Shown here: positions 1-60,226 of the stretch, piece by piece
Layout of the letters: every line of letters begins with the position of its first letter
Numbering within the stretch: position 1 is the first letter of the stretch
IMG/VR virus record: IMGVR_UViG_3300021197_001319
Span: 1 to 60,226 of that record
Reading direction: 5' to 3' (one strand)
DNA: 60,226 nucleotides
Source: a virus
Position numbers and translations under genes: made by a program
Notes under the pieces: model-generated
The model's input: the letters and a program-made list of their open reading frames with translations, nothing else
Database searches by the model: none
What the model was told of the DNA's origin: nothing

Positions 1-177
1 ATAGGGCCTGTAGAAGCAGGTGATATGATGATTAGTGCTGGTAACGGTATGGCAAAAGCGTTTGATGCAGACGTTGGATCTCCAGCATTGGGAACTGTTA
101 TAGGCAAAGCAATTGAAGATCACGTTGCTGATGAAAATACTTCAGGTGTTATTGAAGTATTAGCAATGATGATGTAA
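1..177 (+). CDS. Tail-fibre-like protein, C-terminal end (partial)
   Basis: Open from the first base of the window to a TAA at 175-177, 58 residues. The visible part has the pattern EAGDMMISAGNGMAKAF, then GTVIGKAIED, then GVIEVLAMMM. This resembles the C-terminal domain of phage tail fibre and appendage proteins, which typically read GDLL(V/I)(T/S)S..G.A, then G(T/K)VIGKALE, then GVIEVLV. The role as a distal fibre or appendage part is inferred from that pattern and from the virion genes that follow. The N-terminus lies outside the window, so neither length nor receptor-binding region can be judged. Confidence 0.6.
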   Translation: MGPVEAGDMMISAGNGMAKAFDADVGSPALGTVIGKAIEDHVADENTSGVIEVLAMMM

Positions 178-639
178 TCAATTACACATTAAATCTTCTA
201 TAGTTTTAATTTTAGTTATAATTTCATCAATCTGAAAAGTAGTAAACACCCCAGGATGTAGTGGTTTGGGCCAACTATCTAGTTTGCTCCAAGCATATCC
301 TTTGTGTTCATCGTTGAGTTTAGGTACAAATTCTTCTTCTACAACACAAACGTATGTGCTATATGAAAAATTATTTTTACTATTTGTAAATTTTTCTACT
401 GGAACAGTTTTAAGGACAAGTGGTATAAAACCTATTTCTTCTTGTATCTCACGCTGTAGTGCGCTATATTCTGTTTCTTTTTTTTCAACTTTCCCCCCAA
501 CAAACGCCCACATGCTATTATACCGCGCTCCATTACGCAGTACAAACATATATCTACTAGTAGATTTACTTAAAAATAAGGCTCCAACACTTGCGTTAGA
601 TAACAAGACTCCAGTCGCCTGCTCGATATTCGCCTTCAT
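178..639 (-). CDS. NUDIX hydrolase
   Basis: A 153-residue protein with a complete Nudix box at residues 49-71: G49-x5-E55-x7-R63-E64-x2-E67-E68-x-G70. Nudix enzymes hydrolyse nucleoside diphosphates linked to another group (for example oxidised dNTPs, NDP-sugars or mRNA caps) using a divalent metal held by the box glutamates. The substrate cannot be told here. The start overlaps the 3' end of the gp15-like gene by 44 bases on the same strand, so it is probably the last gene of the late minus-strand unit gp14-gp15-nudix. It ends back to back with the fibre gene, with no gap. Family call is firm; role (nucleotide sanitation or sugar-nucleotide turnover) is inference. Confidence 0.9.
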   Translation of the reverse strand: MKANIEQATGVLLSNASVGALFLSKSTSRYMFVLRNGARYNSMWAFVGGKVEKKETEYSALQREIQEEIGFIPLVLKTVPVEKFTNSKNNFSYSTYVCVVEEEFVPKLNDEHKGYAWSKLDSWPKPLHPGVFTTFQIDEIITKIKTIEDLMCN

Positions 640-1984
640 AGGATTTAACCCATTCGCTTCCTGTATACTTGTATTGTATACTAGTGTTACTATTTGTCAG
701 ATAATGAACACCTTGTTCTGAACTACTATCAAATGCTACTTGCCAGTCATTGCCATTGTATTCAATAATATCATTTGCTTCTGCTACCAAACTACCCCAA
801 GCATCAGGACCATCTGTGTTACTTGCATTGCCTATAGCATTGAGTATAAGGTAGCGTTGACCTTGTGCTGCCGTTGCAAGTCCTGCATCAGGTGCATTGC
901 GAAGAGGATTGATAATTTTTGTAATTGCAGGTAGATCGTTTGTTGGTATTGTATCACTTTGTACAGTAAATAGTAACCTATGTGGATCACTTGGATGGAA
1001 AGCCACAGTGCCAATTATTTCTGCACTACCGCCTGTTTCCAAACGTATTTGACTAAGTCCAGGTTGCAATTCTCCATATTGATTAACAAGTGCAGCCCAA
1101 CTAATATCATCTGTACCTACTTTTGTTGGAGGATCATTTAGTGGTGTATAGTCAACTTTGTTTGTGGTTGTTTCGCTACGATCCAATATTTGTATTGTGT
1201 TACCCAATACAATTATACCAAAGTTCATCGGTGTAAATTTCATACGCTCACCTAGTAGTATTTGTCCATCAATAACACCATCTGCAATGCCTCCTTGATC
1301 GTCATAGATACTTGCAACAATCTTGTTAATGACACCAAGTTTCTTAACTTTAGCAGGCGCACTAAGATAGATAGGAACTGTAAACTGTAGTGTTGCAATA
1401 TCAATTTGTTCATCAACTCCAACTGGAACACTCCTACTACTAAATTGTACATTTGCAAGTTCAATATAACTTAAACTTGTCCAGTCCAAATAGTTGTCTG
1501 TGCTTTGTATTTCAAGTGCAGGATTGAACAAAACAAGTATTTGTTCCAGCAATTGTAGTTTTTGGTTAGTATTACTAGTCCAAATATCTACATTCATTTG
1601 TAGTGTATAGGGTACAGGCATCATGCGTTCTATTGTAAATGCATTGCCCTGTTGTGTAGTATATTCGTTTGTGTTAGGATCAAATTTGCGCATACGAATA
1701 TGTTTTTTGTCTATAAAACTAGGATCCTGTCTACGTTCTGGATTATACTCTAAACCACCTATATAGCAACTAATCATAGGAGTAGGTATAATTTTGTTCT
1801 CACTGTTTTCACGAATAATACTACTAACCATACGAGTACTATCACCGTATTTGACTGGTACAGTTGTAAGTGTAGTATTACCTGCACGATCCTTGCCATA
1901 CTCAACCTGAAAGTTACTAAATGCACGAATAAACTGCAATAGAAAACGTCTTATTTGTTCATCGTAAAAAAATTGCTGTGGCAT
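596..1984 (-). CDS. gp15: Tail completion / sheath stabiliser protein, gp15-like
   Basis: A 462-residue protein. The N-terminal half (FFYDEQIRRFLLQFIRAFSN, then YGD...PMISCYIGGLEYNPERRQD, then the IPTP/MQMNVDIWT region) matches the T4 gp15 family, which caps the tail tube and sheath and joins the tail to the neck. Its start codon shares a base with the stop of gp14, as expected for a gp14-gp15 pair. T4 gp15 is about 270 residues, so roughly 190 residues here are extra. The C-terminal part holds two aromatic motifs, EYNGNDWQ and YKYTGSEWVK, that look like a repeated beta-hairpin also found in the gp14 homologue next door. Family call rests on the N-terminal half and the neighbour. Confidence 0.8.
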   Translation of the reverse strand: MPQQFFYDEQIRRFLLQFIRAFSNFQVEYGKDRAGNTTLTTVPVKYGDSTRMVSSIIRENSENKIIPTPMISCYIGGLEYNPERRQDPSFIDKKHIRMRKFDPNTNEYTTQQGNAFTIERMMPVPYTLQMNVDIWTSNTNQKLQLLEQILVLFNPALEIQSTDNYLDWTSLSYIELANVQFSSRSVPVGVDEQIDIATLQFTVPIYLSAPAKVKKLGVINKIVASIYDDQGGIADGVIDGQILLGERMKFTPMNFGIIVLGNTIQILDRSETTTNKVDYTPLNDPPTKVGTDDISWAALVNQYGELQPGLSQIRLETGGSAEIIGTVAFHPSDPHRLLFTVQSDTIPTNDLPAITKIINPLRNAPDAGLATAAQGQRYLILNAIGNASNTDGPDAWGSLVAEANDIIEYNGNDWQVAFDSSSEQGVHYLTNSNTSIQYKYTGSEWVKSYEGEYRAGDWSLVI

Positions 1985-3162
1985 TAATCTTCTCTAGGTT
2001 TAAGTGCATCACTTAGTGACTGTCTACTTGTTGCAGTAGTATTATCATCTGCAGTAAACGTGCTTGTGTTATTGATAAATCCGTCTCTCTGTGTATTTCC
2101 TGTGCCTGGTGTAAGTTTACTGCGTACATCATCTTCTACTTTAATCCAACGTGATCCGCTGTATCTAAACAATCTATTAGGTAAAAAGTCTAAGCGTAGT
2201 ATATAATCACCTTCTTGACTGTCACTCGGAAAACTTGTTCCCATACTAATTGGTTCACCATTTGGTGCTAATCCATCACCTACTAGATACCCACTGTAGG
2301 CATTAGCATTTTGTGGTGTAATACGTCTTGCATCTGCAGTTGCGTCTGTGTTATCTGCATTAAGGGCTGTATTATCTGCATTAACTCCCTTGGACTCAAG
2401 AGGGTTACCTGTTGGATCTGTAGGTACAATATAGTACTGACTTGTGTCGTAACCGCTTTCAGGCACTTCCTTTTCAGCGGCAGCAACAACTTTATTTGTT
2501 ATCTCTAGTTCTTTGTTATAGGTACTTAGCAAGTCACGAAGTGTACTTTCGGTTGGATTTCCGTCTGCATCTTCTTGTATTATGTTAAGTATATCATTGT
2601 ATTCTTGTGCATCTACCAGTGGTGTACACTTAATACGCCACAGGTGTCCCCACCAAGTTGGACTAAATCCCTCACTTGGGCGACTTCCTTCTTGCACTAC
2701 ATAGTAGCGTTTTAGACTAAGTTCTACACTTTCATCCAATGCTGCAAAGTCTGTTAGATGTGGCAATTCAATTACATCACCACTCATAAGTTTGCGTCCT
2801 AGATTGTTGACCATATCATTTTCGTGGAACGTTATAAAAAGTGTATCATTAGCAAGGAACAATCCAAACTGTGATAAGTCAAAGTCTGTATCACTTACGC
2901 TATATATGCCACGAAGATTGTACACATCCTGGTCATATATTCTATCTCTATTTTCTAAAAATAAAAAATCCTGTATTCCTAGTGGATCAGGTGTGCTTTG
3001 ATTTGGTTGACTTGGATCACTTCCGCCTTGACTAGCAATACCTAGATACTTGTGTACATTTACACCAGTGCCACCTATAGTAAACATTTCTTTCATTCTT
3101 CTGTCGAAGAAACGATAATCGTTGGTGTGAGCACCATCTTTCCATAAACTTATTCTTGGCAT
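1984..3162 (-). CDS. gp14: Neck protein gp14-like
   Basis: A 392-residue protein opening with MPRISLW, then YRFFDRRMKEMF, then GGTGVNVHKYLG. This is the signature start of T4-family gp14, a neck protein that, with gp13, closes the filled head and receives the tail. T4 gp14 is about 256 residues, so this one is extended. A low-complexity stretch with two NADNT units and a C-terminal RLFRYSGSRWIKVED motif make up the addition. The start has AAGGAA upstream in a 20-base leader, and a late box GATAAATA on the minus strand lies at 3183-3190. It is divergent from the Smr gene and cotranscribed with gp15. Confidence 0.9.
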   Translation of the reverse strand: MPRISLWKDGAHTNDYRFFDRRMKEMFTIGGTGVNVHKYLGIASQGGSDPSQPNQSTPDPLGIQDFLFLENRDRIYDQDVYNLRGIYSVSDTDFDLSQFGLFLANDTLFITFHENDMVNNLGRKLMSGDVIELPHLTDFAALDESVELSLKRYYVVQEGSRPSEGFSPTWWGHLWRIKCTPLVDAQEYNDILNIIQEDADGNPTESTLRDLLSTYNKELEITNKVVAAAEKEVPESGYDTSQYYIVPTDPTGNPLESKGVNADNTALNADNTDATADARRITPQNANAYSGYLVGDGLAPNGEPISMGTSFPSDSQEGDYILRLDFLPNRLFRYSGSRWIKVEDDVRSKLTPGTGNTQRDGFINNTSTFTADDNTTATSRQSLSDALKPRED

Positions 3163-3182
3163 GCCTATTCCTTGTTGCTCAG

Positions 3183-3190
3183 TATTTATC
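3183..3190 (-). promoter_or_regulatory. Late promoter box GATAAATA (minus strand)
   Basis: The T4 late consensus is TATAAATA; here GATAAATA reads on the minus strand 20 bases before the gp14 start, with a normal AAGGAA ribosome binding site between. It forms a divergent pair with the plus-strand box at 3194-3201, only three bases away. Confidence 0.7.
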
Positions 3191-3193
3191 GCT

Positions 3194-3201
3194 TATAAAT
3201 A
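3194..3201 (+). promoter_or_regulatory. Late promoter box TATAAATA, abuts start codon
   Basis: Perfect T4 late consensus. The ATG of the Smr gene begins 7 bases after its last A, close to where T4 late transcripts start, so the mRNA would be almost or wholly leaderless. Confidence 0.75.
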
Positions 3202-3207
3202 ACCTCA

Positions 3208-3435
3208 ATGAAACTAGACCTACACGGACATGATGTACACACTGCATGGCGAATATTTAATAGTCGTTTAACAGATGCGTACTACGAAAAGCAAAGTACT
3301 GTTATAGTTATTACTGGGCAGGGTGCTATTATGCACGAGTTTCAAACATGGTGTGGTCAACATCCATACATAAAAAGTTGGACAAATGCGCCACATAATC
3401 CAGGAAGTTACAAAATATCTCTCAAAAAAGGTTGA
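3208..3435 (+). CDS. Small MutS-related (Smr) domain protein
   Basis: A 75-residue protein that is essentially a single Smr domain. LDLHG at residues 3-7 is the first Smr motif, and ITGQG at 35-39 matches the second (usually (H/T)G(K/R)G). Smr domains are DNA- or RNA-nicking endonucleases or nucleic-acid binders, found alone or at the C-terminus of MutS2. Here the domain is minimal and stands alone. It is driven by the late box at 3194-3201, so it is predicted to be expressed with virion genes, where a nick- or branch-processing role before packaging is possible. That role is inference. Confidence 0.75.
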   Translation: MKLDLHGHDVHTAWRIFNSRLTDAYYEKQSTVIVITGQGAIMHEFQTWCGQHPYIKSWTNAPHNPGSYKISLKKG

Positions 3436-3459
3436 CACATTCTCAAAAGGTGCTATATT
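3432..3459 (+). promoter_or_regulatory. Early-type promoter, family copy 1
   Basis: TTGACA (3432-3437), 16-base spacer, TATATT (3454-3459), followed by AATATAGTAAGTTG and a GAGGAGAGA ribosome binding site at 3479-3487. The same arrangement recurs at 42405, 43003, 44870, 47565 and 48458. Confidence 0.8.
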
Positions 3460-3493
3460 AATATAGTAAGTTGATGTTGAGGAGAGATACATT

Positions 3494-3709
3494 ATGGTTA
3501 GTAACACAAAGTTTAAAGATTTCGTTGTAGCACTTAGCGCAGAAGATCAGCAAACAGTTGTTGATAGACAGTTGCGCTTGCTTCCTGCATTTATTATGCA
3601 AGAAGTTGCTACTACTAATAATGCTAAAGTCATTCGCAAGTTAGAGAGCCGCTTGAAGCAGGTTCGCTTGATGTTGTCCTCTATTATTGCTAACGGAAAG
3701 GTTGTGTAA
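3494..3709 (+). CDS. Hypothetical small protein, early-type
   Basis: A 71-residue protein of unknown function, mainly helical, with a basic C-terminal half (KVIRKLESRLKQVRLML). No family recognised. It is the first gene behind an early-type promoter of the repeated family and has a strong GAGGAGAGA ribosome binding site seven bases before the ATG. It overlaps the next start by one base, so it heads a short operon with the 61-residue protein and the 383-residue protein. Confidence 0.7.
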   Translation: MVSNTKFKDFVVALSAEDQQTVVDRQLRLLPAFIMQEVATTNNAKVIRKLESRLKQVRLMLSSIIANGKVV

Positions 3710-3894
3710 TGAACGAAATATTAAATGATATTGAAACACTTACTATTGTAAGAAATGCAGTAAGTACAGGTGTTGAAAAAGAAAAAACAATCGAGTTATT
3801 GGACAAAGTGATACGACTTAAATCACTTGAGATAACTAACTTTGAAGCACAAATGGAAATGGAGTTTATGAACGATGGCATTAACCGCTCTTAA
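3709..3894 (+). CDS. Hypothetical small helical protein
   Basis: A 61-residue, acidic, helical protein with heptad-like leucines and isoleucines (IELLDKVIRLKSLEI), possibly a short coiled coil. Not recognised. Its ATG overlaps the stop of the preceding gene (TAATG) and its end overlaps the next gene by 20 bases, which shows translational coupling in a three-gene operon. Confidence 0.6.
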   Translation: MNEILNDIETLTIVRNAVSTGVEKEKTIELLDKVIRLKSLEITNFEAQMEMEFMNDGINRS

Positions 3895-5026
3895 AGGTAA
3901 ACCAGTCAAGCGTAAAAAAGCAGCCAAGGCTCGCCGTAAAACTACTGGCGCCGGCGCCGCCCCTCTGGACAACTACAAAGTTGCCAAGGACTTCTTTCAC
4001 TTTGATGTAGATAAGAAGGAATATGTGCCTATTATCAGACAGTATGTAAAAAAGTTTTACGATAAAAAGACTGCAACATACATTCTGAAAAATAGTGATG
4101 CTAGTATGGCATTTAGTCATATTGCTTGTTACTGTCATTACATGAATAATGATAAGGCAGATCAAATTCCTGAGGACAGTCACAATTGGATGTCAGGTAG
4201 ATTTGGTGCTCTTGCAGAAAAAGGTGAGTCTATTGTTGAAGAAGTCAAAGCAGTAGAAGCAACAAAGCCTAAGAACGTTTACGTTCCTAGCATCCAAGAG
4301 CGTATCAAGGAAGCAAGTGGCAACATTATTGCTGAGATTGAGGAAGTAGTTGACGACTTTATTGACAACCCTAATACCTTTAAGGGACTTGATCCTGTTA
4401 AACTGTTCCGTAAACTAAATGTGAATCAAGCACATGCTAGGCATATCCGTGCTTTTTATGAAGGTGCTTATGCAGAGTATGCTATGCTACAGCAACCTGC
4501 TCGTGAACAAGAAGAAGATTTGCGAGAAGCATATGCACACTTGGACAAAGCGGCAGTGAAACGTGCAGTGACACTGTTTGGTGGCATCCTAGGGGCGTGT
4601 GATCTTATTACAGCAGAAAGCAAAGCAACTCGTAAAACTAGATCACCCAAGCCTAAGAGTGCTGACAAGTTGGTTGCAAAAATGAAGTATTGTAAAACCG
4701 ACGAAAAGTATAAAGTAGCAAGCATTAATCCAGCGGATGTAATAGATGCTACGGAAGTTTGGGTGTTTAATGTTAAGACACGCAAGATCGGTAAGTATGT
4801 TGCAGAACCACATGCTACACTGCAAGTTAAAGGTACTACGCTTCAGTTTTTTGATGTAAAGCAAAGTATTGCAAAAACACTGCGTAAGCCAGAGCAACAA
4901 CTAACAGACTTTAACAAGAGTGGCAAAGTCCAATTACGCAAGTTCTTAGACAATATCAAGGGCGTAGAAACAAAAATGAACGGACGCTTTAATGCTGATA
5001 CTGTGATCCTTAAAGCAGTAAAGTAA
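3875..5026 (+). CDS. Conserved-type phage protein of unknown function, basic N-terminus
   Basis: A 383-residue protein. Residues 1-25 are highly basic (KGKPVKRKKAAKARRK) and followed by a GAGAA linker, like a nucleic-acid-binding tail. The rest is mixed alpha/beta with no catalytic motif that I recognise. The ATG lies inside the preceding gene with GGAG ten bases upstream. Its place between early-type small genes and gp13 does not settle a role. DNA-associated or structural roles are both possible. The DNA coding the linker (3948-3962) is an unusually GC-rich run in an AT-rich genome. Confidence 0.75.
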   Translation: MALTALKGKPVKRKKAAKARRKTTGAGAAPLDNYKVAKDFFHFDVDKKEYVPIIRQYVKKFYDKKTATYILKNSDASMAFSHIACYCHYMNNDKADQIPEDSHNWMSGRFGALAEKGESIVEEVKAVEATKPKNVYVPSIQERIKEASGNIIAEIEEVVDDFIDNPNTFKGLDPVKLFRKLNVNQAHARHIRAFYEGAYAEYAMLQQPAREQEEDLREAYAHLDKAAVKRAVTLFGGILGACDLITAESKATRKTRSPKPKSADKLVAKMKYCKTDEKYKVASINPADVIDATEVWVFNVKTRKIGKYVAEPHATLQVKGTTLQFFDVKQSIAKTLRKPEQQLTDFNKSGKVQLRKFLDNIKGVETKMNGRFNADTVILKAVK

Positions 5027-5032
5027 TAAATA
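5025..5032 (+). promoter_or_regulatory. Late promoter box AATAAATA
   Basis: Overlaps the TAA of the upstream gene and precedes gp13 by 23 bases, with an AAGGA ribosome binding site in between. Confidence 0.6.
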
Positions 5033-5055
5033 GTGTGTAAGAACAAGGATACACT

Positions 5056-5811
5056 ATGACAACACTAGCATCACTAAGAGCAGACACAACTGATTACATT
5101 CGCTATCGCTTAGGCGATGGTATGGTTGATGTTGAGTTAGATCCGGAACACTATGACAATAGTATAGACAAGGCAGTAAAACGTTTTCGTCAGCGTAGTC
5201 AAAATGCATATGAAAGTTCATATGTATTTTTAAGTGTTGTAAAAGAACAACAAGAATATACACTACCGGATGAGATTGAAGAAGTTCGTCAAGTATATAG
5301 ACGTAGTGTTGGTAGTGGCAGTAGCGATACTGGTACACAGTTCGAACCATTTGAGGCAGCATTTCAGAACACTTACTTGCTACAAAGTGGACGCATTGGC
5401 GGTATGGCAACATATGAAATGTACTATCAGTATCAAGAACTAAGTGCTAGACTGTTTGGCGGCTTTGTAAACTTTGAGTACAATCCTGTTACAAAAAAGA
5501 TTACATTGCTTCGTAAGTTTAGTGCAGATGGCGAACAAATTGTTCTTTGGACTTACAACCTGCGCCCAGAAGCAAGACTGCTACAGGACAGACATGCTGG
5601 ACCATGGGTACAAGACTATGCACTAGCACTTGCAAAGTATACACTGGGCGAAGCACGTTCAAAGTTTAGTACAATTGCAGGACCACAAGGCGGCACAAGT
5701 CTAAATGGTGATGCACTTAAAGCAGAAGCACAAGTTGAAATAGACAAACTCGATGAAGAACTACGCAACTATGTTGATGGTAGTGACCCACTTTCATTTA
5801 TTATTGGCTAA
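5056..5811 (+). CDS. gp13: Neck protein gp13-like
   Basis: A 251-residue protein. The N-terminal block (YIRYRLGDGMVDVELDPEHY) and the central FVNFEYNPVTKKI and ALAKYTLGEARSKFSTI blocks are typical of the T4 gp13 neck protein family, which with gp14 forms the collar to which the tail attaches. T4 gp13 is about 309 residues, so this is a shorter version of the kind seen in marine T4-like phages. A late box lies at 5025-5032. It is unusual that gp13 is on the plus strand while gp14 and gp15 are on the minus strand, 1.9 kb away. Confidence 0.85.
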   Translation: MTTLASLRADTTDYIRYRLGDGMVDVELDPEHYDNSIDKAVKRFRQRSQNAYESSYVFLSVVKEQQEYTLPDEIEEVRQVYRRSVGSGSSDTGTQFEPFEAAFQNTYLLQSGRIGGMATYEMYYQYQELSARLFGGFVNFEYNPVTKKITLLRKFSADGEQIVLWTYNLRPEARLLQDRHAGPWVQDYALALAKYTLGEARSKFSTIAGPQGGTSLNGDALKAEAQVEIDKLDEELRNYVDGSDPLSFIIG

Positions 5812-5823
5812 TATGAGGCAAAT

Positions 5824-6420
5824 ATGATTATAGGATTATGCGGACTTATCGGCGCCGGTAAAGGAACTGTTGCTGATATTCTAGTTGACCAAGGATTTAA
5901 AAAAGTAAGTTTTGCAGATAAACTCAAAGATGGGGTTAGTACTATCTTTGGTTGGGACAGATCAATGTTAGAAGGAGATACAGATGAATCTAGAGCGTGG
6001 CGAGAACTTAGAGACGACTTTTGGAGTAATGAAACAAAAATGGAAATTAGTCCTCGTTTGGTGCTTCAGTTATTTGGCACTGATTGCATGCGTGATGGGT
6101 TTTATGATGGAGTCTGGGTAAGCCTACTGAAAAAAACTATACTAGACAATCCAGAACAAAACTATGTTGTACCAGATGTACGTTTTGAAAATGAAGTGAA
6201 TATGTTACATGATATTGGCGGAGAAGTCTGGGAAGTAAAACGTGGTCCAGATCCACAGTGGCTTATTGAATATGAGACAACTGGCGTTGCACCTAAAGAC
6301 GTACATACCAGCGAATGGAAATGGGTAAAAGCCCGTAAAGACGAAGTGATACTTAACGACACTAGTATTAATGACCTCAAAGGTCAGGTGTTAACGACCC
6401 TCGGGACCATCCCGTTTTAA
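5824..6420 (+). CDS. gp1: Deoxynucleoside monophosphate kinase
   Basis: A 198-residue protein with an N-terminal P-loop, GLIGAGKG at residues 7-14, followed by VADILVDQGF and VSFADKLKDG. This layout matches the T4 gene 1 dNMP kinase, which phosphorylates dNMPs for phage DNA synthesis. The later PDVRFENEV segment is also characteristic of this family. It follows gp13 after 12 bases with GAGG upstream and is probably cotranscribed with it. Its end overlaps the convergent minus-strand zinc protein by 44 bases. Confidence 0.9.
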   Translation: MIIGLCGLIGAGKGTVADILVDQGFKKVSFADKLKDGVSTIFGWDRSMLEGDTDESRAWRELRDDFWSNETKMEISPRLVLQLFGTDCMRDGFYDGVWVSLLKKTILDNPEQNYVVPDVRFENEVNMLHDIGGEVWEVKRGPDPQWLIEYETTGVAPKDVHTSEWKWVKARKDEVILNDTSINDLKGQVLTTLGTIPF

Positions 6421-6724
6421 CAAGTTCAGCATTACAATTTAGACACACAGTTTTCAGATTGCGATTGTTAATATTTTTTAAGTCTCCATCTATATAAAAA
6501 ACAATTACTTGACTGCGAAACACAGGTTTAAATCCACAAGCCTCGCAGTTACGTTTTACTTTATATCCACTATCAACCCATAATGGCTTTACAGGCTTGT
6601 GTAACTTCAAGCACTGTTCGCATTTTTTCCTATAAAAGATTCTATCGTCCTTGCGGTAATTTACTGCTCGAGGACGCTGTCCGCATGTCTCACAAGTAGG
6701 TCTCATAGTGTATTTAACACGCAC
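6377..6724 (-). CDS. Zinc-binding protein, HNH-endonuclease-like
   Basis: A 115-residue protein with four CxxC pairs (CETC, CEQC, CEAC, CLNC), enough for two zinc knuckles. The C-terminal part, DGDLKNINNRNLKTVCLNC, looks like the N-x-x-NL-x-x-L/V-C-x-x-C portion of HNH nucleases, although a clear catalytic HH/HN pair is not evident. It may be a degenerate or variant HNH protein, or a small DNA-binding protein. The start could be the ATG at 6724 or the internal ATG at 6706 (MRPTC). It is convergent with the dNMP kinase and overlaps its end. Confidence 0.65.
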   Translation of the reverse strand: MRVKYTMRPTCETCGQRPRAVNYRKDDRIFYRKKCEQCLKLHKPVKPLWVDSGYKVKRNCEACGFKPVFRSQVIVFYIDGDLKNINNRNLKTVCLNCNAELVKTGWSRGSLTPDL

Positions 6725-6767
6725 CTTTAAAGGGATTCTACAAATAAGGGTATTTTACGGCTGTTTT

Positions 6768-6775
6768 TATAAATA
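6768..6775 (+). promoter_or_regulatory. Late promoter box TATAAATA for tail sheath
   Basis: Perfect T4 late consensus, 40 bases upstream of the sheath start, followed by a leader that carries GAGGAAG before the ATG at 6816. Confidence 0.8.
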
Positions 6776-6815
6776 GTATTATTAAAACAAAAGACCTTAA
6801 TTGAGGAAGAAAAAC

Positions 6816-9800
6816 ATGGCACTAATATCACCAGGCGTAGAAGTTACAGTTATTGATGAAAGTAACTATGCTCCATCAGCCGCAGGCACAGTAGCAGCAA
6901 TTGTTATTGCAACTGCACAAGATAAGACAAGTGGTACAGGCACAGGCACTGCTTCAGGAACAACTGCAGCAAATGCTGGAAGTACCTTCTTAATTGGAAG
7001 CCAGAGAGAACTTACAAGTACTTTCGGTAATCCAACATTTTACAACACTGCAGCAGGATCACCTATCAATGGTTATGAATTGAATGAATATGGTTTGATG
7101 GCTGCATACAGTTTATTAGGTGTAAGCAACAGAGCATATGTAATTCGTGCAGATGTAGACCTTGCACAATTAGTAAGTAGCACAAGTAGACCACTTGGAA
7201 ATCCAACAAACGGTACAGTTTGGTGGGATGTAAGTTCTGATACACGCTGGGGAATATTTGAGTGGAACCAAAGTACAGGTGCATTTACAAATAAAGTCCC
7301 AACAGTTATTACAACTACAACAGATTTAGATGGCGGTGTTCCGAAAACTTCAATTGGTGCAATTGGTGATTATGCATTGGTTGCAACAAACACAAGCAAT
7401 CCTGTTTATTACAAGAACCGCAGTAATGCATGGGTGCTTGTAGGTAGTGCGGCATGGATGATTTCACACCCAACAATTTCAGGCACAGTTGCAAGTCCAA
7501 GATTTACACAGGGCAACACAATTACAATTAACGGCACCACTGTTACAATGATAGGCAGTACTGTAACTGACCTAAAGACAAGCATTAACAATGCAAGCAT
7601 TACAGGTGTTACAGCAGATGTGCATGATAACAAAATTGAAATTTATGCTAACGCTACGGCAGTAGGTGTAGACAGTAATGCAGACGGAAAAATTGTTATT
7701 GCTAACGGAAGTGGTTCAGTCCTTACAGATGCAGGCTTGACAGCAGGCACATATGCAAGACCACTTATTGCACAGGATCCACATTATACAGTTCCAGCAT
7801 GGAAGTCAACAGACACTGTTCCACGTCCAGCAGGAAGTGTATGGGTTAAAACAACAAGCAGTAATCTAGGATTCCTAGCAGATGTAAGTTCATATAGTAG
7901 CAGTACAGCATTATTTGGAAGTGCAAGTGCTCCAGCATATACAAACGATCAGACTGCACTTAAGAACCTAGACACAGGCGGTGGTAGTGATATTACAGCA
8001 GGTAGTTTTTATATTCAATATGATGTAAGTGAAGATGATACTGTAACATATAAGTTATTCAAACGCTACAGTTCAGGAGCATTGGAAGTCACAGGCACTG
8101 TAACAACTGCATCACTAACTGGAGGTAACAAATTTACAATCCAAGCAAGTGTAGCAAACAGCGCAACACTTAGCACTGCAGTAGAAGTAACACTTAGTGG
8201 TGCAACACTTACAACACTAGCAACAGATATTAACGGTGCAAATGTTGCAAACGTTAGTGCTAGTATACTAAGCACAGGTGCTATACAGATTAAGCATGCA
8301 CTAGGCGGTGTAATTGTATTGAAAGACACAACTGGTACTCCACTAGCAACTGCAGGTATTAGTACAGCAATTACTACTAAGCAGGTTCGTGCAGGAAATG
8401 ACAGTGACCTAATTCTTAGTAACTGGATTGCAGATACATACACTGCAAGTACAAGTGCTCCAAGTGCAAATCCAACTGATCTAACATATTGGTATCATGG
8501 TGGATTCGAAGCAGACATTATGGTACACAATGGTACAACTTGGAAGGGCTATCACAATATAACTGATACTCGTGGATTTGCACTAGCAAATACAGATCCA
8601 GAAGGTGTAATTTTTAGTACTACAGAACCAACAACACAGAGCGATGATAGTGCGTTAGTCAACGGTGATTTGTGGATTAACACAAGTGATCTTGAGAATT
8701 ATCCAGCACTTTACAGACGTGAGACTGTAAGTGGTGAAGCAAAATGGGTATTAATTGATAAAACAGACAACACAACTGAAAATGGTATCATCTTTGGTGA
8801 TGCACGTTTTATGGGCGATGGCACAACTGATGTTGTTACAGGAACAATTCCAACAACTAAAACATTGTTAACAAGCGATTACTTGGATATTGATCGCCCT
8901 GATCCAACAATTTATCCACGTGGCATGCTACTGTTTAACACACGCCGTAGTTCATATGGTGTAAAGCAGTTTAGAAGCGACTACTTGTCACGCACTAACT
9001 TTAGTGACACAAGTGTATACCCAACACTTCCTACAGAAAAGGATGCATGGGTAACATCAAGTGGAAGTACATTTGGACGCAAAGCAGTTCGTAGTGTTGT
9101 TTCAACAGAAATGAAATCTGCACTGGATGCAAGCACAGAACTTCGTGAAGATGCAAGACTGTTTAATGCTATTGCAGCACCTGGGTACCCAGAGCTAATT
9201 AGCAACATGGTTGCTCTGAATAATGACAGACGCCAAACAGCATTTGTAATTGGTGATACACCAATGAGATTGGCAGCAACAAGCACTGCTATTGAAAACT
9301 ATGCAACTAACACAGCGGCAGCATCAGACAACAATGAGGATGGACTAGTAACTAGTGATCCTTACTTGGGTGTGTTTTATCCAAGTGCTACAACAAATGA
9401 CCTAAGTGGCAATACAATTGTTGTCCCAGCAAGTCATATGATGTTGCGCACACTTGCAAGAAGCGATGATATTAGTTTCCCATGGTTTGCACCAGCAGGA
9501 TCACGTCGTGGACTAGTAGACAATGTTGCAAGTATTGGTTATATTAATGCAACAACAGGTGCATTTGTTAATGACAACATTCGTGAGAGTGTAAGAGATA
9601 CACTATACACTAATCGCATTAATCCAATTGCATTCTTTAACGGTGCAGGTATACTTAACTACGGTAACAAGACTCGTGCAGCAAGCACAAGTGCATTGGA
9701 TCGTATTAACGTAGCACGTTTGACAGGTTATCTCAGACGACAAATGCAGGATATTGCAACAGGATTTGTGTTTGAACCAAACGATAAGATCACCAGAGAC

Positions 9801-10040
9801 GAGATCAAACAACAGGTCGAACAAACTCTCAATGATTTGGTTGCAAAGCGTGGTGTATTCGATTACTTGGTAGTATGTGATGAAACTAACAATACTCCAG
9901 ATAGAATTGATCGTAATGAACTGTATGTTGACATTGCTATTGAACCTACAAAGGCTGCGGAATTTATCTTTATTCCAATCAGACTTAAGAACACAGGTGA
10001 AATTGCAAGTGGAAACCTAGCAGCAACACAAACAGTGTAA
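6816..10040 (+). CDS. gp18: Tail sheath protein gp18-like, enlarged
   Basis: A 1074-residue protein, against about 659 in T4. I place the start at ATG 6816 (MALISPGVEVTVIDES), which has GAGGAAG upstream; an in-frame TTG at 6801 sits on that site and is unlikely. The ends match contractile sheath proteins: the N-terminal SPGVEV(T)VID and the C-terminal block YLRRQMQDIATGFVFEPND through VFDYLVVCDE and ELYVDIAIEP, which makes the conserved core around the tube. The middle, roughly residues 120-650, is rich in Ser, Thr, Ala, Gly and Asn and consists of inserted beta-type domains likely exposed on the tail surface. The gene is followed by a strong terminator at 10056. Confidence 0.93.
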   Translation: MALISPGVEVTVIDESNYAPSAAGTVAAIVIATAQDKTSGTGTGTASGTTAANAGSTFLIGSQRELTSTFGNPTFYNTAAGSPINGYELNEYGLMAAYSLLGVSNRAYVIRADVDLAQLVSSTSRPLGNPTNGTVWWDVSSDTRWGIFEWNQSTGAFTNKVPTVITTTTDLDGGVPKTSIGAIGDYALVATNTSNPVYYKNRSNAWVLVGSAAWMISHPTISGTVASPRFTQGNTITINGTTVTMIGSTVTDLKTSINNASITGVTADVHDNKIEIYANATAVGVDSNADGKIVIANGSGSVLTDAGLTAGTYARPLIAQDPHYTVPAWKSTDTVPRPAGSVWVKTTSSNLGFLADVSSYSSSTALFGSASAPAYTNDQTALKNLDTGGGSDITAGSFYIQYDVSEDDTVTYKLFKRYSSGALEVTGTVTTASLTGGNKFTIQASVANSATLSTAVEVTLSGATLTTLATDINGANVANVSASILSTGAIQIKHALGGVIVLKDTTGTPLATAGISTAITTKQVRAGNDSDLILSNWIADTYTASTSAPSANPTDLTYWYHGGFEADIMVHNGTTWKGYHNITDTRGFALANTDPEGVIFSTTEPTTQSDDSALVNGDLWINTSDLENYPALYRRETVSGEAKWVLIDKTDNTTENGIIFGDARFMGDGTTDVVTGTIPTTKTLLTSDYLDIDRPDPTIYPRGMLLFNTRRSSYGVKQFRSDYLSRTNFSDTSVYPTLPTEKDAWVTSSGSTFGRKAVRSVVSTEMKSALDASTELREDARLFNAIAAPGYPELISNMVALNNDRRQTAFVIGDTPMRLAATSTAIENYATNTAAASDNNEDGLVTSDPYLGVFYPSATTNDLSGNTIVVPASHMMLRTLARSDDISFPWFAPAGSRRGLVDNVASIGYINATTGAFVNDNIRESVRDTLYTNRINPIAFFNGAGILNYGNKTRAASTSALDRINVARLTGYLRRQMQDIATGFVFEPNDKITRDEIKQQVEQTLNDLVAKRGVFDYLVVCDETNNTPDRIDRNELYVDIAIEPTKAAEFIFIPIRLKNTGEIASGNLAATQTV

Positions 10041-10055
10041 AATAAAAAAAGTTTT

Positions 10056-10082
10056 GGGGGGCGGAAATGCCCCCCTTTTTTT
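10056..10082 (+). terminator. Rho-independent terminator after sheath gene
   Basis: A seven-pair stem, GGGGGGC with GCCCCCC, a six-base loop and seven T residues directly after. It separates the sheath from the tube gene, which has its own late box 14 bases further on. Confidence 0.92.
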
Positions 10083-10095
10083 ATGACTGGAATTA

Positions 10096-10103
10096 GATAA
10101 ATA
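10096..10103 (+). promoter_or_regulatory. Late promoter box GATAAATA for tail tube
   Basis: Late-type box between the sheath terminator and the tube gene. A leader with TAGGAG precedes the ATG at 10133. Confidence 0.7.
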
Positions 10104-10132
10104 CTTTTATAATTAGATAGGAGCGAAACGAC

Positions 10133-10750
10133 ATGTCAGTTTCATCATTAACAAAATTTACAGTCCCATTAGATGGTGATCAGAGTGCAGCAAGTCAAGG
10201 CTTGCTTATGCCAAAACTTAAATACCGCTTTCGTGCGTCATTTGAGAACTTTGGTGTAAGTAGTCCACGTACTGAAATGACTAAACAGGTACAGGATATT
10301 ACACGCCCAAGTGTAACATTCGAAGAATTTGAGATTCCTGTTTACAACAGTAGAGTGTATTTGATTGGCAAACATCAATGGGATACAGTTACAGTTAATC
10401 TACGTGACGATGTTAATGGAGGCGTAACTAAGTTATGCGGAGAGCAAGTACAGAAACAGTTTGATATGATGGAGCAAAGCAGTGCTAGTTCAGGTATCGA
10501 CTACAAGTTCATTACACGTTTTGAAGTACTAGACGGTGGAAATGGTGCAAATGCACCAAGTGTACTTGAAACCTGGGAACTATACGGTTGCTTTATTCAA
10601 AACATCAACTATGGTGATTTAAACTATGCAAGTCAGGAAGCAGCAACAGTTGCAATGACTATTAGATTTGATAACGCTGTTCAATCACCACTGGGTGATG
10701 GCGTTGGTTCAAGTGTAGCGAGAACACTGGGTCAAACTATTACTGGCTAA
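10133..10750 (+). CDS. gp19: Tail tube protein gp19-like
   Basis: A 205-residue protein. The pattern LKYRFRASFENFG, ITRPSVTFEEFEIPVYNS, HQWDTVTVNLRDDV and ETWELYGCFIQNINYGDLNY is that of the T4 gp19 tail tube family, whose hexamers stack into the DNA-conducting tube inside the sheath. The length is close to the cyanophage homologues and longer than T4 (163). It is driven by its own late box after the sheath terminator, which allows tube and sheath to be made at different rates. The next gene starts 12 bases later and codes for a paralogue. Confidence 0.93.
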   Translation: MSVSSLTKFTVPLDGDQSAASQGLLMPKLKYRFRASFENFGVSSPRTEMTKQVQDITRPSVTFEEFEIPVYNSRVYLIGKHQWDTVTVNLRDDVNGGVTKLCGEQVQKQFDMMEQSSASSGIDYKFITRFEVLDGGNGANAPSVLETWELYGCFIQNINYGDLNYASQEAATVAMTIRFDNAVQSPLGDGVGSSVARTLGQTITG

Positions 10751-10762
10751 TAGGAGTTTTCC

Positions 10763-11986
10763 ATGGCTAGTGTAAATAATTCACTATCACCTTTAACCTC
10801 AGGCGAAACAGTGCGTGACTACAAACATGCGTCACGCACTTTTGTTGACAATAACTTTGAACTACAGCCACGTCATGGTCATCTGTTTCATGTGGTATTT
10901 GAGTTTACCGCAGAAGCAGCAACACTTTTTAACACAATAGATCAACTTGAAATACCTATACTTGTTAAAAGTGTAGACCTTCCTACATATAGTATTGATG
11001 TACAAACACATAACCAGTACAATAGAAAAGTACAAAGTCATCATGCTATATCCTATAATCCTGTTAGCATACGATTCCATGATGATGTCAAAGAATTAAT
11101 TAGAACAATGTGGCACAAGTACTACATTTTCTACAATGCTGATCCAACTTATAGTTTAGATAGTAATGCCTATACCCCATATGACAAATACAGTAATCGT
11201 GTGCAACAACAGTGGGGACTTCAGCGAGGCAATAAACGTTTCTTTAAAAACATAAAAATATACAGTATGCACAATCACAAGTTTGCTGAATACACTCTTG
11301 TAAATCCTATGATTACTGCATTTAACCACGATAGTCATGCATATGCAAACAGTAGCCCGATGGAAAATATTATGCAATTAGCGTATGAAACTGTGAAATA
11401 TGCAACTGGATTTGTAAATGATATTACGCCGCGCGGCTTTGCTGATATACACTATGATGTAGAAGTAAGTGATCTTACTGAAGGTAATCCACAAACAGAA
11501 GCATTCATTGGAGGACAAACTAGAAGTGTTGCAGGTCAGGAAGCCACTGACTTGTTTAATGGTAATGTCATTGGTGTTATCAAAGATGCAGAAATAATAT
11601 ACAATGAAGAAAGATTTAACACAGGAAACGTTTTAACAGATACTATATCAATTTTTGCTAACAACTTACTAACGGGTAAAAAACTTACTAGTAATATACT
11701 GGTACCAGTAACTGGCGTTGTTGAAGCAGTTGGTGGTGCATATCTGGGAGAGTTGATTGGAGTAAATGAACAGGGAGATACTACAGGCACTGGTTTTGCT
11801 AATGTTATATCCAGTGGAGGTAAATCTATAGGACGTAATTTTGGTTCACCAAATAATACTGCATCCAACGATGTTGGTAATGCTAAGAAAATACCTAGCA
11901 ACCGCGGCACCATAAGTAATCCAAGCAGAATAAGTGATGCTGTTAGAACAATTGATAACTTTATAGATAGTAAACTGAACCGATAA
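10763..11986 (+). CDS. Tail-tube-fold paralogue, probable tube initiator or baseplate hub protein
   Basis: A 407-residue protein. Residues about 35-230 repeat the order of tail-tube motifs seen in the preceding gene: HLFHVVFEF, then LVKSVDLPTYSIDVQTHNQYN, then YNPVSIRFHDDV, then a late FADIHYDVEVSDL strand. The remaining C-terminal 170 residues are Gly/Ser/Asn rich with a hydrophobic helix (TGVVEAVGGAYLGELIGV). In T4, gp54 and gp48 use a related fold to start and cap the tube at the baseplate, so this is probably one of those. Which one cannot be decided by eye. It overlaps the next start by one base. Confidence 0.7.
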   Translation: MASVNNSLSPLTSGETVRDYKHASRTFVDNNFELQPRHGHLFHVVFEFTAEAATLFNTIDQLEIPILVKSVDLPTYSIDVQTHNQYNRKVQSHHAISYNPVSIRFHDDVKELIRTMWHKYYIFYNADPTYSLDSNAYTPYDKYSNRVQQQWGLQRGNKRFFKNIKIYSMHNHKFAEYTLVNPMITAFNHDSHAYANSSPMENIMQLAYETVKYATGFVNDITPRGFADIHYDVEVSDLTEGNPQTEAFIGGQTRSVAGQEATDLFNGNVIGVIKDAEIIYNEERFNTGNVLTDTISIFANNLLTGKKLTSNILVPVTGVVEAVGGAYLGELIGVNEQGDTTGTGFANVISSGGKSIGRNFGSPNNTASNDVGNAKKIPSNRGTISNPSRISDAVRTIDNFIDSKLNR

Positions 11987-12357
11987 TGTCACAAGTAACA
12001 AATTTACCATTAATAGATCCCGCAGATAATTTTGATCAACGTGTACAAGATTATTTTGTAAATTATTTTAGTGCGCCTATTAGCATGAATCAGAATGAAT
12101 ATGAAGTTGCAAAAAGTTTCTTCGTTAATCGTACTGCAAATGAAGATGCGGCGGCAGCACTTACTGCAGCGGTTATCCAAGCAGCAAACGAACTTAATAT
12201 ACATATAGTTGATATTATTAACGAGTTTGAAAAAACAGGCGATCTAAAAAGTGCAATCCCAACTTTTCTTAATCTAAGTAGGAGAACAACTAGTCTGCTT
12301 GGGTATGAACAAGAAATAAGTCCAAATGAGAATATAGCCCGCCAAGTGGTGGCATAG
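11986..12357 (+). CDS. Conserved virion-type protein, unknown function
   Basis: A 123-residue protein, mostly helical, starting at an ATG that overlaps the upstream stop (TAATG). It contains the segments NFDQRVQDYFVNYF and ANEDAAAALTAAVIQAANE and ends LLGYEQEISPNENIARQ. Proteins of this size and pattern occur in tail or baseplate operons of marine T4-like phages, where they are labelled virion structural. The role here is inferred from its place between the tube paralogue and gp4. It abuts the next gene without a gap. Confidence 0.65.
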   Translation: MSQVTNLPLIDPADNFDQRVQDYFVNYFSAPISMNQNEYEVAKSFFVNRTANEDAAAALTAAVIQAANELNIHIVDIINEFEKTGDLKSAIPTFLNLSRRTTSLLGYEQEISPNENIARQVVA

Positions 12358-12798
12358 ATGTTTAGTCGTAACAAATATGCTAATGGCGTATATAGCATTA
12401 CAAATACAGAAAAATACAGTGGAACCAAAGCACCTCGATATCGCAGTGGATGGGAACACGCCTTTATGCGCTTCTGTGACAATAATCCTAGTGTAATAAG
12501 TTGGGCAAGTGAAGGTATACAAATACCCTATCGTAATCCTCTCACAGGAAAAGGCACAGTGTATGTGCCTGATTTTGTTGTAGTATATCAAGACAAGCGT
12601 GGCAACAAGCATGCTGAACTTATTGAGATTAAACCAAAATCACAAACTATGCTTACCGAAAAGACTAGAGAAAAAGAAAAACTTGCCATTGCTATTAACC
12701 ACGCAAAGTGGGAAGCGGCTGCAAAGTGGGCAAAGCACAAAGGTTTACGCTTTAGAGTAGTTACAGAAGATGATATTTTCCACAACGGTAAACGCTAA
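12358..12798 (+). CDS. gp4: Head completion protein gp4-like
   Basis: A 146-residue protein close in length to T4 gp4 (150). It opens MFSRNKYANGVYSITNTEKY, then PRYRSGWEHAFMRFCD, then VPDFVVVY and ELIEIKPKSQ. The E...D...ExK arrangement resembles a TnsA- or restriction-type nuclease core, as known for this family. gp4 acts on the filled head before tail joining. The start ATG follows the preceding TAG directly, so coupling is likely. It lies just before the terminase genes. Confidence 0.88.
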   Translation: MFSRNKYANGVYSITNTEKYSGTKAPRYRSGWEHAFMRFCDNNPSVISWASEGIQIPYRNPLTGKGTVYVPDFVVVYQDKRGNKHAELIEIKPKSQTMLTEKTREKEKLAIAINHAKWEAAAKWAKHKGLRFRVVTEDDIFHNGKR

Positions 12799-12812
12799 GG
12801 ATAACTATTAGT

Positions 12813-13325
12813 ATGACAAAAAAACTAGAAGAACTTTTTAATATAGAACCTGCAGATGAACTTGATATTACAGCAGAAGAAAACACAGTTGTAGTAGAGG
12901 CAGTAACAGCAGATGATATACCACAACTACAAACAGCATTAACAAACGTTGATAAAATTGATGCAGCGTTGCCCAGTGTGCGTGAACTTGATACCAGTGA
13001 TAAAGAAATGGACGACATTGCTTTGCTTGCACAAGATACATTTAAAGACTTAATGGACCTAGGCATGAATGTTGATAGTAGATTCAGTGGTGAAATATTT
13101 AGTAATGCAAGTCGTATGCTGGACACAGCCCTGAGTGCAAAGAGTGCAAAGATTAATAAAAAGTTACGCATGGTTGATTTACAACTTAAAAAAGCAACAT
13201 TAGATGCTAGACTTGCTAAGGAAGCAAGTGCAAGAGGTGAGGATGTTGAAGATGGACAAGGGCAATCTGTAGACCGTAATCAACTACTTATGGAAATTTT
13301 AGGTAGAAATACTGAACAAAAGTAA
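12813..13325 (+). CDS. gp16: Terminase small subunit gp16-like
   Basis: A 170-residue protein near the T4 gp16 length (164). The acidic N-terminus (LEELFNIEPADEL) is followed by a central helical pair (DTFKDLMDLGMNV and EIFSNASRMLDTALSAKSAK) and a long helix KKLRMVDLQLKKATLDARL. This is the layout of gp16, whose central coiled-coil forms a ring that recognises DNA and stimulates gp17. The upstream neighbour is gp4 and gp17 lies 3.3 kb downstream; in T4 they are adjacent, so four or five genes are inserted here. Confidence 0.75.
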   Translation: MTKKLEELFNIEPADELDITAEENTVVVEAVTADDIPQLQTALTNVDKIDAALPSVRELDTSDKEMDDIALLAQDTFKDLMDLGMNVDSRFSGEIFSNASRMLDTALSAKSAKINKKLRMVDLQLKKATLDARLAKEASARGEDVEDGQGQSVDRNQLLMEILGRNTEQK

Positions 13326-13331
13326 TAAATA
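13324..13331 (+). promoter_or_regulatory. Late promoter box AATAAATA
   Basis: Overlaps the gp16 stop codon and lies 25 bases before the next ATG, with AAGGAA in between. Confidence 0.6.
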
Positions 13332-13356
13332 CACTATTACATTAAGGAATACAGCA

Positions 13357-13923
13357 ATGAAAAGTTTTAAGAGTTACCTCGTTGAGAATGAACAAACCTA
13401 TAAGTTTCGTATCAAAATGGCTGAAAATCTCAGTGACGAAACAATGGATGCACTAGAATCTGCTTTACAAAAGTATGAAATGAAAAGCATTAGTAAGCCA
13501 AAGAAAACTCCTATACAAGAACATCCAATGGATTTTCAAACATTGCAAAATGCAGAAGTGTTTATCATGGATGCAGAATTAACTTATCCTGTTACTGCAC
13601 ATCAGTTATTTGAATATATCTCACAAACAGTTGGTGTCCCAGCAAGTCACTTGGTAGTAATTAATCAGGATCATCCAGAAGAAATGGCTCGTGAAGAAGC
13701 ACTAAAAGAAGAAGAATATGAATCAGTGCTTGAAACAGACTATGCAGAAACAGACAATGCTAAAGATAGTTTTGGTGATGACTACAACGAGAACATGCTT
13801 AAGGCTATTGAAAGTCGTAAGATGGAATATGCTGCAGTATTTTCAGATAAACAGGATTACAGTGGTCCAAAGACAGAAGATCCATCAACAGCAAGTATGA
13901 TGTCAGATAGAGGCAGTGTATAA
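13357..13923 (+). CDS. Conserved phage protein of unknown function, probable head-associated
   Basis: A 188-residue acidic protein. The start MKSFKSYLVENEQTYKFRIK resembles the MK(S/T)FK.YL.E beginning common in head and prohead-core proteins of T4-like phages. A mid segment (VTAHQLFEYISQTVGVPASHLVVIN) looks like a small alpha/beta domain, and the C-terminal third is acidic and likely flexible. It is behind a late box and between the terminase subunits. A structural or assembly role is inference. It overlaps the next gene by one base. Confidence 0.65.
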   Translation: MKSFKSYLVENEQTYKFRIKMAENLSDETMDALESALQKYEMKSISKPKKTPIQEHPMDFQTLQNAEVFIMDAELTYPVTAHQLFEYISQTVGVPASHLVVINQDHPEEMAREEALKEEEYESVLETDYAETDNAKDSFGDDYNENMLKAIESRKMEYAAVFSDKQDYSGPKTEDPSTASMMSDRGSV

Positions 13924-15167
13924 TGCAAGACTTATATAAAGCAATTGATGCACTAAATGAAATTACACAGCAAGAACGTGACGCAATGCGAGCAGCAGCA
14001 AAAGCAGACGTTGCTGCAGTAAGACAAGCAACAACAGGCAAAGCACCACCTCCAACAAAAGCAGACATGTACAAGGATGTTGCAGATTTTGCAAAACAAC
14101 AAAGAGCTCAAAGCAAAGCAGATGGATATGCAACCAGGGACGAATACAATGCAGCATATCAAAAGAATCTTGATGCACTTTCAGCCGCTGGCGTTGACAT
14201 GGAAAAAATTAGTGCAACAGCAAATCAAATGATGAAAACTGAAAAAGGTGCTGCAAGACTTGCTAAAATGGGTATAAAAGATGATGATGATTTGCTTTCA
14301 TATGCAATGATGAAGGCAGGTATAAAAGATATGACACCTGACAAGTATACTGCTACAGATTTTGCAATTACAGATATACCCGAAGGCGAAGAATTAGATG
14401 AGCGTGTAACTTATAATACACTTGCTAAACTAAGCGGTATTAAAGATCCTAATAAAATTTACCCTGGGCAAAAGATCACACTGCCAGGCGGTGGAAGTTA
14501 CACTGTAAAAAGTGGCGATACACTAAGCGGCATTGCACAGGACTTTAGACTTAAAAAAATTGGACAACCTAAATCAGGTAAATTAGATGATCCAACAACT
14601 AAGTTACCGCAAGTACCTAAAAAGTCAGGTAAATTAGATGATCCAACAACTAAGTTACCGCAAGTACCTACAATAGAGCCAGGCGATGAGCCAGGCGATT
14701 TTAATATTTCAACAAATAAAAAAGATGCAGGCGATGACACTGATGATATGCTTAACAAGTATGCTTTTTTACGCGGCAGAGATTATAAACTAGATCCTAA
14801 AAGTGTAAAACAACCGCCTAAGAAAGAACGTGGCAAAAGTTTGTTTAAACAAATTGGAGACTTTGTAAAAGGCACTAAAGCGTATAATATTGCAACAACT
14901 AATCCAGAGCCAACAAAAATTCCTGCTACTGTACAGGGCCGTGAAGTTGATTTAGCAAATCCAAAGACTGCTGGTGTTGACCTAGGCAATTACGGTGATA
15001 CAAGTAAGATGAGTGTTATGGATTTAGCAAGAAAGATGGACGCTGATCCAAAACTTGCTGCTAGATCTGATGCTCAGAAACAAGCAGACATAGGTAAACA
15101 GGTAGCATTTAATGATGCGCAAAGAGCGGAAATAATGAAAAGACTAAAGAACCAAAGGAACCAATAG
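13923..15167 (+). CDS. LysM-domain protein with tandem linker repeat
   Basis: A 414-residue protein. The N-terminal 150 residues are helical and Ala/Lys rich. Around residues 160-220 there are two LysM-like segments: TYNTLAKLSGIKDPNKIYPGQKITLP, and then SYTVKSGDTLSGIAQDF, which appears to break off early. LysM binds peptidoglycan or chitin-type glycans. The second segment runs into a 17-residue unit (KSGKLDDPTTKLPQVP and one more residue) repeated in tandem, then a basic Pro-rich region. Late expression and position between terminase genes suggest a virion or lysis-related protein that touches the cell wall. No catalytic domain is visible. Confidence 0.7.
   Translation: MQDLYKAIDALNEITQQERDAMRAAAKADVAAVRQATTGKAPPPTKADMYKDVADFAKQQRAQSKADGYATRDEYNAAYQKNLDALSAAGVDMEKISATANQMMKTEKGAARLAKMGIKDDDDLLSYAMMKAGIKDMTPDKYTATDFAITDIPEGEELDERVTYNTLAKLSGIKDPNKIYPGQKITLPGGGSYTVKSGDTLSGIAQDFRLKKIGQPKSGKLDDPTTKLPQVPKKSGKLDDPTTKLPQVPTIEPGDEPGDFNISTNKKDAGDDTDDMLNKYAFLRGRDYKLDPKSVKQPPKKERGKSLFKQIGDFVKGTKAYNIATTNPEPTKIPATVQGREVDLANPKTAGVDLGNYGDTSKMSVMDLARKMDADPKLAARSDAQKQADIGKQVAFNDAQRAEIMKRLKNQRNQ
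14574..14669 (+). repeat. In-frame tandem repeat, 51-base unit, two copies
   Basis: Identical 45-base blocks at 14574-14618 and 14625-14669, spaced 51 bases apart, so each unit codes for 17 residues within the LysM protein. Exact identity suggests a recent duplication, and copy number may vary between relatives. Confidence 0.9.
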
Positions 15168-15177
15168 GAGAAAAGTA

Positions 15178-15825
15178 ATGGATATTGCTGAACTAAGAAC
15201 TAAACTAGACAGTATCGCAGCGGAACTCGCTGAACAAGACGTTCAGCAAGAAGAAATTGCAATTGAAGAACATCACGAAAAAGATGAAGATGGAAATGTT
15301 ATTCCTCACGATGATATTTCAGAAGAAGAAGTTGAAGAAGAAGCAGTTGAAGAACGAAAAAGTGACAAAGAACGCGAATCTGATATGATGAAACATGATT
15401 TATACTCACTTATGATAGGCGGACCAGCAGACAGTGGTATAGCAAAATTGCCTAGAAAAAATTTTAAAAAAGAAGAAGAAGTAGGAGAGGAAGAAGTTGA
15501 AGAAGCAATGATAGAGGTTCCTGTACAGGAACTTGCTGACATCATGCAACTTGCAGGCTATACTGATTATGCAGAACGTATTGAAGAGTATGCTAACGAA
15601 CCTGACGAACAGTATCAGGATGCAGAAGATCAGTTAATTGGTCTAAGTGGTGGACTCAACGGTCCTAAGAAAATGTATCCTGCTTCAGCACTAGGTGACA
15701 ATCCAATGGATCAAGAGCCACGTGAGATTGAAGAAGAAAATACAATGGAGGATGTAGAAGATAAACTTTATAGAAGTTATCAAGCATTCCTAGAAGAAGA
15801 AGAAATTAAGGTAGAAACAGAGTAA
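15178..15825 (+). CDS. Highly acidic protein, unknown function
   Basis: A 215-residue protein with long Glu runs (EEEVEEEAVEERKSDKERES and FKKEEEVGEEEVEEAMIEV). A short ordered segment, VPVQELADIMQLAGYTDYAERIEEY, looks like a helical hairpin. AGGAG precedes the ATG. Acidic, partly disordered proteins in this region of T4-like genomes often act as scaffold, core or DNA-mimic proteins, but nothing here proves any of these. The 3' end overlaps the convergent SGNH-like gene by 20 bases. Confidence 0.65.
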   Translation: MDIAELRTKLDSIAAELAEQDVQQEEIAIEEHHEKDEDGNVIPHDDISEEEVEEEAVEERKSDKERESDMMKHDLYSLMIGGPADSGIAKLPRKNFKKEEEVGEEEVEEAMIEVPVQELADIMQLAGYTDYAERIEEYANEPDEQYQDAEDQLIGLSGGLNGPKKMYPASALGDNPMDQEPREIEEENTMEDVEDKLYRSYQAFLEEEEIKVETE

Positions 15826-16378
15826 GATTATTCTGTATTAATTGATGTATATAGCGGTGACCTGCATCATTTGGGTGTAAGTGATCCGCTATATATTTTG
15901 ACTTGCTTTCCTTATTACTTCCGTCAGCACCCAGCGTGTTAACCATACCCGGCACACAATCAACATGCATATAGCGCAGGTTGTTTAACTTACAAGTAGT
16001 TTCTACAATGTGACGAGGATACCAAGTGTGTACATGTTCCATGTATTCACAGTGTTGATTTACCAGATAATCCTTGCAACTGTCAACTAACGCACTACCA
16101 GACTTCTTGCCCTGCACATAGTTCATATGCTCCCAACGTTCAGCTCTTTTGTTATACCAGCTCTGTCTATTGGGATGAGTCCAGCCAAATATAATAAAAT
16201 CTTTGGGAGTAATTCCTGTGTAAGTTTCACAAAACTTTAGTGCAATATGTGGATTACTAGCACTGCTTTCACTGTGTTGTATAAATTCAAATCCTAGTTG
16301 TTCTGCTACAAGTTCACCATAGCATATAGTTGCTTCCTCGCCTAGACTTACACTACACCCGTATTGATACAATTTCAT
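15806..16378 (-). CDS. SGNH/GDSL-hydrolase-like protein, copy 1
   Basis: A 190-residue protein with the block I motif YGCSVSLGEE near the N-terminus (a Cys-Ser replacing the usual GDS), the mid motif FIIFGWTHPNRQSW, and the C-terminal DHLHPNDAGH block V with Asp and His. This is the order of SGNH hydrolases, which de-acylate or transfer acyl groups on sugars and lipids. It is one of seven such proteins in the window. The ATG starts five bases after a minus-strand late box at 16383-16390, so its mRNA is predicted to be leaderless. Confidence 0.7.
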   Translation of the reverse strand: MKLYQYGCSVSLGEEATICYGELVAEQLGFEFIQHSESSASNPHIALKFCETYTGITPKDFIIFGWTHPNRQSWYNKRAERWEHMNYVQGKKSGSALVDSCKDYLVNQHCEYMEHVHTWYPRHIVETTCKLNNLRYMHVDCVPGMVNTLGADGSNKESKSKYIADHLHPNDAGHRYIHQLIQNNLTLFLP

Positions 16379-16382
16379 TTGG

Positions 16383-16390
16383 TATTTATT
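16383..16390 (-). promoter_or_regulatory. Late promoter box AATAAATA (minus strand), abuts start codon
   Basis: Minus-strand box whose last A is five bases before the ATG of the SGNH-like gene. It forms a divergent pair with the plus-strand box at 16395-16402. Confidence 0.65.
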
Positions 16391-16394
16391 TTCC

Positions 16395-16402
16395 GATAAA
16401 TA
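16395..16402 (+). promoter_or_regulatory. Late promoter box GATAAATA, abuts start codon
   Basis: Plus-strand box with ATG codons at 16402 and 16408. The second lies six bases after the box, where a late transcript would be expected to begin. Confidence 0.65.
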
Positions 16403-16407
16403 TGCAT

Positions 16408-16659
16408 ATGATAAAAAGATTTGACAGAGACAAACTAGTCTCTATACAAGTTTATTACCATATGCCAGATCATGTTCATTTGATTAATGAGTTTATTTGG
16501 CAAACTCAGGACATTATACCGGATTTTCCCCGTAGTGTTAAGTTTATTCGATATTGGCACAAAAACATAGATGCAGTAATACAAGAAGCATATCTGTATC
16601 ATACAAATTATTGGGGCGGTAAGGAATACGTCAACTTGAAGGACGTTTACGAAGTATAA
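16408..16659 (+). CDS. Small conserved-type protein upstream of terminase
   Basis: An 83-residue protein (MIKRFDRDKLVSIQVYYHMP), rich in aromatic residues and His. No family recognised. I choose ATG 16408 because it sits at the expected start of the late transcript; ATG 16402 would add two residues, and the longer in-frame opening upstream runs through the promoter. It ends one base before gp17 begins, so it is probably expressed together with the large terminase. Confidence 0.6.
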   Translation: MIKRFDRDKLVSIQVYYHMPDHVHLINEFIWQTQDIIPDFPRSVKFIRYWHKNIDAVIQEAYLYHTNYWGGKEYVNLKDVYEV

Positions 16660-16660
16660 T

Positions 16661-18226
16661 ATGGCTAAAACATTAGACGGTGTGCTTATAAAAAAGCCAC
16701 ATCAAAAAGAAAACTTTACAGATAAACAATTTACAGAGTTTGCAAAATGTGCAGACCCTGCTACTGGTGTCAAGCATTTTATGAACAATTACTTTAACAT
16801 ACAGCATCCTACTAAAGGACGTATGGTTTACAATGCATATGAATATCAGGACAAACTGTTAGACGTATATCATAACTATCGCTTTAACATCAACATGCTT
16901 CCTAGACAAACAGGCAAGTCAACAACTGCAGCAGGATATTTGCTGTGGTATGCAATGTTTGTGCCAGACAGTGTAATTCTAATTGCAGCACACAAATATG
17001 CTGGTGCGCAGGAGATCATGCAACGTATTCGTTATGCTTATGAACTATGTCCAAACCACATCCGTGCTGGCGTCACAAGTTACAACAAAGGTAGTATTGA
17101 CTTTGATAATGGTTCGCGTATTGTAGCACAAGCAACAACGGACAACACTGGACGAGGCATGTCCATCACACTACTATACTGTGATGAGTTTGCGTTTGTG
17201 CGTCCTAGTATTGCTAGAGAATTTTGGACTAGTATTTCGCCAACACTAGCAACTGGTGGTAAGGCTATTATTACAAGTACACCCAACAGTGATGAAGATC
17301 AATTTGCGCTTATATGGCGTGACGGAAACAAACAATATGATACAGAAGGAAATCCAACTGACATAGGCATTAACGGTTTTAAAACATTTCGTAGTTATTG
17401 GTATGAACATCCAGACAGAGATGATAAATGGAAAGCAGAAGAATTAGGTCGTATTGGTGAAGAACGTTTCCGTCGTGAACATGACTGTGAATTTATTATC
17501 TATGATGAAACACTAATAGACAGTATGGTATTGACTAACTTACGCGGCGAAGATCCCTCATTTAGACACGGTGCTGTACGTTGGTACAAAGAACCAACCA
17601 AGGGAAAAGCATACATTGTAGGACTAGATCCAAGTTTAGGAACAGGCGGTGATCCTGCTGCAATGCAAATATTTGAAATTCCTAGCATGGAACAAGTAGG
17701 AGAATGGAGTCACAACAAAACTCCTATACCACAACAAATTCGTATCCTAATTGAAATTAACAAATACCTTGTTGACAAATGCGGTGACAACAATAGTGTT
17801 TACTATAGTGTTGAAAATAACACAATTGGAGAAGCAGCATTACAAAGTATTTCAGAAGTTGGTGAAGAGAATATACCTGGATACTTCCTCAGCGAGCCCG
17901 GAGGACACGGAAACAGCAAAGTATACAGACGAGGATACAACACTACACACCGTAGTAAACTGGCTATATGTGCAAAGTTTAAAACACTAGTAGAGACTGA
18001 TAAAGTTAAGATCAAAAGCAAGATGCTCATAAGTGAACTTAAAAGTTTTATTGCAAGCGGTAATAGTTACAAAGCCAAGATAGGTGACACTGATGATCTT
18101 GTTATGAGTACAATGCTGGTAATGCGCATGGCACAAACACTGAAAAACTACAATCCCGAACTGCAAAATCATATTCGAGACGGTGATGATTATGACCAAG
18201 AGCCAATGCCTTTTGTTATGATTTAA
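16661..18226 (+). CDS. gp17: Terminase large subunit gp17-like
   Basis: A 521-residue packaging motor protein. The ATPase domain carries Walker A RQTGKST at residues 82-88, Walker B LLYCDE at 171-176 and a coupling motif ITSTPN near 205. The C-terminal nuclease domain starts with the acidic strand YIVGLDPSLGTGGDPAAMQI (about 315-335) and later has GDTDDLVMSTMLV with further acidic residues. gp17 pumps DNA into the prohead and cuts it. It is shorter than T4 gp17 (610), and lacks some of the T4 N- and C-terminal extensions. It starts directly after the small upstream gene. Confidence 0.95.
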   Translation: MAKTLDGVLIKKPHQKENFTDKQFTEFAKCADPATGVKHFMNNYFNIQHPTKGRMVYNAYEYQDKLLDVYHNYRFNINMLPRQTGKSTTAAGYLLWYAMFVPDSVILIAAHKYAGAQEIMQRIRYAYELCPNHIRAGVTSYNKGSIDFDNGSRIVAQATTDNTGRGMSITLLYCDEFAFVRPSIAREFWTSISPTLATGGKAIITSTPNSDEDQFALIWRDGNKQYDTEGNPTDIGINGFKTFRSYWYEHPDRDDKWKAEELGRIGEERFRREHDCEFIIYDETLIDSMVLTNLRGEDPSFRHGAVRWYKEPTKGKAYIVGLDPSLGTGGDPAAMQIFEIPSMEQVGEWSHNKTPIPQQIRILIEINKYLVDKCGDNNSVYYSVENNTIGEAALQSISEVGEENIPGYFLSEPGGHGNSKVYRRGYNTTHRSKLAICAKFKTLVETDKVKIKSKMLISELKSFIASGNSYKAKIGDTDDLVMSTMLVMRMAQTLKNYNPELQNHIRDGDDYDQEPMPFVMI

Positions 18227-18238
18227 ATTTGTCTCTAG

Positions 18239-18246
18239 CATAAATA
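18239..18246 (+). promoter_or_regulatory. Late promoter box CATAAATA, abuts start codon
   Basis: The ATG of the next gene starts six bases after the box, predicting a leaderless late mRNA. Confidence 0.65.
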
Positions 18247-18251
18247 CACAT

Positions 18252-20630
18252 ATGAGAAGCATTAACAACATTGCAGAAGAATTGTTTGATAAGATTCGTA
18301 GTCGTGTGGCTAACATAAAGTTGGGGAACAGTGAAGGCGTAACTACTACAGATTCAAACGAAGCGCGGTTCTTCGAGTTTCAATATAAGCACAGAGATAT
18401 GCCTATAGGCGCAGTAACTATAAGTTTAAACGAAGAAGGATTACTTCAAGTTTACTTCCCAAATAGTATGGTAGAAGATGCAGATAGTAACACTGCAAAT
18501 GCTTGGTATGGATTTTTAAAAGAACTGAGCAGATTCAGTGCAAGAAATATGTTAAACTATGAAGCGCATAATGTAACAAAAGAGAGACTTGATAAGAAAG
18601 ATTATCAGTTTTTAACACAACGTAACCAGGACGAAGTGATGGAAAACAGACTACACGGAACAAGCCAAAAAAGTTTCCTAGAAACAGGAACAGCAAAACT
18701 TATTATTAAACATAAAGGCACAGTAGACGAAACTAAGCAGGGTGCAAGAAGTCGCAACATCAGTGCTATCTACATTGAGAACAGTGAAGGCGAACGCTTC
18801 AAGTTTGCTAACAACTATCTACCTGGTGCAAGAGCAATGGCAAGACATGTGTCAAATGAAGGACACACCCGTGATGATCGCGGCATGCACATTGTTGAGA
18901 TTATGAAAGAAATGACAGATCTTAAAACATTTGTGCGTAGTGTAAAGCGTGAAGAGTATGTAAATGAAGATGCGCAGGAAGTTATTGATGCCGCAACTGA
19001 TAGATACTATGGCTTGAAAGATACACTGAAAGCAATTAGCAGTGCTAAAGGCTACGGCGACTACTTTGAAAACTGGGTACCTGGCGCAGTTGAAGTAGAC
19101 GAAAATGACATCGAAGATCTAAAACAAAAACTAACTCGTGAAGTATATGATGACAGACTCACAGATAGTTTACCTAGTGTGAGAAAAGCAATGGATCATA
19201 AAGCAAACATGGAAGCAAAGAAAGACGATGAAGAGGATTTAGATGCCCCAATTAAACCTTACTTTGATAAATCAATTGATCCTGCAGAGCCAAAAGAGAT
19301 TGAAAAGCAAACAGCAAATCTTGCTAAAGGTGCTCAGTCACTGAATGACATTGCAGACAGTAATGATAACATTGAAGTCTATAACAACGAAGCAGATATT
19401 GCTGAACTTAAAAATTACATGCAGTTTATGAAGAACAGCGATATGGAAGTAGGCAAAAAGAATCGCAGTATTCTAGTTGCCATTATGAAATACCTAGCAA
19501 ACAATATGACTAATGATGCTGCAGCAAACAGTGCAAGTGAAATTGAACTTAGCGATCCAGCACAACAAGCAGTAGCACTTAAACTTGCAAAGAAGTATTT
19601 ACAGAATAAGATAGAGGTTCTACAGCCTAAGGCTAAGAAAGATCTATATGGTAAAGACAAAACTGAAGATACTACATTTGAAGCATATGCACAGCGTATG
19701 GATATGATTGCAGAAGGCACATGGAGTTTGCCAGAAAATGAAGCAGAAGCAATGAAACTTGCAGCAATGATGGGCCAGCCTATTGCACTTGGTGATGGCG
19801 GTGATGATGCTGCAAATGCACTGGGCGGACTATTAGGTGATGATGAATTGTTTGATGACCTAGGTGTAGCAGGTGACAAAGATCCAGAAGGTGATGCCCG
19901 TCCAATTATCATAGGCTGGTTAATGGATCATGTAGATGACTATGATCAGAAGTTCCAAGAAACAATGAAGATGGCACTGGCTAAAATTCGTGCAGATGGC
20001 AATGACAGTGAAATGGTTATTCCAAGAACATTTGGTGCACAACAGGATCGCGCATACAACACAAGTAGTACACAGGGCGAGCGTATGGGCAGTAATGCAG
20101 ACGATGTAAAAGCCAATGAAGCAGAGATTGACGAAGATCCAAACGAAGGCAACGAATTCTCAGGCGCACTAGCACAGGCTAAAGAAGAAGGCAAAGATGA
20201 ATTTGAAGTTGATGGCAAAAAGTACAAAGTAAAAGAAGCAGAAGTTGAAGAAGGTCGCATGAGTGATCTAGCACAAGAGATTGATGAAGTTATTGCAGAC
20301 ATGGAAGCAGATATGGAACTATTCCCATTTACTAATGAATTCCGAAATGAAGTAATGAAGTCATATAATATTAAAGCAGCACTTGAAAAGGTACTACCAG
20401 ACTATGTTGCAGGATCTAAGATTAGAAAACTAGTAGGCGAAACAGTTGAAGAAGTTCAGGAAGTAGACGAAGTGGCGGAAAGCATTGCAAAGATGAAAGC
20501 AATGGCAGGCGTAGGGTCAACAGCGAAGAGCAACCACGGCATACACGAAGGCGAAGAAGGCTATCAAATAACACCAAGAAGTATTGTAGCAAGAGAAATG
20601 CGTAAACTACAGGATATTGAACGAGGCTAA
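18252..20630 (+). CDS. Large conserved virion-type protein, unknown function
   Basis: A 792-residue acidic protein starting MRSINNIAEELFDKIRSR. The first 240 residues look globular (alpha/beta, including FFEFQYKHRDMPIGAVTISL). The rest is mostly charged helical and low-complexity sequence rich in Glu, Asp, Lys and Ala, ending with PRSIVAREMRKLQDIERG. Large proteins with this start occur downstream of terminase in marine T4-like phages and are usually labelled structural or hypothetical. Late promoter and a terminator right after it make it a single-gene transcript. Function unknown. Confidence 0.7.
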   Translation: MRSINNIAEELFDKIRSRVANIKLGNSEGVTTTDSNEARFFEFQYKHRDMPIGAVTISLNEEGLLQVYFPNSMVEDADSNTANAWYGFLKELSRFSARNMLNYEAHNVTKERLDKKDYQFLTQRNQDEVMENRLHGTSQKSFLETGTAKLIIKHKGTVDETKQGARSRNISAIYIENSEGERFKFANNYLPGARAMARHVSNEGHTRDDRGMHIVEIMKEMTDLKTFVRSVKREEYVNEDAQEVIDAATDRYYGLKDTLKAISSAKGYGDYFENWVPGAVEVDENDIEDLKQKLTREVYDDRLTDSLPSVRKAMDHKANMEAKKDDEEDLDAPIKPYFDKSIDPAEPKEIEKQTANLAKGAQSLNDIADSNDNIEVYNNEADIAELKNYMQFMKNSDMEVGKKNRSILVAIMKYLANNMTNDAAANSASEIELSDPAQQAVALKLAKKYLQNKIEVLQPKAKKDLYGKDKTEDTTFEAYAQRMDMIAEGTWSLPENEAEAMKLAAMMGQPIALGDGGDDAANALGGLLGDDELFDDLGVAGDKDPEGDARPIIIGWLMDHVDDYDQKFQETMKMALAKIRADGNDSEMVIPRTFGAQQDRAYNTSSTQGERMGSNADDVKANEAEIDEDPNEGNEFSGALAQAKEEGKDEFEVDGKKYKVKEAEVEEGRMSDLAQEIDEVIADMEADMELFPFTNEFRNEVMKSYNIKAALEKVLPDYVAGSKIRKLVGETVEEVQEVDEVAESIAKMKAMAGVGSTAKSNHGIHEGEEGYQITPRSIVAREMRKLQDIERG

Positions 20631-20650
20631 TAATAATTAAAAAATAAGAA

Positions 20651-20677
20651 AAGCGGTGCTAGGCACTGCTTTTTTTT
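20651..20677 (+). terminator. Rho-independent terminator
   Basis: Nine-pair stem (AAGCGGTGC with GCACTGCTT, one G-U pair), three-base loop and eight T residues. The T run also provides the start of the -35 box of the next promoter. Confidence 0.9.
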
Positions 20678-20704
20678 GACTTCATAGCCACAAACATATA
20701 TAAT
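20676..20704 (+). promoter_or_regulatory. Consensus sigma70-type promoter, abuts start codon
   Basis: TTGACT (20676-20681), 17-base spacer, TATAAT (20699-20704). The ATG at 20711 lies seven bases after the -10 box, so transcription should start at or beside the start codon. Confidence 0.85.
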
Positions 20705-20710
20705 AGCATA

Positions 20711-21793
20711 ATGTTCTTTTACTTAGGAAAAACCTTTCAAGATAATCTACCCGTTCATACCCAGTTAGATAATGGTCTGTGTCTGAGTACAGACCCTGGC
20801 TGGCAAAACTACGACAACGTAATATACAAAGGACTGTCAGTAAACTACTGTAAGTTTATATGTGATAAAGAACTTGTTAAAATAGAGCATGACGCAACAC
20901 GCGGATTTCCGTTATACTATGATGATGATGGAATTACTAATCTAGAAAAATTACCTAATCAACTATGGGCTAGTCAAACTAACGTTCAAGTTGACGGTAG
21001 GATGCAGATTACTAGTGATCACAATAAAATTGTATTTCAAAAACAGGATATTACAGACAGCAAAATTGTTGATGCTATACACCACAGGCTATGCAATCAC
21101 TTTGAGGAATTTGTAAAAACAAACAAACTTCCTATTAAGGTATTTCTTAGTGGGGGTATAGATAGTTTGTTGATGTGGGCATACCTAGACCACTATACCA
21201 AGGACTATGAACTAGTTGACTATGAGTACTTAAAGTACGACGAGTTTTATGTTACAAATCAAAAATATATTGTACAAAATTATTGGGCATATAGGCAAAT
21301 ACATTACTGGAACGAGCCCTGTGTACTAGTATCAGGAGGACACGGAGACGAGTATCTAATGCGAGGTCCTTATACTAGTAGTAAACTACTTGCAAGCATG
21401 GGTATAGACATACTAGCAGAAGTTAAACCTGAACATTACATGTATATGTACCTTAATAAACCGGACAATATAAAGACTATAGAAAACAGTGTATCAACTA
21501 TCAAATCGGATTGTCATACACAAATACTAGACTGGTTAGCAAACGATCATCAACACTGGCATTTAGGTGAGACACTTACCTTTACGCCATACAAAGACTT
21601 AGAGATACTACGTTTAGCAATGCAAAGTAGTCCAGAACAACTACTAGCACAAGCAATAGATGCAAGTGTATCAAAAGAACTTGTGCGTAAACTGGATCCT
21701 CGTAAGTTAGATTTACTAGCAAAATACAAAAATGAAAGTGGTCCAGATTGTGGATGCATAGTTCACAAAATACGAAAAAACTTATTGACATGA
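20711..21793 (+). CDS. Asparagine-synthetase-like ATP-pyrophosphatase lacking the glutaminase cysteine
   Basis: A 360-residue protein. The PP-loop VFLSGGIDS (residues 144-152) and VSGGHGDEYLMRGP (207-220) match the AMP-forming synthetase domain of asparagine synthetase B, including the acidic G(D/A)E region. TPYKDLEILRLAMQ resembles the PFLD..(L/I)...A segment further on. The N-terminal 110 residues resemble a remnant of the Ntn-type glutaminase domain (HDATRGFPLYYDD resembles the D..G..PLYY region), but there is no Cys at position 2. It should activate a carboxylate with ATP and join it to ammonia or an amine, as in beta-lactam synthetase or lasso cyclase relatives. Substrate unknown. A host-type promoter stands immediately upstream. 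Confidence 0.75.
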   Translation: MFFYLGKTFQDNLPVHTQLDNGLCLSTDPGWQNYDNVIYKGLSVNYCKFICDKELVKIEHDATRGFPLYYDDDGITNLEKLPNQLWASQTNVQVDGRMQITSDHNKIVFQKQDITDSKIVDAIHHRLCNHFEEFVKTNKLPIKVFLSGGIDSLLMWAYLDHYTKDYELVDYEYLKYDEFYVTNQKYIVQNYWAYRQIHYWNEPCVLVSGGHGDEYLMRGPYTSSKLLASMGIDILAEVKPEHYMYMYLNKPDNIKTIENSVSTIKSDCHTQILDWLANDHQHWHLGETLTFTPYKDLEILRLAMQSSPEQLLAQAIDASVSKELVRKLDPRKLDLLAKYKNESGPDCGCIVHKIRKNLLT

Positions 21794-21813
21794 TAAATAA
21801 AAGCGCATATACT
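21785..21813 (+). promoter_or_regulatory. Sigma70-type promoter for gp32 with dyad
   Basis: TTGACA (21785-21790) overlaps the end of the AsnB-like gene; a 17-base spacer leads to TATACT (21808-21813). A perfect eight-base dyad, ATACTATA with TATAGTAT (21809-21816 and 21823-21830), covers the -10 and predicted start region and may be an operator. Confidence 0.75.
21792..21799 (+). promoter_or_regulatory. Late-type box GATAAATA inside gp32 promoter
   Basis: Lies in the spacer of the sigma70-type promoter, so gp32 may be read both early and late from overlapping promoters. Confidence 0.45.
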
Positions 21814-21835
21814 ATACAATATTATAGTATGTGAA

Positions 21836-21867
21836 TAGGCACATACAAGGCTAAAATATAGGCACAT
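21836..21867 (+). repeat. TAGGCACAT leader motif, two copies
   Basis: The nine-base motif occurs at 21836-21844 and 21859-21867 in the gp32 leader and once more at 26076-26084 in the uvsX leader. It is close to the AAGGAG site, so a role in translation control is possible. Confidence 0.5.
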
Positions 21868-21881
21868 TTAAGGAGAAAATA

Positions 21882-22874
21882 ATGGCAACATCTTTGGCAG
21901 AAATTAGAGCAAAACTAAAATCACAAGAATCACGCAGTGAGCGTACAGGCGGCGGCGACAACGCAATCTTCCCACATTGGAATATACCAGAAGGTACAAC
22001 GACAGCAGTTCGATTCCTTCCGGATAACGATCCTAACAACACATTCTTTTGGGCTGAAAGGCTTATGATTCGTTTACCATTTAATGGTATTAAGAATGAT
22101 ATGAATAGCAAGCCAGTGGTAGTACAAGTACCATGTGTTGAGATGTGGAATGAGACCTGTCCAATCCTAACTGAAGTGCGTGGTTGGTTCAAAGATTCCA
22201 GTCTAGAGGAAATGGGTCGCAAGTATTGGAAGAAGCGTAGTTATATCTTCCAGGGCTTTGTGACTGAGAATACTCTACAAGAAGACGCACCTGCTAATCC
22301 AATTCGCAGGTTTGTAATCTCACCAAGTATCTTTAACTTGATTAAGGATGCACTTATGGATCCGGATATCCAGGAAATGCCCACAGATTACACACAGGGT
22401 TTGGACTTCCGTATTACAAAAACTACTAAAGGACAGTATGCAGACTATAGCACAAGTAAGTGGGCTCGCAAAGAGACTGCTCTTACTGAGGCACAAATGG
22501 CTGCTATTGAGACACATGGTCTTAATACACTGTCTGACTATCTTCCTAAAAAACCTACTGAAGTAGAATTGCAGTGCATTAAAGAGATGTTCGAAGCAAG
22601 TGTAGATGGACAGCCCTATGACGTTGAGCGTTGGGGGCAGTATTACCGTCCATATGGAGTTGACGCTCCTGCAGGATCCTCATCCTCAAGTACGTCTACT
22701 GCAACAGCGGCAACGCCAGCAACACCTGCTCCGGCAGCAACTCCAACACCTGTAGCAGAGGCTCCTGTTCCTGCACCACAAACTGAAACTGTGGCAGCAC
22801 CAGCGGCAGCACCTGAAGGTGAAAGCAAGCGGGCAGAAGACATCCTAGCGATGATCCGTAACCGCCAATCATAA
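21882..22874 (+). CDS. gp32: Single-stranded DNA-binding protein gp32-like
   Basis: A 330-residue protein. The N-terminus (SLAEIRAKLKSQESR) is the basic cooperativity region, followed by FPHWNIPEGTTTAVRFLPDND and the OB-fold core, as in cyanophage gp32. Two Cys in VPCVEMWNETCPI mark the remnant of the zinc site; not all T4 zinc ligands are obvious. Residues about 262-310 form an Ala/Pro/Thr-rich linker, ending in a short acidic-then-helical tip EGESKRAEDILAMIRNRQS. gp32 coats ssDNA in replication, recombination and repair. Leader with AAGGAG before the ATG; a hairpin follows the stop. Confidence 0.93.
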   Translation: MATSLAEIRAKLKSQESRSERTGGGDNAIFPHWNIPEGTTTAVRFLPDNDPNNTFFWAERLMIRLPFNGIKNDMNSKPVVVQVPCVEMWNETCPILTEVRGWFKDSSLEEMGRKYWKKRSYIFQGFVTENTLQEDAPANPIRRFVISPSIFNLIKDALMDPDIQEMPTDYTQGLDFRITKTTKGQYADYSTSKWARKETALTEAQMAAIETHGLNTLSDYLPKKPTEVELQCIKEMFEASVDGQPYDVERWGQYYRPYGVDAPAGSSSSSTSTATAATPATPAPAATPTPVAEAPVPAPQTETVAAPAAAPEGESKRAEDILAMIRNRQS

Positions 22875-22880
22875 GGCACA

Positions 22881-22910
22881 GAGGGCGGCAGCAATGTCGC
22901 CCTCATTCTT
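22881..22910 (+). terminator. Possible terminator after gp32
   Basis: Seven-pair stem GAGGGCG with CGCCCTC, ten-base loop, then ATTCTT. The T run is weak, so termination may be partial; it lies between gp32 and the sulfotransferase-like gene. Confidence 0.55.
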
Positions 22911-22912
22911 AG

Positions 22913-23479
22913 ATGATACATTACAATAAAGAATTAGTATATCCGAGACTATGTACAGTTATTGAATTACCTGTGCATAGTTTCGTGTATCCTATTTTTA
23001 AGAATGCTAGTAGTAGCATTGAAGAATTAGGCGTTGCTACACATATTGTAAACAAAAATTTTAATAAGACCACACAAAATATTACAGTCTACTGGCGCGA
23101 AGCACAAAAAAGATTCAACAGTGGAGTAAATACATTTTTACAACATAATAGCAATTTAGACGAAGATACACTAGTATACCTTATAGAGCGTGGCGAACTT
23201 GTTAACAGACATTTTATGCCACAGTATATGTGGTTGTGCCATTTATATAAAAGTTATACTGGATTAATCAACATACAAAGTTTAGACGATCTTAAAATTA
23301 ACGTACACAAGAATGCCAGCACTAGATACTATGATTTCATTGCACCATCACACTGGATAGATTTAGATAACACAATTTTCAATTATTTTGCAAATACCAC
23401 AACTAGCATATCTGAAATTAACAAATACATACAAGATAAACACAAGGTTCTATATAAAAAATGCATTGCCCAAGAATAG
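22913..23479 (+). CDS. Sulfotransferase-like protein
   Basis: A 188-residue protein. HSFVYPIFKNASSSIEEL (residues 22-39) matches the 5'-phosphosulfate loop of carbohydrate sulfotransferases in viruses and bacteria (P..KNA.(S/T)S). WREAQKRFNSGVNTFLQ resembles the 3'-phosphate block (R-D/E-x-x-x-R-F-x-S-G-V). RHFMPQYMWLC follows, as in related phage proteins. It would transfer sulfate from PAPS to a glycan or small molecule. It overlaps the downstream radical SAM gene by 19 bases. Motif-level call; no known substrate. Confidence 0.6.
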   Translation: MIHYNKELVYPRLCTVIELPVHSFVYPIFKNASSSIEELGVATHIVNKNFNKTTQNITVYWREAQKRFNSGVNTFLQHNSNLDEDTLVYLIERGELVNRHFMPQYMWLCHLYKSYTGLINIQSLDDLKINVHKNASTRYYDFIAPSHWIDLDNTIFNYFANTTTSISEINKYIQDKHKVLYKKCIAQE

Positions 23480-24432
23480 GTCACTACGCAAGACTTAATA
23501 GTAACGGTACTATTGGGTGCTGTGGACATATGGTTGATGCACAAGAATATGCAACATTTAGACAAATGGAAAACAGTGCCTGGCAGCAATGGCTAAAGTG
23601 GCAAATGGAACAAGAAGGTAAGTGGCCCAAGGAATGTGTGCGTTGTAAACAAACAGAAGAACTTAATGGTACAAGTATAAGACTTAACAGTATAAAACGC
23701 GATAAAATATTGCGTAAGTTTGATGAAAAATATCTACAACTAGGTGGAACACTGGACAATTATTGCAATAGTGCTTGTGTTACCTGCAGTCCTAACCTAA
23801 GCACTAAAATAGGCAACCTTAAGAAACAACTTGTAGTAAAAGATAACTATGAACTTTATAAAACACTGCCATTGGATAGAGTAGTTGAAATAGACATCAA
23901 TGGTGGAGAGCCAAGCATAAGCAAAAACTATGGTGATCTTTTAAGTAATCTTCCTAGTAGTGTACGCATTGTGCGCATTAATACAAATGCGTGTGTAAGA
24001 ATTAAACAAGTACGGCAGTTGTTAGATAAGGATGTAGCAGTAATAGTTACTGTTAGTTTTGATGGCATTGGACCTGTGCATGATTATGTCAGGTATCCTG
24101 TTAAATGGCAACAGTTTGAAAATAACTTGTTATACTACAAGGAACTAGCAACACAGTATAACAAGTTAACACTTGACACATGGACTACTGTAAGTTGTCT
24201 CAATGTACAACAACTTGAGTTACTACAAAAATACTGCCTGGATTTGGGTATACGACATGAGTTTGCATTTTTGAACAAGCCTGAACCTCTTAATGTTAAG
24301 TATACAAATTGGTTCACTAAAGAAGTTGATATGGCGGGTGTGGCAACTCACAGGGATAACACACAAGAACTAGAGGCTTTTCTTGGATTAGAGGAAGCAT
24401 GTAGGAACGATATAGAAAGATTTTGGGTATGA
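23461..24432 (+). CDS. Radical SAM protein with extra Cys domains, copy 1
   Basis: A 323-residue protein. CX3CX2C at C102, C106 and C109 binds the radical SAM [4Fe-4S] cluster, and GGEP at 148-151 contacts SAM. Before the core there is an N-terminal Cys-containing segment (GHYARLNSNGTIGCCGHM and ECVRCKQTEE), as in phage radical SAM proteins of the twitch/SPASM type. Such enzymes make radicals for peptide or sugar modification. The start overlaps the sulfotransferase-like gene and the stop overlaps the SDR start (ATGA), so the three are coupled. Substrate unknown. Confidence 0.85.
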   Translation: MHCPRIGHYARLNSNGTIGCCGHMVDAQEYATFRQMENSAWQQWLKWQMEQEGKWPKECVRCKQTEELNGTSIRLNSIKRDKILRKFDEKYLQLGGTLDNYCNSACVTCSPNLSTKIGNLKKQLVVKDNYELYKTLPLDRVVEIDINGGEPSISKNYGDLLSNLPSSVRIVRINTNACVRIKQVRQLLDKDVAVIVTVSFDGIGPVHDYVRYPVKWQQFENNLLYYKELATQYNKLTLDTWTTVSCLNVQQLELLQKYCLDLGIRHEFAFLNKPEPLNVKYTNWFTKEVDMAGVATHRDNTQELEAFLGLEEACRNDIERFWV

Positions 24433-24944
24433 AAGTAGCAATTACTGGGCATACTGCTGGCATAGGACAAGCATTTGCAACTTGGTTCGCAGATCAAGGA
24501 CATGAAGTAGTAGGATTAAGCAGGCGCACAGGACGTAACATTAGAAGTATACCCAAGTGTGTGGGCGATATAGTAGACTGCGATATGTTTATAAACAATG
24601 CACAAGCAGGATTTGCACAAACGGAGTTACTATATAAAGTATGGCATCAATGGCACAGCGAACCAAAACTAATTTGGCTTATAGGAAGCATTATGAGTAC
24701 ACAGTATGCTACAGATTTTGAAATGCAGGAATACCAGTTACAAAAACAGACAATTGATCGTGCATACTATAATTTAAAAAATACACCCAGTAAATGCAAT
24801 CTCATGTTAATACGCCCTGGCAAAGTTGATACACAAAACGAGGGAGGCGCAGACGTCAATACATGGGTAAACACAGTATGTGAGTATTGGCAAATCGCAC
24901 AACAAAGAAATTTAAGTTTGCAGGAAATTAGTCTTGGATCCTAA
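24429..24944 (+). CDS. Short-chain dehydrogenase/reductase
   Basis: A 171-residue Rossmann-fold protein. The cofactor motif GHTAGIG is at residues 7-13 and NNAQAG corresponds to the NNAG motif. A YxxxK (YQLQK) follows an S-containing GSIMS segment, which gives the catalytic Ser-Tyr-Lys set. SDRs oxidise or reduce alcohols and sugars using NAD(P). It is short for an SDR, which commonly has about 250 residues. The ATG overlaps the radical SAM stop as ATGA, and its end overlaps the next radical SAM gene, so it is one step in the same small pathway. Confidence 0.85.
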   Translation: MKVAITGHTAGIGQAFATWFADQGHEVVGLSRRTGRNIRSIPKCVGDIVDCDMFINNAQAGFAQTELLYKVWHQWHSEPKLIWLIGSIMSTQYATDFEMQEYQLQKQTIDRAYYNLKNTPSKCNLMLIRPGKVDTQNEGGADVNTWVNTVCEYWQIAQQRNLSLQEISLGS

Positions 24945-26061
24945 ACGTGCAATAAACGGAACGTTTTGTCCTGTGCCATGGACTGGATTTATAATGAACC
25001 CAGATGGTGAAATAAAAAACTGCGTAATAAGTGAAGAAAAACTGGGTAATATAAATGATACTGATATCCAGGATATACTAGGAGGTCAAGCAAATACACA
25101 AGTAAAAACGTGTATGAACGAAGATAAACAACACAGCGGGTGCATAAATTGTTATAAAAATGAACAAGGCACTACAGGACTTAAAAACGTTCGCAGTGAC
25201 AGATACTATTACTTGAAATCGCTTAGTAAAGTGCCCTATACAGCATATGACACAATGGATACAACACTAAGCACAGTGGACATGCGTTGGCGTAATACAT
25301 GTAACCTTGCTTGTGTATATTGTGGTCCAACACTTAGCAGTACATGGGCAAAAGAACTTGGTGTTGAAATAGGTGTAGATGAACAACAACTAGATAAAAC
25401 TAAACAGTATGTGCTAGACAATGCACCAAACTTAAAAAATGTTTATCTAGCCGGCGGCGAACCACTGTTAATGAAAGAGAACAGTGAACTTCTGGATAGA
25501 CTAGATCCAAGTTGTACAGTGCGTATTAACACTAATTTAAGCAATATTAAAGGCCCTGTGTTTGAACGTGCAAGTAAGTTTAAGGATGTACACTGGACAA
25601 TTAGTGTCGAAACAATGGGTGCAGAGTTCGAATACATACGCTATGGTGCAGTTTGGGATACCTTCTTAGAAAATTTAGAAGCAGTAAAGCAGTTGGATCA
25701 TAAGATTAGTTTTAACATGTTGTGGTTTATCCTTAATCCATACAGTGTATTTGATACAGTGGACTACTTCAAAGCACTGGGATATAGCGAAAACAGTTTT
25801 GTAATAGGTGCCCTAACAAGCCCACTAGCATTTGATGTAAGAAACTGTAATACTAAGACACTACAAGATTTACAAAGTTATTTAAAAGTGCGTATACAAG
25901 GGGCAAACAGAGACTATTTTTTACATAATAGTTATGTCAACATGCTGAAACACTTGGATGAAAAATTTGATAAACAGAATAGTAAACAACAATTAGAAGA
26001 ACTGGATACACGTCGTGGACAAAACTATAAAAATGTGTTTGACATAGACAAGTATCTGTAA
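24934..26061 (+). CDS. Radical SAM protein with extra Cys domains, copy 2
   Basis: A 375-residue protein with a TTG start at 24934, preceded by AGGAAA at six bases and overlapping the SDR stop by 11 bases. N-terminal FCPVPWTGF...NPDGEIKNC with a later SGCINC pair forms an auxiliary Cys region. The core motif CNLACVYC lies at C123-C130 and AGGEPLLM begins at 173. This is the architecture of phage twitch-domain radical SAM proteins. The 3' end of the gene contains a perfect promoter for uvsX. It differs clearly from copy 1 in sequence, so the two are old paralogues and not a recent duplication. Confidence 0.87.
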   Translation: MDPKRAINGTFCPVPWTGFIMNPDGEIKNCVISEEKLGNINDTDIQDILGGQANTQVKTCMNEDKQHSGCINCYKNEQGTTGLKNVRSDRYYYLKSLSKVPYTAYDTMDTTLSTVDMRWRNTCNLACVYCGPTLSSTWAKELGVEIGVDEQQLDKTKQYVLDNAPNLKNVYLAGGEPLLMKENSELLDRLDPSCTVRINTNLSNIKGPVFERASKFKDVHWTISVETMGAEFEYIRYGAVWDTFLENLEAVKQLDHKISFNMLWFILNPYSVFDTVDYFKALGYSENSFVIGALTSPLAFDVRNCNTKTLQDLQSYLKVRIQGANRDYFLHNSYVNMLKHLDEKFDKQNSKQQLEELDTRRGQNYKNVFDIDKYL

Positions 26062-26067
26062 TATAAT
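26039..26067 (+). promoter_or_regulatory. Perfect consensus sigma70 promoter for uvsX
   Basis: TTGACA (26039-26044), 17-base spacer, TATAAT (26062-26067), inside the last codons of the radical SAM gene. The leader carries one TAGGCACAT motif directly before the AGGAG of uvsX. Confidence 0.9.
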
Positions 26068-26095
26068 ATAAGAACTAGGCACATAGGAGATAAAC

Positions 26096-27217
26096 ATGGC
26101 GAAGCCATTTGACGTAAGTAAATTTAGAAAAGACATTACAAAAAGTATTGATGGATTAAGCATTGGCTTTCACGATCCAACAGATTGGATAAGCACAGGT
26201 AGTTATGCACTTAACTATCTTGTAAGTGGAGACTTTCATCGTGGAGTACCAATGGGCAAAGTTACAGTGTTTGCTGGAGAGTCTGGTGCAGGTAAAAGTT
26301 ACTTTGCTAGTGGAAACATTGTAAAAAATGCACAAGATCAAGGAATCTTTGTTGTGCTTATTGATAGTGAGAATGCACTAGATGAAAGTTGGTTGCATGC
26401 ACTGGGTGTTGACACAGATGAAAGCAAATTGCTTAAACTAAGCATGTCAATGATTGATGATGTTGCTAAAACTATTAGTTTGTTTATGGCAGATTACAAA
26501 GCAATGGCAGAAGAAGAACGACCAAAGGTATTGTTTGTACTTGATAGTTTGGGCATGATGATGACACCTACAGATGTTGACCAATTTAACAAAGGTGACA
26601 TGAAAGGTGATATGGGGCGTAAGCCCAAAGCACTGACTGCACTTGTGCGTAACACTGTTAACATGATTGGTAGTTACAACGTTGGTATGGTGTGTACTAA
26701 CCATACATATGCAAGTCAGGACATGTTTGATCCAGATGACAAGATCAGTGGTGGTCAAGGCTTTATCTATGCAAGTAGTATTGTTATTGCAATGCGCAAA
26801 CTTAAACTAAAAGAAGATGAAGCAGGAAATAAAACTAGCACAGTACAAGGTATTCGTGCTGCATGTAAAGTAATGAAAACACGCTATAGCAAGCCATTTG
26901 AAGCAGTACAGGTTAAGATTCCATATGAGACAGGCATGGATCCATACAGTGGATTGCTTGACTTATTTGAAGCAAAGGGTATGCTTACTAAACAGGGTAA
27001 CCGTTTAAAGTATACAACTACTGCAGGTGAAGAAATGCTGGAGTTCCGCAAGGGCTGGACAGGTGAAAAACTGCAAGTAATTATGGACGACATTAGCAAT
27101 GCAGATGGACTAAGTATAGACGAAATCGCAGGAGCACAAACAATTACAGCACCAAATGGTGATGTCGTAAATGCACAAACAGGCGAAATACTTGAGGAAG
27201 CAGACAGTAATGAATGA
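26096..27217 (+). CDS. uvsX: UvsX, RecA-like recombinase
   Basis: A 373-residue protein. Walker A GESGAGKS is at residues 61-68, and Walker B VLFVLDSLGMM near 147-157. MVCTNHTYASQDMFDPDDKISGGQG holds the loop-2 region of the RecA/UvsX family. UvsX forms filaments on ssDNA for strand exchange and recombination-dependent replication, with UvsY and gp32 as partners. It has a consensus host-type promoter and an AGGAG ribosome binding site, so expression is early. The following small gene and uvsY overlap it end to start, forming one operon. Confidence 0.95.
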   Translation: MAKPFDVSKFRKDITKSIDGLSIGFHDPTDWISTGSYALNYLVSGDFHRGVPMGKVTVFAGESGAGKSYFASGNIVKNAQDQGIFVVLIDSENALDESWLHALGVDTDESKLLKLSMSMIDDVAKTISLFMADYKAMAEEERPKVLFVLDSLGMMMTPTDVDQFNKGDMKGDMGRKPKALTALVRNTVNMIGSYNVGMVCTNHTYASQDMFDPDDKISGGQGFIYASSIVIAMRKLKLKEDEAGNKTSTVQGIRAACKVMKTRYSKPFEAVQVKIPYETGMDPYSGLLDLFEAKGMLTKQGNRLKYTTTAGEEMLEFRKGWTGEKLQVIMDDISNADGLSIDEIAGAQTITAPNGDVVNAQTGEILEEADSNE

Positions 27218-27434
27218 AGAAATAGTAAAGACAGTTTATGCTATTCTGAAACAGTATATACCTAGTAAAGATATGCAACAGGCATGTGATCATCTAGTGG
27301 ATGATTTGCAGGAAGTATTGGATGAAGAAGAACTTTATAGACTAGCAGGCATAGACAAGTATATCAAAGCAAGTGTTATGGATATTCTTGGTGAACCTGA
27401 AGAGGACTTCGATTACGAAGAAGAAGACTATTGA
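27210..27434 (+). CDS. Small acidic protein between uvsX and uvsY
   Basis: A 74-residue acidic helical protein (MNEEIVKTVYAILKQYIP), ending in a run of Asp, Glu and Tyr. I choose ATG 27210, which overlaps the uvsX stop by eight bases and has GAGGAAG upstream; an upstream in-frame ATG at 27171 lies deeper inside uvsX. No family recognised. Its place in the uvsX-uvsY operon suggests a role in recombination or replication. Confidence 0.65.
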   Translation: MNEEIVKTVYAILKQYIPSKDMQQACDHLVDDLQEVLDEEELYRLAGIDKYIKASVMDILGEPEEDFDYEEEDY

Positions 27435-27892
27435 GCCAATGGTATAACAGAGTTGTAAACGACATCGGGCAGATTCCAGGATTCATTAACTATTTTGAAA
27501 GTGAACTGGAAGAAGCAAAGCGTGAATGTATAGTTAAGGGTATTGTGGAACGTAACATAACTGCATTACCGGGTATTACTGAACATCGCTTCAATCAACT
27601 ACAAGAGATTGAAGCAGTGCTTAATCACCTTAACATACAGTTGCGTAGAATCCGTCGCAAGCATTTTCAAAAGTATCTGGAAGGTTATGCTAGAGCATTG
27701 ACTAGCCGTGATGCAGAGAAGTATGTAGATGGTGAAGATGAAGTTATTGACTTTGAGACTATCATTAACGAAGTAGCACTACTGCGCAATAGGTGGCTAG
27801 GCATAATGAAAGGCTTGGATACCAAGCAGTGGCAAATGGGACATGTTGTTAGACTTAGGACAGCAGGTATGGAAGATATTAGAATAGACTAA
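27431..27892 (+). CDS. uvsY: UvsY-like recombination mediator
   Basis: A 153-residue protein with a TTG start at 27431 overlapping the upstream stop as TTGA. The segments IRRKHFQKYLEGYARALTSRDAEKYV, then LRNRWLGIMKGLDTKQWQMGHVVRL, match the UvsY family of T4-like marine phages. UvsY loads UvsX on gp32-covered ssDNA. The length is close to T4 UvsY (137). A bidirectional terminator follows directly. Call supported by both pattern and operon. Confidence 0.85.
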   Translation: MSQWYNRVVNDIGQIPGFINYFESELEEAKRECIVKGIVERNITALPGITEHRFNQLQEIEAVLNHLNIQLRRIRRKHFQKYLEGYARALTSRDAEKYVDGEDEVIDFETIINEVALLRNRWLGIMKGLDTKQWQMGHVVRLRTAGMEDIRID

Positions 27893-27900
27893 GTCACAAA

Positions 27901-27926
27901 AAAAGCAGCGTTTCCGCTGCTTTTTT
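27901..27926. terminator. Bidirectional terminator between uvsY and porin
   Basis: Ten-pair stem AAAAGCAGCG with CGCTGCTTTT and a four-base loop, T run on the plus strand and on the minus strand alike. It ends both the uvsY operon and the convergent porin gene. Confidence 0.93.
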
Positions 27927-27943
27927 ATTATCCTAAATATAAA

Positions 27944-28783
27944 TTAGAATTTAATAGCAATTCCCATTGCTGTTGTCTTTTCGCTAGAAGTCTTGTCATC
28001 AGCAGTATTTTCAATAAATGCTACTGCACCTGGAGCAAGTGTATACTGTGCGCCTAGTGTAATCTCATCACTTGAAACTGTGCCTGCTGATTCAGTTTTC
28101 ATTGTTTCAACACCTACCATCATTGCACCAACACTGTATGTTGCGCCCATTGTAGTTGTGTCTGTATCAACGTCTGCTGCAGTTGTTGCTGTATGCTTTT
28201 CAAAAGCAACACCGATTGCACCAACTTTTGCAGTTGCGTTCATTATGAATTCTTCTGAATCATCAGCGTTTTTCATCTGACCTGCACCAAGTGTTGCAAT
28301 TTCACTGAGACCATAAACAGCACTGTAAGCATAGCCTTCGCCTGCTGTTGTGCCATAGTCATCGCCAGTTGCATTACTAATGTTTACAGTAAGTCCACCA
28401 ATTGGTGATAGACTTAAAATACTTGAATGATCTGTGCTTGGTGAGCCATTGCCCAATACATATGTAAAGTCAGTGGTGTCGTCGATTGCATCAAGCGCAC
28501 TGTTTACGTCACCTAAATCAAGTGTCCATGTATCATTGCTAAGTGTAACACTATTACCGCCATCATCACTGCCGGTGTGATCCAAGTTAATGTCTGCACC
28601 GAAAGTCAAGCCTGTGTCTGTTGTAGTACTTGCTTTAAAATTAATATCACCATCCATTACTGTTGATGCTGTTCCGTCGTTGTCCTGGTATGACCATTCC
28701 ATGTCGCCGCCGATAGTTACATCAGCCATAACAGGTGTTGTCAATACTGCTAATAGAGCAGTAGTTGCTAGTAGTCGTTTCAT
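27944..28783 (-). CDS. Outer-membrane porin-like beta-barrel protein
   Basis: A 279-residue protein with a clear signal peptide, MKRLLATTALLAVLTTPVMA, cleaved before DVTIGGDMEW. The mature part is made of alternating hydrophobic strands rich in Gly, Thr, Asp and Ala (for example FKASTTTDTGLTFGADINLD) and ends in IKF, the terminal Phe that BAM recognises. This is the layout of alphaproteobacterial general porins, although shorter. It should insert in the host outer membrane as a channel or receptor substitute. AAGGAA precedes the ATG. It has both a host-type promoter and late-type boxes upstream. Likely acquired from the host lineage; role (nutrient uptake, receptor masking or superinfection exclusion) is inference. 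Confidence 0.8.
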   Translation of the reverse strand: MKRLLATTALLAVLTTPVMADVTIGGDMEWSYQDNDGTASTVMDGDINFKASTTTDTGLTFGADINLDHTGSDDGGNSVTLSNDTWTLDLGDVNSALDAIDDTTDFTYVLGNGSPSTDHSSILSLSPIGGLTVNISNATGDDYGTTAGEGYAYSAVYGLSEIATLGAGQMKNADDSEEFIMNATAKVGAIGVAFEKHTATTAADVDTDTTTMGATYSVGAMMVGVETMKTESAGTVSSDEITLGAQYTLAPGAVAFIENTADDKTSSEKTTAMGIAIKF

Positions 28784-28896
28784 TGTATTATATTTCCTTA
28801 GGGGGTTATTTTACAGTTTCTATCACTGTTTTGTTCTTTGTTATGCTTGCAAAAAGGTGAATTAACACGAATAACTTGGCGAAAACATAACAAGGA

Positions 28897-28904
28897 TATT
28901 TATT
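28897..28904 (-). promoter_or_regulatory. Late-type box AATAAATA upstream of porin
   Basis: Minus-strand box, leaving a leader of about 110 bases before the porin ATG. Confidence 0.45.
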
Positions 28905-28907
28905 GTA

Positions 28908-28936
28908 ATTATATTACTCTTATTAAAAATTTGCAA
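28908..28936 (-). promoter_or_regulatory. Sigma70-type promoter for porin
   Basis: On the minus strand: TTGCAA (28936-28931), 17-base spacer, perfect TATAAT (28913-28908). It overlaps the late-type box just downstream, so the porin could be transcribed both by unmodified and by late-modified polymerase. Confidence 0.7.
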
Positions 28937-28952
28937 ATAATTCTCATCTAGG

Positions 28953-28960
28953 TATTTATT
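28953..28960 (-). promoter_or_regulatory. Second late-type box AATAAATA upstream of porin
   Basis: Minus-strand match to the late box, 49 bases upstream of the first one. With 28784-28991 (208 bases without a gene) this is the longest intergenic stretch in the window. Confidence 0.35.
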
Positions 28961-28971
28961 TTTTTGCATCA

Positions 28972-28991
28972 GTGTTGCAAATTTGCAACAC
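28972..28991. repeat. Perfect 20-base palindrome
   Basis: GTGTTGCAAATTTGCAACAC reads the same on both strands, with no loop and no T run, and is placed between the end of a glycosyltransferase gene and the porin promoter. ATTTGCAAA recurs at the porin -35 box (about 28929-28938). It looks like a protein-binding site. Confidence 0.6.
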
Positions 28992-29819
28992 CTATAATTT
29001 TGCTCTAATACGATGCCACTGAACATGAATTTCATCTGCAAGCCATTCTGTATAGCACAAACGTTTTATCCAGATGTGTCTATAGGGTTTGCTTAACCAT
29101 CCGCTTATGCTAGTTCCAACATCATATGCTAAACTATGTTCGCTTACAACACTGGGTACTCCAGCAATAACACTGTGTATGCCAGCGTTGCTACTATGGC
29201 TTATTGTAAACTTGGCATTCTCTAGCATTGCTGGCAAATCAAAATCATCATAGGTATTTGCTAGTTGTGCTGGCGTGTTCCAAGTTACACCTTCAAACTG
29301 TACAGTTTCTTTACAGCGAGGATGACTCCTAATAATAATGGGCAAGTCAGTATGTTCACGTATTTCATCTACAGTCTGACGATAGTAGGTATCTATGTCG
29401 GGCATGTTACGCCACTGTTCACTTGCAGTGTGTTGACCACATATTAGTACATACTCACCATCCTGCTTCCAAGGTTGTAGTACAATGCCAAACTTTTTTA
29501 ATCTATCCTCAGGCATGTAATTGTCTAATGCAAAGTCTGCATCTCTGTTGATCCCGTTTATACCCAACTTCCAAGTTGTGTTGCGTATAAGCCCGCCCAC
29601 TTCTATGACAATGACTGGCTTGTTCTGTGCGTGATAGTGATCCCACACAGTTTTATTTGGACGCATTTTACCTTGCCATAGCACACTCCATATCAATGCT
29701 ACATCAGCATCCATATCATTTTCTACAAGTGTATCTGTTTTCTGTATTGCATCTACTAGTTGTGGATAAACTAAATTTGCATTGCCAGGAAGATTGTTAG
29801 GAAAGTGAGATATTTTCAT
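28992..29819 (-). CDS. Capsule-type (KpsS-like) glycosyltransferase, GT-B fold
   Basis: A 275-residue protein. The C-terminal half has the donor-site pattern of capsule-synthesis transferases: VLICGQHTASEQW, then PIIIRSHPRC, then NAKFTISHSSNAGIHSVIAGVPSVVS. These correspond to the motifs of KpsS/KpsC-like and related GT-B enzymes that transfer Kdo or other sugars. No signal peptide or membrane segment. The genes at 34856 and 35622 share this pattern, so three paralogues exist. It stands alone on the minus strand, divergent from the GT-A gene at 29848, and its stop abuts the 20-base palindrome. Confidence 0.65.
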   Translation of the reverse strand: MKISHFPNNLPGNANLVYPQLVDAIQKTDTLVENDMDADVALIWSVLWQGKMRPNKTVWDHYHAQNKPVIVIEVGGLIRNTTWKLGINGINRDADFALDNYMPEDRLKKFGIVLQPWKQDGEYVLICGQHTASEQWRNMPDIDTYYRQTVDEIREHTDLPIIIRSHPRCKETVQFEGVTWNTPAQLANTYDDFDLPAMLENAKFTISHSSNAGIHSVIAGVPSVVSEHSLAYDVGTSISGWLSKPYRHIWIKRLCYTEWLADEIHVQWHRIRAKL

Positions 29820-29834
29820 TTGTATTTTAAAACC

Positions 29835-29842
29835 TATAAATA
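29835..29842 (+). promoter_or_regulatory. Late promoter box TATAAATA, abuts start codon
   Basis: Perfect late consensus; ATG begins six bases after the box at 29848, with no room for a ribosome binding site. Confidence 0.75.
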
Positions 29843-29847
29843 GTTAT

Positions 29848-30738
29848 ATGCGCACATTATCAGTATTTACCACATGGCACAAGCCCGGATATAAGAAATA
29901 TGGAAAGCAGTTCATTGAAGGATACAATGCATGCTGGCCCAAGGAAGTGCCTCTAACAATCTATGCAGAGGATCACAATCCAGATGTACAGGGTAATCCT
30001 ATGATTACACTAACAGATCAACGAACAGCATTGCCAGATTTAAAAAGTTGGCAACTAAGACACAAAGACAATCCACACGCACATGGATGGAATAAAGACA
30101 AAACTAAAAAAAGTTTTTTATGGGATGCAAGTCGCTTTGCAAACAAAGTATTTGCACTGTGGCACTTTGCTGAACACTGTAACACAGACATTTTTATTTG
30201 GTGTGACGGAGATGTTAGAACACATACGTCTATGCCACTGGAGTTTTTGCACAGCATTGCTCCCAATGAAAATCAACTAGCAACATACCTAGGAAGAAAA
30301 ACTTGGCCCGAGTGTGGCTGGATGATGTTTAATCGCCGTCATCCAAAGTTTGCTGAGTTTATCGAGCAATGGCGTTGGATTTACGAGAGCGATGATATTT
30401 TTAATCATACAGAGTCACATGATAGTTTTATCTTTGGCGAACTAGTCGAGGATTTCCGTGCAGTGGGCGTAGAGTTTAATGATCTAGGCGGCCCTGATCA
30501 AGGCGGTCATATTTTTATTAATAGTGTACTTGGACAGTATATGGATCATTTAAAAGGTTTTAGAAAAGAAGTTGGAAAAAGTTTACAAGGTGATGTTGTA
30601 AGAGGCGAACATTTTAGTACAAATGAATGGTGGAGTGATCTAAGACACGTTACTAAATCACAAATACAAGCAGAAAAATTAAAGAACCCGCATGAATATG
30701 ATGCAACACAACAAGTAAAAAGTAAGGGAATAAAATGA
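29848..30738 (+). CDS. Glycosyltransferase, GT-A type
   Basis: A 296-residue protein. IFIWCDGDVRTH supplies the DxD motif that binds metal and nucleotide sugar, and CGWMMFNRRHPKF with SHDSFIFGEL further on matches the acceptor side of small phage GT-A enzymes. Transfers an unknown sugar in the cytoplasm. It starts a long plus-strand run of overlapping modification genes (29848-38244) under a late box that abuts its start. The end overlaps the oxygenase gene by four bases. Confidence 0.7.
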   Translation: MRTLSVFTTWHKPGYKKYGKQFIEGYNACWPKEVPLTIYAEDHNPDVQGNPMITLTDQRTALPDLKSWQLRHKDNPHAHGWNKDKTKKSFLWDASRFANKVFALWHFAEHCNTDIFIWCDGDVRTHTSMPLEFLHSIAPNENQLATYLGRKTWPECGWMMFNRRHPKFAEFIEQWRWIYESDDIFNHTESHDSFIFGELVEDFRAVGVEFNDLGGPDQGGHIFINSVLGQYMDHLKGFRKEVGKSLQGDVVRGEHFSTNEWWSDLRHVTKSQIQAEKLKNPHEYDATQQVKSKGIK

Positions 30739-31508
30739 ACGAACTAAGTGTAATACAAAATGTAACAAAAGTAGAAACAGATCCATATCCTTATGTTTGC
30801 GTTGAAGGAGCATTACCAGATCGTTTTTACAAAGAGCTCGAGAATACATTTCCCGAGCAACTAATAACAAGTACAAGTCCACATGATGGTGGTATATGTT
30901 ACCGCTATAAAATGAAAGAGTGTGCAGAAATAGAACAACCACCTAGTATTTGGCAAGACTTTTTTGCGTACCATACTAGTCCTGAATACTTTCGTAGTTG
31001 CGCAGAACTGTTTAGTACAAGTATTGTTGAACACTATGGAGAAGAGTTTTATGAGAGTTTAAAAACACAGAGTGTTACGCCACGTGATGTAGATAACAGT
31101 GGACATTATGTAGCAGATTGTCAATTCGTTGTACACGAACCAGTGGATCAAACAGGCACAAGTCGTACACCTCATGTTGATAATCCAGTTGAAATATACG
31201 CTGGGTTGCTATACATGAGACAGCAAGGCGATACTGCACAAGGCGGAAACTTTACAGTACACAGGACTACAGGAGAAATTACAGAAGTCAACAAAAGTTT
31301 AGGTAGACAAGTAGACAACAGTTTACATGTGCCACACTACGAAGTGCCTTACATGGCAAATAATTTCTGCATGTTCCTAAATGTAAAGGATAGTGTACAT
31401 GGTGTAACTCCTCGTATTGAGCCCACAATGCGACGCCGCAGCATTAATATTATTGGCGAATTTAATGGCAACGGTAAGATGTGGAAAGTTAAAGAAATCA
31501 AGTCATGA
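30735..31508 (+). CDS. 2-oxoglutarate/Fe(II) oxygenase
   Basis: A 257-residue protein with the facial triad of Fe(II)/2OG oxygenases: HxD at H147 and D149 (TPHVDNPVEIYAGLLYM), distal His in SVHGVTPR (H222), and an Arg cluster (233-235) that can bind 2-oxoglutarate. Such enzymes hydroxylate proteins, sugars or small molecules. Phage members of this kind often lie in glycan or tail-protein gene clusters. The four-base overlap with both neighbours shows tight coupling inside the cassette. Substrate unknown. Confidence 0.8.
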   Translation: MNELSVIQNVTKVETDPYPYVCVEGALPDRFYKELENTFPEQLITSTSPHDGGICYRYKMKECAEIEQPPSIWQDFFAYHTSPEYFRSCAELFSTSIVEHYGEEFYESLKTQSVTPRDVDNSGHYVADCQFVVHEPVDQTGTSRTPHVDNPVEIYAGLLYMRQQGDTAQGGNFTVHRTTGEITEVNKSLGRQVDNSLHVPHYEVPYMANNFCMFLNVKDSVHGVTPRIEPTMRRRSINIIGEFNGNGKMWKVKEIKS

Positions 31509-32752
31509 GATATGCCATTGGCAAAGTTAGTGGCGTATTCATGGAGCATGACGTAGCAGTTAAGTTTTTCGGAATAAGAGGTAAAGCGGTCAAGGAAGTG
31601 CGCGGTACTATCGAAGAATGTTATGCAAGAGAATTGCTATGTTTACAAAGACTACAAGGAACTCCAGGATTTCCTAGTATAATATCACATAAAGACGATG
31701 ATTTGATACTAGAAATGGAGGACTGTGGAGAATGTTTATTTAATACTTGGCACGAATATGATTTGACGTTATACTTAGATCAAGCAAATCGTATTTGTGA
31801 TGCATTGGAAAAAGCAAATATACAATACTTTTTTGCAGGGTTAAACAAACCTAATAAGCCTCCCAAGCCGCCTATAGCATACAATCCTCGAAGCGACTTT
31901 CCTTTAAGTAACTTGTGTATAAAGGATGGAGAACTTACACTTATTGACTTTGAAATGGCTAATCCAGTGGGATCACATTTATCAGAGCGACTACATCCTA
32001 GGCTTAAAGCATTATATGAGAACTATAACCCTGATCATTTTAGAGAGTTTTTATTAACTGGATTGCGTTATCCCAAGGAAAGTTTTGATAAAGAAATGTG
32101 GAGGAAAATACCTGCTAGTGATTTTAAACAAGAAAAATGGAATAAAATGAAAGATACTAACCCAAGAGAGGTATACAAGACTATGACATCATTCAACCAA
32201 CCTAGTGAAAAAATTGTAAATGAATGGAAGAAATATCAAAAACGCTATGGCATAGATCAGGCTGTAGATCGTGTAGAAAAAATGAAACTAGAGAGTGTAT
32301 GCACAGGCAAAACCGTTGTGGATATTGGATGTAATGATGGATATATTACAGGACTAGTAAGTAAGTTTGCTGCAAGTGCAACTGGCGTAGAACCACATGT
32401 GGAACTAACTGAAGATAAGCCTGCAAATGTTACCTGGGTGCGTAGCACATTCAATGAATTTTTAGACACTAAGCCAGGTACATTTGATGTGCTACTAAGT
32501 TTAGCAGTAAGTATTCAATTACGCGACTTTGGTGGACTTACAGAGCAAGAAATTGTTAATGGTTATTATAGTTTACTTCCTGTAGGTGGCATTGTTGTAC
32601 ATGAAACACAAAAACTTGAAAATCGTCCCAACAACCAAGAACATACTGCAGCAATGATTGCTGCTTTTAAAACAAAGTTTGTGCAAATAGATCATGGTGA
32701 TGCTAGAGGAAGTGGCAAACGAGAATATTATCATTTCCGCAAGGAGGTATAA
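31505..32752 (+). CDS. Kinase-like / SAM-methyltransferase fusion protein
   Basis: A 415-residue two-domain protein. Residues 1-200 resemble a small protein- or aminoglycoside-kinase fold: VAVKFF with K20, a Glu near 43, catalytic loop D131FPLSN136, and metal-binding IDFE around D148. Residues 230-415 form a class I methyltransferase with motif I VVDIGCNDGY (271-280), then ATGVEP and FDVLLSLAVS. The kinase glycine loop is not clear. Fusion of a phosphotransferase with a methyltransferase suggests successive decoration of one substrate, possibly a sugar. The start overlaps the oxygenase stop (ATGA). Confidence 0.7.
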   Translation: MRYAIGKVSGVFMEHDVAVKFFGIRGKAVKEVRGTIEECYARELLCLQRLQGTPGFPSIISHKDDDLILEMEDCGECLFNTWHEYDLTLYLDQANRICDALEKANIQYFFAGLNKPNKPPKPPIAYNPRSDFPLSNLCIKDGELTLIDFEMANPVGSHLSERLHPRLKALYENYNPDHFREFLLTGLRYPKESFDKEMWRKIPASDFKQEKWNKMKDTNPREVYKTMTSFNQPSEKIVNEWKKYQKRYGIDQAVDRVEKMKLESVCTGKTVVDIGCNDGYITGLVSKFAASATGVEPHVELTEDKPANVTWVRSTFNEFLDTKPGTFDVLLSLAVSIQLRDFGGLTEQEIVNGYYSLLPVGGIVVHETQKLENRPNNQEHTAAMIAAFKTKFVQIDHGDARGSGKREYYHFRKEV

Positions 32753-33568
32753 ATGGCTTTTAATAATATAATGCAACTAGCAACTGCGCAACTTGTAAAA
32801 CAAGGTGCATTTACTGCTGGTGCAACAGTAGTTGAATGGGGCAATCAACGTTTTAGATACAGTGAGGATTGGTTAAATGAATGTGAAAAAACAAGCGGAC
32901 GAACACTGCGTAAACCAACACAGTTTGTATGGGAATACTTTGAGGATCTGGGGTTTAGCGATTACCTTGCTATTGATATTAACACTGAACTTAGGTCTAT
33001 CGCTATGGATCTTAATTTCATCCTAAAAGACAAATACAACTACACACAACAGTTTGACTATGTTACAAACAACGGCACAGGTGAACACATCTTTGACCAG
33101 CGCACAGTGTTTGAAAACATGCACAACCTATGTAAAGTAGGAGGTACTATGATAAATGTACTACCATTTGCGCCCTGGTTTAATCATTGTTTTTACAGTT
33201 TTCATCCACAGTTGTTTCGTGATATTGCTGCAGCAAATGGATATACTTGGCGTTTCATGTGGTTAGCACAGAACACAGGCAAATACGTTGATTGTCCTAC
33301 AGACTTTGATAGTTGGAGTTACTATGAACAAAAAAAGCCTCGCAATCCTATTAGTGATTTGGAAAAGCATTTTGATACCCTTCATAATCGCGAAGGCAAA
33401 ACTCATAATGTTAGCATTGTTAGTGCGTACACTAAAACGATGGATAAGCCGTTCCAAATACCGTTCCAAGGACGATATGTAAATGATATTGTGGATGATC
33501 TCAAAGGTGAATACAGTGAAACAAATGTAGATGTGAGGCAAAAGGATCACACCAGTGCGACTTATTAA
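32753..33568 (+). CDS. Methyltransferase-like protein
   Basis: A 271-residue protein directly abutting the fusion gene. GATVVEWGNQRF and SDYLAIDINTE correspond to degenerate SAM-binding strands; FDYVTNNGTGEHIFDQ and MHNLCKVGGTMINVLPFAPW match the post-motif strands of class I methyltransferases, including the (K/R)-x-GG-x-(M/L/I) turn. Glycine-rich motif I is imperfect, so activity is uncertain. AAGGAGG stands before the ATG. The end overlaps the next gene by 14 bases. Confidence 0.6.
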   Translation: MAFNNIMQLATAQLVKQGAFTAGATVVEWGNQRFRYSEDWLNECEKTSGRTLRKPTQFVWEYFEDLGFSDYLAIDINTELRSIAMDLNFILKDKYNYTQQFDYVTNNGTGEHIFDQRTVFENMHNLCKVGGTMINVLPFAPWFNHCFYSFHPQLFRDIAAANGYTWRFMWLAQNTGKYVDCPTDFDSWSYYEQKKPRNPISDLEKHFDTLHNREGKTHNVSIVSAYTKTMDKPFQIPFQGRYVNDIVDDLKGEYSETNVDVRQKDHTSATY

Positions 33569-34262
33569 TCTTGGATGCAGTTTTAGTTATGGAAATATTA
33601 TCAGCGAATACGAAACATTTGCAGACGCACATGTTAGTCCAGGCACACTAGTAGCAAAACATCTCGACTGTGAAGAAGTAAACATAGCAAGTCCTGGATT
33701 AAGTCTTGATGGAGTATTGCGCAGATTGCATAGTTTTGAATTCCATGATACGGATAAGTTCTTAATTGGGTTGCCTCCATGCATAAGATTGCAATATGTT
33801 AGTAAAGTTCCAAGAAATCAAGACAAACTTAGACACGCAAAAATGAATGTAAGTCAATGGAGACAACACGCATTTAAGCAAGGACCTAAAATACCCGAGG
33901 ACTGGTTCAAGACAATGAAATGGGATGAAGATGTAAACGTTCGTCCACTTGACATTGTTGAAACTAGCACTTACTGGAGTTACTTCTATATACTGCTTAT
34001 TCAACAAGCAATGAAGAAAAGGCAGTATTGGATGTATAACAGTGTCCATGGTCATATGCAACAAACTACAAACATTCCAGAAGTGCAAATGTTGCGTGAT
34101 CAGATTGTCACACATAATTATTTTAAGCCGGATACTGGAATGCATGATGAGGTTTTAGAGGATACCAAATATCAACTCTCACATGACGACACACACCCTA
34201 ATCATTTGTATTACGAACATTGGGCAAAGGAGTTTTGCGAATGGATGTTGCAGTCTGCATAA
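33555..34262 (+). CDS. SGNH/GDSL-hydrolase-like protein, copy 2
   Basis: A 235-residue protein with a GTG start at 33555 overlapping the upstream gene. Block I is INLGCSFSYGN, an Asn-containing region NIASPGLSLDG follows, and the C-terminal block is DDTHPNHLYYEHWA with Asp and His. It is predicted to deacylate or acylate a glycan. Central residues 60-180 are an insertion without similarity to the other six copies. The following gene starts inside its last codons. Confidence 0.65.
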   Translation: MRLINLGCSFSYGNIISEYETFADAHVSPGTLVAKHLDCEEVNIASPGLSLDGVLRRLHSFEFHDTDKFLIGLPPCIRLQYVSKVPRNQDKLRHAKMNVSQWRQHAFKQGPKIPEDWFKTMKWDEDVNVRPLDIVETSTYWSYFYILLIQQAMKKRQYWMYNSVHGHMQQTTNIPEVQMLRDQIVTHNYFKPDTGMHDEVLEDTKYQLSHDDTHPNHLYYEHWAKEFCEWMLQSA

Positions 34263-34855
34263 GCGGCGAGTTTAGGAATAATGTGGATCTATGCAGGGAA
34301 AGCATACAAAAATATCTACCCTACGAGCAATTTACACATACTTGGGCAGACACGCCATTGCCAGAACTGCCTAGTATGGAAACGTTTGTACTAGCATTCA
34401 ATACTTGGATAGCATGTTTGCCAGAAGATAACACTACTCGCACGTGGTTTACTAAGAAACTAAAGGGCGGAAAACTTTTTCACCAGCGCGTCTATCAAGT
34501 ATATAATCATTGGCACTGTATGCAACAAGTGCCTGAACATTATGATATGATTATTAGGGTGCGCCCAGATGTTGTTCTTTATGAACATGCGTGGGAACGT
34601 GATATTGAAAATGCATATTTTAATGATTTTGTAATAGGCTTTGGCAGTGGACAAGGACCAAGTGTTGGAGTTACAGAAAGATATGCTGCAGATCATGTGA
34701 TAATACATAGAAGGTATCGCATGCGCAATCCTTATAAAACATTACTACCTAGTAGTGGACATGTTGCATGGTGGGTATGTTTACACAAATACCTTGATGA
34801 ACAGTTTATTAACAATGATAGTGTATGCAAACTTGAGCGGGATATAGTTGACTAG
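34241..34855 (+). CDS. Glycosyltransferase-like protein (SGEFR type)
   Basis: A 204-residue protein; I take ATG 34241, which overlaps the preceding stop by 22 bases, because the conserved strand DVAVCISGEFRN begins there. This N-terminal (C/L)SG(E/Q)xR motif together with MIIRVRPDVVLYE is typical of a family of predicted glycosyltransferases found in phages and large DNA viruses. No DxD motif of classical form. Followed without gap by two capsule-type transferases. Confidence 0.55.
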   Translation: MDVAVCISGEFRNNVDLCRESIQKYLPYEQFTHTWADTPLPELPSMETFVLAFNTWIACLPEDNTTRTWFTKKLKGGKLFHQRVYQVYNHWHCMQQVPEHYDMIIRVRPDVVLYEHAWERDIENAYFNDFVIGFGSGQGPSVGVTERYAADHVIIHRRYRMRNPYKTLLPSSGHVAWWVCLHKYLDEQFINNDSVCKLERDIVD

Positions 34856-35629
34856 ATGACTAATCTACATTACAATACAAATAACTTGGAAAGTAAATGC
34901 AACTGGGTTATGGATAGTCTCAGCAAAGGCTGGATTGGATCTGAGCACCACTTCTGGGGATTTATTAACGACAATGAGCAACAAATAAACACCCTTACAC
35001 AGCAAGGCACGGACTGGTACTTTTGGGATATGCCCTATCATGGACGCTGGAATGGATTATGGGAAGCAATAAATCCTAGTCAGGATTTTTATTGGCGTGC
35101 AAGCAAAAATAGTGTACACTATAAACACGTTAAAGACTATCCTAGTGACAGATTTCGTGCATGGGGGGTAGAACCAAAACCCTATGGATCTGGTAGTAAA
35201 ATTTTAATTTGTCCTAGCAGTGAAACAATGACACGTTGGACTACAGGCATGGATGTGAAAATGTGGGTGCAAATGATTACAATGGCACTGCAAAAATATA
35301 CAGACAAGTATATAGAAGTACGCTACAAGCCAAGGAGAAATGGTACCAGTGGCCCAGCCGCAGCACTAATTCCTTTTGAAGAACAAGCACAGAATACTCA
35401 TTGTGTGGTTACATGTATAAGTTTAGCCGCAGTCGAGGCACAATTGTTAGGTATTCCAACCATATGTCACCCAAGTAGTTTTGCTGCAGATATAAGTAGT
35501 ACTAAACTAGAAGAAATCGAAAATCCTAAACGTGTAGACACACATCAGTGGTTTAGCAATCTTGCTTACAGTCAGTTTACACACAAGGAAATAGAATCAG
35601 GTTTCGCACAAGAGGTTCTAAATGCCTAG
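34856..35629 (+). CDS. Capsule-type glycosyltransferase paralogue 2
   Basis: A 257-residue protein that starts directly after the preceding TAG. It has ILICPSSETMTRW, then YIEVRYKPRRNGT, then NTHCVVTCISLAAVEAQLLGIPTICHP, the same donor-side order as the genes at 28992 and 35622. The sugar is unknown. It overlaps the next gene by eight bases. Divergence from the neighbouring paralogue suggests two successive sugar additions and not redundancy; this is inference. Confidence 0.6.
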   Translation: MTNLHYNTNNLESKCNWVMDSLSKGWIGSEHHFWGFINDNEQQINTLTQQGTDWYFWDMPYHGRWNGLWEAINPSQDFYWRASKNSVHYKHVKDYPSDRFRAWGVEPKPYGSGSKILICPSSETMTRWTTGMDVKMWVQMITMALQKYTDKYIEVRYKPRRNGTSGPAAALIPFEEQAQNTHCVVTCISLAAVEAQLLGIPTICHPSSFAADISSTKLEEIENPKRVDTHQWFSNLAYSQFTHKEIESGFAQEVLNA

Positions 35630-36548
35630 AATTACTGTATATGACACTGGTAGACGCATGACTACAAAATTTACACTAGCGTTTGCTAGGGGTATTGTAG
35701 AACATACTAATAGTATAGGTGGTTCTTGGGAAGTAAAACACCGTAGTATAGACAGTTATTTAGAACATGGAATACCGCGCGATTATCGTGCAGGACATGA
35801 CGCAATAGCAACTCTGGGTATACTTCGCGGCACAGGTCTATTACTCAAAGAGGCTCAGCAGCGCGGTTTTGATTACTACTACATGGATCACGCATATTTT
35901 AATCCTGGGTACAGTGGCAAAGGCTGGATGCGTATTACCAAAAATGATCATGCTTGTACCACAATACGAGAAACTACAAAGGATCGCTGGAACGGATTTC
36001 ATAAACATCATGGATATGCCCTTAGTCCATGGCGCACAAACGCTGAAAGAGGAGATCTAATACTCATATGTCCACCTACTCCTGCTATATGTTGGTACTA
36101 TAATTTAGATCAAGACTGGGGAGAACGTATAGAACAGCATTTAAAAAATTCAATGCCTGAGAGTGAACATTATAGAATTAAAGTCAGACACAAGCCCAAA
36201 GAGCCAGTAGTTGATTCCCAGGGCAATTTAATTGAGTTGCGTGAATTTGCACAACAGGGAGATCTAAAAGAAGATCTTGCTAATGCGCATTGTGTCATTG
36301 CATGGAATAGTATGGTAGCACTGGAAGCAACACTAGCAGGTATACCAGTTATTACAGGTCCACACAGTGCTTGTGTGAGAGTAAGTTTTGATATTAGTTT
36401 ATTAGAAAATCATCCTATGCCACTGGAGTTTAATACTGAACCTCCTAATAGGAGTGCAATGTTGTATTGGTTAGCAAATAACCAATGGAAAATGAAAGAA
36501 ATAGAAAATGGCGTTGCATGGCGCATGCTACAGGAGAACTACAGTTGA
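35622..36548 (+). CDS. Capsule-type glycosyltransferase paralogue 3
   Basis: A 308-residue protein. LILICPPTPAICWYY, then YRIKVRHKPKEPV, then NAHCVIAWNSMVALEATLAGIPVITGP are the donor-site motifs shared with the genes at 28992 and 34856. N-terminal YYYMDHAYFNPG is a further shared element of this family. The stop overlaps the next TTG start (TTGA). Cytoplasmic, no membrane segment. Confidence 0.62.
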   Translation: MPRITVYDTGRRMTTKFTLAFARGIVEHTNSIGGSWEVKHRSIDSYLEHGIPRDYRAGHDAIATLGILRGTGLLLKEAQQRGFDYYYMDHAYFNPGYSGKGWMRITKNDHACTTIRETTKDRWNGFHKHHGYALSPWRTNAERGDLILICPPTPAICWYYNLDQDWGERIEQHLKNSMPESEHYRIKVRHKPKEPVVDSQGNLIELREFAQQGDLKEDLANAHCVIAWNSMVALEATLAGIPVITGPHSACVRVSFDISLLENHPMPLEFNTEPPNRSAMLYWLANNQWKMKEIENGVAWRMLQENYS

Positions 36549-37567
36549 GCGAAGAATTAGTAGAACACGGATATAACAGTGTAGAAGAAATACCTGGCTT
36601 TGTACAAAGACGACATGAACTTGCTCATATAGAAGAATATATTAGTAATTATTTGGACACGCCTAGTTTATGTTTACAGATAATGGAAACAGGCATTGCT
36701 GGTAAAGTTGCACGAGACACAGAAACTGGAGATTTAATAGGTGCATATGGATGGAAGTGTATTAAACATCTAGGAAAAGGCAAGGACGGGTTTACATTCT
36801 GGGGACACAAATATGGAGATAAACCCAATGCTCTGCATATTGTAAAAATTATTAGTGGATACGGAGAAAATTATCATAACCACACTGAGATATTCAATGC
36901 ATTTATGAGAAAATTGTTTCATGCAAAACAACATCGTCATCCAATGTTATTTGATTTTGCTGTAAAATCAACACACACAACTTATAAATGTAAAAAACCT
37001 TTTACACAATTTAACCCTAAAGACATGCGAGAATTATATTTTGCGCTAAGACAAGTTTGCTCAATGAATACCTGGTGTATTAAAAATACTGGATTTGTAT
37101 TCTGGGATCTCGGATATGGTAATGGTAGAAATTTTATGGTGGATTCCTCAGATGGTAATAACTTGAAGTGGGTAGACTATGGAGGTGCTGGTATGGTACG
37201 GTGTCCTAGTTTTAGAGAGTTATACAAAAACCAAAAAAGTATGCCTGTACTTACATTAGAGAATAGTCATCAACAACCACTTAAAGGTAAAGATAATTTA
37301 GTTGAAGGCAACAGTGACTTTGTAATGTTACAGTTCCTACTTAACTTTGAATTTCATACAAATCCAACAAGCACTGCAGATGTATGGGCTAGTATGCTAC
37401 AAGTGCGCAAGGATATTGTGCAAGAAATGAAAGTTATGCTTCCGCATTATTTTCGTAGCAGGTTTGCAAATGAGGTATTTCAAAGATTCCATGATCGAGA
37501 CTGGCTTGAAGCAAACACATGGCGGGAACTTGGCAAGTATATAGAAACAAATTGGCAAAACAAGTAA
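36545..37567 (+). CDS. Protein-kinase-fold protein
   Basis: A 340-residue protein. Kinase-like signature in order: glycine loop LGKGKDGFTF (76-85), Lys in IVKI (K101), a Glu near 115, catalytic segment FWDLGYGN (D188 with N193), and VDYGG (D211) in place of DFG. I use TTG 36545, which overlaps the previous stop; an in-frame ATG at 36485 would read 60 bases of the paralogous glycosyltransferase gene in another frame. It could phosphorylate a sugar, lipid or protein. Second kinase-like gene of the cassette after that at 31505. Confidence 0.6.
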   Translation: MSEELVEHGYNSVEEIPGFVQRRHELAHIEEYISNYLDTPSLCLQIMETGIAGKVARDTETGDLIGAYGWKCIKHLGKGKDGFTFWGHKYGDKPNALHIVKIISGYGENYHNHTEIFNAFMRKLFHAKQHRHPMLFDFAVKSTHTTYKCKKPFTQFNPKDMRELYFALRQVCSMNTWCIKNTGFVFWDLGYGNGRNFMVDSSDGNNLKWVDYGGAGMVRCPSFRELYKNQKSMPVLTLENSHQQPLKGKDNLVEGNSDFVMLQFLLNFEFHTNPTSTADVWASMLQVRKDIVQEMKVMLPHYFRSRFANEVFQRFHDRDWLEANTWRELGKYIETNWQNK

Positions 37568-38244
37568 TGCAAGTATTAGAGCGAGCAGACATTGAGAGTG
37601 TAACCTATGGCGGACACGACTGTGGCATAACACAAGTACGCGGTTATCAAAACTATGATATAAGTGATCTTGAAGTCCTAGCAATAGCAAACCCCACAGC
37701 AAAACGCCCCTGGGTAGATACAAGTGTAAAAAGTGCAGACTTTGAGCGTGTGTTTTTTCAAGTAAGCCCAAAGAGTTATGCAGATTTTGGTAGCAATTTA
37801 GGATACTATGTCTTTAAATGTGCGCAGGAGTTTGACATACACGCTACTGGTGTAGACTATAACTTTGAATATACTAGTGTGTGTAATAGCATTAAAGCAA
37901 GACACAGTGCAAGCCTTGCAGAATTTAAGCATACAAATCTTGAACAGTGGCACACCCTAAGTGATTATTATGACTTCATGACTGTGTTTAATGTAATACA
38001 TCACTTGTATAATCGCACAGAAAAATACATGGACATGGGGCGTTTGGTGCTGGACTTTGCAAGCAAAGCAGATACAATCTTATTTGAATTTCCTACAGAG
38101 CAGGATAGTAAAGGTCACAAGTGGACAATGGATACTGGATACACTGAAGAACTATTTTATGAAACTGCATTGGGGATATTTACACAAGTAGAACGCATGT
38201 CTGGACAAACAGAACATAGACCCTATTATTTGTGTGTTAAATAG
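37567..38244 (+). CDS. SAM-dependent methyltransferase
   Basis: A 225-residue protein. YADFGSNLGYYVFKCA is motif I, HATGVDYNFEY the acidic strand that follows, and YDFMTVFNVIHHLYN motif IV of class I methyltransferases. I place the start at ATG 37567, which shares one base with the upstream stop; longer in-frame openings exist upstream without a good ribosome binding site. Last gene of the plus-strand cassette run, convergent with and overlapping the GT61 gene by eight bases. Confidence 0.8.
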   Translation: MQVLERADIESVTYGGHDCGITQVRGYQNYDISDLEVLAIANPTAKRPWVDTSVKSADFERVFFQVSPKSYADFGSNLGYYVFKCAQEFDIHATGVDYNFEYTSVCNSIKARHSASLAEFKHTNLEQWHTLSDYYDFMTVFNVIHHLYNRTEKYMDMGRLVLDFASKADTILFEFPTEQDSKGHKWTMDTGYTEELFYETALGIFTQVERMSGQTEHRPYYLCVK

Positions 38245-39280
38245 TCCTACTCCAGTCACGAAACTCTGTCAAGTTTTCTATACGCCATGGATGATTGTAT
38301 CCTTTTGTGGGCTGTGGATCCTCAAATTTAACCATACCTTTATATAGATTTATAGTTGCTTTGCAGTATGGTCGATTTGCACATATATGTCTTTCATGGT
38401 TAGGTCCTGGAAATCCAAAGCCAGGTGTGTGTATACCTCCAACACTTACTGGATGATCTCTTACCCAGAGCATGTTAGTAACACCTGCGCCTGCTGCACT
38501 TATGTATTTGTTCATCTGACTAAACAGTACAATTTTTTCTGCTAGTGTGTAATTTTCACCAAAAACTTCAGTGTATCCCTGATCCGTCAAAATATCAACA
38601 ACCGAATCTTCATTTACAAGCCCACGTTTCACAGTGTTATCCTCTCCTATAACTTGTTTACGATTGTTTAAGGGATTTGCATGTGCCCGGCGACTAAGAT
38701 ATACCTTTTCATATACGGGCATTGTTACACTTTGTTTAGCACGTTTTACTAGTGTATCTATTAGTTGCCACTGCAGTGGATTTACTTGTGTGCGTTTTCC
38801 GTTCGCATCTTGATTTAGTGTATCACCAACATATAAACGTTCATAATCCACTGTGCTATCTGTGTACTGCCAGGGAATATTTAACAAGTCAAGCATTTCA
38901 GCAACAAAAGGCGGATAATCATCTAGTCCCATACGTGGCGTACGATTTATTAATAGTGTGAGATCACAGTGTCGCTTTTTTAAATTTAAGTAATGGTGCA
39001 AACATCCTAGACCATCTAATATACAATGATAGTAATTTGTTAATGGCTTACTCCACAAATAAAAATAGTTGCCACATCTAACTTCACGTTGTTGCCATGG
39101 AGTCTGATCCTCAGGTATGTGTACCTTGTCTATAATTTTACTTGCACTTTTTCCTAGTTCTAGTGGAATATAATCTTTGTTAACACGCATAAGTTCACAT
39201 ACGCCACTATCAGCCTGATCATATATCTGCGCACGTTTAAAGGTTGCAACACCCTGTGTCATATAACTTCTTAAGTTCAT
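38237..39280 (-). CDS. Glycosyltransferase family 61-like protein
   Basis: A 347-residue protein. LTNYYHCILDGLGCLHHYL, VYLSRRAHA, NEDSVVDILTDQGYTEVFGE and EKIVLFSQMNKYISAAGAGVTNMLW match the GT61 family (EOGT/capsular polysaccharide type) motif by motif. GT61 enzymes add xylose, GlcNAc or similar residues. The ATG overlaps the stop of the upstream GT-A gene by four bases, so the two minus-strand genes form a transcription unit from the late box at 40013-40020. Confidence 0.8.
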   Translation of the reverse strand: MNLRSYMTQGVATFKRAQIYDQADSGVCELMRVNKDYIPLELGKSASKIIDKVHIPEDQTPWQQREVRCGNYFYLWSKPLTNYYHCILDGLGCLHHYLNLKKRHCDLTLLINRTPRMGLDDYPPFVAEMLDLLNIPWQYTDSTVDYERLYVGDTLNQDANGKRTQVNPLQWQLIDTLVKRAKQSVTMPVYEKVYLSRRAHANPLNNRKQVIGEDNTVKRGLVNEDSVVDILTDQGYTEVFGENYTLAEKIVLFSQMNKYISAAGAGVTNMLWVRDHPVSVGGIHTPGFGFPGPNHERHICANRPYCKATINLYKGMVKFEDPQPTKGYNHPWRIENLTEFRDWSRTI

Positions 39281-39966
39281 GAACTATACAAGTTAATAAC
39301 TTCCTTTTTCCATACATGATCATACTCACAATCACGCATGTTCTCAAACCATGGACCACCTTCAGTATAGTGTAGTACATTAGGCTTTCCATCCTCGGGT
39401 TCTTTATAATGTCCTACTAACCAGTTCCATTCAGGTCCTAGTTCACCAATCTCACTATCATCACACCATTCAAATCTATGCAAGTAAGCACCTGTTTCAG
39501 TGTTTACAGTTTCCAAATCCAAGTTCTTACAACTAGGATGCGCACAGTTAAAGATCATAAAACTACTCCAGTTTTTACGAGGATACTGCAACTGCATTTG
39601 TCCATCCATTTTTAATCCTTCTGGTGGATTGTAGTCATGCTTTACTACCCATACTGCTTTGCTATCATCTTTAAATCCGTTTTGAAATAAGTGATGTGCA
39701 TCTGTTAAAAACACCATATCGCTATCGCAGAACACTGCTAGTCCTTTGTAGTTGTTAAGGTGCGGAATAAGAAAGCGTGTAAAAGTAAACTCTGTACTTG
39801 CCAGTTTGTCTACTTCACGCCAATAAAGTTTCTGCTCTCGCAGATCATTTTGTTTAAGTGCAATAACATTTACAAACTCTTTATATGTGCGTCTCAGTAT
39901 TGAATGTTCGCATACTTGATATGCAATGTCTTCTCGGCTGTCCCAGCCAACATATATATTGTTCAT
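39277..39966 (-). CDS. Glycosyltransferase, GT8-like GT-A fold
   Basis: A 229-residue protein. N-terminal IYVGWDSREDIAYQVCEHS, metal site LAVFCDSDMVFL (DxD), NWSSFMIFNCAHP and the C-terminal VLHYTEGGPWFE follow the order of a well-defined group of small GT-A enzymes. I place the start at ATG 39966; the preceding TTG is in frame but lies over the gap to CAGGAAAA, which is the ribosome binding site. First gene of a two-gene minus-strand unit, divergent from the SGNH-like gene at 40031. Confidence 0.8.
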   Translation of the reverse strand: MNNIYVGWDSREDIAYQVCEHSILRRTYKEFVNVIALKQNDLREQKLYWREVDKLASTEFTFTRFLIPHLNNYKGLAVFCDSDMVFLTDAHHLFQNGFKDDSKAVWVVKHDYNPPEGLKMDGQMQLQYPRKNWSSFMIFNCAHPSCKNLDLETVNTETGAYLHRFEWCDDSEIGELGPEWNWLVGHYKEPEDGKPNVLHYTEGGPWFENMRDCEYDHVWKKEVINLYSS

Positions 39967-39984
39967 CAATCAGTTTTCCTGTAT

Positions 39985-39992
39985 AATAAATA
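39985..39992 (+). promoter_or_regulatory. Late promoter box AATAAATA
   Basis: Plus-strand box 39 bases before ATG 40031, which has an AGGTGA ribosome binding site. Confidence 0.55.
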
Positions 39993-40012
39993 GAATAATT
40001 AAGTGCGTATAT

Positions 40013-40020
40013 TATTTATC
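40013..40020 (-). promoter_or_regulatory. Late promoter box GATAAATA (minus strand)
   Basis: Minus-strand box 47 bases before the GT8-like start. With 39985-39992 it forms a third divergent late promoter pair in the window, here crossing over each other. Confidence 0.55.
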
Positions 40021-40030
40021 AGGTGATTCA

Positions 40031-40864
40031 ATGACTAAAGTTTTAATGACTGCTGGGTGTAGTTTTAGTGAATGCGAATCAGAATGGATTGATACTTGGC
40101 CTAGGCATCTTGCAAAAAACTTTACAAATCATATATCACTAGGTAGGGGTTCTGTAGGAAATGGATATATTAGCAGAGCGGTAATACACGAAGTTAGCCG
40201 AACTAACCCAGATGTTGTTGCTATTATGTGGTCAGGTTGGGACAGAATAGATCTAAGACTAGAGCAACTTGAGTACAAAAATACCGATGCTGAAAACCAA
40301 TACAATATACGCAAAGGCAATGATTGGCCAGCATATCCCGTAACATGGGATCAATTAAGTATCGACATACAAAGCGAAATACAAACGCAATTTCCTAATC
40401 TAAAATTATTGTTAAAAAATCCAGCACATAATTTAAGACAAGGGTTTTCCGATAAACAATATTGGACAAACATTAGTATGTTACTTGATAGTGGTCTTGA
40501 TAGCAAAAAATATGGAAAAGCATATTTTACTTTGTATAGTGATAACATAAGTAAACAAATTTATAGTTTGGAGCATATATTACGCACACAATGGTTTTTA
40601 GAATCTAAAAAAGTTCCTTATTTTATGATGTCTATGAATAATGATGTTTTAAATTTTCAAATTACAGACGAAACCGCACATCTAATTAATATGCTTGATC
40701 GTAGCAAGTTCATTGATTGTCCTGGAATGATAGAATGGACAATGAAAAATTTTGGTAAAAAAGGATTTCCAAAATATCCAGATATGCATCCAGGAACACA
40801 GCAACATAATGAATTTACACAAAAGGTAATTTTACCATATATGGAGAATAAATGTCTACTATAG
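40031..40864 (+). CDS. SGNH/GDSL-hydrolase-like protein, copy 3
   Basis: A 277-residue protein, the longest of the seven copies. Block I TAGCSFSECESEWIDTW, mid-block VVAIMWSGWDRIDL, and C-terminal DMHPGTQQHNEF with Asp and His. I start at ATG 40031; the reading frame is open further upstream through the promoter region. It overlaps the nucleotidyltransferase-cupin gene by 13 bases. Likely acyl-ester chemistry on a glycan. Confidence 0.65.
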   Translation: MTKVLMTAGCSFSECESEWIDTWPRHLAKNFTNHISLGRGSVGNGYISRAVIHEVSRTNPDVVAIMWSGWDRIDLRLEQLEYKNTDAENQYNIRKGNDWPAYPVTWDQLSIDIQSEIQTQFPNLKLLLKNPAHNLRQGFSDKQYWTNISMLLDSGLDSKKYGKAYFTLYSDNISKQIYSLEHILRTQWFLESKKVPYFMMSMNNDVLNFQITDETAHLINMLDRSKFIDCPGMIEWTMKNFGKKGFPKYPDMHPGTQQHNEFTQKVILPYMENKCLL

Positions 40865-41661
40865 TTTTAGTAACAGGAGGATTCGATCCTCTACACAGTG
40901 GGCACATTGCCTATTTTGAAGCGGCACGAGAGTTTGTGCCAGACCCTGAAGCGGGCGATCAACTCTGGGTTGCACTAAACAGTGATAGTTGGCTTGCTAA
41001 TAAAAAAGGGCGTAGTTTTATGCCTATACAAGAACGGGCAAGTATTGTAAAAAATTTACGCATGGTAGATCGTGTTATAACTGGATTTGATGACAGTGAT
41101 GGTAGTGCTAGTGGAGCAATACATAAAGCATATACGCTGGGTGCAGAACACATTGTATTTGCAAATGGTGGCGACAGAGGTACAGAGAATACACCTGAAC
41201 AACACGACTTTAGATACACGCCTAATATAGAATTTGCGTTTGGTGTTGGTGGTGAAGATAAAAAGAATAGTAGTAGTTGGATACTTGAAGAATGGCGTGC
41301 GCCTAAAGTAGTACGCAATTGGGGTCATTACAGAGAACTATACAAAGGTGATGGTTTTCAAGTTAAAGAACTTGTTATTAACCCACACAGTAGTTTGAGT
41401 ATGCAAAGACACCAGTGCCGTAGTGAGACTTGGAACTTAGTCAGTGGGGTTGCGCATGTGCTTACAAGCACTAGTTATACTAATCCACACGATGGTGCAT
41501 TAAGACAAAACCTAACACCTCCTAATCCTGTTGATATTCCTCGAGGGGTATGGCATCAGGGTGTTAATGACAGCGCCGAACCAGCACACATTGTTGAAGT
41601 ATGGAAAGGTCGCAGTGAATTATTATCAGAAGAAGATATTGAAAGGTGGGATGCTACATGA
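40852..41661 (+). CDS. Nucleotidyltransferase / mannose-6-phosphate-isomerase-type cupin fusion
   Basis: A 269-residue two-domain protein. Residues 1-140 have GGFDPLHSGH (HSGH at 15-18), the signature of cytidylyltransferases such as the C-terminal domain of HldE or glycerol-3-phosphate cytidylyltransferase. Residues 155-260 form a cupin (GFQVKELVINPHSSLSMQRH, then ETWNLVSG, then VDIPRGVWHQGVN) like the C-terminal isomerase part of mannose-1-phosphate guanylyltransferases. The protein could both activate and isomerise a sugar phosphate. Fusion of these two families is unusual. The stop overlaps the next gene (ATGA). Confidence 0.78.
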   Translation: MSTIVLVTGGFDPLHSGHIAYFEAAREFVPDPEAGDQLWVALNSDSWLANKKGRSFMPIQERASIVKNLRMVDRVITGFDDSDGSASGAIHKAYTLGAEHIVFANGGDRGTENTPEQHDFRYTPNIEFAFGVGGEDKKNSSSWILEEWRAPKVVRNWGHYRELYKGDGFQVKELVINPHSSLSMQRHQCRSETWNLVSGVAHVLTSTSYTNPHDGALRQNLTPPNPVDIPRGVWHQGVNDSAEPAHIVEVWKGRSELLSEEDIERWDAT

Positions 41662-42398
41662 AAGATGTAGCAATTGTTTTTGCTGGCAACAAGTTTAGTA
41701 ATCGTCATATAGAACAAAAACGTCGTCAGTTAGACAAACACTGTAGTCTACCAACAAGACTTACAGTGTTTACAGATGATCCTGCTAGAGTAACAGGCAT
41801 AGGACTAAGAGATACTCGTGCAGTATTACTGCCTGATTGGTGGGATTTGTCAGGTCCTAGACAAAAGTGGTGGTACAAATGTGCAATTTTTGCAGGACTA
41901 CGCTATGTTGATTGGATTGATGATGATGTACTTTATCTGGATCTTGATACAATACTAACAGGTGATATTGCAAAGTTTTGGGACTATAAGCCAGGAAAGT
42001 TCTGTATATTACAGGACTTTAATCGTAAATTTATAGCAGAATATCCTGTAAGTAATAGTAGTGTTATGCGGTTTAATCCAGAGGACAATACAGAAATATT
42101 TGAATATTTTGACCAAAACTTGAAAGATATAGTACGGAAATTCAGAGGTGACCAGGACTACTTAACATGGTGGTTTAAGACACGCGAAAGTTACTGGTGG
42201 CCCAGAGATTGGGCTATGAGTTACAAGTGGGAAATACTACATGGCGGTACAAGACATGGAGGCACTAGTGTAACTTATCCAAACGACTACCTTCAACCTG
42301 ACATAGAATGGCTTGATCCTGAGGATTGTAGTATAGTAGTATTTCATGGTAATCCAGACCCATGGGATACGCATTTTGGTAACTTGCATACATACTAA
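41658..42398 (+). CDS. Glycosyltransferase, GT-A type
   Basis: A 246-residue protein. VLYLDLDTILTGDI provides the DxD motif, WWYKCAIFAGL precedes it and FHGNPDPWDTHFGN ends the domain, as in phage GT-A enzymes with a C-terminal His-Gly metal ligand. I start at ATG 41658, which overlaps the upstream stop as ATGA. It is the last gene of the late cassette; the next promoter follows directly. Confidence 0.75.
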   Translation: MKDVAIVFAGNKFSNRHIEQKRRQLDKHCSLPTRLTVFTDDPARVTGIGLRDTRAVLLPDWWDLSGPRQKWWYKCAIFAGLRYVDWIDDDVLYLDLDTILTGDIAKFWDYKPGKFCILQDFNRKFIAEYPVSNSSVMRFNPEDNTEIFEYFDQNLKDIVRKFRGDQDYLTWWFKTRESYWWPRDWAMSYKWEILHGGTRHGGTSVTYPNDYLQPDIEWLDPEDCSIVVFHGNPDPWDTHFGNLHTY

Positions 42399-42404
42399 AA
42401 AAGG

Positions 42405-42432
42405 TTGACAAGTCTCAAAACTGTGTTATATT
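42405..42432 (+). promoter_or_regulatory. Early-type promoter, family copy 2
   Basis: TTGACA (42405-42410), 16-base spacer, TATATT (42427-42432), then AAAGAGTAAGTTGG and GAGGAGAGA at 42451-42459 before ATG 42463. Confidence 0.85.
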
Positions 42433-42462
42433 AAAGAGTAAGTTGGAAATGAGGAGAGACTA

Positions 42463-42807
42463 ATGCAACAGCAAATTGAAACATTGATCCAAGATATTGT
42501 TAATGATTATGACATTTGGCAGAATATTTGTGCTAAAGGTGAGCCAAAAAGCAGTGTGCAAAATGATATGTTTGATCGTTTTAAGTCACGCATTGACTTT
42601 AAAGAAGGTAAAAAGTATATCAAAATCTTTACTGAAGGCGGAAGCGTTTGGGGATTTGTTGTTAACACTGATAAAGATAACAAGTTTCGCAAAGGCGATA
42701 TCCTTAAGGCAGCAGGCTGGAACGCTCCTGCTCGCAACGCCGCACGTGGTAACATCCTAGATGGTGGCTACAAAATCCAGTGGACAGGTCCACTTTACTT
42801 AAAATAG
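42463..42807 (+). CDS. Conserved phage protein, unknown function, early-type
   Basis: A 114-residue basic protein. The C-terminal half ([20 protein letters not shown] and [20 protein letters not shown]) recurs in marine phages of several types as I remember them, always without known role. The dense Arg/Lys/Gly segment suggests nucleic-acid or ribosome contact, which is speculation. Strong GAGGAGAGA ribosome binding site and family promoter. It leads a two-gene unit with the AT-hook protein. Confidence 0.75.
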
Positions 42808-42816
42808 GAGACTATA

Positions 42817-42999
42817 ATGATGGTTATGGATAAACAAGAGCAAGCGGCATATGATGCAGCAATGGCTGAATATTTCGCTAAAGGCGGCAAAGTAACTACT
42901 TGCCCTGTTAATGAGCGCACTGAAGGCTTGGTAACAAACATCTGGAAGCGCGGACCTGGTCGTCCTAAAAAGGCGGATGCAGAAAAAAGTGAAGAATAA
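42817..42999 (+). CDS. AT-hook microprotein
   Basis: A 60-residue protein whose C-terminal half contains KRGPGRPKK, a canonical AT-hook (GRP core flanked by basic residues) that binds the minor groove of AT-rich DNA. The N-terminal half (KQEQAAYDAAMAEYFAKGGK) is a short helix plus turn. With an AT-rich host genome, it could coat or silence DNA or alter transcription early in infection; this is inference. TAGGAG precedes the ATG, nine bases after the previous stop. Confidence 0.75.
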   Translation: MMVMDKQEQAAYDAAMAEYFAKGGKVTTCPVNERTEGLVTNIWKRGPGRPKKADAEKSEE

Positions 43000-43002
43000 A
43001 GG

Positions 43003-43030
43003 TTGACATAATCTGTATTCGTGCTATGTT
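43003..43030 (+). promoter_or_regulatory. Early-type promoter, family copy 3
   Basis: TTGACA (43003-43008), 16-base spacer, TATGTT (43025-43030), then TAATAGTAAGTTG and GAGGAGAGAG at 43049-43058. It starts two bases after the AT-hook stop. Confidence 0.85.
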
Positions 43031-43060
43031 TAATAGTAAGTTGTTTTTGAGGAGAGAGAT

Positions 43061-43435
43061 ATGCCCCAGATTTTTTCAGTTTTCCAGATTGTTATTGACA
43101 AAGACCTTAGTGATCTTATCAACAAAGAAGGTCACCGTTGTCATGTAAAGAGCCTGGCTCGTTTGGAAGCGATGATGGACGGCGATGTGCGTCTTGGTAT
43201 AATGCATGATTGTTATACTAAGGTAGCAAAAGTTGTTGCTGATGATCTGGAGCATGTGTTTGAAGTTGGAAACATTGGTCCTGAGGATCGTATTACACGA
43301 CTGGACAAGATGCACAGCATCAGCGTTGGAGACATTATTGCAGATGCAGATGGCAACTGTAGTGTAGTTTGTAATGTTGGATTTACTCCACTTGCACAAT
43401 CATTTCATAGACTGTTATCCAAGGAGTTAGCATAA
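43061..43435 (+). CDS. Conserved phage protein, unknown function, early-type
   Basis: A 124-residue alpha/beta protein (MPQIFSVFQIVIDKD, later DKMHSISVGDIIADADGNCS). The SxSVGD(I/V)I turn is a recurring element of small phage and plasmid proteins of unknown role. GAGGAGAGAG ribosome binding site with three bases to the ATG. It leads the operon of tiny genes that runs to 44873. Confidence 0.7.
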   Translation: MPQIFSVFQIVIDKDLSDLINKEGHRCHVKSLARLEAMMDGDVRLGIMHDCYTKVAKVVADDLEHVFEVGNIGPEDRITRLDKMHSISVGDIIADADGNCSVVCNVGFTPLAQSFHRLLSKELA

Positions 43436-43608
43436 TGTTGTTATATGAGGTTTATTTAATTAATCAGCGTTACACATGTGGTGCATATAAAACCTTAGAG
43501 CAGGCTATTAAAATGGCTCGCAAGACTGGTTTTCAGTGCAACATATTTCGTGCAAACGATCCTTTTACAATTATTAAAACTATTTGCCCAATTGGAGGTA
43601 CACGATGA
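43435..43608 (+). CDS. Tiny hypothetical protein
   Basis: A 57-residue protein (MLLYEVYLINQRYTCGAYKT), with an ATG that overlaps the upstream stop (TAATG) and a TGA that overlaps the next ATG. Fits a small alpha/beta fold with a basic helix (LEQAIKMARKTGF). Not recognised. Confidence 0.55.
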   Translation: MLLYEVYLINQRYTCGAYKTLEQAIKMARKTGFQCNIFRANDPFTIIKTICPIGGTR

Positions 43609-43739
43609 TTAAGTTTTATGTATTAGCCGCAATTGGTGCGGGTATGGCAGCGGCAGCAGATTCAATTTTTCTTTTGTTTCTTACAACTGCGGTTGTTCTT
43701 TTATTGTTAATGCGGGAGCAAAATATCAATGGAAATTAA
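43605..43739 (+). CDS. Tiny membrane protein
   Basis: A 44-residue hydrophobic protein with one or two membrane segments (VLAAIGAGMAAAADSIFLLF and TTAVVLLLLM). ATG overlaps the previous stop as ATGA, GGAGG eight bases upstream. It overlaps the following membrane gene by 11 bases. Confidence 0.5.
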   Translation: MIKFYVLAAIGAGMAAAADSIFLLFLTTAVVLLLLMREQNINGN

Positions 43740-43920
43740 ACTAACAGACGCTGGCACATTTGAATTGCTGTATGATAAGTTAGATGTTTTTATTCATTTG
43801 CTTGCATTTGGTTTTGCAATTGCCCTAGTTGTTACAGTGGTAATTGCAAGTGTTCGTTTGGGCTGGAAACTTTGGCCCTGGGTACTTGGGCTAGGACTAC
43901 TAGCGTTTTTGATTACATGA
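43729..43920 (+). CDS. Small membrane protein, two segments
   Basis: A 63-residue protein with two predicted membrane helices, about residues 22-42 (HLLAFGFAIALVVTVVIASV) and 48-62 (LWPWVLGLGLLAFLI), joined by a short basic loop. Not recognised. Overlaps both neighbours, ATGA at the 3' end. Belongs to a group of four membrane microproteins here that may alter the host envelope. Confidence 0.6.
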   Translation: MEIKLTDAGTFELLYDKLDVFIHLLAFGFAIALVVTVVIASVRLGWKLWPWVLGLGLLAFLIT

Positions 43921-44090
43921 GGCGCGGTGTAGCAAAAGATCCCAGTGAATATATTAAAATTCGCATCGGACAATTAATAGATGAATCAAACAAGTGTCAT
44001 GATCCGCATGACGCACAATGGTACAATAGATGCGCTGAAGAACTGCATTGGGTACTTAAAATGATGGAGAATAAAGATGGAACCAGTTGA
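43917..44090 (+). CDS. Tiny soluble protein
   Basis: A 57-residue charged protein (MRRGVAKDPSEYIKIRIGQL) with a HDPHDAQWYNRC segment containing several potential metal ligands (His, Asp, Cys). ATG overlaps the upstream stop. Not recognised. Confidence 0.5.
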   Translation: MRRGVAKDPSEYIKIRIGQLIDESNKCHDPHDAQWYNRCAEELHWVLKMMENKDGTS

Positions 44091-44265
44091 TCCCAGCAAG
44101 AAGCATTTTTACATTAGTCTTGTAAAAAGTGCGCTACGTTTGGTAGGCTGTTACTTACTTTGGAGTGCAGGTTATGTAATGGATGACATTGCAGGTGTGT
44201 TTGTTATGTATACGGCATATGCACTAGGTGCTGCCGAAGTGCTAGGTATTGTAGAGGAACTCTAA
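44077..44265 (+). CDS. Small membrane protein
   Basis: A 62-residue protein with one or two membrane segments (LRLVGCYLLWSAGYVMD and IAGVFVMYTAYALGAAEVLG) after a short soluble N-terminus. Overlaps the upstream gene by 14 bases and the next start by one base. Not recognised. Confidence 0.55.
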   Translation: MEPVDPSKKHFYISLVKSALRLVGCYLLWSAGYVMDDIAGVFVMYTAYALGAAEVLGIVEEL

Positions 44266-44477
44266 TGGGACCTTATAGTGATTATGCACAACAGAAACGT
44301 GCAGAGCGGATTGCCAGTGTACTTCTAAACTGCAAGGACGAAGATGCAAAACGGATTTGGCGTCTGCATCTAGCAAACTTGTCAAACAATGAAACAGACT
44401 ATAACGCTCGTGTTGTAGAAATGTATGGAGAGAAAAAATGGAACCAGTATATTGGTATGGTCTTGCCTACATCATAG
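44265..44477 (+). CDS. Small helical protein
   Basis: A 70-residue charged helical protein (SDYAQQKRAERIASVLLNCK). Not recognised. Its ATG overlaps the upstream stop and its last 40 bases overlap the next membrane gene in another frame. Confidence 0.5.
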   Translation: MGPYSDYAQQKRAERIASVLLNCKDEDAKRIWRLHLANLSNNETDYNARVVEMYGEKKWNQYIGMVLPTS

Positions 44478-44662
44478 GCACAGTCATGGGTCTTTACTTT
44501 GGTAAAAGATATGGCATGGGATTAGGAATACTTGCTACTCTTGAAACACTAGTAGAAGGCGGCTATTTAAAAACTCGCAAAACAGATGATGGCGAACTTG
44601 ATCTTATTAAACTTACATTTGAGGAGCGGTTAGATGACACTGCCAAAACAAAAGATTGTTAA
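44438..44662 (+). CDS. Small membrane-anchored protein
   Basis: A 74-residue protein with one N-terminal membrane segment (YWYGLAYIIGTVMGLYFG) and a charged cytoplasmic tail. GGAG precedes the ATG. Overlaps both neighbours by 40 and 29 bases. Not recognised. Confidence 0.5.
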   Translation: MEPVYWYGLAYIIGTVMGLYFGKRYGMGLGILATLETLVEGGYLKTRKTDDGELDLIKLTFEERLDDTAKTKDC

Positions 44663-44873
44663 CTTTGGTCCAGATTACAAACTAAGCATTGTAGACGAAG
44701 TTAATCAAGCGGATAAATTTGAACTTGCTGTATTCTATAAAGGTAACATGATAAGCATGCCAGGTATTACTGATAATGGTGATACTGTAACACGGTTTAG
44801 AACAATAAGCGATGTACAAATGATTATGAAAAAAATGTATTCATTGACAAGAGAATTGCCCGAAAACGGTTGA
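44634..44873 (+). CDS. Small hypothetical protein
   Basis: A 79-residue protein of mixed strands (MTLPKQKIVNFGPDYKLSIV), ending at the next promoter. GAGGAG lies a few bases upstream of the ATG. Not recognised. Last gene of the tiny-gene operon. Confidence 0.55.
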   Translation: MTLPKQKIVNFGPDYKLSIVDEVNQADKFELAVFYKGNMISMPGITDNGDTVTRFRTISDVQMIMKKMYSLTRELPENG

Positions 44874-44897
44874 CACATTCTGTATCCATGCTATGTT
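44870..44897 (+). promoter_or_regulatory. Early-type promoter, family copy 4
   Basis: TTGACA (44870-44875) begins inside the preceding stop codon region; 16-base spacer, TATGTT (44892-44897), then TAATAGTAAGTTG and AAGGAG before ATG 44928. Confidence 0.85.
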
Positions 44898-44927
44898 TAA
44901 TAGTAAGTTGTTTTTAAGGAGATGTAA

Positions 44928-45128
44928 ATGGGTATGTCAAGTTATGTTTTCGACAGTGAAGAAAAGATGTTCGATGTTATTGAACAAGCAATTGGAAATT
45001 GTGAACATCTAACTGATGTAATGGCTGAGGCTGTTAAAGAAAAGGATCTTGTGCCACATTGGAGTGTACAAGAAATTGAAGATTGTTGCAGTGAAGCCTG
45101 GGAAGAATATTGGGCAAGCAAAATATAG
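44928..45128 (+). CDS. Small acidic protein, early-type
   Basis: A 66-residue acidic helical protein (SYVFDSEEKMFDVIEQAIGN), with two Cys in EIEDCCSEAW. Not recognised. Acidic early proteins of phages often inhibit host enzymes, but there is no direct sign of this here. Family promoter and AAGGAG ribosome binding site. Confidence 0.6.
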   Translation: MGMSSYVFDSEEKMFDVIEQAIGNCEHLTDVMAEAVKEKDLVPHWSVQEIEDCCSEAWEEYWASKI

Positions 45129-45137
45129 GAGAATAAA

Positions 45138-45455
45138 ATGTATTCAAAAGAACTTGAAAATGCATTAAATGCAATGAGAGCAATTACTGATACATCAGAT
45201 ATGCATGTATTGGCAAGCGAGTACAATAAACACGTTACGTTTCTCGGCAAGCGCAAAGGCGCCGGCATTATCAAAGGCGACAAGATTGCCTGGGAGTATG
45301 GTGGTTTGCAAAAGGTTGGTATTGTAACTAAAGTTAACCGCAAGACCATTGAAGTGCAGAACTACGGTAACACACCGTTTGGTGCAACACGCACACGCTT
45401 GGACAAGTCAATGATCCTTGGCAAAGTTCCTGAATCAACAGATACATTTGCATAA
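45138..45455 (+). CDS. Small basic protein with SH3-like strand pattern
   Basis: A 105-residue protein. The N-terminal helix pair is followed by GDKIAWEYGGLQKVGIVTKVNRKTIEVQNYG, which reads like a small beta-barrel (SH3/KOW-like) that could bind nucleic acid. Not assigned to a family. AGGAG before the ATG; overlaps the next start by one base. Confidence 0.55.
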   Translation: MYSKELENALNAMRAITDTSDMHVLASEYNKHVTFLGKRKGAGIIKGDKIAWEYGGLQKVGIVTKVNRKTIEVQNYGNTPFGATRTRLDKSMILGKVPESTDTFA

Positions 45456-45643
45456 TGGCACATGCTAGTGAAATTATCGAAACACGAGGACACCCATTTG
45501 TGGGTGTTCAGTGGTCCATCACAGGTAGCAAGGGCGATGCATACACAGTCGAAATGACTGAATATGGATTTGAATGTAACTGTGTAGCATGGCGTAAATG
45601 CAAACACATTAAAGGTGTTGAAGAGCGATTTAGTGACACATAA
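45455..45643 (+). CDS. SWIM-type zinc-finger microprotein
   Basis: A 62-residue protein ending in FECNCVAWRKCKHIKGVEERF. The CxC-x(n)-CxH arrangement is that of SWIM zinc fingers, which bind DNA or proteins. The upstream strand SKGDAYTVEMTEYG fits the beta-hairpin that usually precedes it. Could act as a small transcription or recombination accessory. ATG overlaps the upstream stop. Confidence 0.65.
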   Translation: MAHASEIIETRGHPFVGVQWSITGSKGDAYTVEMTEYGFECNCVAWRKCKHIKGVEERFSDT

Positions 45644-46643
45644 ACATTGGACTACTATTGTTAGAGAAGTTTTCCCCAGAGCAGAAATATTAGATGCTGC
45701 TCTGGCTTATCCTATTACGGACTATGGTTGGGATGTAAATGTTCCTCGCAATACAACTTTTTGTAACTTCGAGGATCCACAGTATAGATTAGTGATTAAT
45801 TTACAGGACATGCTAACTCGTTACGAGGATCACCGTGTGCCTGGTGAACTTACTAAACTACATCAGCATTTTAGTAAAAATCATTTTCCCATGGATCAGA
45901 TTATTGTATTGATATGGCCCTTGGGTATTAAAAAAGACTGGTCCAAGGACAGTTTTCATTTAATTGAATTTAGCAGTCATCAGTATGAGACTTGGTGTAG
46001 TTACAAAGACTCAGAAGATGAGTTGCGTGAAGCGTTTAGCAGAGAACATAAAGACTTTGAATATAACTTTGTTTGTCCACAGCGCATATACAAGCCACAT
46101 CGTGCAGCCTTGGATAGCATGCTAGAGATAGGCAATGTAAGTTTACAAACAAAGGGTATAGAACTAATGTATCCTAGTTTAAGTGTTAAAGAGTATGATG
46201 ACACCTATGATAATCTTGCTAACCTATTAGCAATGCGTAAGAACTATAACACTGCACTGTTTACTATTGTTAGTGAAACTCAGTACACAGAAGAATTTGG
46301 TATCATTAGTGAAAAAACTTTTAATGCTATTGTAGCAGGACATCCGTTTTTGATGTGTGCGCATCAGTATGCGCTGGAGCATGTTCGTCATTATGGATTC
46401 GAAACCTACAATTATATTTTTGATGAATCATATGATGACCTAGACAATGTTATTCGTATGAAGGACATGGTGAATAGCAACTGGCACTTTACACAGGAAC
46501 GCATGAGTGCAGTAGAGATGCAGAAAATTTTTGAGGATCTGCAGGGGTTAATTAACTACAACAGAGATTACTTCTTTGATCAATTTGGTAACCAAATGAT
46601 TGACGAATTAAGAATGGATTTGTTAGATCTTTGGGGAAAGTAA
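45633..46643 (+). CDS. Glycosyltransferase-like protein A of a paralogous pair
   Basis: A 336-residue protein. The segment LFTIVSETQYTEEFGIISEKTFNAIVAGHPFLM resembles the (S/T)EK(T/V)(F/W)...G.P motif of fucosyltransferase- and exostosin-like GT-B enzymes. I choose GTG 45633 (MTHKHW), overlapping the SWIM gene by 11 bases; a TTG at 45615 would add six residues. It overlaps its paralogue downstream. Early-type promoter control differs from the late glycosyltransferases of the main cassette. Confidence 0.55.
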   Translation: MTHKHWTTIVREVFPRAEILDAALAYPITDYGWDVNVPRNTTFCNFEDPQYRLVINLQDMLTRYEDHRVPGELTKLHQHFSKNHFPMDQIIVLIWPLGIKKDWSKDSFHLIEFSSHQYETWCSYKDSEDELREAFSREHKDFEYNFVCPQRIYKPHRAALDSMLEIGNVSLQTKGIELMYPSLSVKEYDDTYDNLANLLAMRKNYNTALFTIVSETQYTEEFGIISEKTFNAIVAGHPFLMCAHQYALEHVRHYGFETYNYIFDESYDDLDNVIRMKDMVNSNWHFTQERMSAVEMQKIFEDLQGLINYNRDYFFDQFGNQMIDELRMDLLDLWGK

Positions 46644-47563
46644 ATTTAAAATTTGGTCAGCGAGGATCTAGTGTAGCAGAATACATGCAGTTATTGCACG
46701 AGATCGAATTGGTCGATGATATAAAAAGCAATACGCTGTTGTGTCACAGAGACGATCCTATTTTAACTGAACAAACGGGCAATCTATCTACGTTTGATCA
46801 TATTATAGTAGAAGACTGGTTTGGTATTGACGACGATCATAATGACAAAATTCATTTATTTGATTATCCTAATGTTACATTTTGCACCACTAATATGCAA
46901 AAAAATAATTTAGTGCATGCCAGTACCGTACATTATAATTTTATGTTTAATAGAACTAAATTAGTTTACGATGAAGAATTTCCTATTAAACGTAACAATA
47001 AAAAGTTTTTCCTATTGTTAACCAACAGTACAGGAGAAAACTATAAAAAAGTAAAATATAACGCAGATAGATCATCGGACTTTTTGTTTCTCAATGCTCG
47101 CAGACAAACAACTGAAAGATTACAAACGCAACAAGTATTGCATGGTTTAAACGGGATAGTGTCAACTAAAAATAACTTGTTGCCCGGCGATGTTAATATG
47201 CCTTACAACCCTGTGCCTGCAGAACATTGGGAAAGTTGTTATTTCAATATTGCAATCGAAAGTAATATAAAAAATGCGGATATTGTGCATACCACTGAAA
47301 AAGTTTGGGAACCTATTATCAAGTACCAAATACCTATTATACTTGCAACCGCACACTATCAGGCATATATGGAAAGTTTAGGATTTGTATTTCCGATAAA
47401 AGTCTTTACAGAACCAGATGAATACTACAATTTTTTAACAGAGTTTTTTAGCGGCAACCCTCGCAAGTTTTTTCTTTCACATGAGGATGAAGTTAGGCAT
47501 AATCACAATTTATTTTTTGATTTACCTATAGACACCGGTGTAGAACAGATATGGGCAAAATAG
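46631..47563 (+). CDS. Glycosyltransferase-like protein B of a paralogous pair
   Basis: A 310-residue protein with a TTG start at 46631 inside the previous gene. SCYFNIAIESNIKNADIVHTTEKVWEPIIKYQIPIILA matches the same motif as gene A (here TTEKVWEPI), followed by YMESLGF. N-terminal regions differ. Predicted GT-B transferase, sugar unknown. Ends directly at the next family promoter. Confidence 0.55.
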   Translation: MGKVNLKFGQRGSSVAEYMQLLHEIELVDDIKSNTLLCHRDDPILTEQTGNLSTFDHIIVEDWFGIDDDHNDKIHLFDYPNVTFCTTNMQKNNLVHASTVHYNFMFNRTKLVYDEEFPIKRNNKKFFLLLTNSTGENYKKVKYNADRSSDFLFLNARRQTTERLQTQQVLHGLNGIVSTKNNLLPGDVNMPYNPVPAEHWESCYFNIAIESNIKNADIVHTTEKVWEPIIKYQIPIILATAHYQAYMESLGFVFPIKVFTEPDEYYNFLTEFFSGNPRKFFLSHEDEVRHNHNLFFDLPIDTGVEQIWAK

Positions 47564-47564
47564 G

Positions 47565-47592
47565 TTGACATATCTCTATAGTGTGCTATGTT
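47565..47592 (+). promoter_or_regulatory. Early-type promoter, family copy 5
   Basis: TTGACA (47565-47570), 16-base spacer, TATGTT (47587-47592), then TAAGAGTAAGTTG and AAGGAG before a TTG start at 47623. Confidence 0.85.
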
Positions 47593-47622
47593 TAAGAGTA
47601 AGTTGTTTTTAAGGAGTAACCA

Positions 47623-47922
47623 TTGGCATTACCTAGACAAAAAAGAAATTGGGATCAACATGCAGCCTTGTTGTTTATGGAAAACCTAAACATGATGGTG
47701 CCCTACTATTTAATGGCTAGTTATGCTTACTATAAACAAGACGATCCTATCTTTAGTGATGCGTTTTTTGATAACATGGGCAAGACAATGCTGGAACGCT
47801 GGGACGACATTGCGCATTTTCACAAGGAATATATTAACAAAGGTGACCTAGAAGCAGGCACATTTCTAGGAGAATATCCTAGTAGAGTTGAAGGCGCACT
47901 GCGTAGTTTAAGGAACACATAA
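47623..47922 (+). CDS. Small hypothetical protein
   Basis: A 99-residue protein with a TTG start, chosen because AAGGAG lies at the right distance and no ATG occurs nearby. It reads LPRQKRNWDQHAALLFMENL and later FFDNMGKTMLERWDDIAHFHKEY, helical and rich in aromatic residues. Not recognised. One-base overlap with the exonuclease gene, so probably coexpressed with it. Confidence 0.6.
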   Translation: MALPRQKRNWDQHAALLFMENLNMMVPYYLMASYAYYKQDDPIFSDAFFDNMGKTMLERWDDIAHFHKEYINKGDLEAGTFLGEYPSRVEGALRSLRNT

Positions 47923-48461
47923 TGGCTATACATGGTATGATAGACTTGGAAACGCTGGGAACTACTGCAGATACAGTAATACTTACTGTGGGTGCAATCA
48001 AGTTTGATCCGCTTACAGATGCACTGCCCTATGCAGACATGTATCACAGGCTCGATGTAGATCAACAAACCGCGCTGGGGCGCACAGTTGATGACAGCAC
48101 AATAGAGTGGTGGGGTAAACAGGATGCAGAGATCTGGGAGGAAGCACTGGGCGATGACAATCGTGTTGACGTTGATGACTTTATTAGAGATCTGCAAAAG
48201 TGGGTAGTGGGTGTAGACGTAATATGGGCTCAGGGATATGGATTTGATATTACAATATTGGATCATTTGCTACTGAGCAAGGGACATAACCTGCCCTGGA
48301 ACTTTTGGAACGTGCGTGATAGCCGCACACTGTTTCAACTTATGCCAAAAGATCCTCGCAAAGCACTAAACTTTGCCGCACACAATGCACTGGAAGATTG
48401 TCGTGCGCAGGCTAAGTGTGTACAGTATTGCTATCGAGAATTAGGCATAATAAAAGGTTGA
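47922..48461 (+). CDS. dexA: DnaQ-like 3'-5' exonuclease, DexA type
   Basis: A 179-residue DEDDh exonuclease: motif I GMIDLETLG (D8, E10), motif II WAQGYGFDITILDHLL with Asp, and motif III AAHNALEDCRAQA with His and Asp. The order and the length fit the phage DexA/oligoribonuclease-like group that degrades host DNA 3' to 5' or proofreads. The position behind an early-type promoter agrees with host-DNA breakdown. The symbol follows the T4 gene of similar type and is tentative. Confidence 0.82.
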   Translation: MAIHGMIDLETLGTTADTVILTVGAIKFDPLTDALPYADMYHRLDVDQQTALGRTVDDSTIEWWGKQDAEIWEEALGDDNRVDVDDFIRDLQKWVVGVDVIWAQGYGFDITILDHLLLSKGHNLPWNFWNVRDSRTLFQLMPKDPRKALNFAAHNALEDCRAQAKCVQYCYRELGIIKG

Positions 48462-48485
48462 CACATCTGTTTAAGATGTTATTAT
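48458..48485 (+). promoter_or_regulatory. Early-type promoter, family copy 6
   Basis: TTGACA (48458-48463), 16-base spacer, TATTAT (48480-48485), then AAGAGAGTAAGTTA and GGAGAGAG at 48513-48520 before ATG 48523. It overlaps the end of the exonuclease gene. Confidence 0.8.
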
Positions 48486-48522
48486 AAGAGAGTAAGTTAA
48501 ACAAATGATGTTGGAGAGAGAC

Positions 48523-49557
48523 ATGTCATACGTTCTAGTAAAAAGCGGAGAGTACAGGAACCGCACAGTAGAGAATACTGTTTTCCCTGTTATTAAGAAT
48601 TTTCAGTTTGGCGCAAACGGCGGATACATTACAGTTGATGGGTCAAGTGTTTTTGGTGCGGAATTTCCAAAAGTACGCATAAAGACTACACAAGATCAAC
48701 TGGATTTCGTTGGACAAGATGTTTTCAATAAACAAGAAAACGTTAAGGTCGAGGTTGCTGCCTCTTCTACATTCACAGAAGCACAAGACAAGCAACGCAT
48801 GGGTGAGATTAGCCAGCGTTTTGAGATACTTGATCAAATGACCAAGTCGCTTGTTGCTAGTGATATTCGTGCGCTAATTGTTACTGGACCTCCTGGTGTT
48901 GGTAAGAGTTATGGCGTAGAAGAAGAACTTAGTAAAAGTTCGCTTTTCGGAGATATGACCAATCAGAAGCGCAAGTATGAAGTAGTAAAGGGTGCAATGA
49001 CTGCACTAGGACTTTACGCCAAACTATATGAGTACAGTGCTAAAGGCAACGTGCTTGTGTTTGATGACTGTGACAGTGTATTAATGGATGACCTCGCACT
49101 GAACATTCTTAAGGCTGCACTTGATAGTGGCAAGAAGCGTATGATATACTGGAACGCAGAGTCTAACAAGTTGCGTAATGAAGGTATTCCGGATAAGTTT
49201 GAGTTTAAGGGCAGTGCTTGCTTTATTACTAACATTAAATTTGAGAATGTTAAGAGCAAGCGATTACAAGATCACCTAGAAGCATTGCAGTCACGCTGTC
49301 ACTACTTGGATCTCACACTGGATACTATGCGTGATAAGATCCTGCGTGTAAAGCAGATTGCGGCAGTTGGTGATTTGTTCAAGGACTACAGCATGGACAT
49401 GCAACAGGAAGCCGAGATAGTAGACTTTATGGCTGAGAACTGTAACAAGTTTCGCGAAGTTAGTTTGCGTATGGCACTTAAGGTTGCAGACCTAATGAAA
49501 ATTAGTCCTAACAACTGGCGTGCTCTAGCAGAAAGCACTTGTATGAAACGTTTATAA
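48523..49557 (+). CDS. AAA+ ATPase
   Basis: A 344-residue protein. Walker A GPPGVGKS at residues 122-129, Walker B NVLVFDDCDSV around 176-186, a sensor-1 type ACFITN, and C-terminal helical lid. The N-terminal 110 residues are a separate domain with GGYITVDG strands. Phage AAA+ proteins of this type are common in marine myoviruses but have no settled role; remodelling of DNA-bound or host complexes is likely. I choose ATG 48523 because GGAGAGAG lies directly before it; earlier ATGs at 48505 and 48508 precede that site. Confidence 0.82.
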   Translation: MSYVLVKSGEYRNRTVENTVFPVIKNFQFGANGGYITVDGSSVFGAEFPKVRIKTTQDQLDFVGQDVFNKQENVKVEVAASSTFTEAQDKQRMGEISQRFEILDQMTKSLVASDIRALIVTGPPGVGKSYGVEEELSKSSLFGDMTNQKRKYEVVKGAMTALGLYAKLYEYSAKGNVLVFDDCDSVLMDDLALNILKAALDSGKKRMIYWNAESNKLRNEGIPDKFEFKGSACFITNIKFENVKSKRLQDHLEALQSRCHYLDLTLDTMRDKILRVKQIAAVGDLFKDYSMDMQQEAEIVDFMAENCNKFREVSLRMALKVADLMKISPNNWRALAESTCMKRL

Positions 49558-49561
49558 GTTT

Positions 49562-49643
49562 TTGGGCCGCGACCCTCTCTCCTCTCTCTCCTCCAATCGC
49601 GGCACCAAAGAGCGGGCAGTTTAGAAATAGACTGCCCGCTCAC
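49562..49643 (+). ncRNA. Candidate structured RNA with anti-Shine-Dalgarno loop
   Basis: After the AAA+ gene, a seven-pair stem (GCCGCGA 49566-49572 with TCGCGGC 49597-49603) encloses a loop of 22 pure pyrimidines (49573-49594). Within the loop the decamer CTCTCTCCTC occurs twice (49575-49584 and 49584-49593); it is exactly complementary to GAGGAGAGAG, the ribosome binding site at 43049-43058, and nearly so to those at 3479, 42451 and 48513. A second, eleven-pair hairpin follows at 49610-49641. It would be made as the 3' end of the AAA+ transcript. That it acts as a regulator in trans or on its own mRNA is inference. Confidence 0.45.
49610..49641 (+). terminator. Strong hairpin, probable transcript end
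   Basis: Eleven-pair stem GAGCGGGCAGT with ACTGCCCGCTC and a ten-base loop. Only scattered T residues follow (CACTATTTGTT), so it may stabilise a processed 3' end more than terminate by itself. Confidence 0.6.
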
Positions 49644-49650
49644 TATTTGT

Positions 49651-49661
49651 TATAATAAATA
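49651..49661 (+). promoter_or_regulatory. TATAAT/AATAAATA double box before SGNH copy 4
   Basis: TATAAT at 49651-49656 overlaps the late-type box AATAAATA at 49654-49661. ATG 49664 lies eight bases after the TATAAT but only three after the late box, so the sigma70-type reading fits a start at the ATG better. No clear -35. Confidence 0.4.
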
Positions 49662-49663
49662 TT

Positions 49664-50191
49664 ATGAAAACACTTTACACAATAGGCGATAGTTTTACTT
49701 ACGGCGATGAACTAGACGATCCCAAGCATGCGTGGCCCTATATATTAGGTGATCTAATGGGATATCGTGTAGACAATCTCGCTCGTAATGGCGCCAGTAA
49801 CGATTATATAGTTAAAACTACAGTTGAATATCTACAATCAAATACTCCTGACTTAGTCATATTAGCATGGACAACGCCTGATAGAATAGATATAGGTGGT
49901 AAAACTGCTACAGTAAATCATGATCCTATTATATTCAAACGCTGGAACGAAGACTGGGCACGAGAAAAATTACAGACACAAATTAATCTAATGGAAAAAT
50001 ATGTCCTTAAGGACTATAATAATTTTCACTGCGCAACTTGGATAGACGATGATTATTTCAAGGGCATGCAAAACTACATTGGAAAATTTGTTGAATGGGT
50101 AGACGGCACACCACATGGTATTTGCGGACATCCACTAGAACTAGGACATCAAAGGATATCAGACAAAATTGCTGAATACATCAGAAATTAA
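49664..50191 (+). CDS. SGNH/GDSL-hydrolase-like protein, copy 4
   Basis: A 175-residue protein with the classical block I TIGDSFTYGDEL (Ser11 as nucleophile), ARNGASND as the Asn block, VILAWTTPDRID in the middle, and CGHPLELGHQRISDKI at the end with His. It is closest to copy 5 directly downstream: the two share block I, the mid-block and the TPHG..GHPLE(L/Q)GH end. Acyl hydrolase or transferase. Same-strand overlap of 23 bases with copy 5. Confidence 0.75.
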   Translation: MKTLYTIGDSFTYGDELDDPKHAWPYILGDLMGYRVDNLARNGASNDYIVKTTVEYLQSNTPDLVILAWTTPDRIDIGGKTATVNHDPIIFKRWNEDWAREKLQTQINLMEKYVLKDYNNFHCATWIDDDYFKGMQNYIGKFVEWVDGTPHGICGHPLELGHQRISDKIAEYIRN

Positions 50192-50828
50192 AACAGTTTA
50201 CACAGTAGGTGATAGTTTTACATACGGACAAGAATTATCCGATCCCGCAACACAAGCATGGCCCAAGTTAGTTGCTAATCGTCTTGGTTACCATTTAATT
50301 AATGATGGTACACCTGGGGTTGGCAATGAGTTTATGGTTAAGAAAACTATGCAAGCAGTTGCAAAGCACAAGCCCGAACTAGTAATAGTTGCTTGGACAA
50401 GTTGTGCTCGCACAGAGTTTGCAGACGAATGGGGTGTATACGATGCTTGGCCCGGATGTAGTAATCGTGTATTTGATGAAGATCCTAAACTAAAATACAG
50501 ACACGAACTAATTAAATATATTACTAGGTACAATAATGATGTACACGAATATCGTCGCTGGCTAAGACAAGTTATCCTACTACAAAGTTTCTTGCAAAAT
50601 CACGGTATAGAGTATATAATGTGTAATACATTTGATAATCAAGAACGTTACAATCCTAACGAAGAATACATTAAACTTGTTGATACAACAAAATTTGTTG
50701 GATGGCCCACGGATGGATTTGTTGAATGGGCATATGATACACCGCATGGACCTGGCGGACATCCACTGGAACAAGGTCATAAACAAATAGCGGAAAAGAT
50801 ATATGAAGCCTGCAATACTACACGTTAA
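50169..50828 (+). CDS. SGNH/GDSL-hydrolase-like protein, copy 5
   Basis: A 219-residue protein with block I TVGDSFTYGQEL, VIVAWTSCARTEF and GGHPLEQGHKQIAEKI. Starts at TTG 50169 inside copy 4; no ATG is available near block I, so the exact start is uncertain. A tandem duplicate of copy 4 with a 40-residue insertion in the middle. It overlaps the uvsW start by 26 bases. Confidence 0.72.
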   Translation: MLNTSEIKTVYTVGDSFTYGQELSDPATQAWPKLVANRLGYHLINDGTPGVGNEFMVKKTMQAVAKHKPELVIVAWTSCARTEFADEWGVYDAWPGCSNRVFDEDPKLKYRHELIKYITRYNNDVHEYRRWLRQVILLQSFLQNHGIEYIMCNTFDNQERYNPNEEYIKLVDTTKFVGWPTDGFVEWAYDTPHGPGGHPLEQGHKQIAEKIYEACNTTR

Positions 50829-52260
50829 AGATGAAGTGAACTGTAAAATCGAAGGATTGGACTTGGATACTAGACGTAAGTTAAGTAATATGTTCAAGTA
50901 TGAGATTCCTTATGCACGTTACTTGCCCGCTGTTAAACTAGGACGCTGGGACGGTAAAAAAGCATTCTTTCAACTGGGCGGATCGACGTATATTAATTTG
51001 TTACCAGACATTTTGCCTGTGCTACAGCAACAGGGATATGATGTAACACTAAACGATATGCGAGAGTATGAAACAGATTTTACGCTAGAGCCTGTGACTG
51101 AGGATACATTTGCAGACACACTATGGCCCGAAGGACATCCCGTTGCGGGTACGCCTATTAAGTTGCGTGACTATCAAGTAGAAACAATCAACGAGTTCCT
51201 AGCAAATCCACAAAGCCTACAAGAGATTGCAACAGGTGCAGGCAAGACACTGATGACTGCAGCACTGAGCAAGAGCGTTGAGAACTATGGACGCAGTGTA
51301 GTTATTGTGCCAAACAAAAGTCTGGTAACACAAACAGAAGAAGACTATGTTAACATGGGTCTGGACGTTGGAGTGTACTACGGCGAGCGTAAAGAGTTTG
51401 GTAGAACACATACTATCTGTACATGGCAAAGTCTAAACATACTACTAAAGAATACAAAGAATGCAGTTGCACCTATAAGCATTGGCGAGTTTCTTGAGGA
51501 TGTGGTGTGTATTATGGTGGACGAAGTGCATATGGCTAAAGCAGACGCACTAACGGCCCTGCTAACGGGCGTAATGAGTCATATACCCATACGCTGGGGA
51601 CTAACAGGCACAGTGCCCAAAGAGAAGTTTGAAAGTGTGGGCATTGTGTGTAGTATTGGTCCTGTGATTAACCAGATCAGTGCAAAAGAACTACAGGACA
51701 AAGGTGTACTTGCACAGTGTCACGTGAATGTTGTGCAAATGATTGATACAGTTGTGCATACAAATTATCAAAGTGAGCTTAAATACTTACTAGAAGATAA
51801 AGGCAGACTTGATTATATTTCAGGACTATGTGATAGTATCAAGGACACGGGCAATACACTTATACTAGTGGACAGAATTGCAGCAGGCAATGAACTAGCA
51901 AGTCGTATCCCAGACAGTGTGTTCGTATCAGGAAGTACAAAAGGTGCAGACAGAAAAACAGAATATGACGAGGTATCAACTGCTACAGGCAAGGTCATCA
52001 TCGCCACTTATGGAGTTGCAGCGGTGGGTATCAATATTCCTCGTATCTTTAATCTTGTGCTTGTTGAGCCCGGTAAAAGTTTTGTTAGAGTTATACAAAG
52101 CATTGGTCGAGGCATTCGCAAAGCGGAGGACAAAGACTTCGTACAAATCTGGGACATAACCAGTACAGCAAAATATGCTAAAAGACATTTAACAAAACGT
52201 AAAGCATTTTATAAAGAAGCAAACTATCCGTTTACAGTAGAGAAAGCGGACTGGAATTAA
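50803..52260 (+). CDS. uvsW: UvsW-like helicase
   Basis: A 485-residue superfamily 2 helicase. LRDYQ (121-125) is the Q motif, ATGAGKT (143-149) Walker A, VDEVH (239-243) the DExH box, GLTGTVP motif III, and QSIGRGIRK motif VI. The N-terminal 110 residues contain YEIPYARYLPAVKLGRWDG, typical of UvsW. It unwinds branched DNA and R-loops and switches replication from origin to recombination mode. T4 UvsW is about 500 residues. The start overlaps SGNH copy 5 and the stop overlaps SGNH copy 6. Confidence 0.93.
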   Translation: MKPAILHVKDEVNCKIEGLDLDTRRKLSNMFKYEIPYARYLPAVKLGRWDGKKAFFQLGGSTYINLLPDILPVLQQQGYDVTLNDMREYETDFTLEPVTEDTFADTLWPEGHPVAGTPIKLRDYQVETINEFLANPQSLQEIATGAGKTLMTAALSKSVENYGRSVVIVPNKSLVTQTEEDYVNMGLDVGVYYGERKEFGRTHTICTWQSLNILLKNTKNAVAPISIGEFLEDVVCIMVDEVHMAKADALTALLTGVMSHIPIRWGLTGTVPKEKFESVGIVCSIGPVINQISAKELQDKGVLAQCHVNVVQMIDTVVHTNYQSELKYLLEDKGRLDYISGLCDSIKDTGNTLILVDRIAAGNELASRIPDSVFVSGSTKGADRKTEYDEVSTATGKVIIATYGVAAVGINIPRIFNLVLVEPGKSFVRVIQSIGRGIRKAEDKDFVQIWDITSTAKYAKRHLTKRKAFYKEANYPFTVEKADWN

Positions 52261-52889
52261 TGTTGTTACTCAATGGATGTAGTTTTGGTTGGCATTGGCG
52301 AAGTTTTCCTGGCACTAATATAAGTCAAAGTGGCGGCAGTATTGCTCGTAGTGTAAGAACTACAATGGAATACATTGTTGCTAACGGCAAACCTGACTAC
52401 GTTTTTATTCCATTAACAATGACTAGTAGGTTTGAAATTGCACAGATTGAAGAACAAAACATTCCAATTGAAGGTCCTTACATAGTTGGAAATCATGTTA
52501 ACAACTATGAGATTGGTGCAAAACTAAGCGATAGTTTTTACATGGGCTGGGACTATGCATTTATGTACATTACAATGTTCAGTGCATGGCTAGATTCGCA
52601 AGGTATTAAACATCTAATTTGGGATCAGTGTAATATGTTTGACAGAGAGCATATTCAGGGGTTGCATGGATTAGAAAAATTAAAACTTGTAGAAGCGAAT
52701 CCTAGAATTGTTCCTTTGTTTGACTTTTGTGCAAACCAGTATATGTACGATAATGGCTGTGCGTGGCAACCAATGGACAATCACGAGGAAACTTATATAA
52801 GACACTACTTAGACGAGAGCTACGTTATACTAAAAGAATATTTAAGCAAGTACATGCAAGATGTACTCAATGAAAAGGTAAATTGGTAA
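52260..52889 (+). CDS. SGNH-hydrolase-like protein, copy 6 (divergent)
   Basis: A 209-residue protein with block I LLNGCSFGWHW and mid-block YVFIPLTMTSRFEI, but without a clear D..H..GH end block; NHEETYIRHYLDE takes its place. The catalytic set may be incomplete. ATG shares a base with the uvsW stop, so it is cotranslated with the helicase. The most diverged of the seven. Confidence 0.55.
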   Translation: MLLLNGCSFGWHWRSFPGTNISQSGGSIARSVRTTMEYIVANGKPDYVFIPLTMTSRFEIAQIEEQNIPIEGPYIVGNHVNNYEIGAKLSDSFYMGWDYAFMYITMFSAWLDSQGIKHLIWDQCNMFDREHIQGLHGLEKLKLVEANPRIVPLFDFCANQYMYDNGCAWQPMDNHEETYIRHYLDESYVILKEYLSKYMQDVLNEKVNW

Positions 52890-53392
52890 TGCGAATACTA
52901 ACATTAGAAAACAATGCATATGAAATGAACGACATTCCAGATGAAGTAGATGATCTACGTTTTGCAATACTGGATAATAGCAATCCTCAAGATCCAGATT
53001 ACTTTTTTATTCCGCTTATCTTTTTGGAAAGTTTTAACAGTCCAGCAGTAGTGCTTGACATAGGCGGCAATATGATACGCATGCCCGTGGATTGGAAAAT
53101 ACTTATTGGTGACAGGGACGTTGGTGACCTTGAGATGCTTAATTTTAGTAGTTTAAATGATCGTGGCTTTGATGCATTTGTGTTTAATCCACTGGGAGAT
53201 TTTAGGCATAATTATATGCCAGTAAACATTGTAGACATTTACAGTGATGTAAAATGGTTTTTTCCTAAACTAAAACAAGGACAGATACTTGCTATACCTA
53301 TTGAAACAGATGTAGAAAATCCTCGCTGTGTGTATTGTGCCAAAGAGATTAATAAGCAAAACGAGATTGTTAGCATTGACAGAGCCTGGTAA
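52889..53392 (+). CDS. Conserved phage protein near uvsW, unknown function
   Basis: A 167-residue acidic alpha/beta protein (MRILTLENNAYEMNDIPDEV), with DAFVFNPLGDFRHNYMP and SDVKWFFPKLKQGQILAIPI. This pattern recurs in marine T4-like phages, but no role is known to me. I use ATG 52889, overlapping the upstream stop by one base. Its last bases overlap the next radical SAM gene. Confidence 0.65.
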   Translation: MRILTLENNAYEMNDIPDEVDDLRFAILDNSNPQDPDYFFIPLIFLESFNSPAVVLDIGGNMIRMPVDWKILIGDRDVGDLEMLNFSSLNDRGFDAFVFNPLGDFRHNYMPVNIVDIYSDVKWFFPKLKQGQILAIPIETDVENPRCVYCAKEINKQNEIVSIDRAW

Positions 53393-54500
53393 AACATTTT
53401 GTGTGTATCCATGGTTTGGTGTATATGTAGATGACAACAAATATAGAACCTGTTGTCAATTTCGTTCACAACAAAACTTTAGTGTAAATGATTACACAAT
53501 AGATGAATTTAGAAATAGTGAATATCAGACTGGTGTGAGAGCCCGATTAGATGCTGGTGAACAAATACCTGAATGTACACAGTGCTGGACAGATGAAGCA
53601 CGTGGTGTGACTAGTATGAGACAAATGGCTGCACCTATGATCTTTCCTGACATGCGTGTTGCACAGGGACTTAAACCTTCAAAGCCATTGCTTAGTGTGG
53701 ATATGAAAATAGGTAGTACATGCAATTTTGCTTGTGCTATGTGCAATCCTGCTGATAGCACAAAACTACACAGTGAATGGATTAAAGATCAAGACAATGA
53801 GTTTGTCAAAGACTATACTGTAAAATACAATGATTATTTTAATTACACTCGTGAAATTGCAATTAATCCTCGCCTTGATGTTCTTGAAAATGCATTGAAC
53901 AGTGGTATTATTCATCTTAATATACTGGGCGGTGAGCCACTATTATACAAAAGCGCAATAGATAAACTTGCAAACGTGGATACAAAACGTAAAAATAAAA
54001 TTACGCTAAGTTTTGTAACAAATGGTAGTCAACCATTAGTGCCTGTTGTAGAAAAATTACAGGGATACAAGCGTGTAAACATACAAGTTAGTTTAGAAGG
54101 TGTGGGCAACACACAGGACTATATACGCAAGCACAGTGTATGGAGTGAGATAGAACGCAATGTGCTAGACTTTCGTGCATTAGACACTAGCAAGCACACA
54201 CTTACAGTAGTAAATTTAATACAAGCCCTGAGCGTAGAAAACACGCCACTGTTAAGTGCTTGGTGCAACAAACATGATATAAGGTTACAACAGGATCTGT
54301 TATATAATCCAAACTACCTAAATATAAACAGTTTAAGCACAGAATTTATTAGCAGTTTGCCCAGCCATCCAAGTTTTAGTGAACACAAACATGTACCCGA
54401 GCAGCGTGACAGACTGCGTAGATTCGTTGCTTGGTACGAAACAAGACACACGCTTAGTTTAAAAGACGTAAGTCCCGGAGTGTACAGTGACATCTCGTAG
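53376..54500 (+). CDS. Radical SAM protein with extra Cys domains, copy 3
   Basis: A 374-residue protein starting at TTG 53376 (MTEPGKTFCVYPWFG), overlapping the upstream gene by 17 bases. The N-terminal segment FCVYPWFGVYVDD...YRTCCQF and CTQCW supply auxiliary cysteines. The radical SAM core CNFACAMC is at C116-C123, followed by ILGGEPLLYK near 188. This is the same architecture as copies 1 and 2 and is typical of phage twitch-domain radical SAM proteins. Substrate unknown; the neighbour uvsW operon gives no direct hint. Confidence 0.85.
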   Translation: MTEPGKTFCVYPWFGVYVDDNKYRTCCQFRSQQNFSVNDYTIDEFRNSEYQTGVRARLDAGEQIPECTQCWTDEARGVTSMRQMAAPMIFPDMRVAQGLKPSKPLLSVDMKIGSTCNFACAMCNPADSTKLHSEWIKDQDNEFVKDYTVKYNDYFNYTREIAINPRLDVLENALNSGIIHLNILGGEPLLYKSAIDKLANVDTKRKNKITLSFVTNGSQPLVPVVEKLQGYKRVNIQVSLEGVGNTQDYIRKHSVWSEIERNVLDFRALDTSKHTLTVVNLIQALSVENTPLLSAWCNKHDIRLQQDLLYNPNYLNINSLSTEFISSLPSHPSFSEHKHVPEQRDRLRRFVAWYETRHTLSLKDVSPGVYSDIS

Positions 54501-54795
54501 CAGTATGCCATGGCGTCCAGGTATTGTTACTCCTGGCAGGATTACCCGCACTGACTATAGAACTTTTGAGTTTAGTCATTTGTTGGACTTTCACACTGCA
54601 GTAAAGCATAGACACAGGGCTAGTAATTTAACAGATCGTGTAAAACGTTACTTAGAAAACCGTACAGACACAGAACATAGAATAGAGAGTGTGGACAATA
54701 CTATAGTGCTAGAGTTTGAAACACTTGACGATGCCCGCATGTTTGTGTTATCATTTAGTGATGTAATAGATACACACGGAGTAAGATTTGACTGA
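54487..54795 (+). CDS. Small hypothetical protein
   Basis: A 102-residue basic protein with a GTG start at 54487 (GGAG six bases upstream) or ATG 54505. Contains FEFSHLLDFHTAVKHRHRAS and NTIVLEFETLDDARMFVLSF, which suggests a small alpha/beta fold. Not recognised. Overlaps both neighbours, so it is part of the replication operon. Confidence 0.55.
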   Translation: MTSRSSMPWRPGIVTPGRITRTDYRTFEFSHLLDFHTAVKHRHRASNLTDRVKRYLENRTDTEHRIESVDNTIVLEFETLDDARMFVLSFSDVIDTHGVRFD

Positions 54796-55231
54796 TAAGT
54801 TGCCACTAAACACAGTACTTTCTGCAATAGATCGCAAAGATTATGCGTTCTATGATGGACTTACGCCTGAGCATCAAAAGCAACTAGCACCCTTTCTACT
54901 CAATCGCTATGTAAGTCTAGTAAAAGGTAGCAGTGAACTACAAGCATACTACTTGATGGCAGGCAATCAGCGTGTAAACTGTACATACTTTGAACTAGCA
55001 CGACATCCTAAACTTGTGTGGCAACTATTATGCACAGTAAGTCCTGGTATGGGAACACAGTTCCATCAGTGGGTTGGTCACAAAAAGAAAGACAAAAACA
55101 CGAGTAGCAAGCGCCGCAAAGAAGTAGAACGCTTACATCCACTGGCAAAAAGTGATGAACTGGACATGCTTGCAACTATGTACACAGACAAGGACCTTAA
55201 AGCAATCTCAAAACTTTATGGTGATGTATGA
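54788..55231 (+). CDS. gp62: Probable clamp-loader small subunit gp62-like
   Basis: A 147-residue protein with a TTG start at 54788. The pattern APFLLNRYVSLVKGSSELQ, FELARHPKLVWQLLCTVSPG and FHQWVGHKKK followed by a C-terminal ELDMLATMYTDKDLKAISKLY resembles gp62 of marine T4-like phages (NR..S, F..WV, then helix near the end). gp62 and gp44 load the sliding clamp gp45. It lies among replication genes. The call is tentative because gp62 is poorly conserved and gp44 is not in the window. Confidence 0.55.
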   Translation: MTDKLPLNTVLSAIDRKDYAFYDGLTPEHQKQLAPFLLNRYVSLVKGSSELQAYYLMAGNQRVNCTYFELARHPKLVWQLLCTVSPGMGTQFHQWVGHKKKDKNTSSKRRKEVERLHPLAKSDELDMLATMYTDKDLKAISKLYGDV

Positions 55232-55959
55232 ACGACTTTACAAGTATCATTAAAGATGCTATAATTAATCGTACTATGGAAACTAAAGACTACACATGTC
55301 AGTACTGTGGCAAATCCTATCGCAAGGAAAGCACACTTGCTGCACATCTTTGTGAACCAAAGCGTAGAGCACAACAAGAAAATGAAAGCGGAGTAAAACT
55401 GGGCATGACTGCTTACTTACGCTTTTATGAACTTACACAGGGCAGTGCTAAATTTAAGACTTATGCAGACTTTAGTGCAAGTGCATACTACAATGCATTT
55501 GTAAAGTTTGGTAGACACATGGTAAACATTCGTGCTATTAACACTAGTAAGTTTATTGACTGGGTAATCCGGAGCAATAAGAAACTGGACTACTGGTGTA
55601 AGGATGCAGTGTATCAAGAATACTTGATGGAACATTTGCGCAAAGAAGCAACACAGGATGCACTGGAGCGTAGTATAAAGACCATGGAAGCATGGGCAGA
55701 AGAAAAAGAGAGTGTGTTCAATCATTACTTTCGCTATGTAAATGGCAATGTGCTGGTGCGAGATATAACCACAGGACGTATCAGCGCATGGATTGTGTTT
55801 AACTGTGACAGTGGACAACAAGCACTGGACAATCTAAGCACAGAACAAATAGAAATGATATTTCCATATATTGATCCAGACTATTGGAAGCGCAAGTTTG
55901 TAGACTACTTTGCAGACACAGAATGGGTAAAGCATATATTGAAAGAGGCAGGACTGTAA
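55228..55959 (+). CDS. Zinc-finger protein, unknown function
   Basis: A 243-residue protein. Near the N-terminus YTCQYCGKSYRKESTLAAHLC gives a CX2C...HxC finger (C24, C27, H40, C42) of C2H2 style. The remaining 200 residues are helical with many aromatic residues (YLRFYELTQGSAKFKTYADF). No enzyme motif. Proteins with this layout occur in replication regions of marine T4-like phages. The ATG overlaps the upstream stop (ATGA) and the stop shares a base with the next ATG. Confidence 0.65.
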   Translation: MNDFTSIIKDAIINRTMETKDYTCQYCGKSYRKESTLAAHLCEPKRRAQQENESGVKLGMTAYLRFYELTQGSAKFKTYADFSASAYYNAFVKFGRHMVNIRAINTSKFIDWVIRSNKKLDYWCKDAVYQEYLMEHLRKEATQDALERSIKTMEAWAEEKESVFNHYFRYVNGNVLVRDITTGRISAWIVFNCDSGQQALDNLSTEQIEMIFPYIDPDYWKRKFVDYFADTEWVKHILKEAGL

Positions 55960-56522
55960 TGTATGATATGCCAGATGTAGACATTGACTTTGCTGATCGT
56001 ACACAGTTATTAAAACATGTGCAGGGTACGGGCGCAAGACTTGAAAATGGTAATAAACACAATACAGGTGTTTATTTTAACCGTATACCTGTAGCACATG
56101 ATGGACTAGCAACACTGGATCATAAACGTGCAGAGGAACTGGGCTACTTTAAACTGGACTTGCTTAATGTTAGTGTATATGAACATGTACGCAACGAACT
56201 ACACTTAGTAGAACTTATGCGTGAACCTAACTGGGCACTGTTGCAACAACGAGATTTCTTTGAACAACTTATTCATGTTAGCAAACACTTTGAAACAGCG
56301 GCTCGCATGCCAGAGGATATTACAAGTATACCTCGAATGGCTATGTTTCTTGCTGTGATACGTCCTGCTAAAAGACATCTTATAGGAAAAACATGGACAG
56401 AAGTTGCACAAACTGTATGGGATGCAGGACAGGATAGTTATAGTTTTAAGAAAAGCCACAGTGTTGCCTATGCACAACTTGTAGCAGTACACATGAATAT
56501 ATTGGAGGAAGCCAATGACTAA
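55959..56522 (+). CDS. Miniature DnaE-like (family C polymerase palm) protein
   Basis: A 187-residue protein that reads like a compressed DNA polymerase III alpha core: PDVDIDFADR at residues 5-14 matches the DnaE motif PD(I/F)D(I/V)DF with its two catalytic Asp; EELGYFKLDLLNVSVYEHV (59-77) matches the third-Asp motif (GL(L/V)K(F/M)DFLGL.TL); and FKKSHSVAYAQLVAVHMNIL near the end matches (F/S)NKSHA.AY. PHP, fingers and beta-binding domains are missing. ATG shares a base with the upstream stop. Activity is not certain; it may be a relic palm used for another purpose. Confidence 0.65.
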   Translation: MYDMPDVDIDFADRTQLLKHVQGTGARLENGNKHNTGVYFNRIPVAHDGLATLDHKRAEELGYFKLDLLNVSVYEHVRNELHLVELMREPNWALLQQRDFFEQLIHVSKHFETAARMPEDITSIPRMAMFLAVIRPAKRHLIGKTWTEVAQTVWDAGQDSYSFKKSHSVAYAQLVAVHMNILEEAND

Positions 56523-56796
56523 AGAAGAAAAAGAAAAATATGATAGCAAACGCATGGCTGAAATACAAAATTTGCTTGTAAAACATATTTCAGAAAATTT
56601 AAAATTGGATGAGGACTTTATGCTTATGGCTACCATGCTACTAAAACATAGTATGGTGTTGTACAAAACATTCCTTGATGATGATCAAATACGAAAAATG
56701 CTACATCATGTAGGCGAAACACTTAATGATGACGCGCATGATTTAGGTAATTATATAGATACTGACGACAAGGGCTCACCGCCTACTATGCACTAA
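56515..56796 (+). CDS. Small helical protein
   Basis: A 93-residue charged helical protein (MTKEEKEKYDSKRMAEIQNL). Helical throughout with an acidic end. GAGG before the ATG and eight-base overlap with the mini-DnaE gene. Not recognised. Convergent with the DUF3307-like gene, with a four-base overlap of the 3' ends. Confidence 0.6.
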   Translation: MTKEEKEKYDSKRMAEIQNLLVKHISENLKLDEDFMLMATMLLKHSMVLYKTFLDDDQIRKMLHHVGETLNDDAHDLGNYIDTDDKGSPPTMH

Positions 56797-57188
56797 ACGT
56801 ATATCGCTGGTACTAGATGCATAGCAACGGGCCAACTAAGCACAGTCATAGTTATTATCCAGTAGGTTGCAGTGTGCATGCACTGATCTAGTACATTGGT
56901 CCACCACCATTTGCGACTGTGTCCAACAGCACCAATAGCACTGTTAAGATGATGTTTACAATAATCTATATGCCAGTGTACGATATAATCAACTACACCA
57001 ATTAAGATTGCAATTTCCACTGGAAGCACTACAATCAGGCACACTAGCATGGTTGCTAATCCGTGTTGTAAATAATGATAGTGAGCCATAGGGCTAAAGT
57101 ATCTGTGCTTATCACTAGGCCCTATATATTGTTGCAGTCCTAGATCAACAATGAAGTGTTTTAGCATTAGAAGTCCAAACAGCGCCAT
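56793..57188 (-). CDS. DUF3307-like membrane protein
   Basis: A 131-residue membrane protein with three or four hydrophobic helices. HFIVDLGLQQY near the N-terminus, HYHYLQHGLATMLVCL and VDYIVHWHIDYCKH match the H...D..LQ, H..(L)QH and (D)..(H)W.(ID)..K histidine pattern of DUF3307, a family seen in phages and bacteria without known function. The ATG overlaps the stop of the upstream minus-strand gene by one base. Confidence 0.7.
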   Translation of the reverse strand: MALFGLLMLKHFIVDLGLQQYIGPSDKHRYFSPMAHYHYLQHGLATMLVCLIVVLPVEIAILIGVVDYIVHWHIDYCKHHLNSAIGAVGHSRKWWWTNVLDQCMHTATYWIITMTVLSWPVAMHLVPAIYV

Positions 57189-57559
57189 TATTTTACCTTT
57201 TTAACTAACTGAATATTTCTTCTTTTACTACGCTTTTTTGCTAATTCAGCAATGCTTACACTTGGTCCGCGCATTAATTCTGTGTCGCGAATGTTGAATG
57301 TAATTAAAAAACTTGCAAACTGCACAAAATCATTTTTTAGAAACAGATTAATAGGTATAGTGCGATTACTTTCCCACCACCAGGTGTCACCTAGTTCTAA
57401 AAAAATTGGCTTTAAATCTTCATTAATTCTGCTATAGTCATACATGCTTAACACAGTATCATCCTGATTCTGTACTATACCAATGTATTCATTACCACCA
57501 TAAGTTACAAGACTCAAAAACGGATATTTTTCAAATATTTCTTCTGCTAGTGGAGGCAT
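57188..57559 (-). CDS. Conserved phage protein, unknown function
   Basis: A 123-residue protein. LSLVTYGGNEYIGIVQNQDD and YDYSRI fold as a small beta domain, GDTWWWESNRTIPINLFLKNDF is a conserved-looking block, and the C-terminus is strongly basic (KKRSKRRNIQLVKKVK), which suggests nucleic-acid contact. Not named. First gene of a two-gene minus-strand unit; a divergent late box for the plus strand lies 12 bases upstream. Confidence 0.6.
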   Translation of the reverse strand: MPPLAEEIFEKYPFLSLVTYGGNEYIGIVQNQDDTVLSMYDYSRINEDLKPIFLELGDTWWWESNRTIPINLFLKNDFVQFASFLITFNIRDTELMRGPSVSIAELAKKRSKRRNIQLVKKVK

Positions 57560-57570
57560 TCATTACTTTC

Positions 57571-57578
57571 GATAAATA
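57571..57578 (+). promoter_or_regulatory. Late promoter box GATAAATA, abuts start codon
   Basis: ATG 57583 begins five bases after the box. This settles the start of the virion-type gene, whose frame is open further upstream. Confidence 0.65.
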
Positions 57579-57582
57579 CAGT

Positions 57583-58338
57583 ATGACTGTTACTACTGGA
57601 TATTTATATGCACAAAAACACACTGCAGTAGTTACTGACACTGGAGTTAGCAATCAAATGAGCATGTTTTACACACCAAATATAAAAGTCTATCGTGGGA
57701 TAGATAATTTTATTCGTATAGAATTTAAAAATCGTGATCAAAAACGTGTTAGCATGACAGATCACACAGCAAACATTGTTATATTGGATAAAGAAAATAG
57801 TGTTGCATATGTAGAACGTGCGCTTACAGCAATTGATCCTCGCCGTGGACTGTTTGAAGCAAGTATTACTGAAAGTGATTTGTTAAATTTAGATAGTAAA
57901 TTTTACAGTTATGCACTTAAGGTAACAGATGGTGAAAGTCGTACAAGTCCTGCATATGCAGACGACAACTATAGTGCTAATGGTGTACTAGAAGTGTGTG
58001 AAGGTGTTTATCCTGCTTTTGTGGAAAGCACCGTAGAATCATTTGCTAGTGGTAACACAGGCAGTACAATAACAATTAAACCATATGTAAATCGCAACAC
58101 AGCACAACACACTGCACAAGTTTATTTTAGTAGTGCGTTCACAGGCACCCTGGAGATACAGGGCTCAATTAATCCAAGTAATAGTATTCAAAATGCTGAT
58201 TTTACAACTATAGCAACAGAAACATACACTGCACAAACAGACAATGCCTATGTAAACTTTACAGGTGTATACAGTGCAGTACGTTTTGTGCGTACAACTA
58301 CTAGTGGAACCCTGAGTCAAGTATTATATAGACCTTGA
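57583..58338 (+). CDS. Virion-type beta-rich protein
   Basis: A 251-residue protein (MTVTTGYLYAQKHTAVVTD). The first half, with MFYTPNIKVYRGIDNFIRIEF, NIVILDKENSVAYVERAL and YALKVTDGESRTSPAYAD, looks like an Ig- or BppU-type N-terminal domain of phage baseplate and fibre proteins. The second half is Thr/Ser-rich beta sequence (AVYFSSAFTGTLEIQGSINP type). Late promoter abutting the start. A minor tail or fibre protein placed away from the main virion cluster; inference from composition and promoter. Confidence 0.6.
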   Translation: MTVTTGYLYAQKHTAVVTDTGVSNQMSMFYTPNIKVYRGIDNFIRIEFKNRDQKRVSMTDHTANIVILDKENSVAYVERALTAIDPRRGLFEASITESDLLNLDSKFYSYALKVTDGESRTSPAYADDNYSANGVLEVCEGVYPAFVESTVESFASGNTGSTITIKPYVNRNTAQHTAQVYFSSAFTGTLEIQGSINPSNSIQNADFTTIATETYTAQTDNAYVNFTGVYSAVRFVRTTTSGTLSQVLYRP

Positions 58339-58988
58339 AGTTAGTAGGATTTGGATGTAGTTTTACCTATGGAAGTGAACTTGTAGATCCACTAATAGGC
58401 ACGGAGTCACACCACGAAAATACTCAGTACAGAGAACGCAACGTTTGGTTAGGACAACTAGCAAAACTGCTAGGTGCTACCTATGACAATCGTGCAGAGC
58501 CTGCTAACAGTAACTATGCTATACAGTATCAGTTTGCTGACTGGTTTAACAATAATAGAGATCCAAATGAAACTGTAGCAGTGTGCATTGGCTGGACCGA
58601 ATCTCAGAGATTTAGTTGGTTAGATGATACGTGGACGCATAATAGTACAGCAAGAAATGATGAAAAGTTTTTGCACAGTCGCAAGGATTGGATTACTAGT
58701 AACGTTGACCATGACTACTGGACTGATGCAGCAAAACTATTTGTTAACAGTGTATGCAAATTGCACTCTATACCTATACTGCAGTTTAATGCAATAGGTG
58801 CTCACGCTACCACAAATTATCCAGGCTATTTTGTAGATGGAAGCACTATGGAAGGCATACTTAAACAAGCACAATTAGAGGATGTTCGTAAACAATTGTT
58901 TGCAAGCGGTGGACATCCTAACGAAGCAGGACATTTTTGGTTTACAAAACGCTTGACACTTTTTGCAAAAGAGCATATACTACTATAG
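58335..58988 (+). CDS. SGNH/GDSL-hydrolase-like protein, copy 7
   Basis: A 217-residue protein with TTG start overlapping the upstream stop (TTGA). Block I GFGCSFTYGSELVDP, mid-block VAVCIGWTESQRFSW, and end block GGHPNEAGHFWFTKRL with His. Here too Cys precedes Ser. It is coexpressed with the virion-type gene from the late box, which hints that its target may be a virion or surface component. It abuts the primase gene. Confidence 0.72.
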   Translation: MKLVGFGCSFTYGSELVDPLIGTESHHENTQYRERNVWLGQLAKLLGATYDNRAEPANSNYAIQYQFADWFNNNRDPNETVAVCIGWTESQRFSWLDDTWTHNSTARNDEKFLHSRKDWITSNVDHDYWTDAAKLFVNSVCKLHSIPILQFNAIGAHATTNYPGYFVDGSTMEGILKQAQLEDVRKQLFASGGHPNEAGHFWFTKRLTLFAKEHILL

Positions 58989-59948
58989 ATGAATGGTATA
59001 CAACAAGCAGTATTAGATAATTTGCCCGGCAAACAAAAGCGAACTACCAATGGCTGGATTTCGTTTAATGCTGTATGCTGTCATCACAATGGCGAAAGCA
59101 TGGACAAGCGTAACAGAGGCGGAGTTATTGCAAGTGGTGATGCCATAAGTTATCACTGCTTTAACTGCAACTTCAAGACAGGCTGGCAGCCAGGCAGACA
59201 CATTAGTTTTAAGATGCGTAAACTACTTACATGGTTAGGCGTTGACGAAAACACAAGACAGATGCTTAACATAGAAGCACTGCGTATAAAAGAAACTGTT
59301 GTACCAGAAGATGTAGAAGAAGAAAAGTTTGAAGTAGAATTTAAGAGTAGACCACTGCCTGAAGGAGCAACACATACGCTGCCTGATAATATTCGTGAGT
59401 ATGCAGTTAAGCGTTGCTTGCCTGTAGATAAACTGATGTACAGTAACAGTCAACCTGCAGGTATGTGGAAGCGTATTATAGTCCCTTTTAAATGGGGAAG
59501 GCGTACAATAGGATTTAGTGCAAGGAGTACAGACGATGCCGGAAGACCCAAATATTTTACTAGTCATGATAGTGGCTACGTTTATGGGATTGATTCTCAG
59601 TTGCCTGATGCTAGGTTTGTAGTAGTTACAGAAGGACTACTGGATGCTATGTGTATAGGTGGTGTTGGTATAATGAGCAATCAATGCAGTGAAACGCAAG
59701 CACAAATTATTGACACACTGGGCAGAGAAGTAATACTAGTGCCAGACAGAGATCGTGCAGGTCAAAAACTAGTAGATGATGCACTGGAGTATGGCTGGAG
59801 TGTAAGTTTTCCTGACTGGGAAGCAGACGTAAAAGATGTAAATGATGCAGTAGTACGCTATGGCAAACTGTTTACACTTAAAAGTATTATAGATGCAAAA
59901 GAAACAATGAGACTAAAAATCAATCTTAAAAGGAAGCGTCTTGGTTAG
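58989..59948 (+). CDS. gp61: DNA primase gp61-like
   Basis: A 319-residue primase. N-terminal zinc site with CCHH (30-33) and CFNC (57-60), then a Toprim domain: RTIGFSARS, VVVTEGLLDAMC with catalytic Glu, and LVPDRDRAGQ with the Asp pair. T4 gp61 is 342 residues. It makes RNA primers for lagging-strand synthesis with the gp41 helicase. It follows SGNH copy 7 without gap and overlaps the radical SAM fragment by eight bases. Confidence 0.88.
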   Translation: MNGIQQAVLDNLPGKQKRTTNGWISFNAVCCHHNGESMDKRNRGGVIASGDAISYHCFNCNFKTGWQPGRHISFKMRKLLTWLGVDENTRQMLNIEALRIKETVVPEDVEEEKFEVEFKSRPLPEGATHTLPDNIREYAVKRCLPVDKLMYSNSQPAGMWKRIIVPFKWGRRTIGFSARSTDDAGRPKYFTSHDSGYVYGIDSQLPDARFVVVTEGLLDAMCIGGVGIMSNQCSETQAQIIDTLGREVILVPDRDRAGQKLVDDALEYGWSVSFPDWEADVKDVNDAVVRYGKLFTLKSIIDAKETMRLKINLKRKRLG

Positions 59949-60213
59949 TTTACATATAGAACCTACTAGTAGATGTACACTTGCATGTCCTAGGTGCGAA
60001 CGTACAACTTTTTTAGAAAAGTTTGGAAAGAAAAACTTTAGCATAGATGACTTAAATATTAGCATACTTGAAAATTTTATAGACACGCCTTGCGATGATA
60101 TTATACTTTGCGGAAACGTAGGTGATCCAATATATCATCGAGAATTTATAAAGTTAGTAAAAATGTTAACACAAAAATGTCAAAGAATAGTAATAACTAC
60201 AAATGGCAGTTAA
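59941..60213 (+). CDS. Short radical SAM protein or truncated radical SAM gene
   Basis: TTG start at 59941. Only 90 residues: SLHIEPTSRCTLACPRCERT gives the CX3CX2C motif (C12, C16, C19), DDIILCGNVGDPIYH the SAM-contact strand with G-N-x-G-D-P in place of GGEP, and the frame ends after ITTNGS, where full-length relatives go on for another 150-200 residues. Either a truncated remnant or a frame broken by a sequence error in the nearby A-run. The next gene starts inside its last codons, which favours true truncation. Confidence 0.6.
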   Translation: MVSLHIEPTSRCTLACPRCERTTFLEKFGKKNFSIDDLNISILENFIDTPCDDIILCGNVGDPIYHREFIKLVKMLTQKCQRIVITTNGS

Positions 60214-60226
60214 AAAAGTAGAAAAT
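60203..60226 (+). CDS. Start of a further gene (partial)
   Basis: ATG at 60203 opens a frame MAVKKVEN that runs off the window. It overlaps the stop of the radical SAM fragment, in the manner of the other coupled genes. Too short to identify. Confidence 0.35.

What the first reader, a model, noticed from the sequence alone, without database searches (positions are those of the whole stretch)
49562..49643. Hairpin RNA with a 22-base pyrimidine loop complementary to the phage's own ribosome binding sites
Seen: between the AAA+ gene and the next SGNH gene, a stem (49566-49572 with 49597-49603) presents a pure C/U loop, 49573-49594, containing CTCTCTCCTC twice. GAGGAGAGAG at 43049-43058 is its exact complement, and the sites at 3479-3487, 42451-42459 and 48513-48520 match over 8-9 bases. 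A second strong hairpin closes the RNA. Known: alphaproteobacterial and other sRNAs use C/U-rich loops to mask Shine-Dalgarno sequences. Inference: the RNA, released from the 3' end of the AAA+ mRNA, could switch off the early small genes as a set, including its own parent mRNA.
Basis: partly seen in the sequence, partly recalled or inferred. Interest (0 to 1): 0.78.

Follow-up and report, generated by a model that had tools for sequence, protein, structure and literature searches.

The report
Phage 3'UTR RNA complementary to RBSs
Downstream of one early phage gene lies a conserved RNA element that matches, letter for letter, the ribosome binding site of that same gene, and the two have changed together across dozens of phage lineages, so this looks like a self-limiting RNA brake, which in this phage's lineage probably also acts on other early genes.

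Summary
The hairpin with a pure C/U loop exists on the + strand. In 22 relatives, 19 of 24 base pairs show compensatory changes, with G·U pairs on the + strand (57 versus 6). In 60 kb the only four sites of 9 nt or more that complement the loop (besides itself) are four RBSs: 3479, 42451, 43049 and 48513. The last belongs to the AAA+ gene just upstream.

The larger result lies outside the given coordinates. Across 112 non-redundant relatives of the AAA+ gene (phrog_1250; T4 homologue nrdC.10), the stretch just after the stop codon tends to complement that gene's own RBS, in at least a dozen different sequence pairs. Own pairs beat swapped pairs (7.54 versus 6.00 nt; best of 5000 permutations 6.46). 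The effect is absent for 1479 genes of all kinds and for control regions.

Best explanation: a 3'UTR-encoded antisense-to-RBS RNA that represses its own mRNA, like Vibrio OppZ/CarZ. In the window's lineage the likely targets include other early genes (22/70 versus 0/42 in relatives without the loop). Pairing is strongly supported by coevolution; a released small RNA, rather than cis pairing, is inferred. No transcript data.

The parts
49561..49609 (+). hairpin 1: 12-bp stem with one bulged A (49604) that displays the C/U loop
   Evidence: fold; 10 pairs modelled for this stem, every one with compensatory changes in 22 relatives; G-U on the + strand
49573..49594 (+). anti-RBS seed: 22-nt pyrimidine loop CCCTCTCTCCTCTCTCTCCTCC
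   Evidence: conserved in relatives while the stem sequence changes
49610..49641 (+). hairpin 2: 14-bp stem with GAAA loop, no U-run behind it in this lineage (U-run present in L005 and L007)
48523..49557 (+). parent AAA+ gene, 344 aa (phrog_1250; T4 nrdC.10 homologue)
   Evidence: AAA+ fold
48513..48521 (+). RBS of the AAA+ gene, GGAGAGAGA, 9-nt complement of the loop
48458..48485 (+). early sigma70-like promoter of the AAA+ gene (TTGACA, 16 nt, TATTAT)
   Evidence: read from sequence; same layout in relatives
43049..43059 (+). putative trans target: RBS GAGGAGAGAGA (11 nt) of early gene 43061-43435
42451..42459 (+). putative trans target: RBS GAGGAGAGA of early gene 42463-42807
3479..3487 (+). 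putative trans target: RBS GAGGAGAGA of early gene 3494-3709
49628..49656 (+). promoter-like TAGACT-N17-TATAAT overlapping the 3' arm of hairpin 2; places a start at or next to the ATG of the SGNH gene (49664)
   Evidence: sequence; layout recurs in L001, L003, L006, L013, L022

Best explanation
The element is the local version of an antisense-to-RBS RNA encoded in the 3' untranslated region of a phage early AAA+ gene (phrog_1250 / nrdC.10-like). Its seed base-pairs with the Shine-Dalgarno region of the AAA+ mRNA and blocks ribosome binding, so the gene limits its own translation. In many lineages the seed is a short stretch 0-40 nt after the stop codon, followed by a hairpin and a U-tailed terminator. 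In the window's lineage it is held open in a hairpin as a pyrimidine loop. There several early small genes carry the same extended RBS, so the RNA most likely also damps them in trans as a set. Shown: the structure, its strand and conservation; coevolution of seed and own RBS; early-gene enrichment. Inferred: physical pairing, repression, release as a separate small RNA.
For: Covariation: 19/24 pairs with compensatory change, score 0.574 versus 0.266 shuffled; slid structures drop from 94% to about 40% paired. + strand RNA: G-U 57 versus A-C 6. One strong copy per record, always behind AAA+, although the downstream gene differs. Seed-RBS coevolution over 112 loci: own 7.54 versus swapped 6.00 nt, best of 5000 permutations 6.46. 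One locus per 70% cluster: z = 5.6, P <= 0.001; duplex energy z = -10.9; CDS-end, mid-CDS and same-sense controls flat. Without the whole C/U lineage z = 13. Different pairs: GGAGAGAG/CTCTCTCC, GGAGGAGCAA/TTGCTCCTCC, GGAGCGAA/TTCGCTCC, AGGAGTAA/TTACTCCT, AGGAGCTAA/TTAGCTCCT, TAACGGAGTA/TACTCCGTTA, TGTTGAAAGGCT/AGCCTTTCAACA, AGAGAGGTT/AACCTCTCT. Matches of 8 nt or more start mostly 9-14 nt before the start codon and, in 54 of 61, within 40 nt of the stop. 1479 genes of all kinds show no effect (5.67 versus 5.66). Seeds are more often unpaired than their surroundings (0.62 versus 0.41, P = 5e-7). Early genes other than AAA+: 22/70 in phages with the loop, 0/42 in relatives without.
Against: No transcript or protein data. 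In the window's lineage hairpin 2 has no U-run, so the RNA's 3' end is unknown. Some members have no match (L023, L028, L040, L188, L237), and T4-group isolates show none. The own-versus-other-loop test for the trans targets alone is inconclusive because the loops are too similar. Within the C/U lineage alone the own-pair excess is modest (z about 2.5), for the same reason. Related loci are not fully independent.
Confidence: 0.72

Rival explanations
1. The 3' element acts only in cis: it pairs with the RBS of the same mRNA molecule about 1 kb upstream, closing the mRNA into a loop and masking or tuning its own start site; no separate small RNA exists.
For: In several lineages the AAA+ gene is the only gene start with the matching RBS, and the coevolution is with that gene.
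Against: The C/U lineage has the same extended RBS on several other early genes. Many members look like ordinary small RNAs (seed, hairpin, U-tailed terminator 35-60 nt on). For OppZ, long-distance intramolecular pairing was excluded by experiment (PMC7398697).
Confidence: 0.2
2. The C/U loop is a generic mimic of the 16S anti-Shine-Dalgarno tail that binds any purine-rich RBS, or the match is only what purine-rich RBSs give.
For: The loop contains CUCC/CCUCC, and the GGAG core is shared by many RBSs.
Against: The complement extends into lineage-specific bases outside the core (GCAA, CGAA, UAAC, CUAA, and the non-GGAG pair TGTTGAAAGGCT), and own pairs beat swapped pairs. Early genes of relatives without the loop do not carry the extended RBS (0/42).
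Confidence: 0.05
3. The hairpins are only transcription terminators or 3'-end stabilisers, or a binding site for a protein such as Rho or another pyrimidine-binding factor; the RBS match is a by-product.
For: Terminator-like hairpins follow the seed in many lineages, and C/U-rich single strands are good Rho-binding sequence (general knowledge).
Against: Protein or terminator function does not explain why the seed tracks the RBS letter by letter, nor why other genes of these phages show no such match.
Confidence: 0.05

Closest known systems
OppZ and CarZ: autoregulatory 3'UTR-derived small RNAs of Vibrio cholerae (Hoyos et al. 2020, PMC7398697)
   Same: Regulator encoded in the 3'UTR of the mRNA it represses; base pairing with that transcript inhibits translation; negative feedback without a protein regulator.
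   Different: Here in phage genomes, with a seed that has turned over together with the RBS across many lineages. In the window's lineage the seed is displayed in a closed hairpin loop and likely serves several early genes. RNase E processing and Hfq dependence are untested.
Cuckoo / CcsR small RNAs of Alphaproteobacteria
   Same: C/U-rich loops that resemble an anti-Shine-Dalgarno sequence (my knowledge), in RNAs processed from the 3' part of a protein-coding transcript (PMC10253847).
   Different: Different gene context (DUF1127 ccaF1 operon, RpoH promoter) and no Rfam match here; here the seed coevolves with the RBS of the upstream gene.
Known phage small RNAs (OOP, PreS, VpdS and others; review PMC12197685)
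   Same: Phage-encoded RNAs that control phage or host mRNAs by base pairing.
   Different: The described ones are mostly antisense or Hfq small RNAs of temperate phages; the passages read report no 3'UTR autoregulator coevolving with its own RBS.

Membership tests
3'UTR-derived autoregulatory small RNA (OppZ/CarZ kind) | encoded in the 3'UTR of the mRNA it targets | tested here: met
   always directly after the AAA+ stop codon
3'UTR-derived autoregulatory small RNA (OppZ/CarZ kind) | seed complementary to the translation start region of its own mRNA, conserved as pairing | tested here: met
   own versus swapped, with controls
3'UTR-derived autoregulatory small RNA (OppZ/CarZ kind) | Rho-independent terminator at the 3' end | tested here: inconclusive
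   U5 run about 35-60 nt after the seed in many other lineages and a U-run in L005/L007; absent behind hairpin 2 in the window
3'UTR-derived autoregulatory small RNA (OppZ/CarZ kind) | release by RNase E and Hfq-dependent action in trans | not testable with these tools
   needs RNA from infected cells and host mutants
3'UTR-derived autoregulatory small RNA (OppZ/CarZ kind) | inhibits translation of its own mRNA | not testable with these tools
   needs reporter assays
Cuckoo / CcsR small RNAs | match to a described RNA family in Rfam 15 | tested here: not met
   no match at gathering score; weak chance matches only
Cuckoo / CcsR small RNAs | co-transcribed with a DUF1127 (ccaF1-like) gene | tested here: not met
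   neighbours are AAA+ and SGNH, ferredoxin-like or other genes
Generic anti-Shine-Dalgarno mimic | pairs equally with any Shine-Dalgarno sequence | tested here: not met
   own pairs exceed swapped pairs in length and energy

The most novel reading that the evidence does not exclude
A widespread and previously undescribed phage regulatory RNA: the 3' end of the early AAA+ mRNA yields a small RNA whose seed is kept complementary to its own RBS while both are repeatedly rewritten in evolution. In one lineage it has been built into a dedicated pyrimidine-loop hairpin that acts as a shared off-switch for a set of early genes carrying the same extended RBS.
Probability: 0.5. Interest if true: 0.85.

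Novelty: new variant of a known kind. Interest (0 to 1): 0.77.

Why it matters
RNA-based feedback from a gene's own 3' end is known from a few bacterial operons. Here it appears as a conserved property of one early gene across many environmental phage lineages, with evolution having run the compensatory-mutation experiment about a dozen times. If true, it gives a sequence-readable rule for finding such circuits without transcript data (does the 3'UTR complement the gene's own RBS?), and a mechanism by which phages could shut early genes down at the translational level. It also gives a first handle on an AAA+ family (T4 nrdC.10) of unknown function, by implying that its dose must be limited.

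Tried and rejected
Rfam at gathering score and at relaxed E-value: no family. Loop pattern scans of viral contigs: beyond the AAA+ loci mostly unrelated C/T-rich sequence. General property of all genes in these phages: rejected, 5.67 versus 5.66 over 1479 genes. Same-sense repeat, end of CDS and mid-CDS as the source of the match: rejected. Matching in T4-group isolates: none in T4, 44RR, AbTZA1, Vibrio and other phages looked at; PA5oct shows an 8-nt match (AGTAGCAT) that may be chance. Trans-target coevolution by own-versus-other loops: inconclusive. A second shared early RBS (AAGGACCAA) as target of a similar RNA: no complementary hairpin element was recognised among the occurrences listed. 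Bacterial genome contigs: 19 AAA+ relatives, mostly distant; L257 (70% identity over its best segment) has no matching element. Literature searches found no description of this element, but the library holds open-licence papers only, and the cuckoo family paper was not held.

Full report
WHAT IS THERE. The window is a 60 kb virus record of a myophage (tail sheath and terminase large subunit) that is far from any isolate. Its AAA+ protein is at best about 39% identical over most of its length to isolates (Pseudomonas phage PA5oct), and megablast of 16 kb against phage records found nothing. After the AAA+ gene (48523-49557) the + strand folds into a 12-bp stem (49561-49572 with 49597-49609, bulged A 49604). 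This stem displays CCCUCUCUCCUCUCUCUCCUCC (49573-49594), and a 14-bp second hairpin follows (49610-49641); folding z = -7.3. The finding's coordinates hold, with small corrections given in the observation check.

IT IS A CONSERVED RNA ON THIS STRAND. Sixty-six viral loci encode relatives of the AAA+ protein. In the nearer ones the same two hairpins follow the stop codon, with changed stems and a kept loop. On 22 sequences, 19 of 24 pairs show compensatory change; 94.3% of cells are paired versus 77.4% shuffled, and the covariation score is 0.574 versus 0.266. Sliding the partners by 1-3 columns drops pairing to 35-42%. G-U cells number 57 and A-C cells 6, so the structure is that of the + strand RNA. 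The covariance model finds one strong copy per record, always behind AAA+. In L009, L010, L024-L026 and L030 a second, diverged copy with loop CUCUCUCUUCUUC stands just before it. The downstream gene varies (SGNH, ferredoxin-like, other), so the element belongs to AAA+.

THE LOOP POINTS AT RBSs. In the whole window the only sites of 9 nt or more complementary to the loop, other than itself, are four RBSs: 3479 (9 nt), 42451 (9), 43049 (11) and 48513 (9, the AAA+ gene's own). Among 12 phages with the loop, genes behind the early promoter (TTGAC...TGNTA) carry a complement of 8 nt or more in 26/78 cases versus 22/924 for other genes. Leaving AAA+ out, it is 22/70 early genes, but 0/42 early genes in AAA+-bearing relatives without the C/U loop, P = 1e-5. 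The early/other split rests on my own promoter pattern and simple ORF calls, not on transcript data.

THE KEY RESULT: SEED AND OWN RBS COEVOLVE. Reading the AAA+ leaders beside the 3' regions shows changes on both sides. The GGAGAGAG/CUCUCUCC lineages give way to GGAGGAGCAA/UUGCUCCUCC (L013, L014, L022), GGAGCGAA/UUCGCUCC (L034-L061), AGGAGUAA/UUACUCCU (L018), AAGGAGCAA/UUGCUCCUU (L021), AGGAGCUAA/UUAGCUCCU (L191, L197), UAACGGAGUA/UACUCCGUUA (L242), UGUUGAAAGGCU/AGCCUUUCAACA (L210), AGAGAGGUU/AACCUCUCU (L254) and others. Over 112 non-redundant loci the longest exact complement between own RBS (-22 to -1) and the own 160 nt after the stop averages 7.54 nt, against 6.00 for swapped pairs and 5.65 for shuffled 3' regions; the best of 5000 permutations reached 6.46. 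With one random locus per 70%-identity cluster (16 clusters) it is 7.40 versus 5.75, P <= 0.001. Duplex energies give z = -10.9. Controls at the end of the CDS, mid-CDS and same-sense repeats are flat. Without the C/U lineage z = 13. The matches of 8 nt or more lie at the SD position and, in 54 of 61, within 40 nt of the stop codon. For 1479 genes of all kinds in 15 of these phages own equals swapped. The seeds are more accessible than their surroundings (0.62 versus 0.41 unpaired). Outside the window's lineage many are followed by a hairpin and a U-tailed terminator, the usual small-RNA layout.

MECHANISM. The simplest reading is negative feedback: the 3' end of the early AAA+ mRNA carries an antisense seed that covers the RBS of the same message. 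Whether it works as a released small RNA or in cis is not settled. For release: the extra early targets in the C/U lineage, the small-RNA layout, and the precedent of OppZ/CarZ, where intramolecular pairing was excluded experimentally (PMC7398697). For cis: in G019, G029 and G031 the AAA+ gene is the only gene start carrying the matching RBS core, and in G020 it carries the full own match at its start. In the window's lineage the 3' end is open: hairpin 2 has no U-run, and its 3' arm overlaps a TAGACT-N17-TATAAT promoter that would start the SGNH gene at or next to its ATG. In L005 and L007, where that promoter is absent, the same hairpin carries a U-run.

LIMITS. There are no RNA data. Members exist without a match (for example L023, whose AAA+ gene also lacks the early promoter layout seen in the others). 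The trans targets are supported by enrichment, not by own-versus-other coevolution. The AAA+ protein's function is unknown: it gives a generic AAA+ fold match (NorQ, clamp-loader and Orc types) and corresponds to T4 nrdC.10 by annotation of 44RR.

NOVELTY. The mechanism class is known from Vibrio; this member is not in Rfam, and no description was found in the searchable literature. What is new is its setting in phages, its spread, the repeated rewriting of the pair, and the likely widening to an early-gene set.

Noticed in passing
window 49628-49664: Promoter-like TAGACT-N17-TATAAT ends 7 nt before the ATG of the SGNH gene, which has no SD: the gene looks leaderless, and so would escape an anti-RBS RNA. 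The layout recurs in relatives.
   Followed up: partly
L009, L010, L024, L025, L026, L030 downstream of AAA+: Two tandem hairpins with different pyrimidine loops (CTCTCTCTTCTTC first, CTCCTCTCTCCTCTCTCCTCC second). In G014 a 674-aa ORF (L113:8890-10914, minus strand) has a 13-nt complement to the first loop (GAAGAAGAGAGAG) upstream of its start.
   Followed up: partly
L034-L061 downstream of AAA+: Repeated terminator-like hairpins with loop ATTCGCTCC, often two per locus, complementary to the AAA+ RBS GGAGCGAA. In a 183 kb record (G017) this hairpin occurs only behind AAA+.
   Followed up: yes
L144 (G008), L129 (G013), L108 (G014): A second shared early-gene RBS, AAGGACCAA[AG]CG or GGGACCAAGC, behind the same early promoter; no complementary RNA element was recognised.
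   Followed up: partly
L001, L003, L009, L010, L024, L060 just upstream of hairpin 1: A conserved AAAAATTTGAC[GA]G-like stretch 5-10 nt before the hairpin, with no -10 element at the right distance; role unknown.
   Followed up: no
window 42440-48520, early gene leaders: Several early leaders share GTAAGTTGTTTTT between the promoter and the RBS.
   Followed up: no
window 3190-3207, 18240-18251, 29830-29847: TATAAATA-like sequences upstream of genes, resembling T4-type late promoters.
   Followed up: no
L272 (PA5oct), AAA+ gene 2989-4143: 8-nt complement (AGTAGCAT) between the RBS region and the 3'UTR in an isolated phage, inside a hairpin; could be chance.
   Followed up: partly
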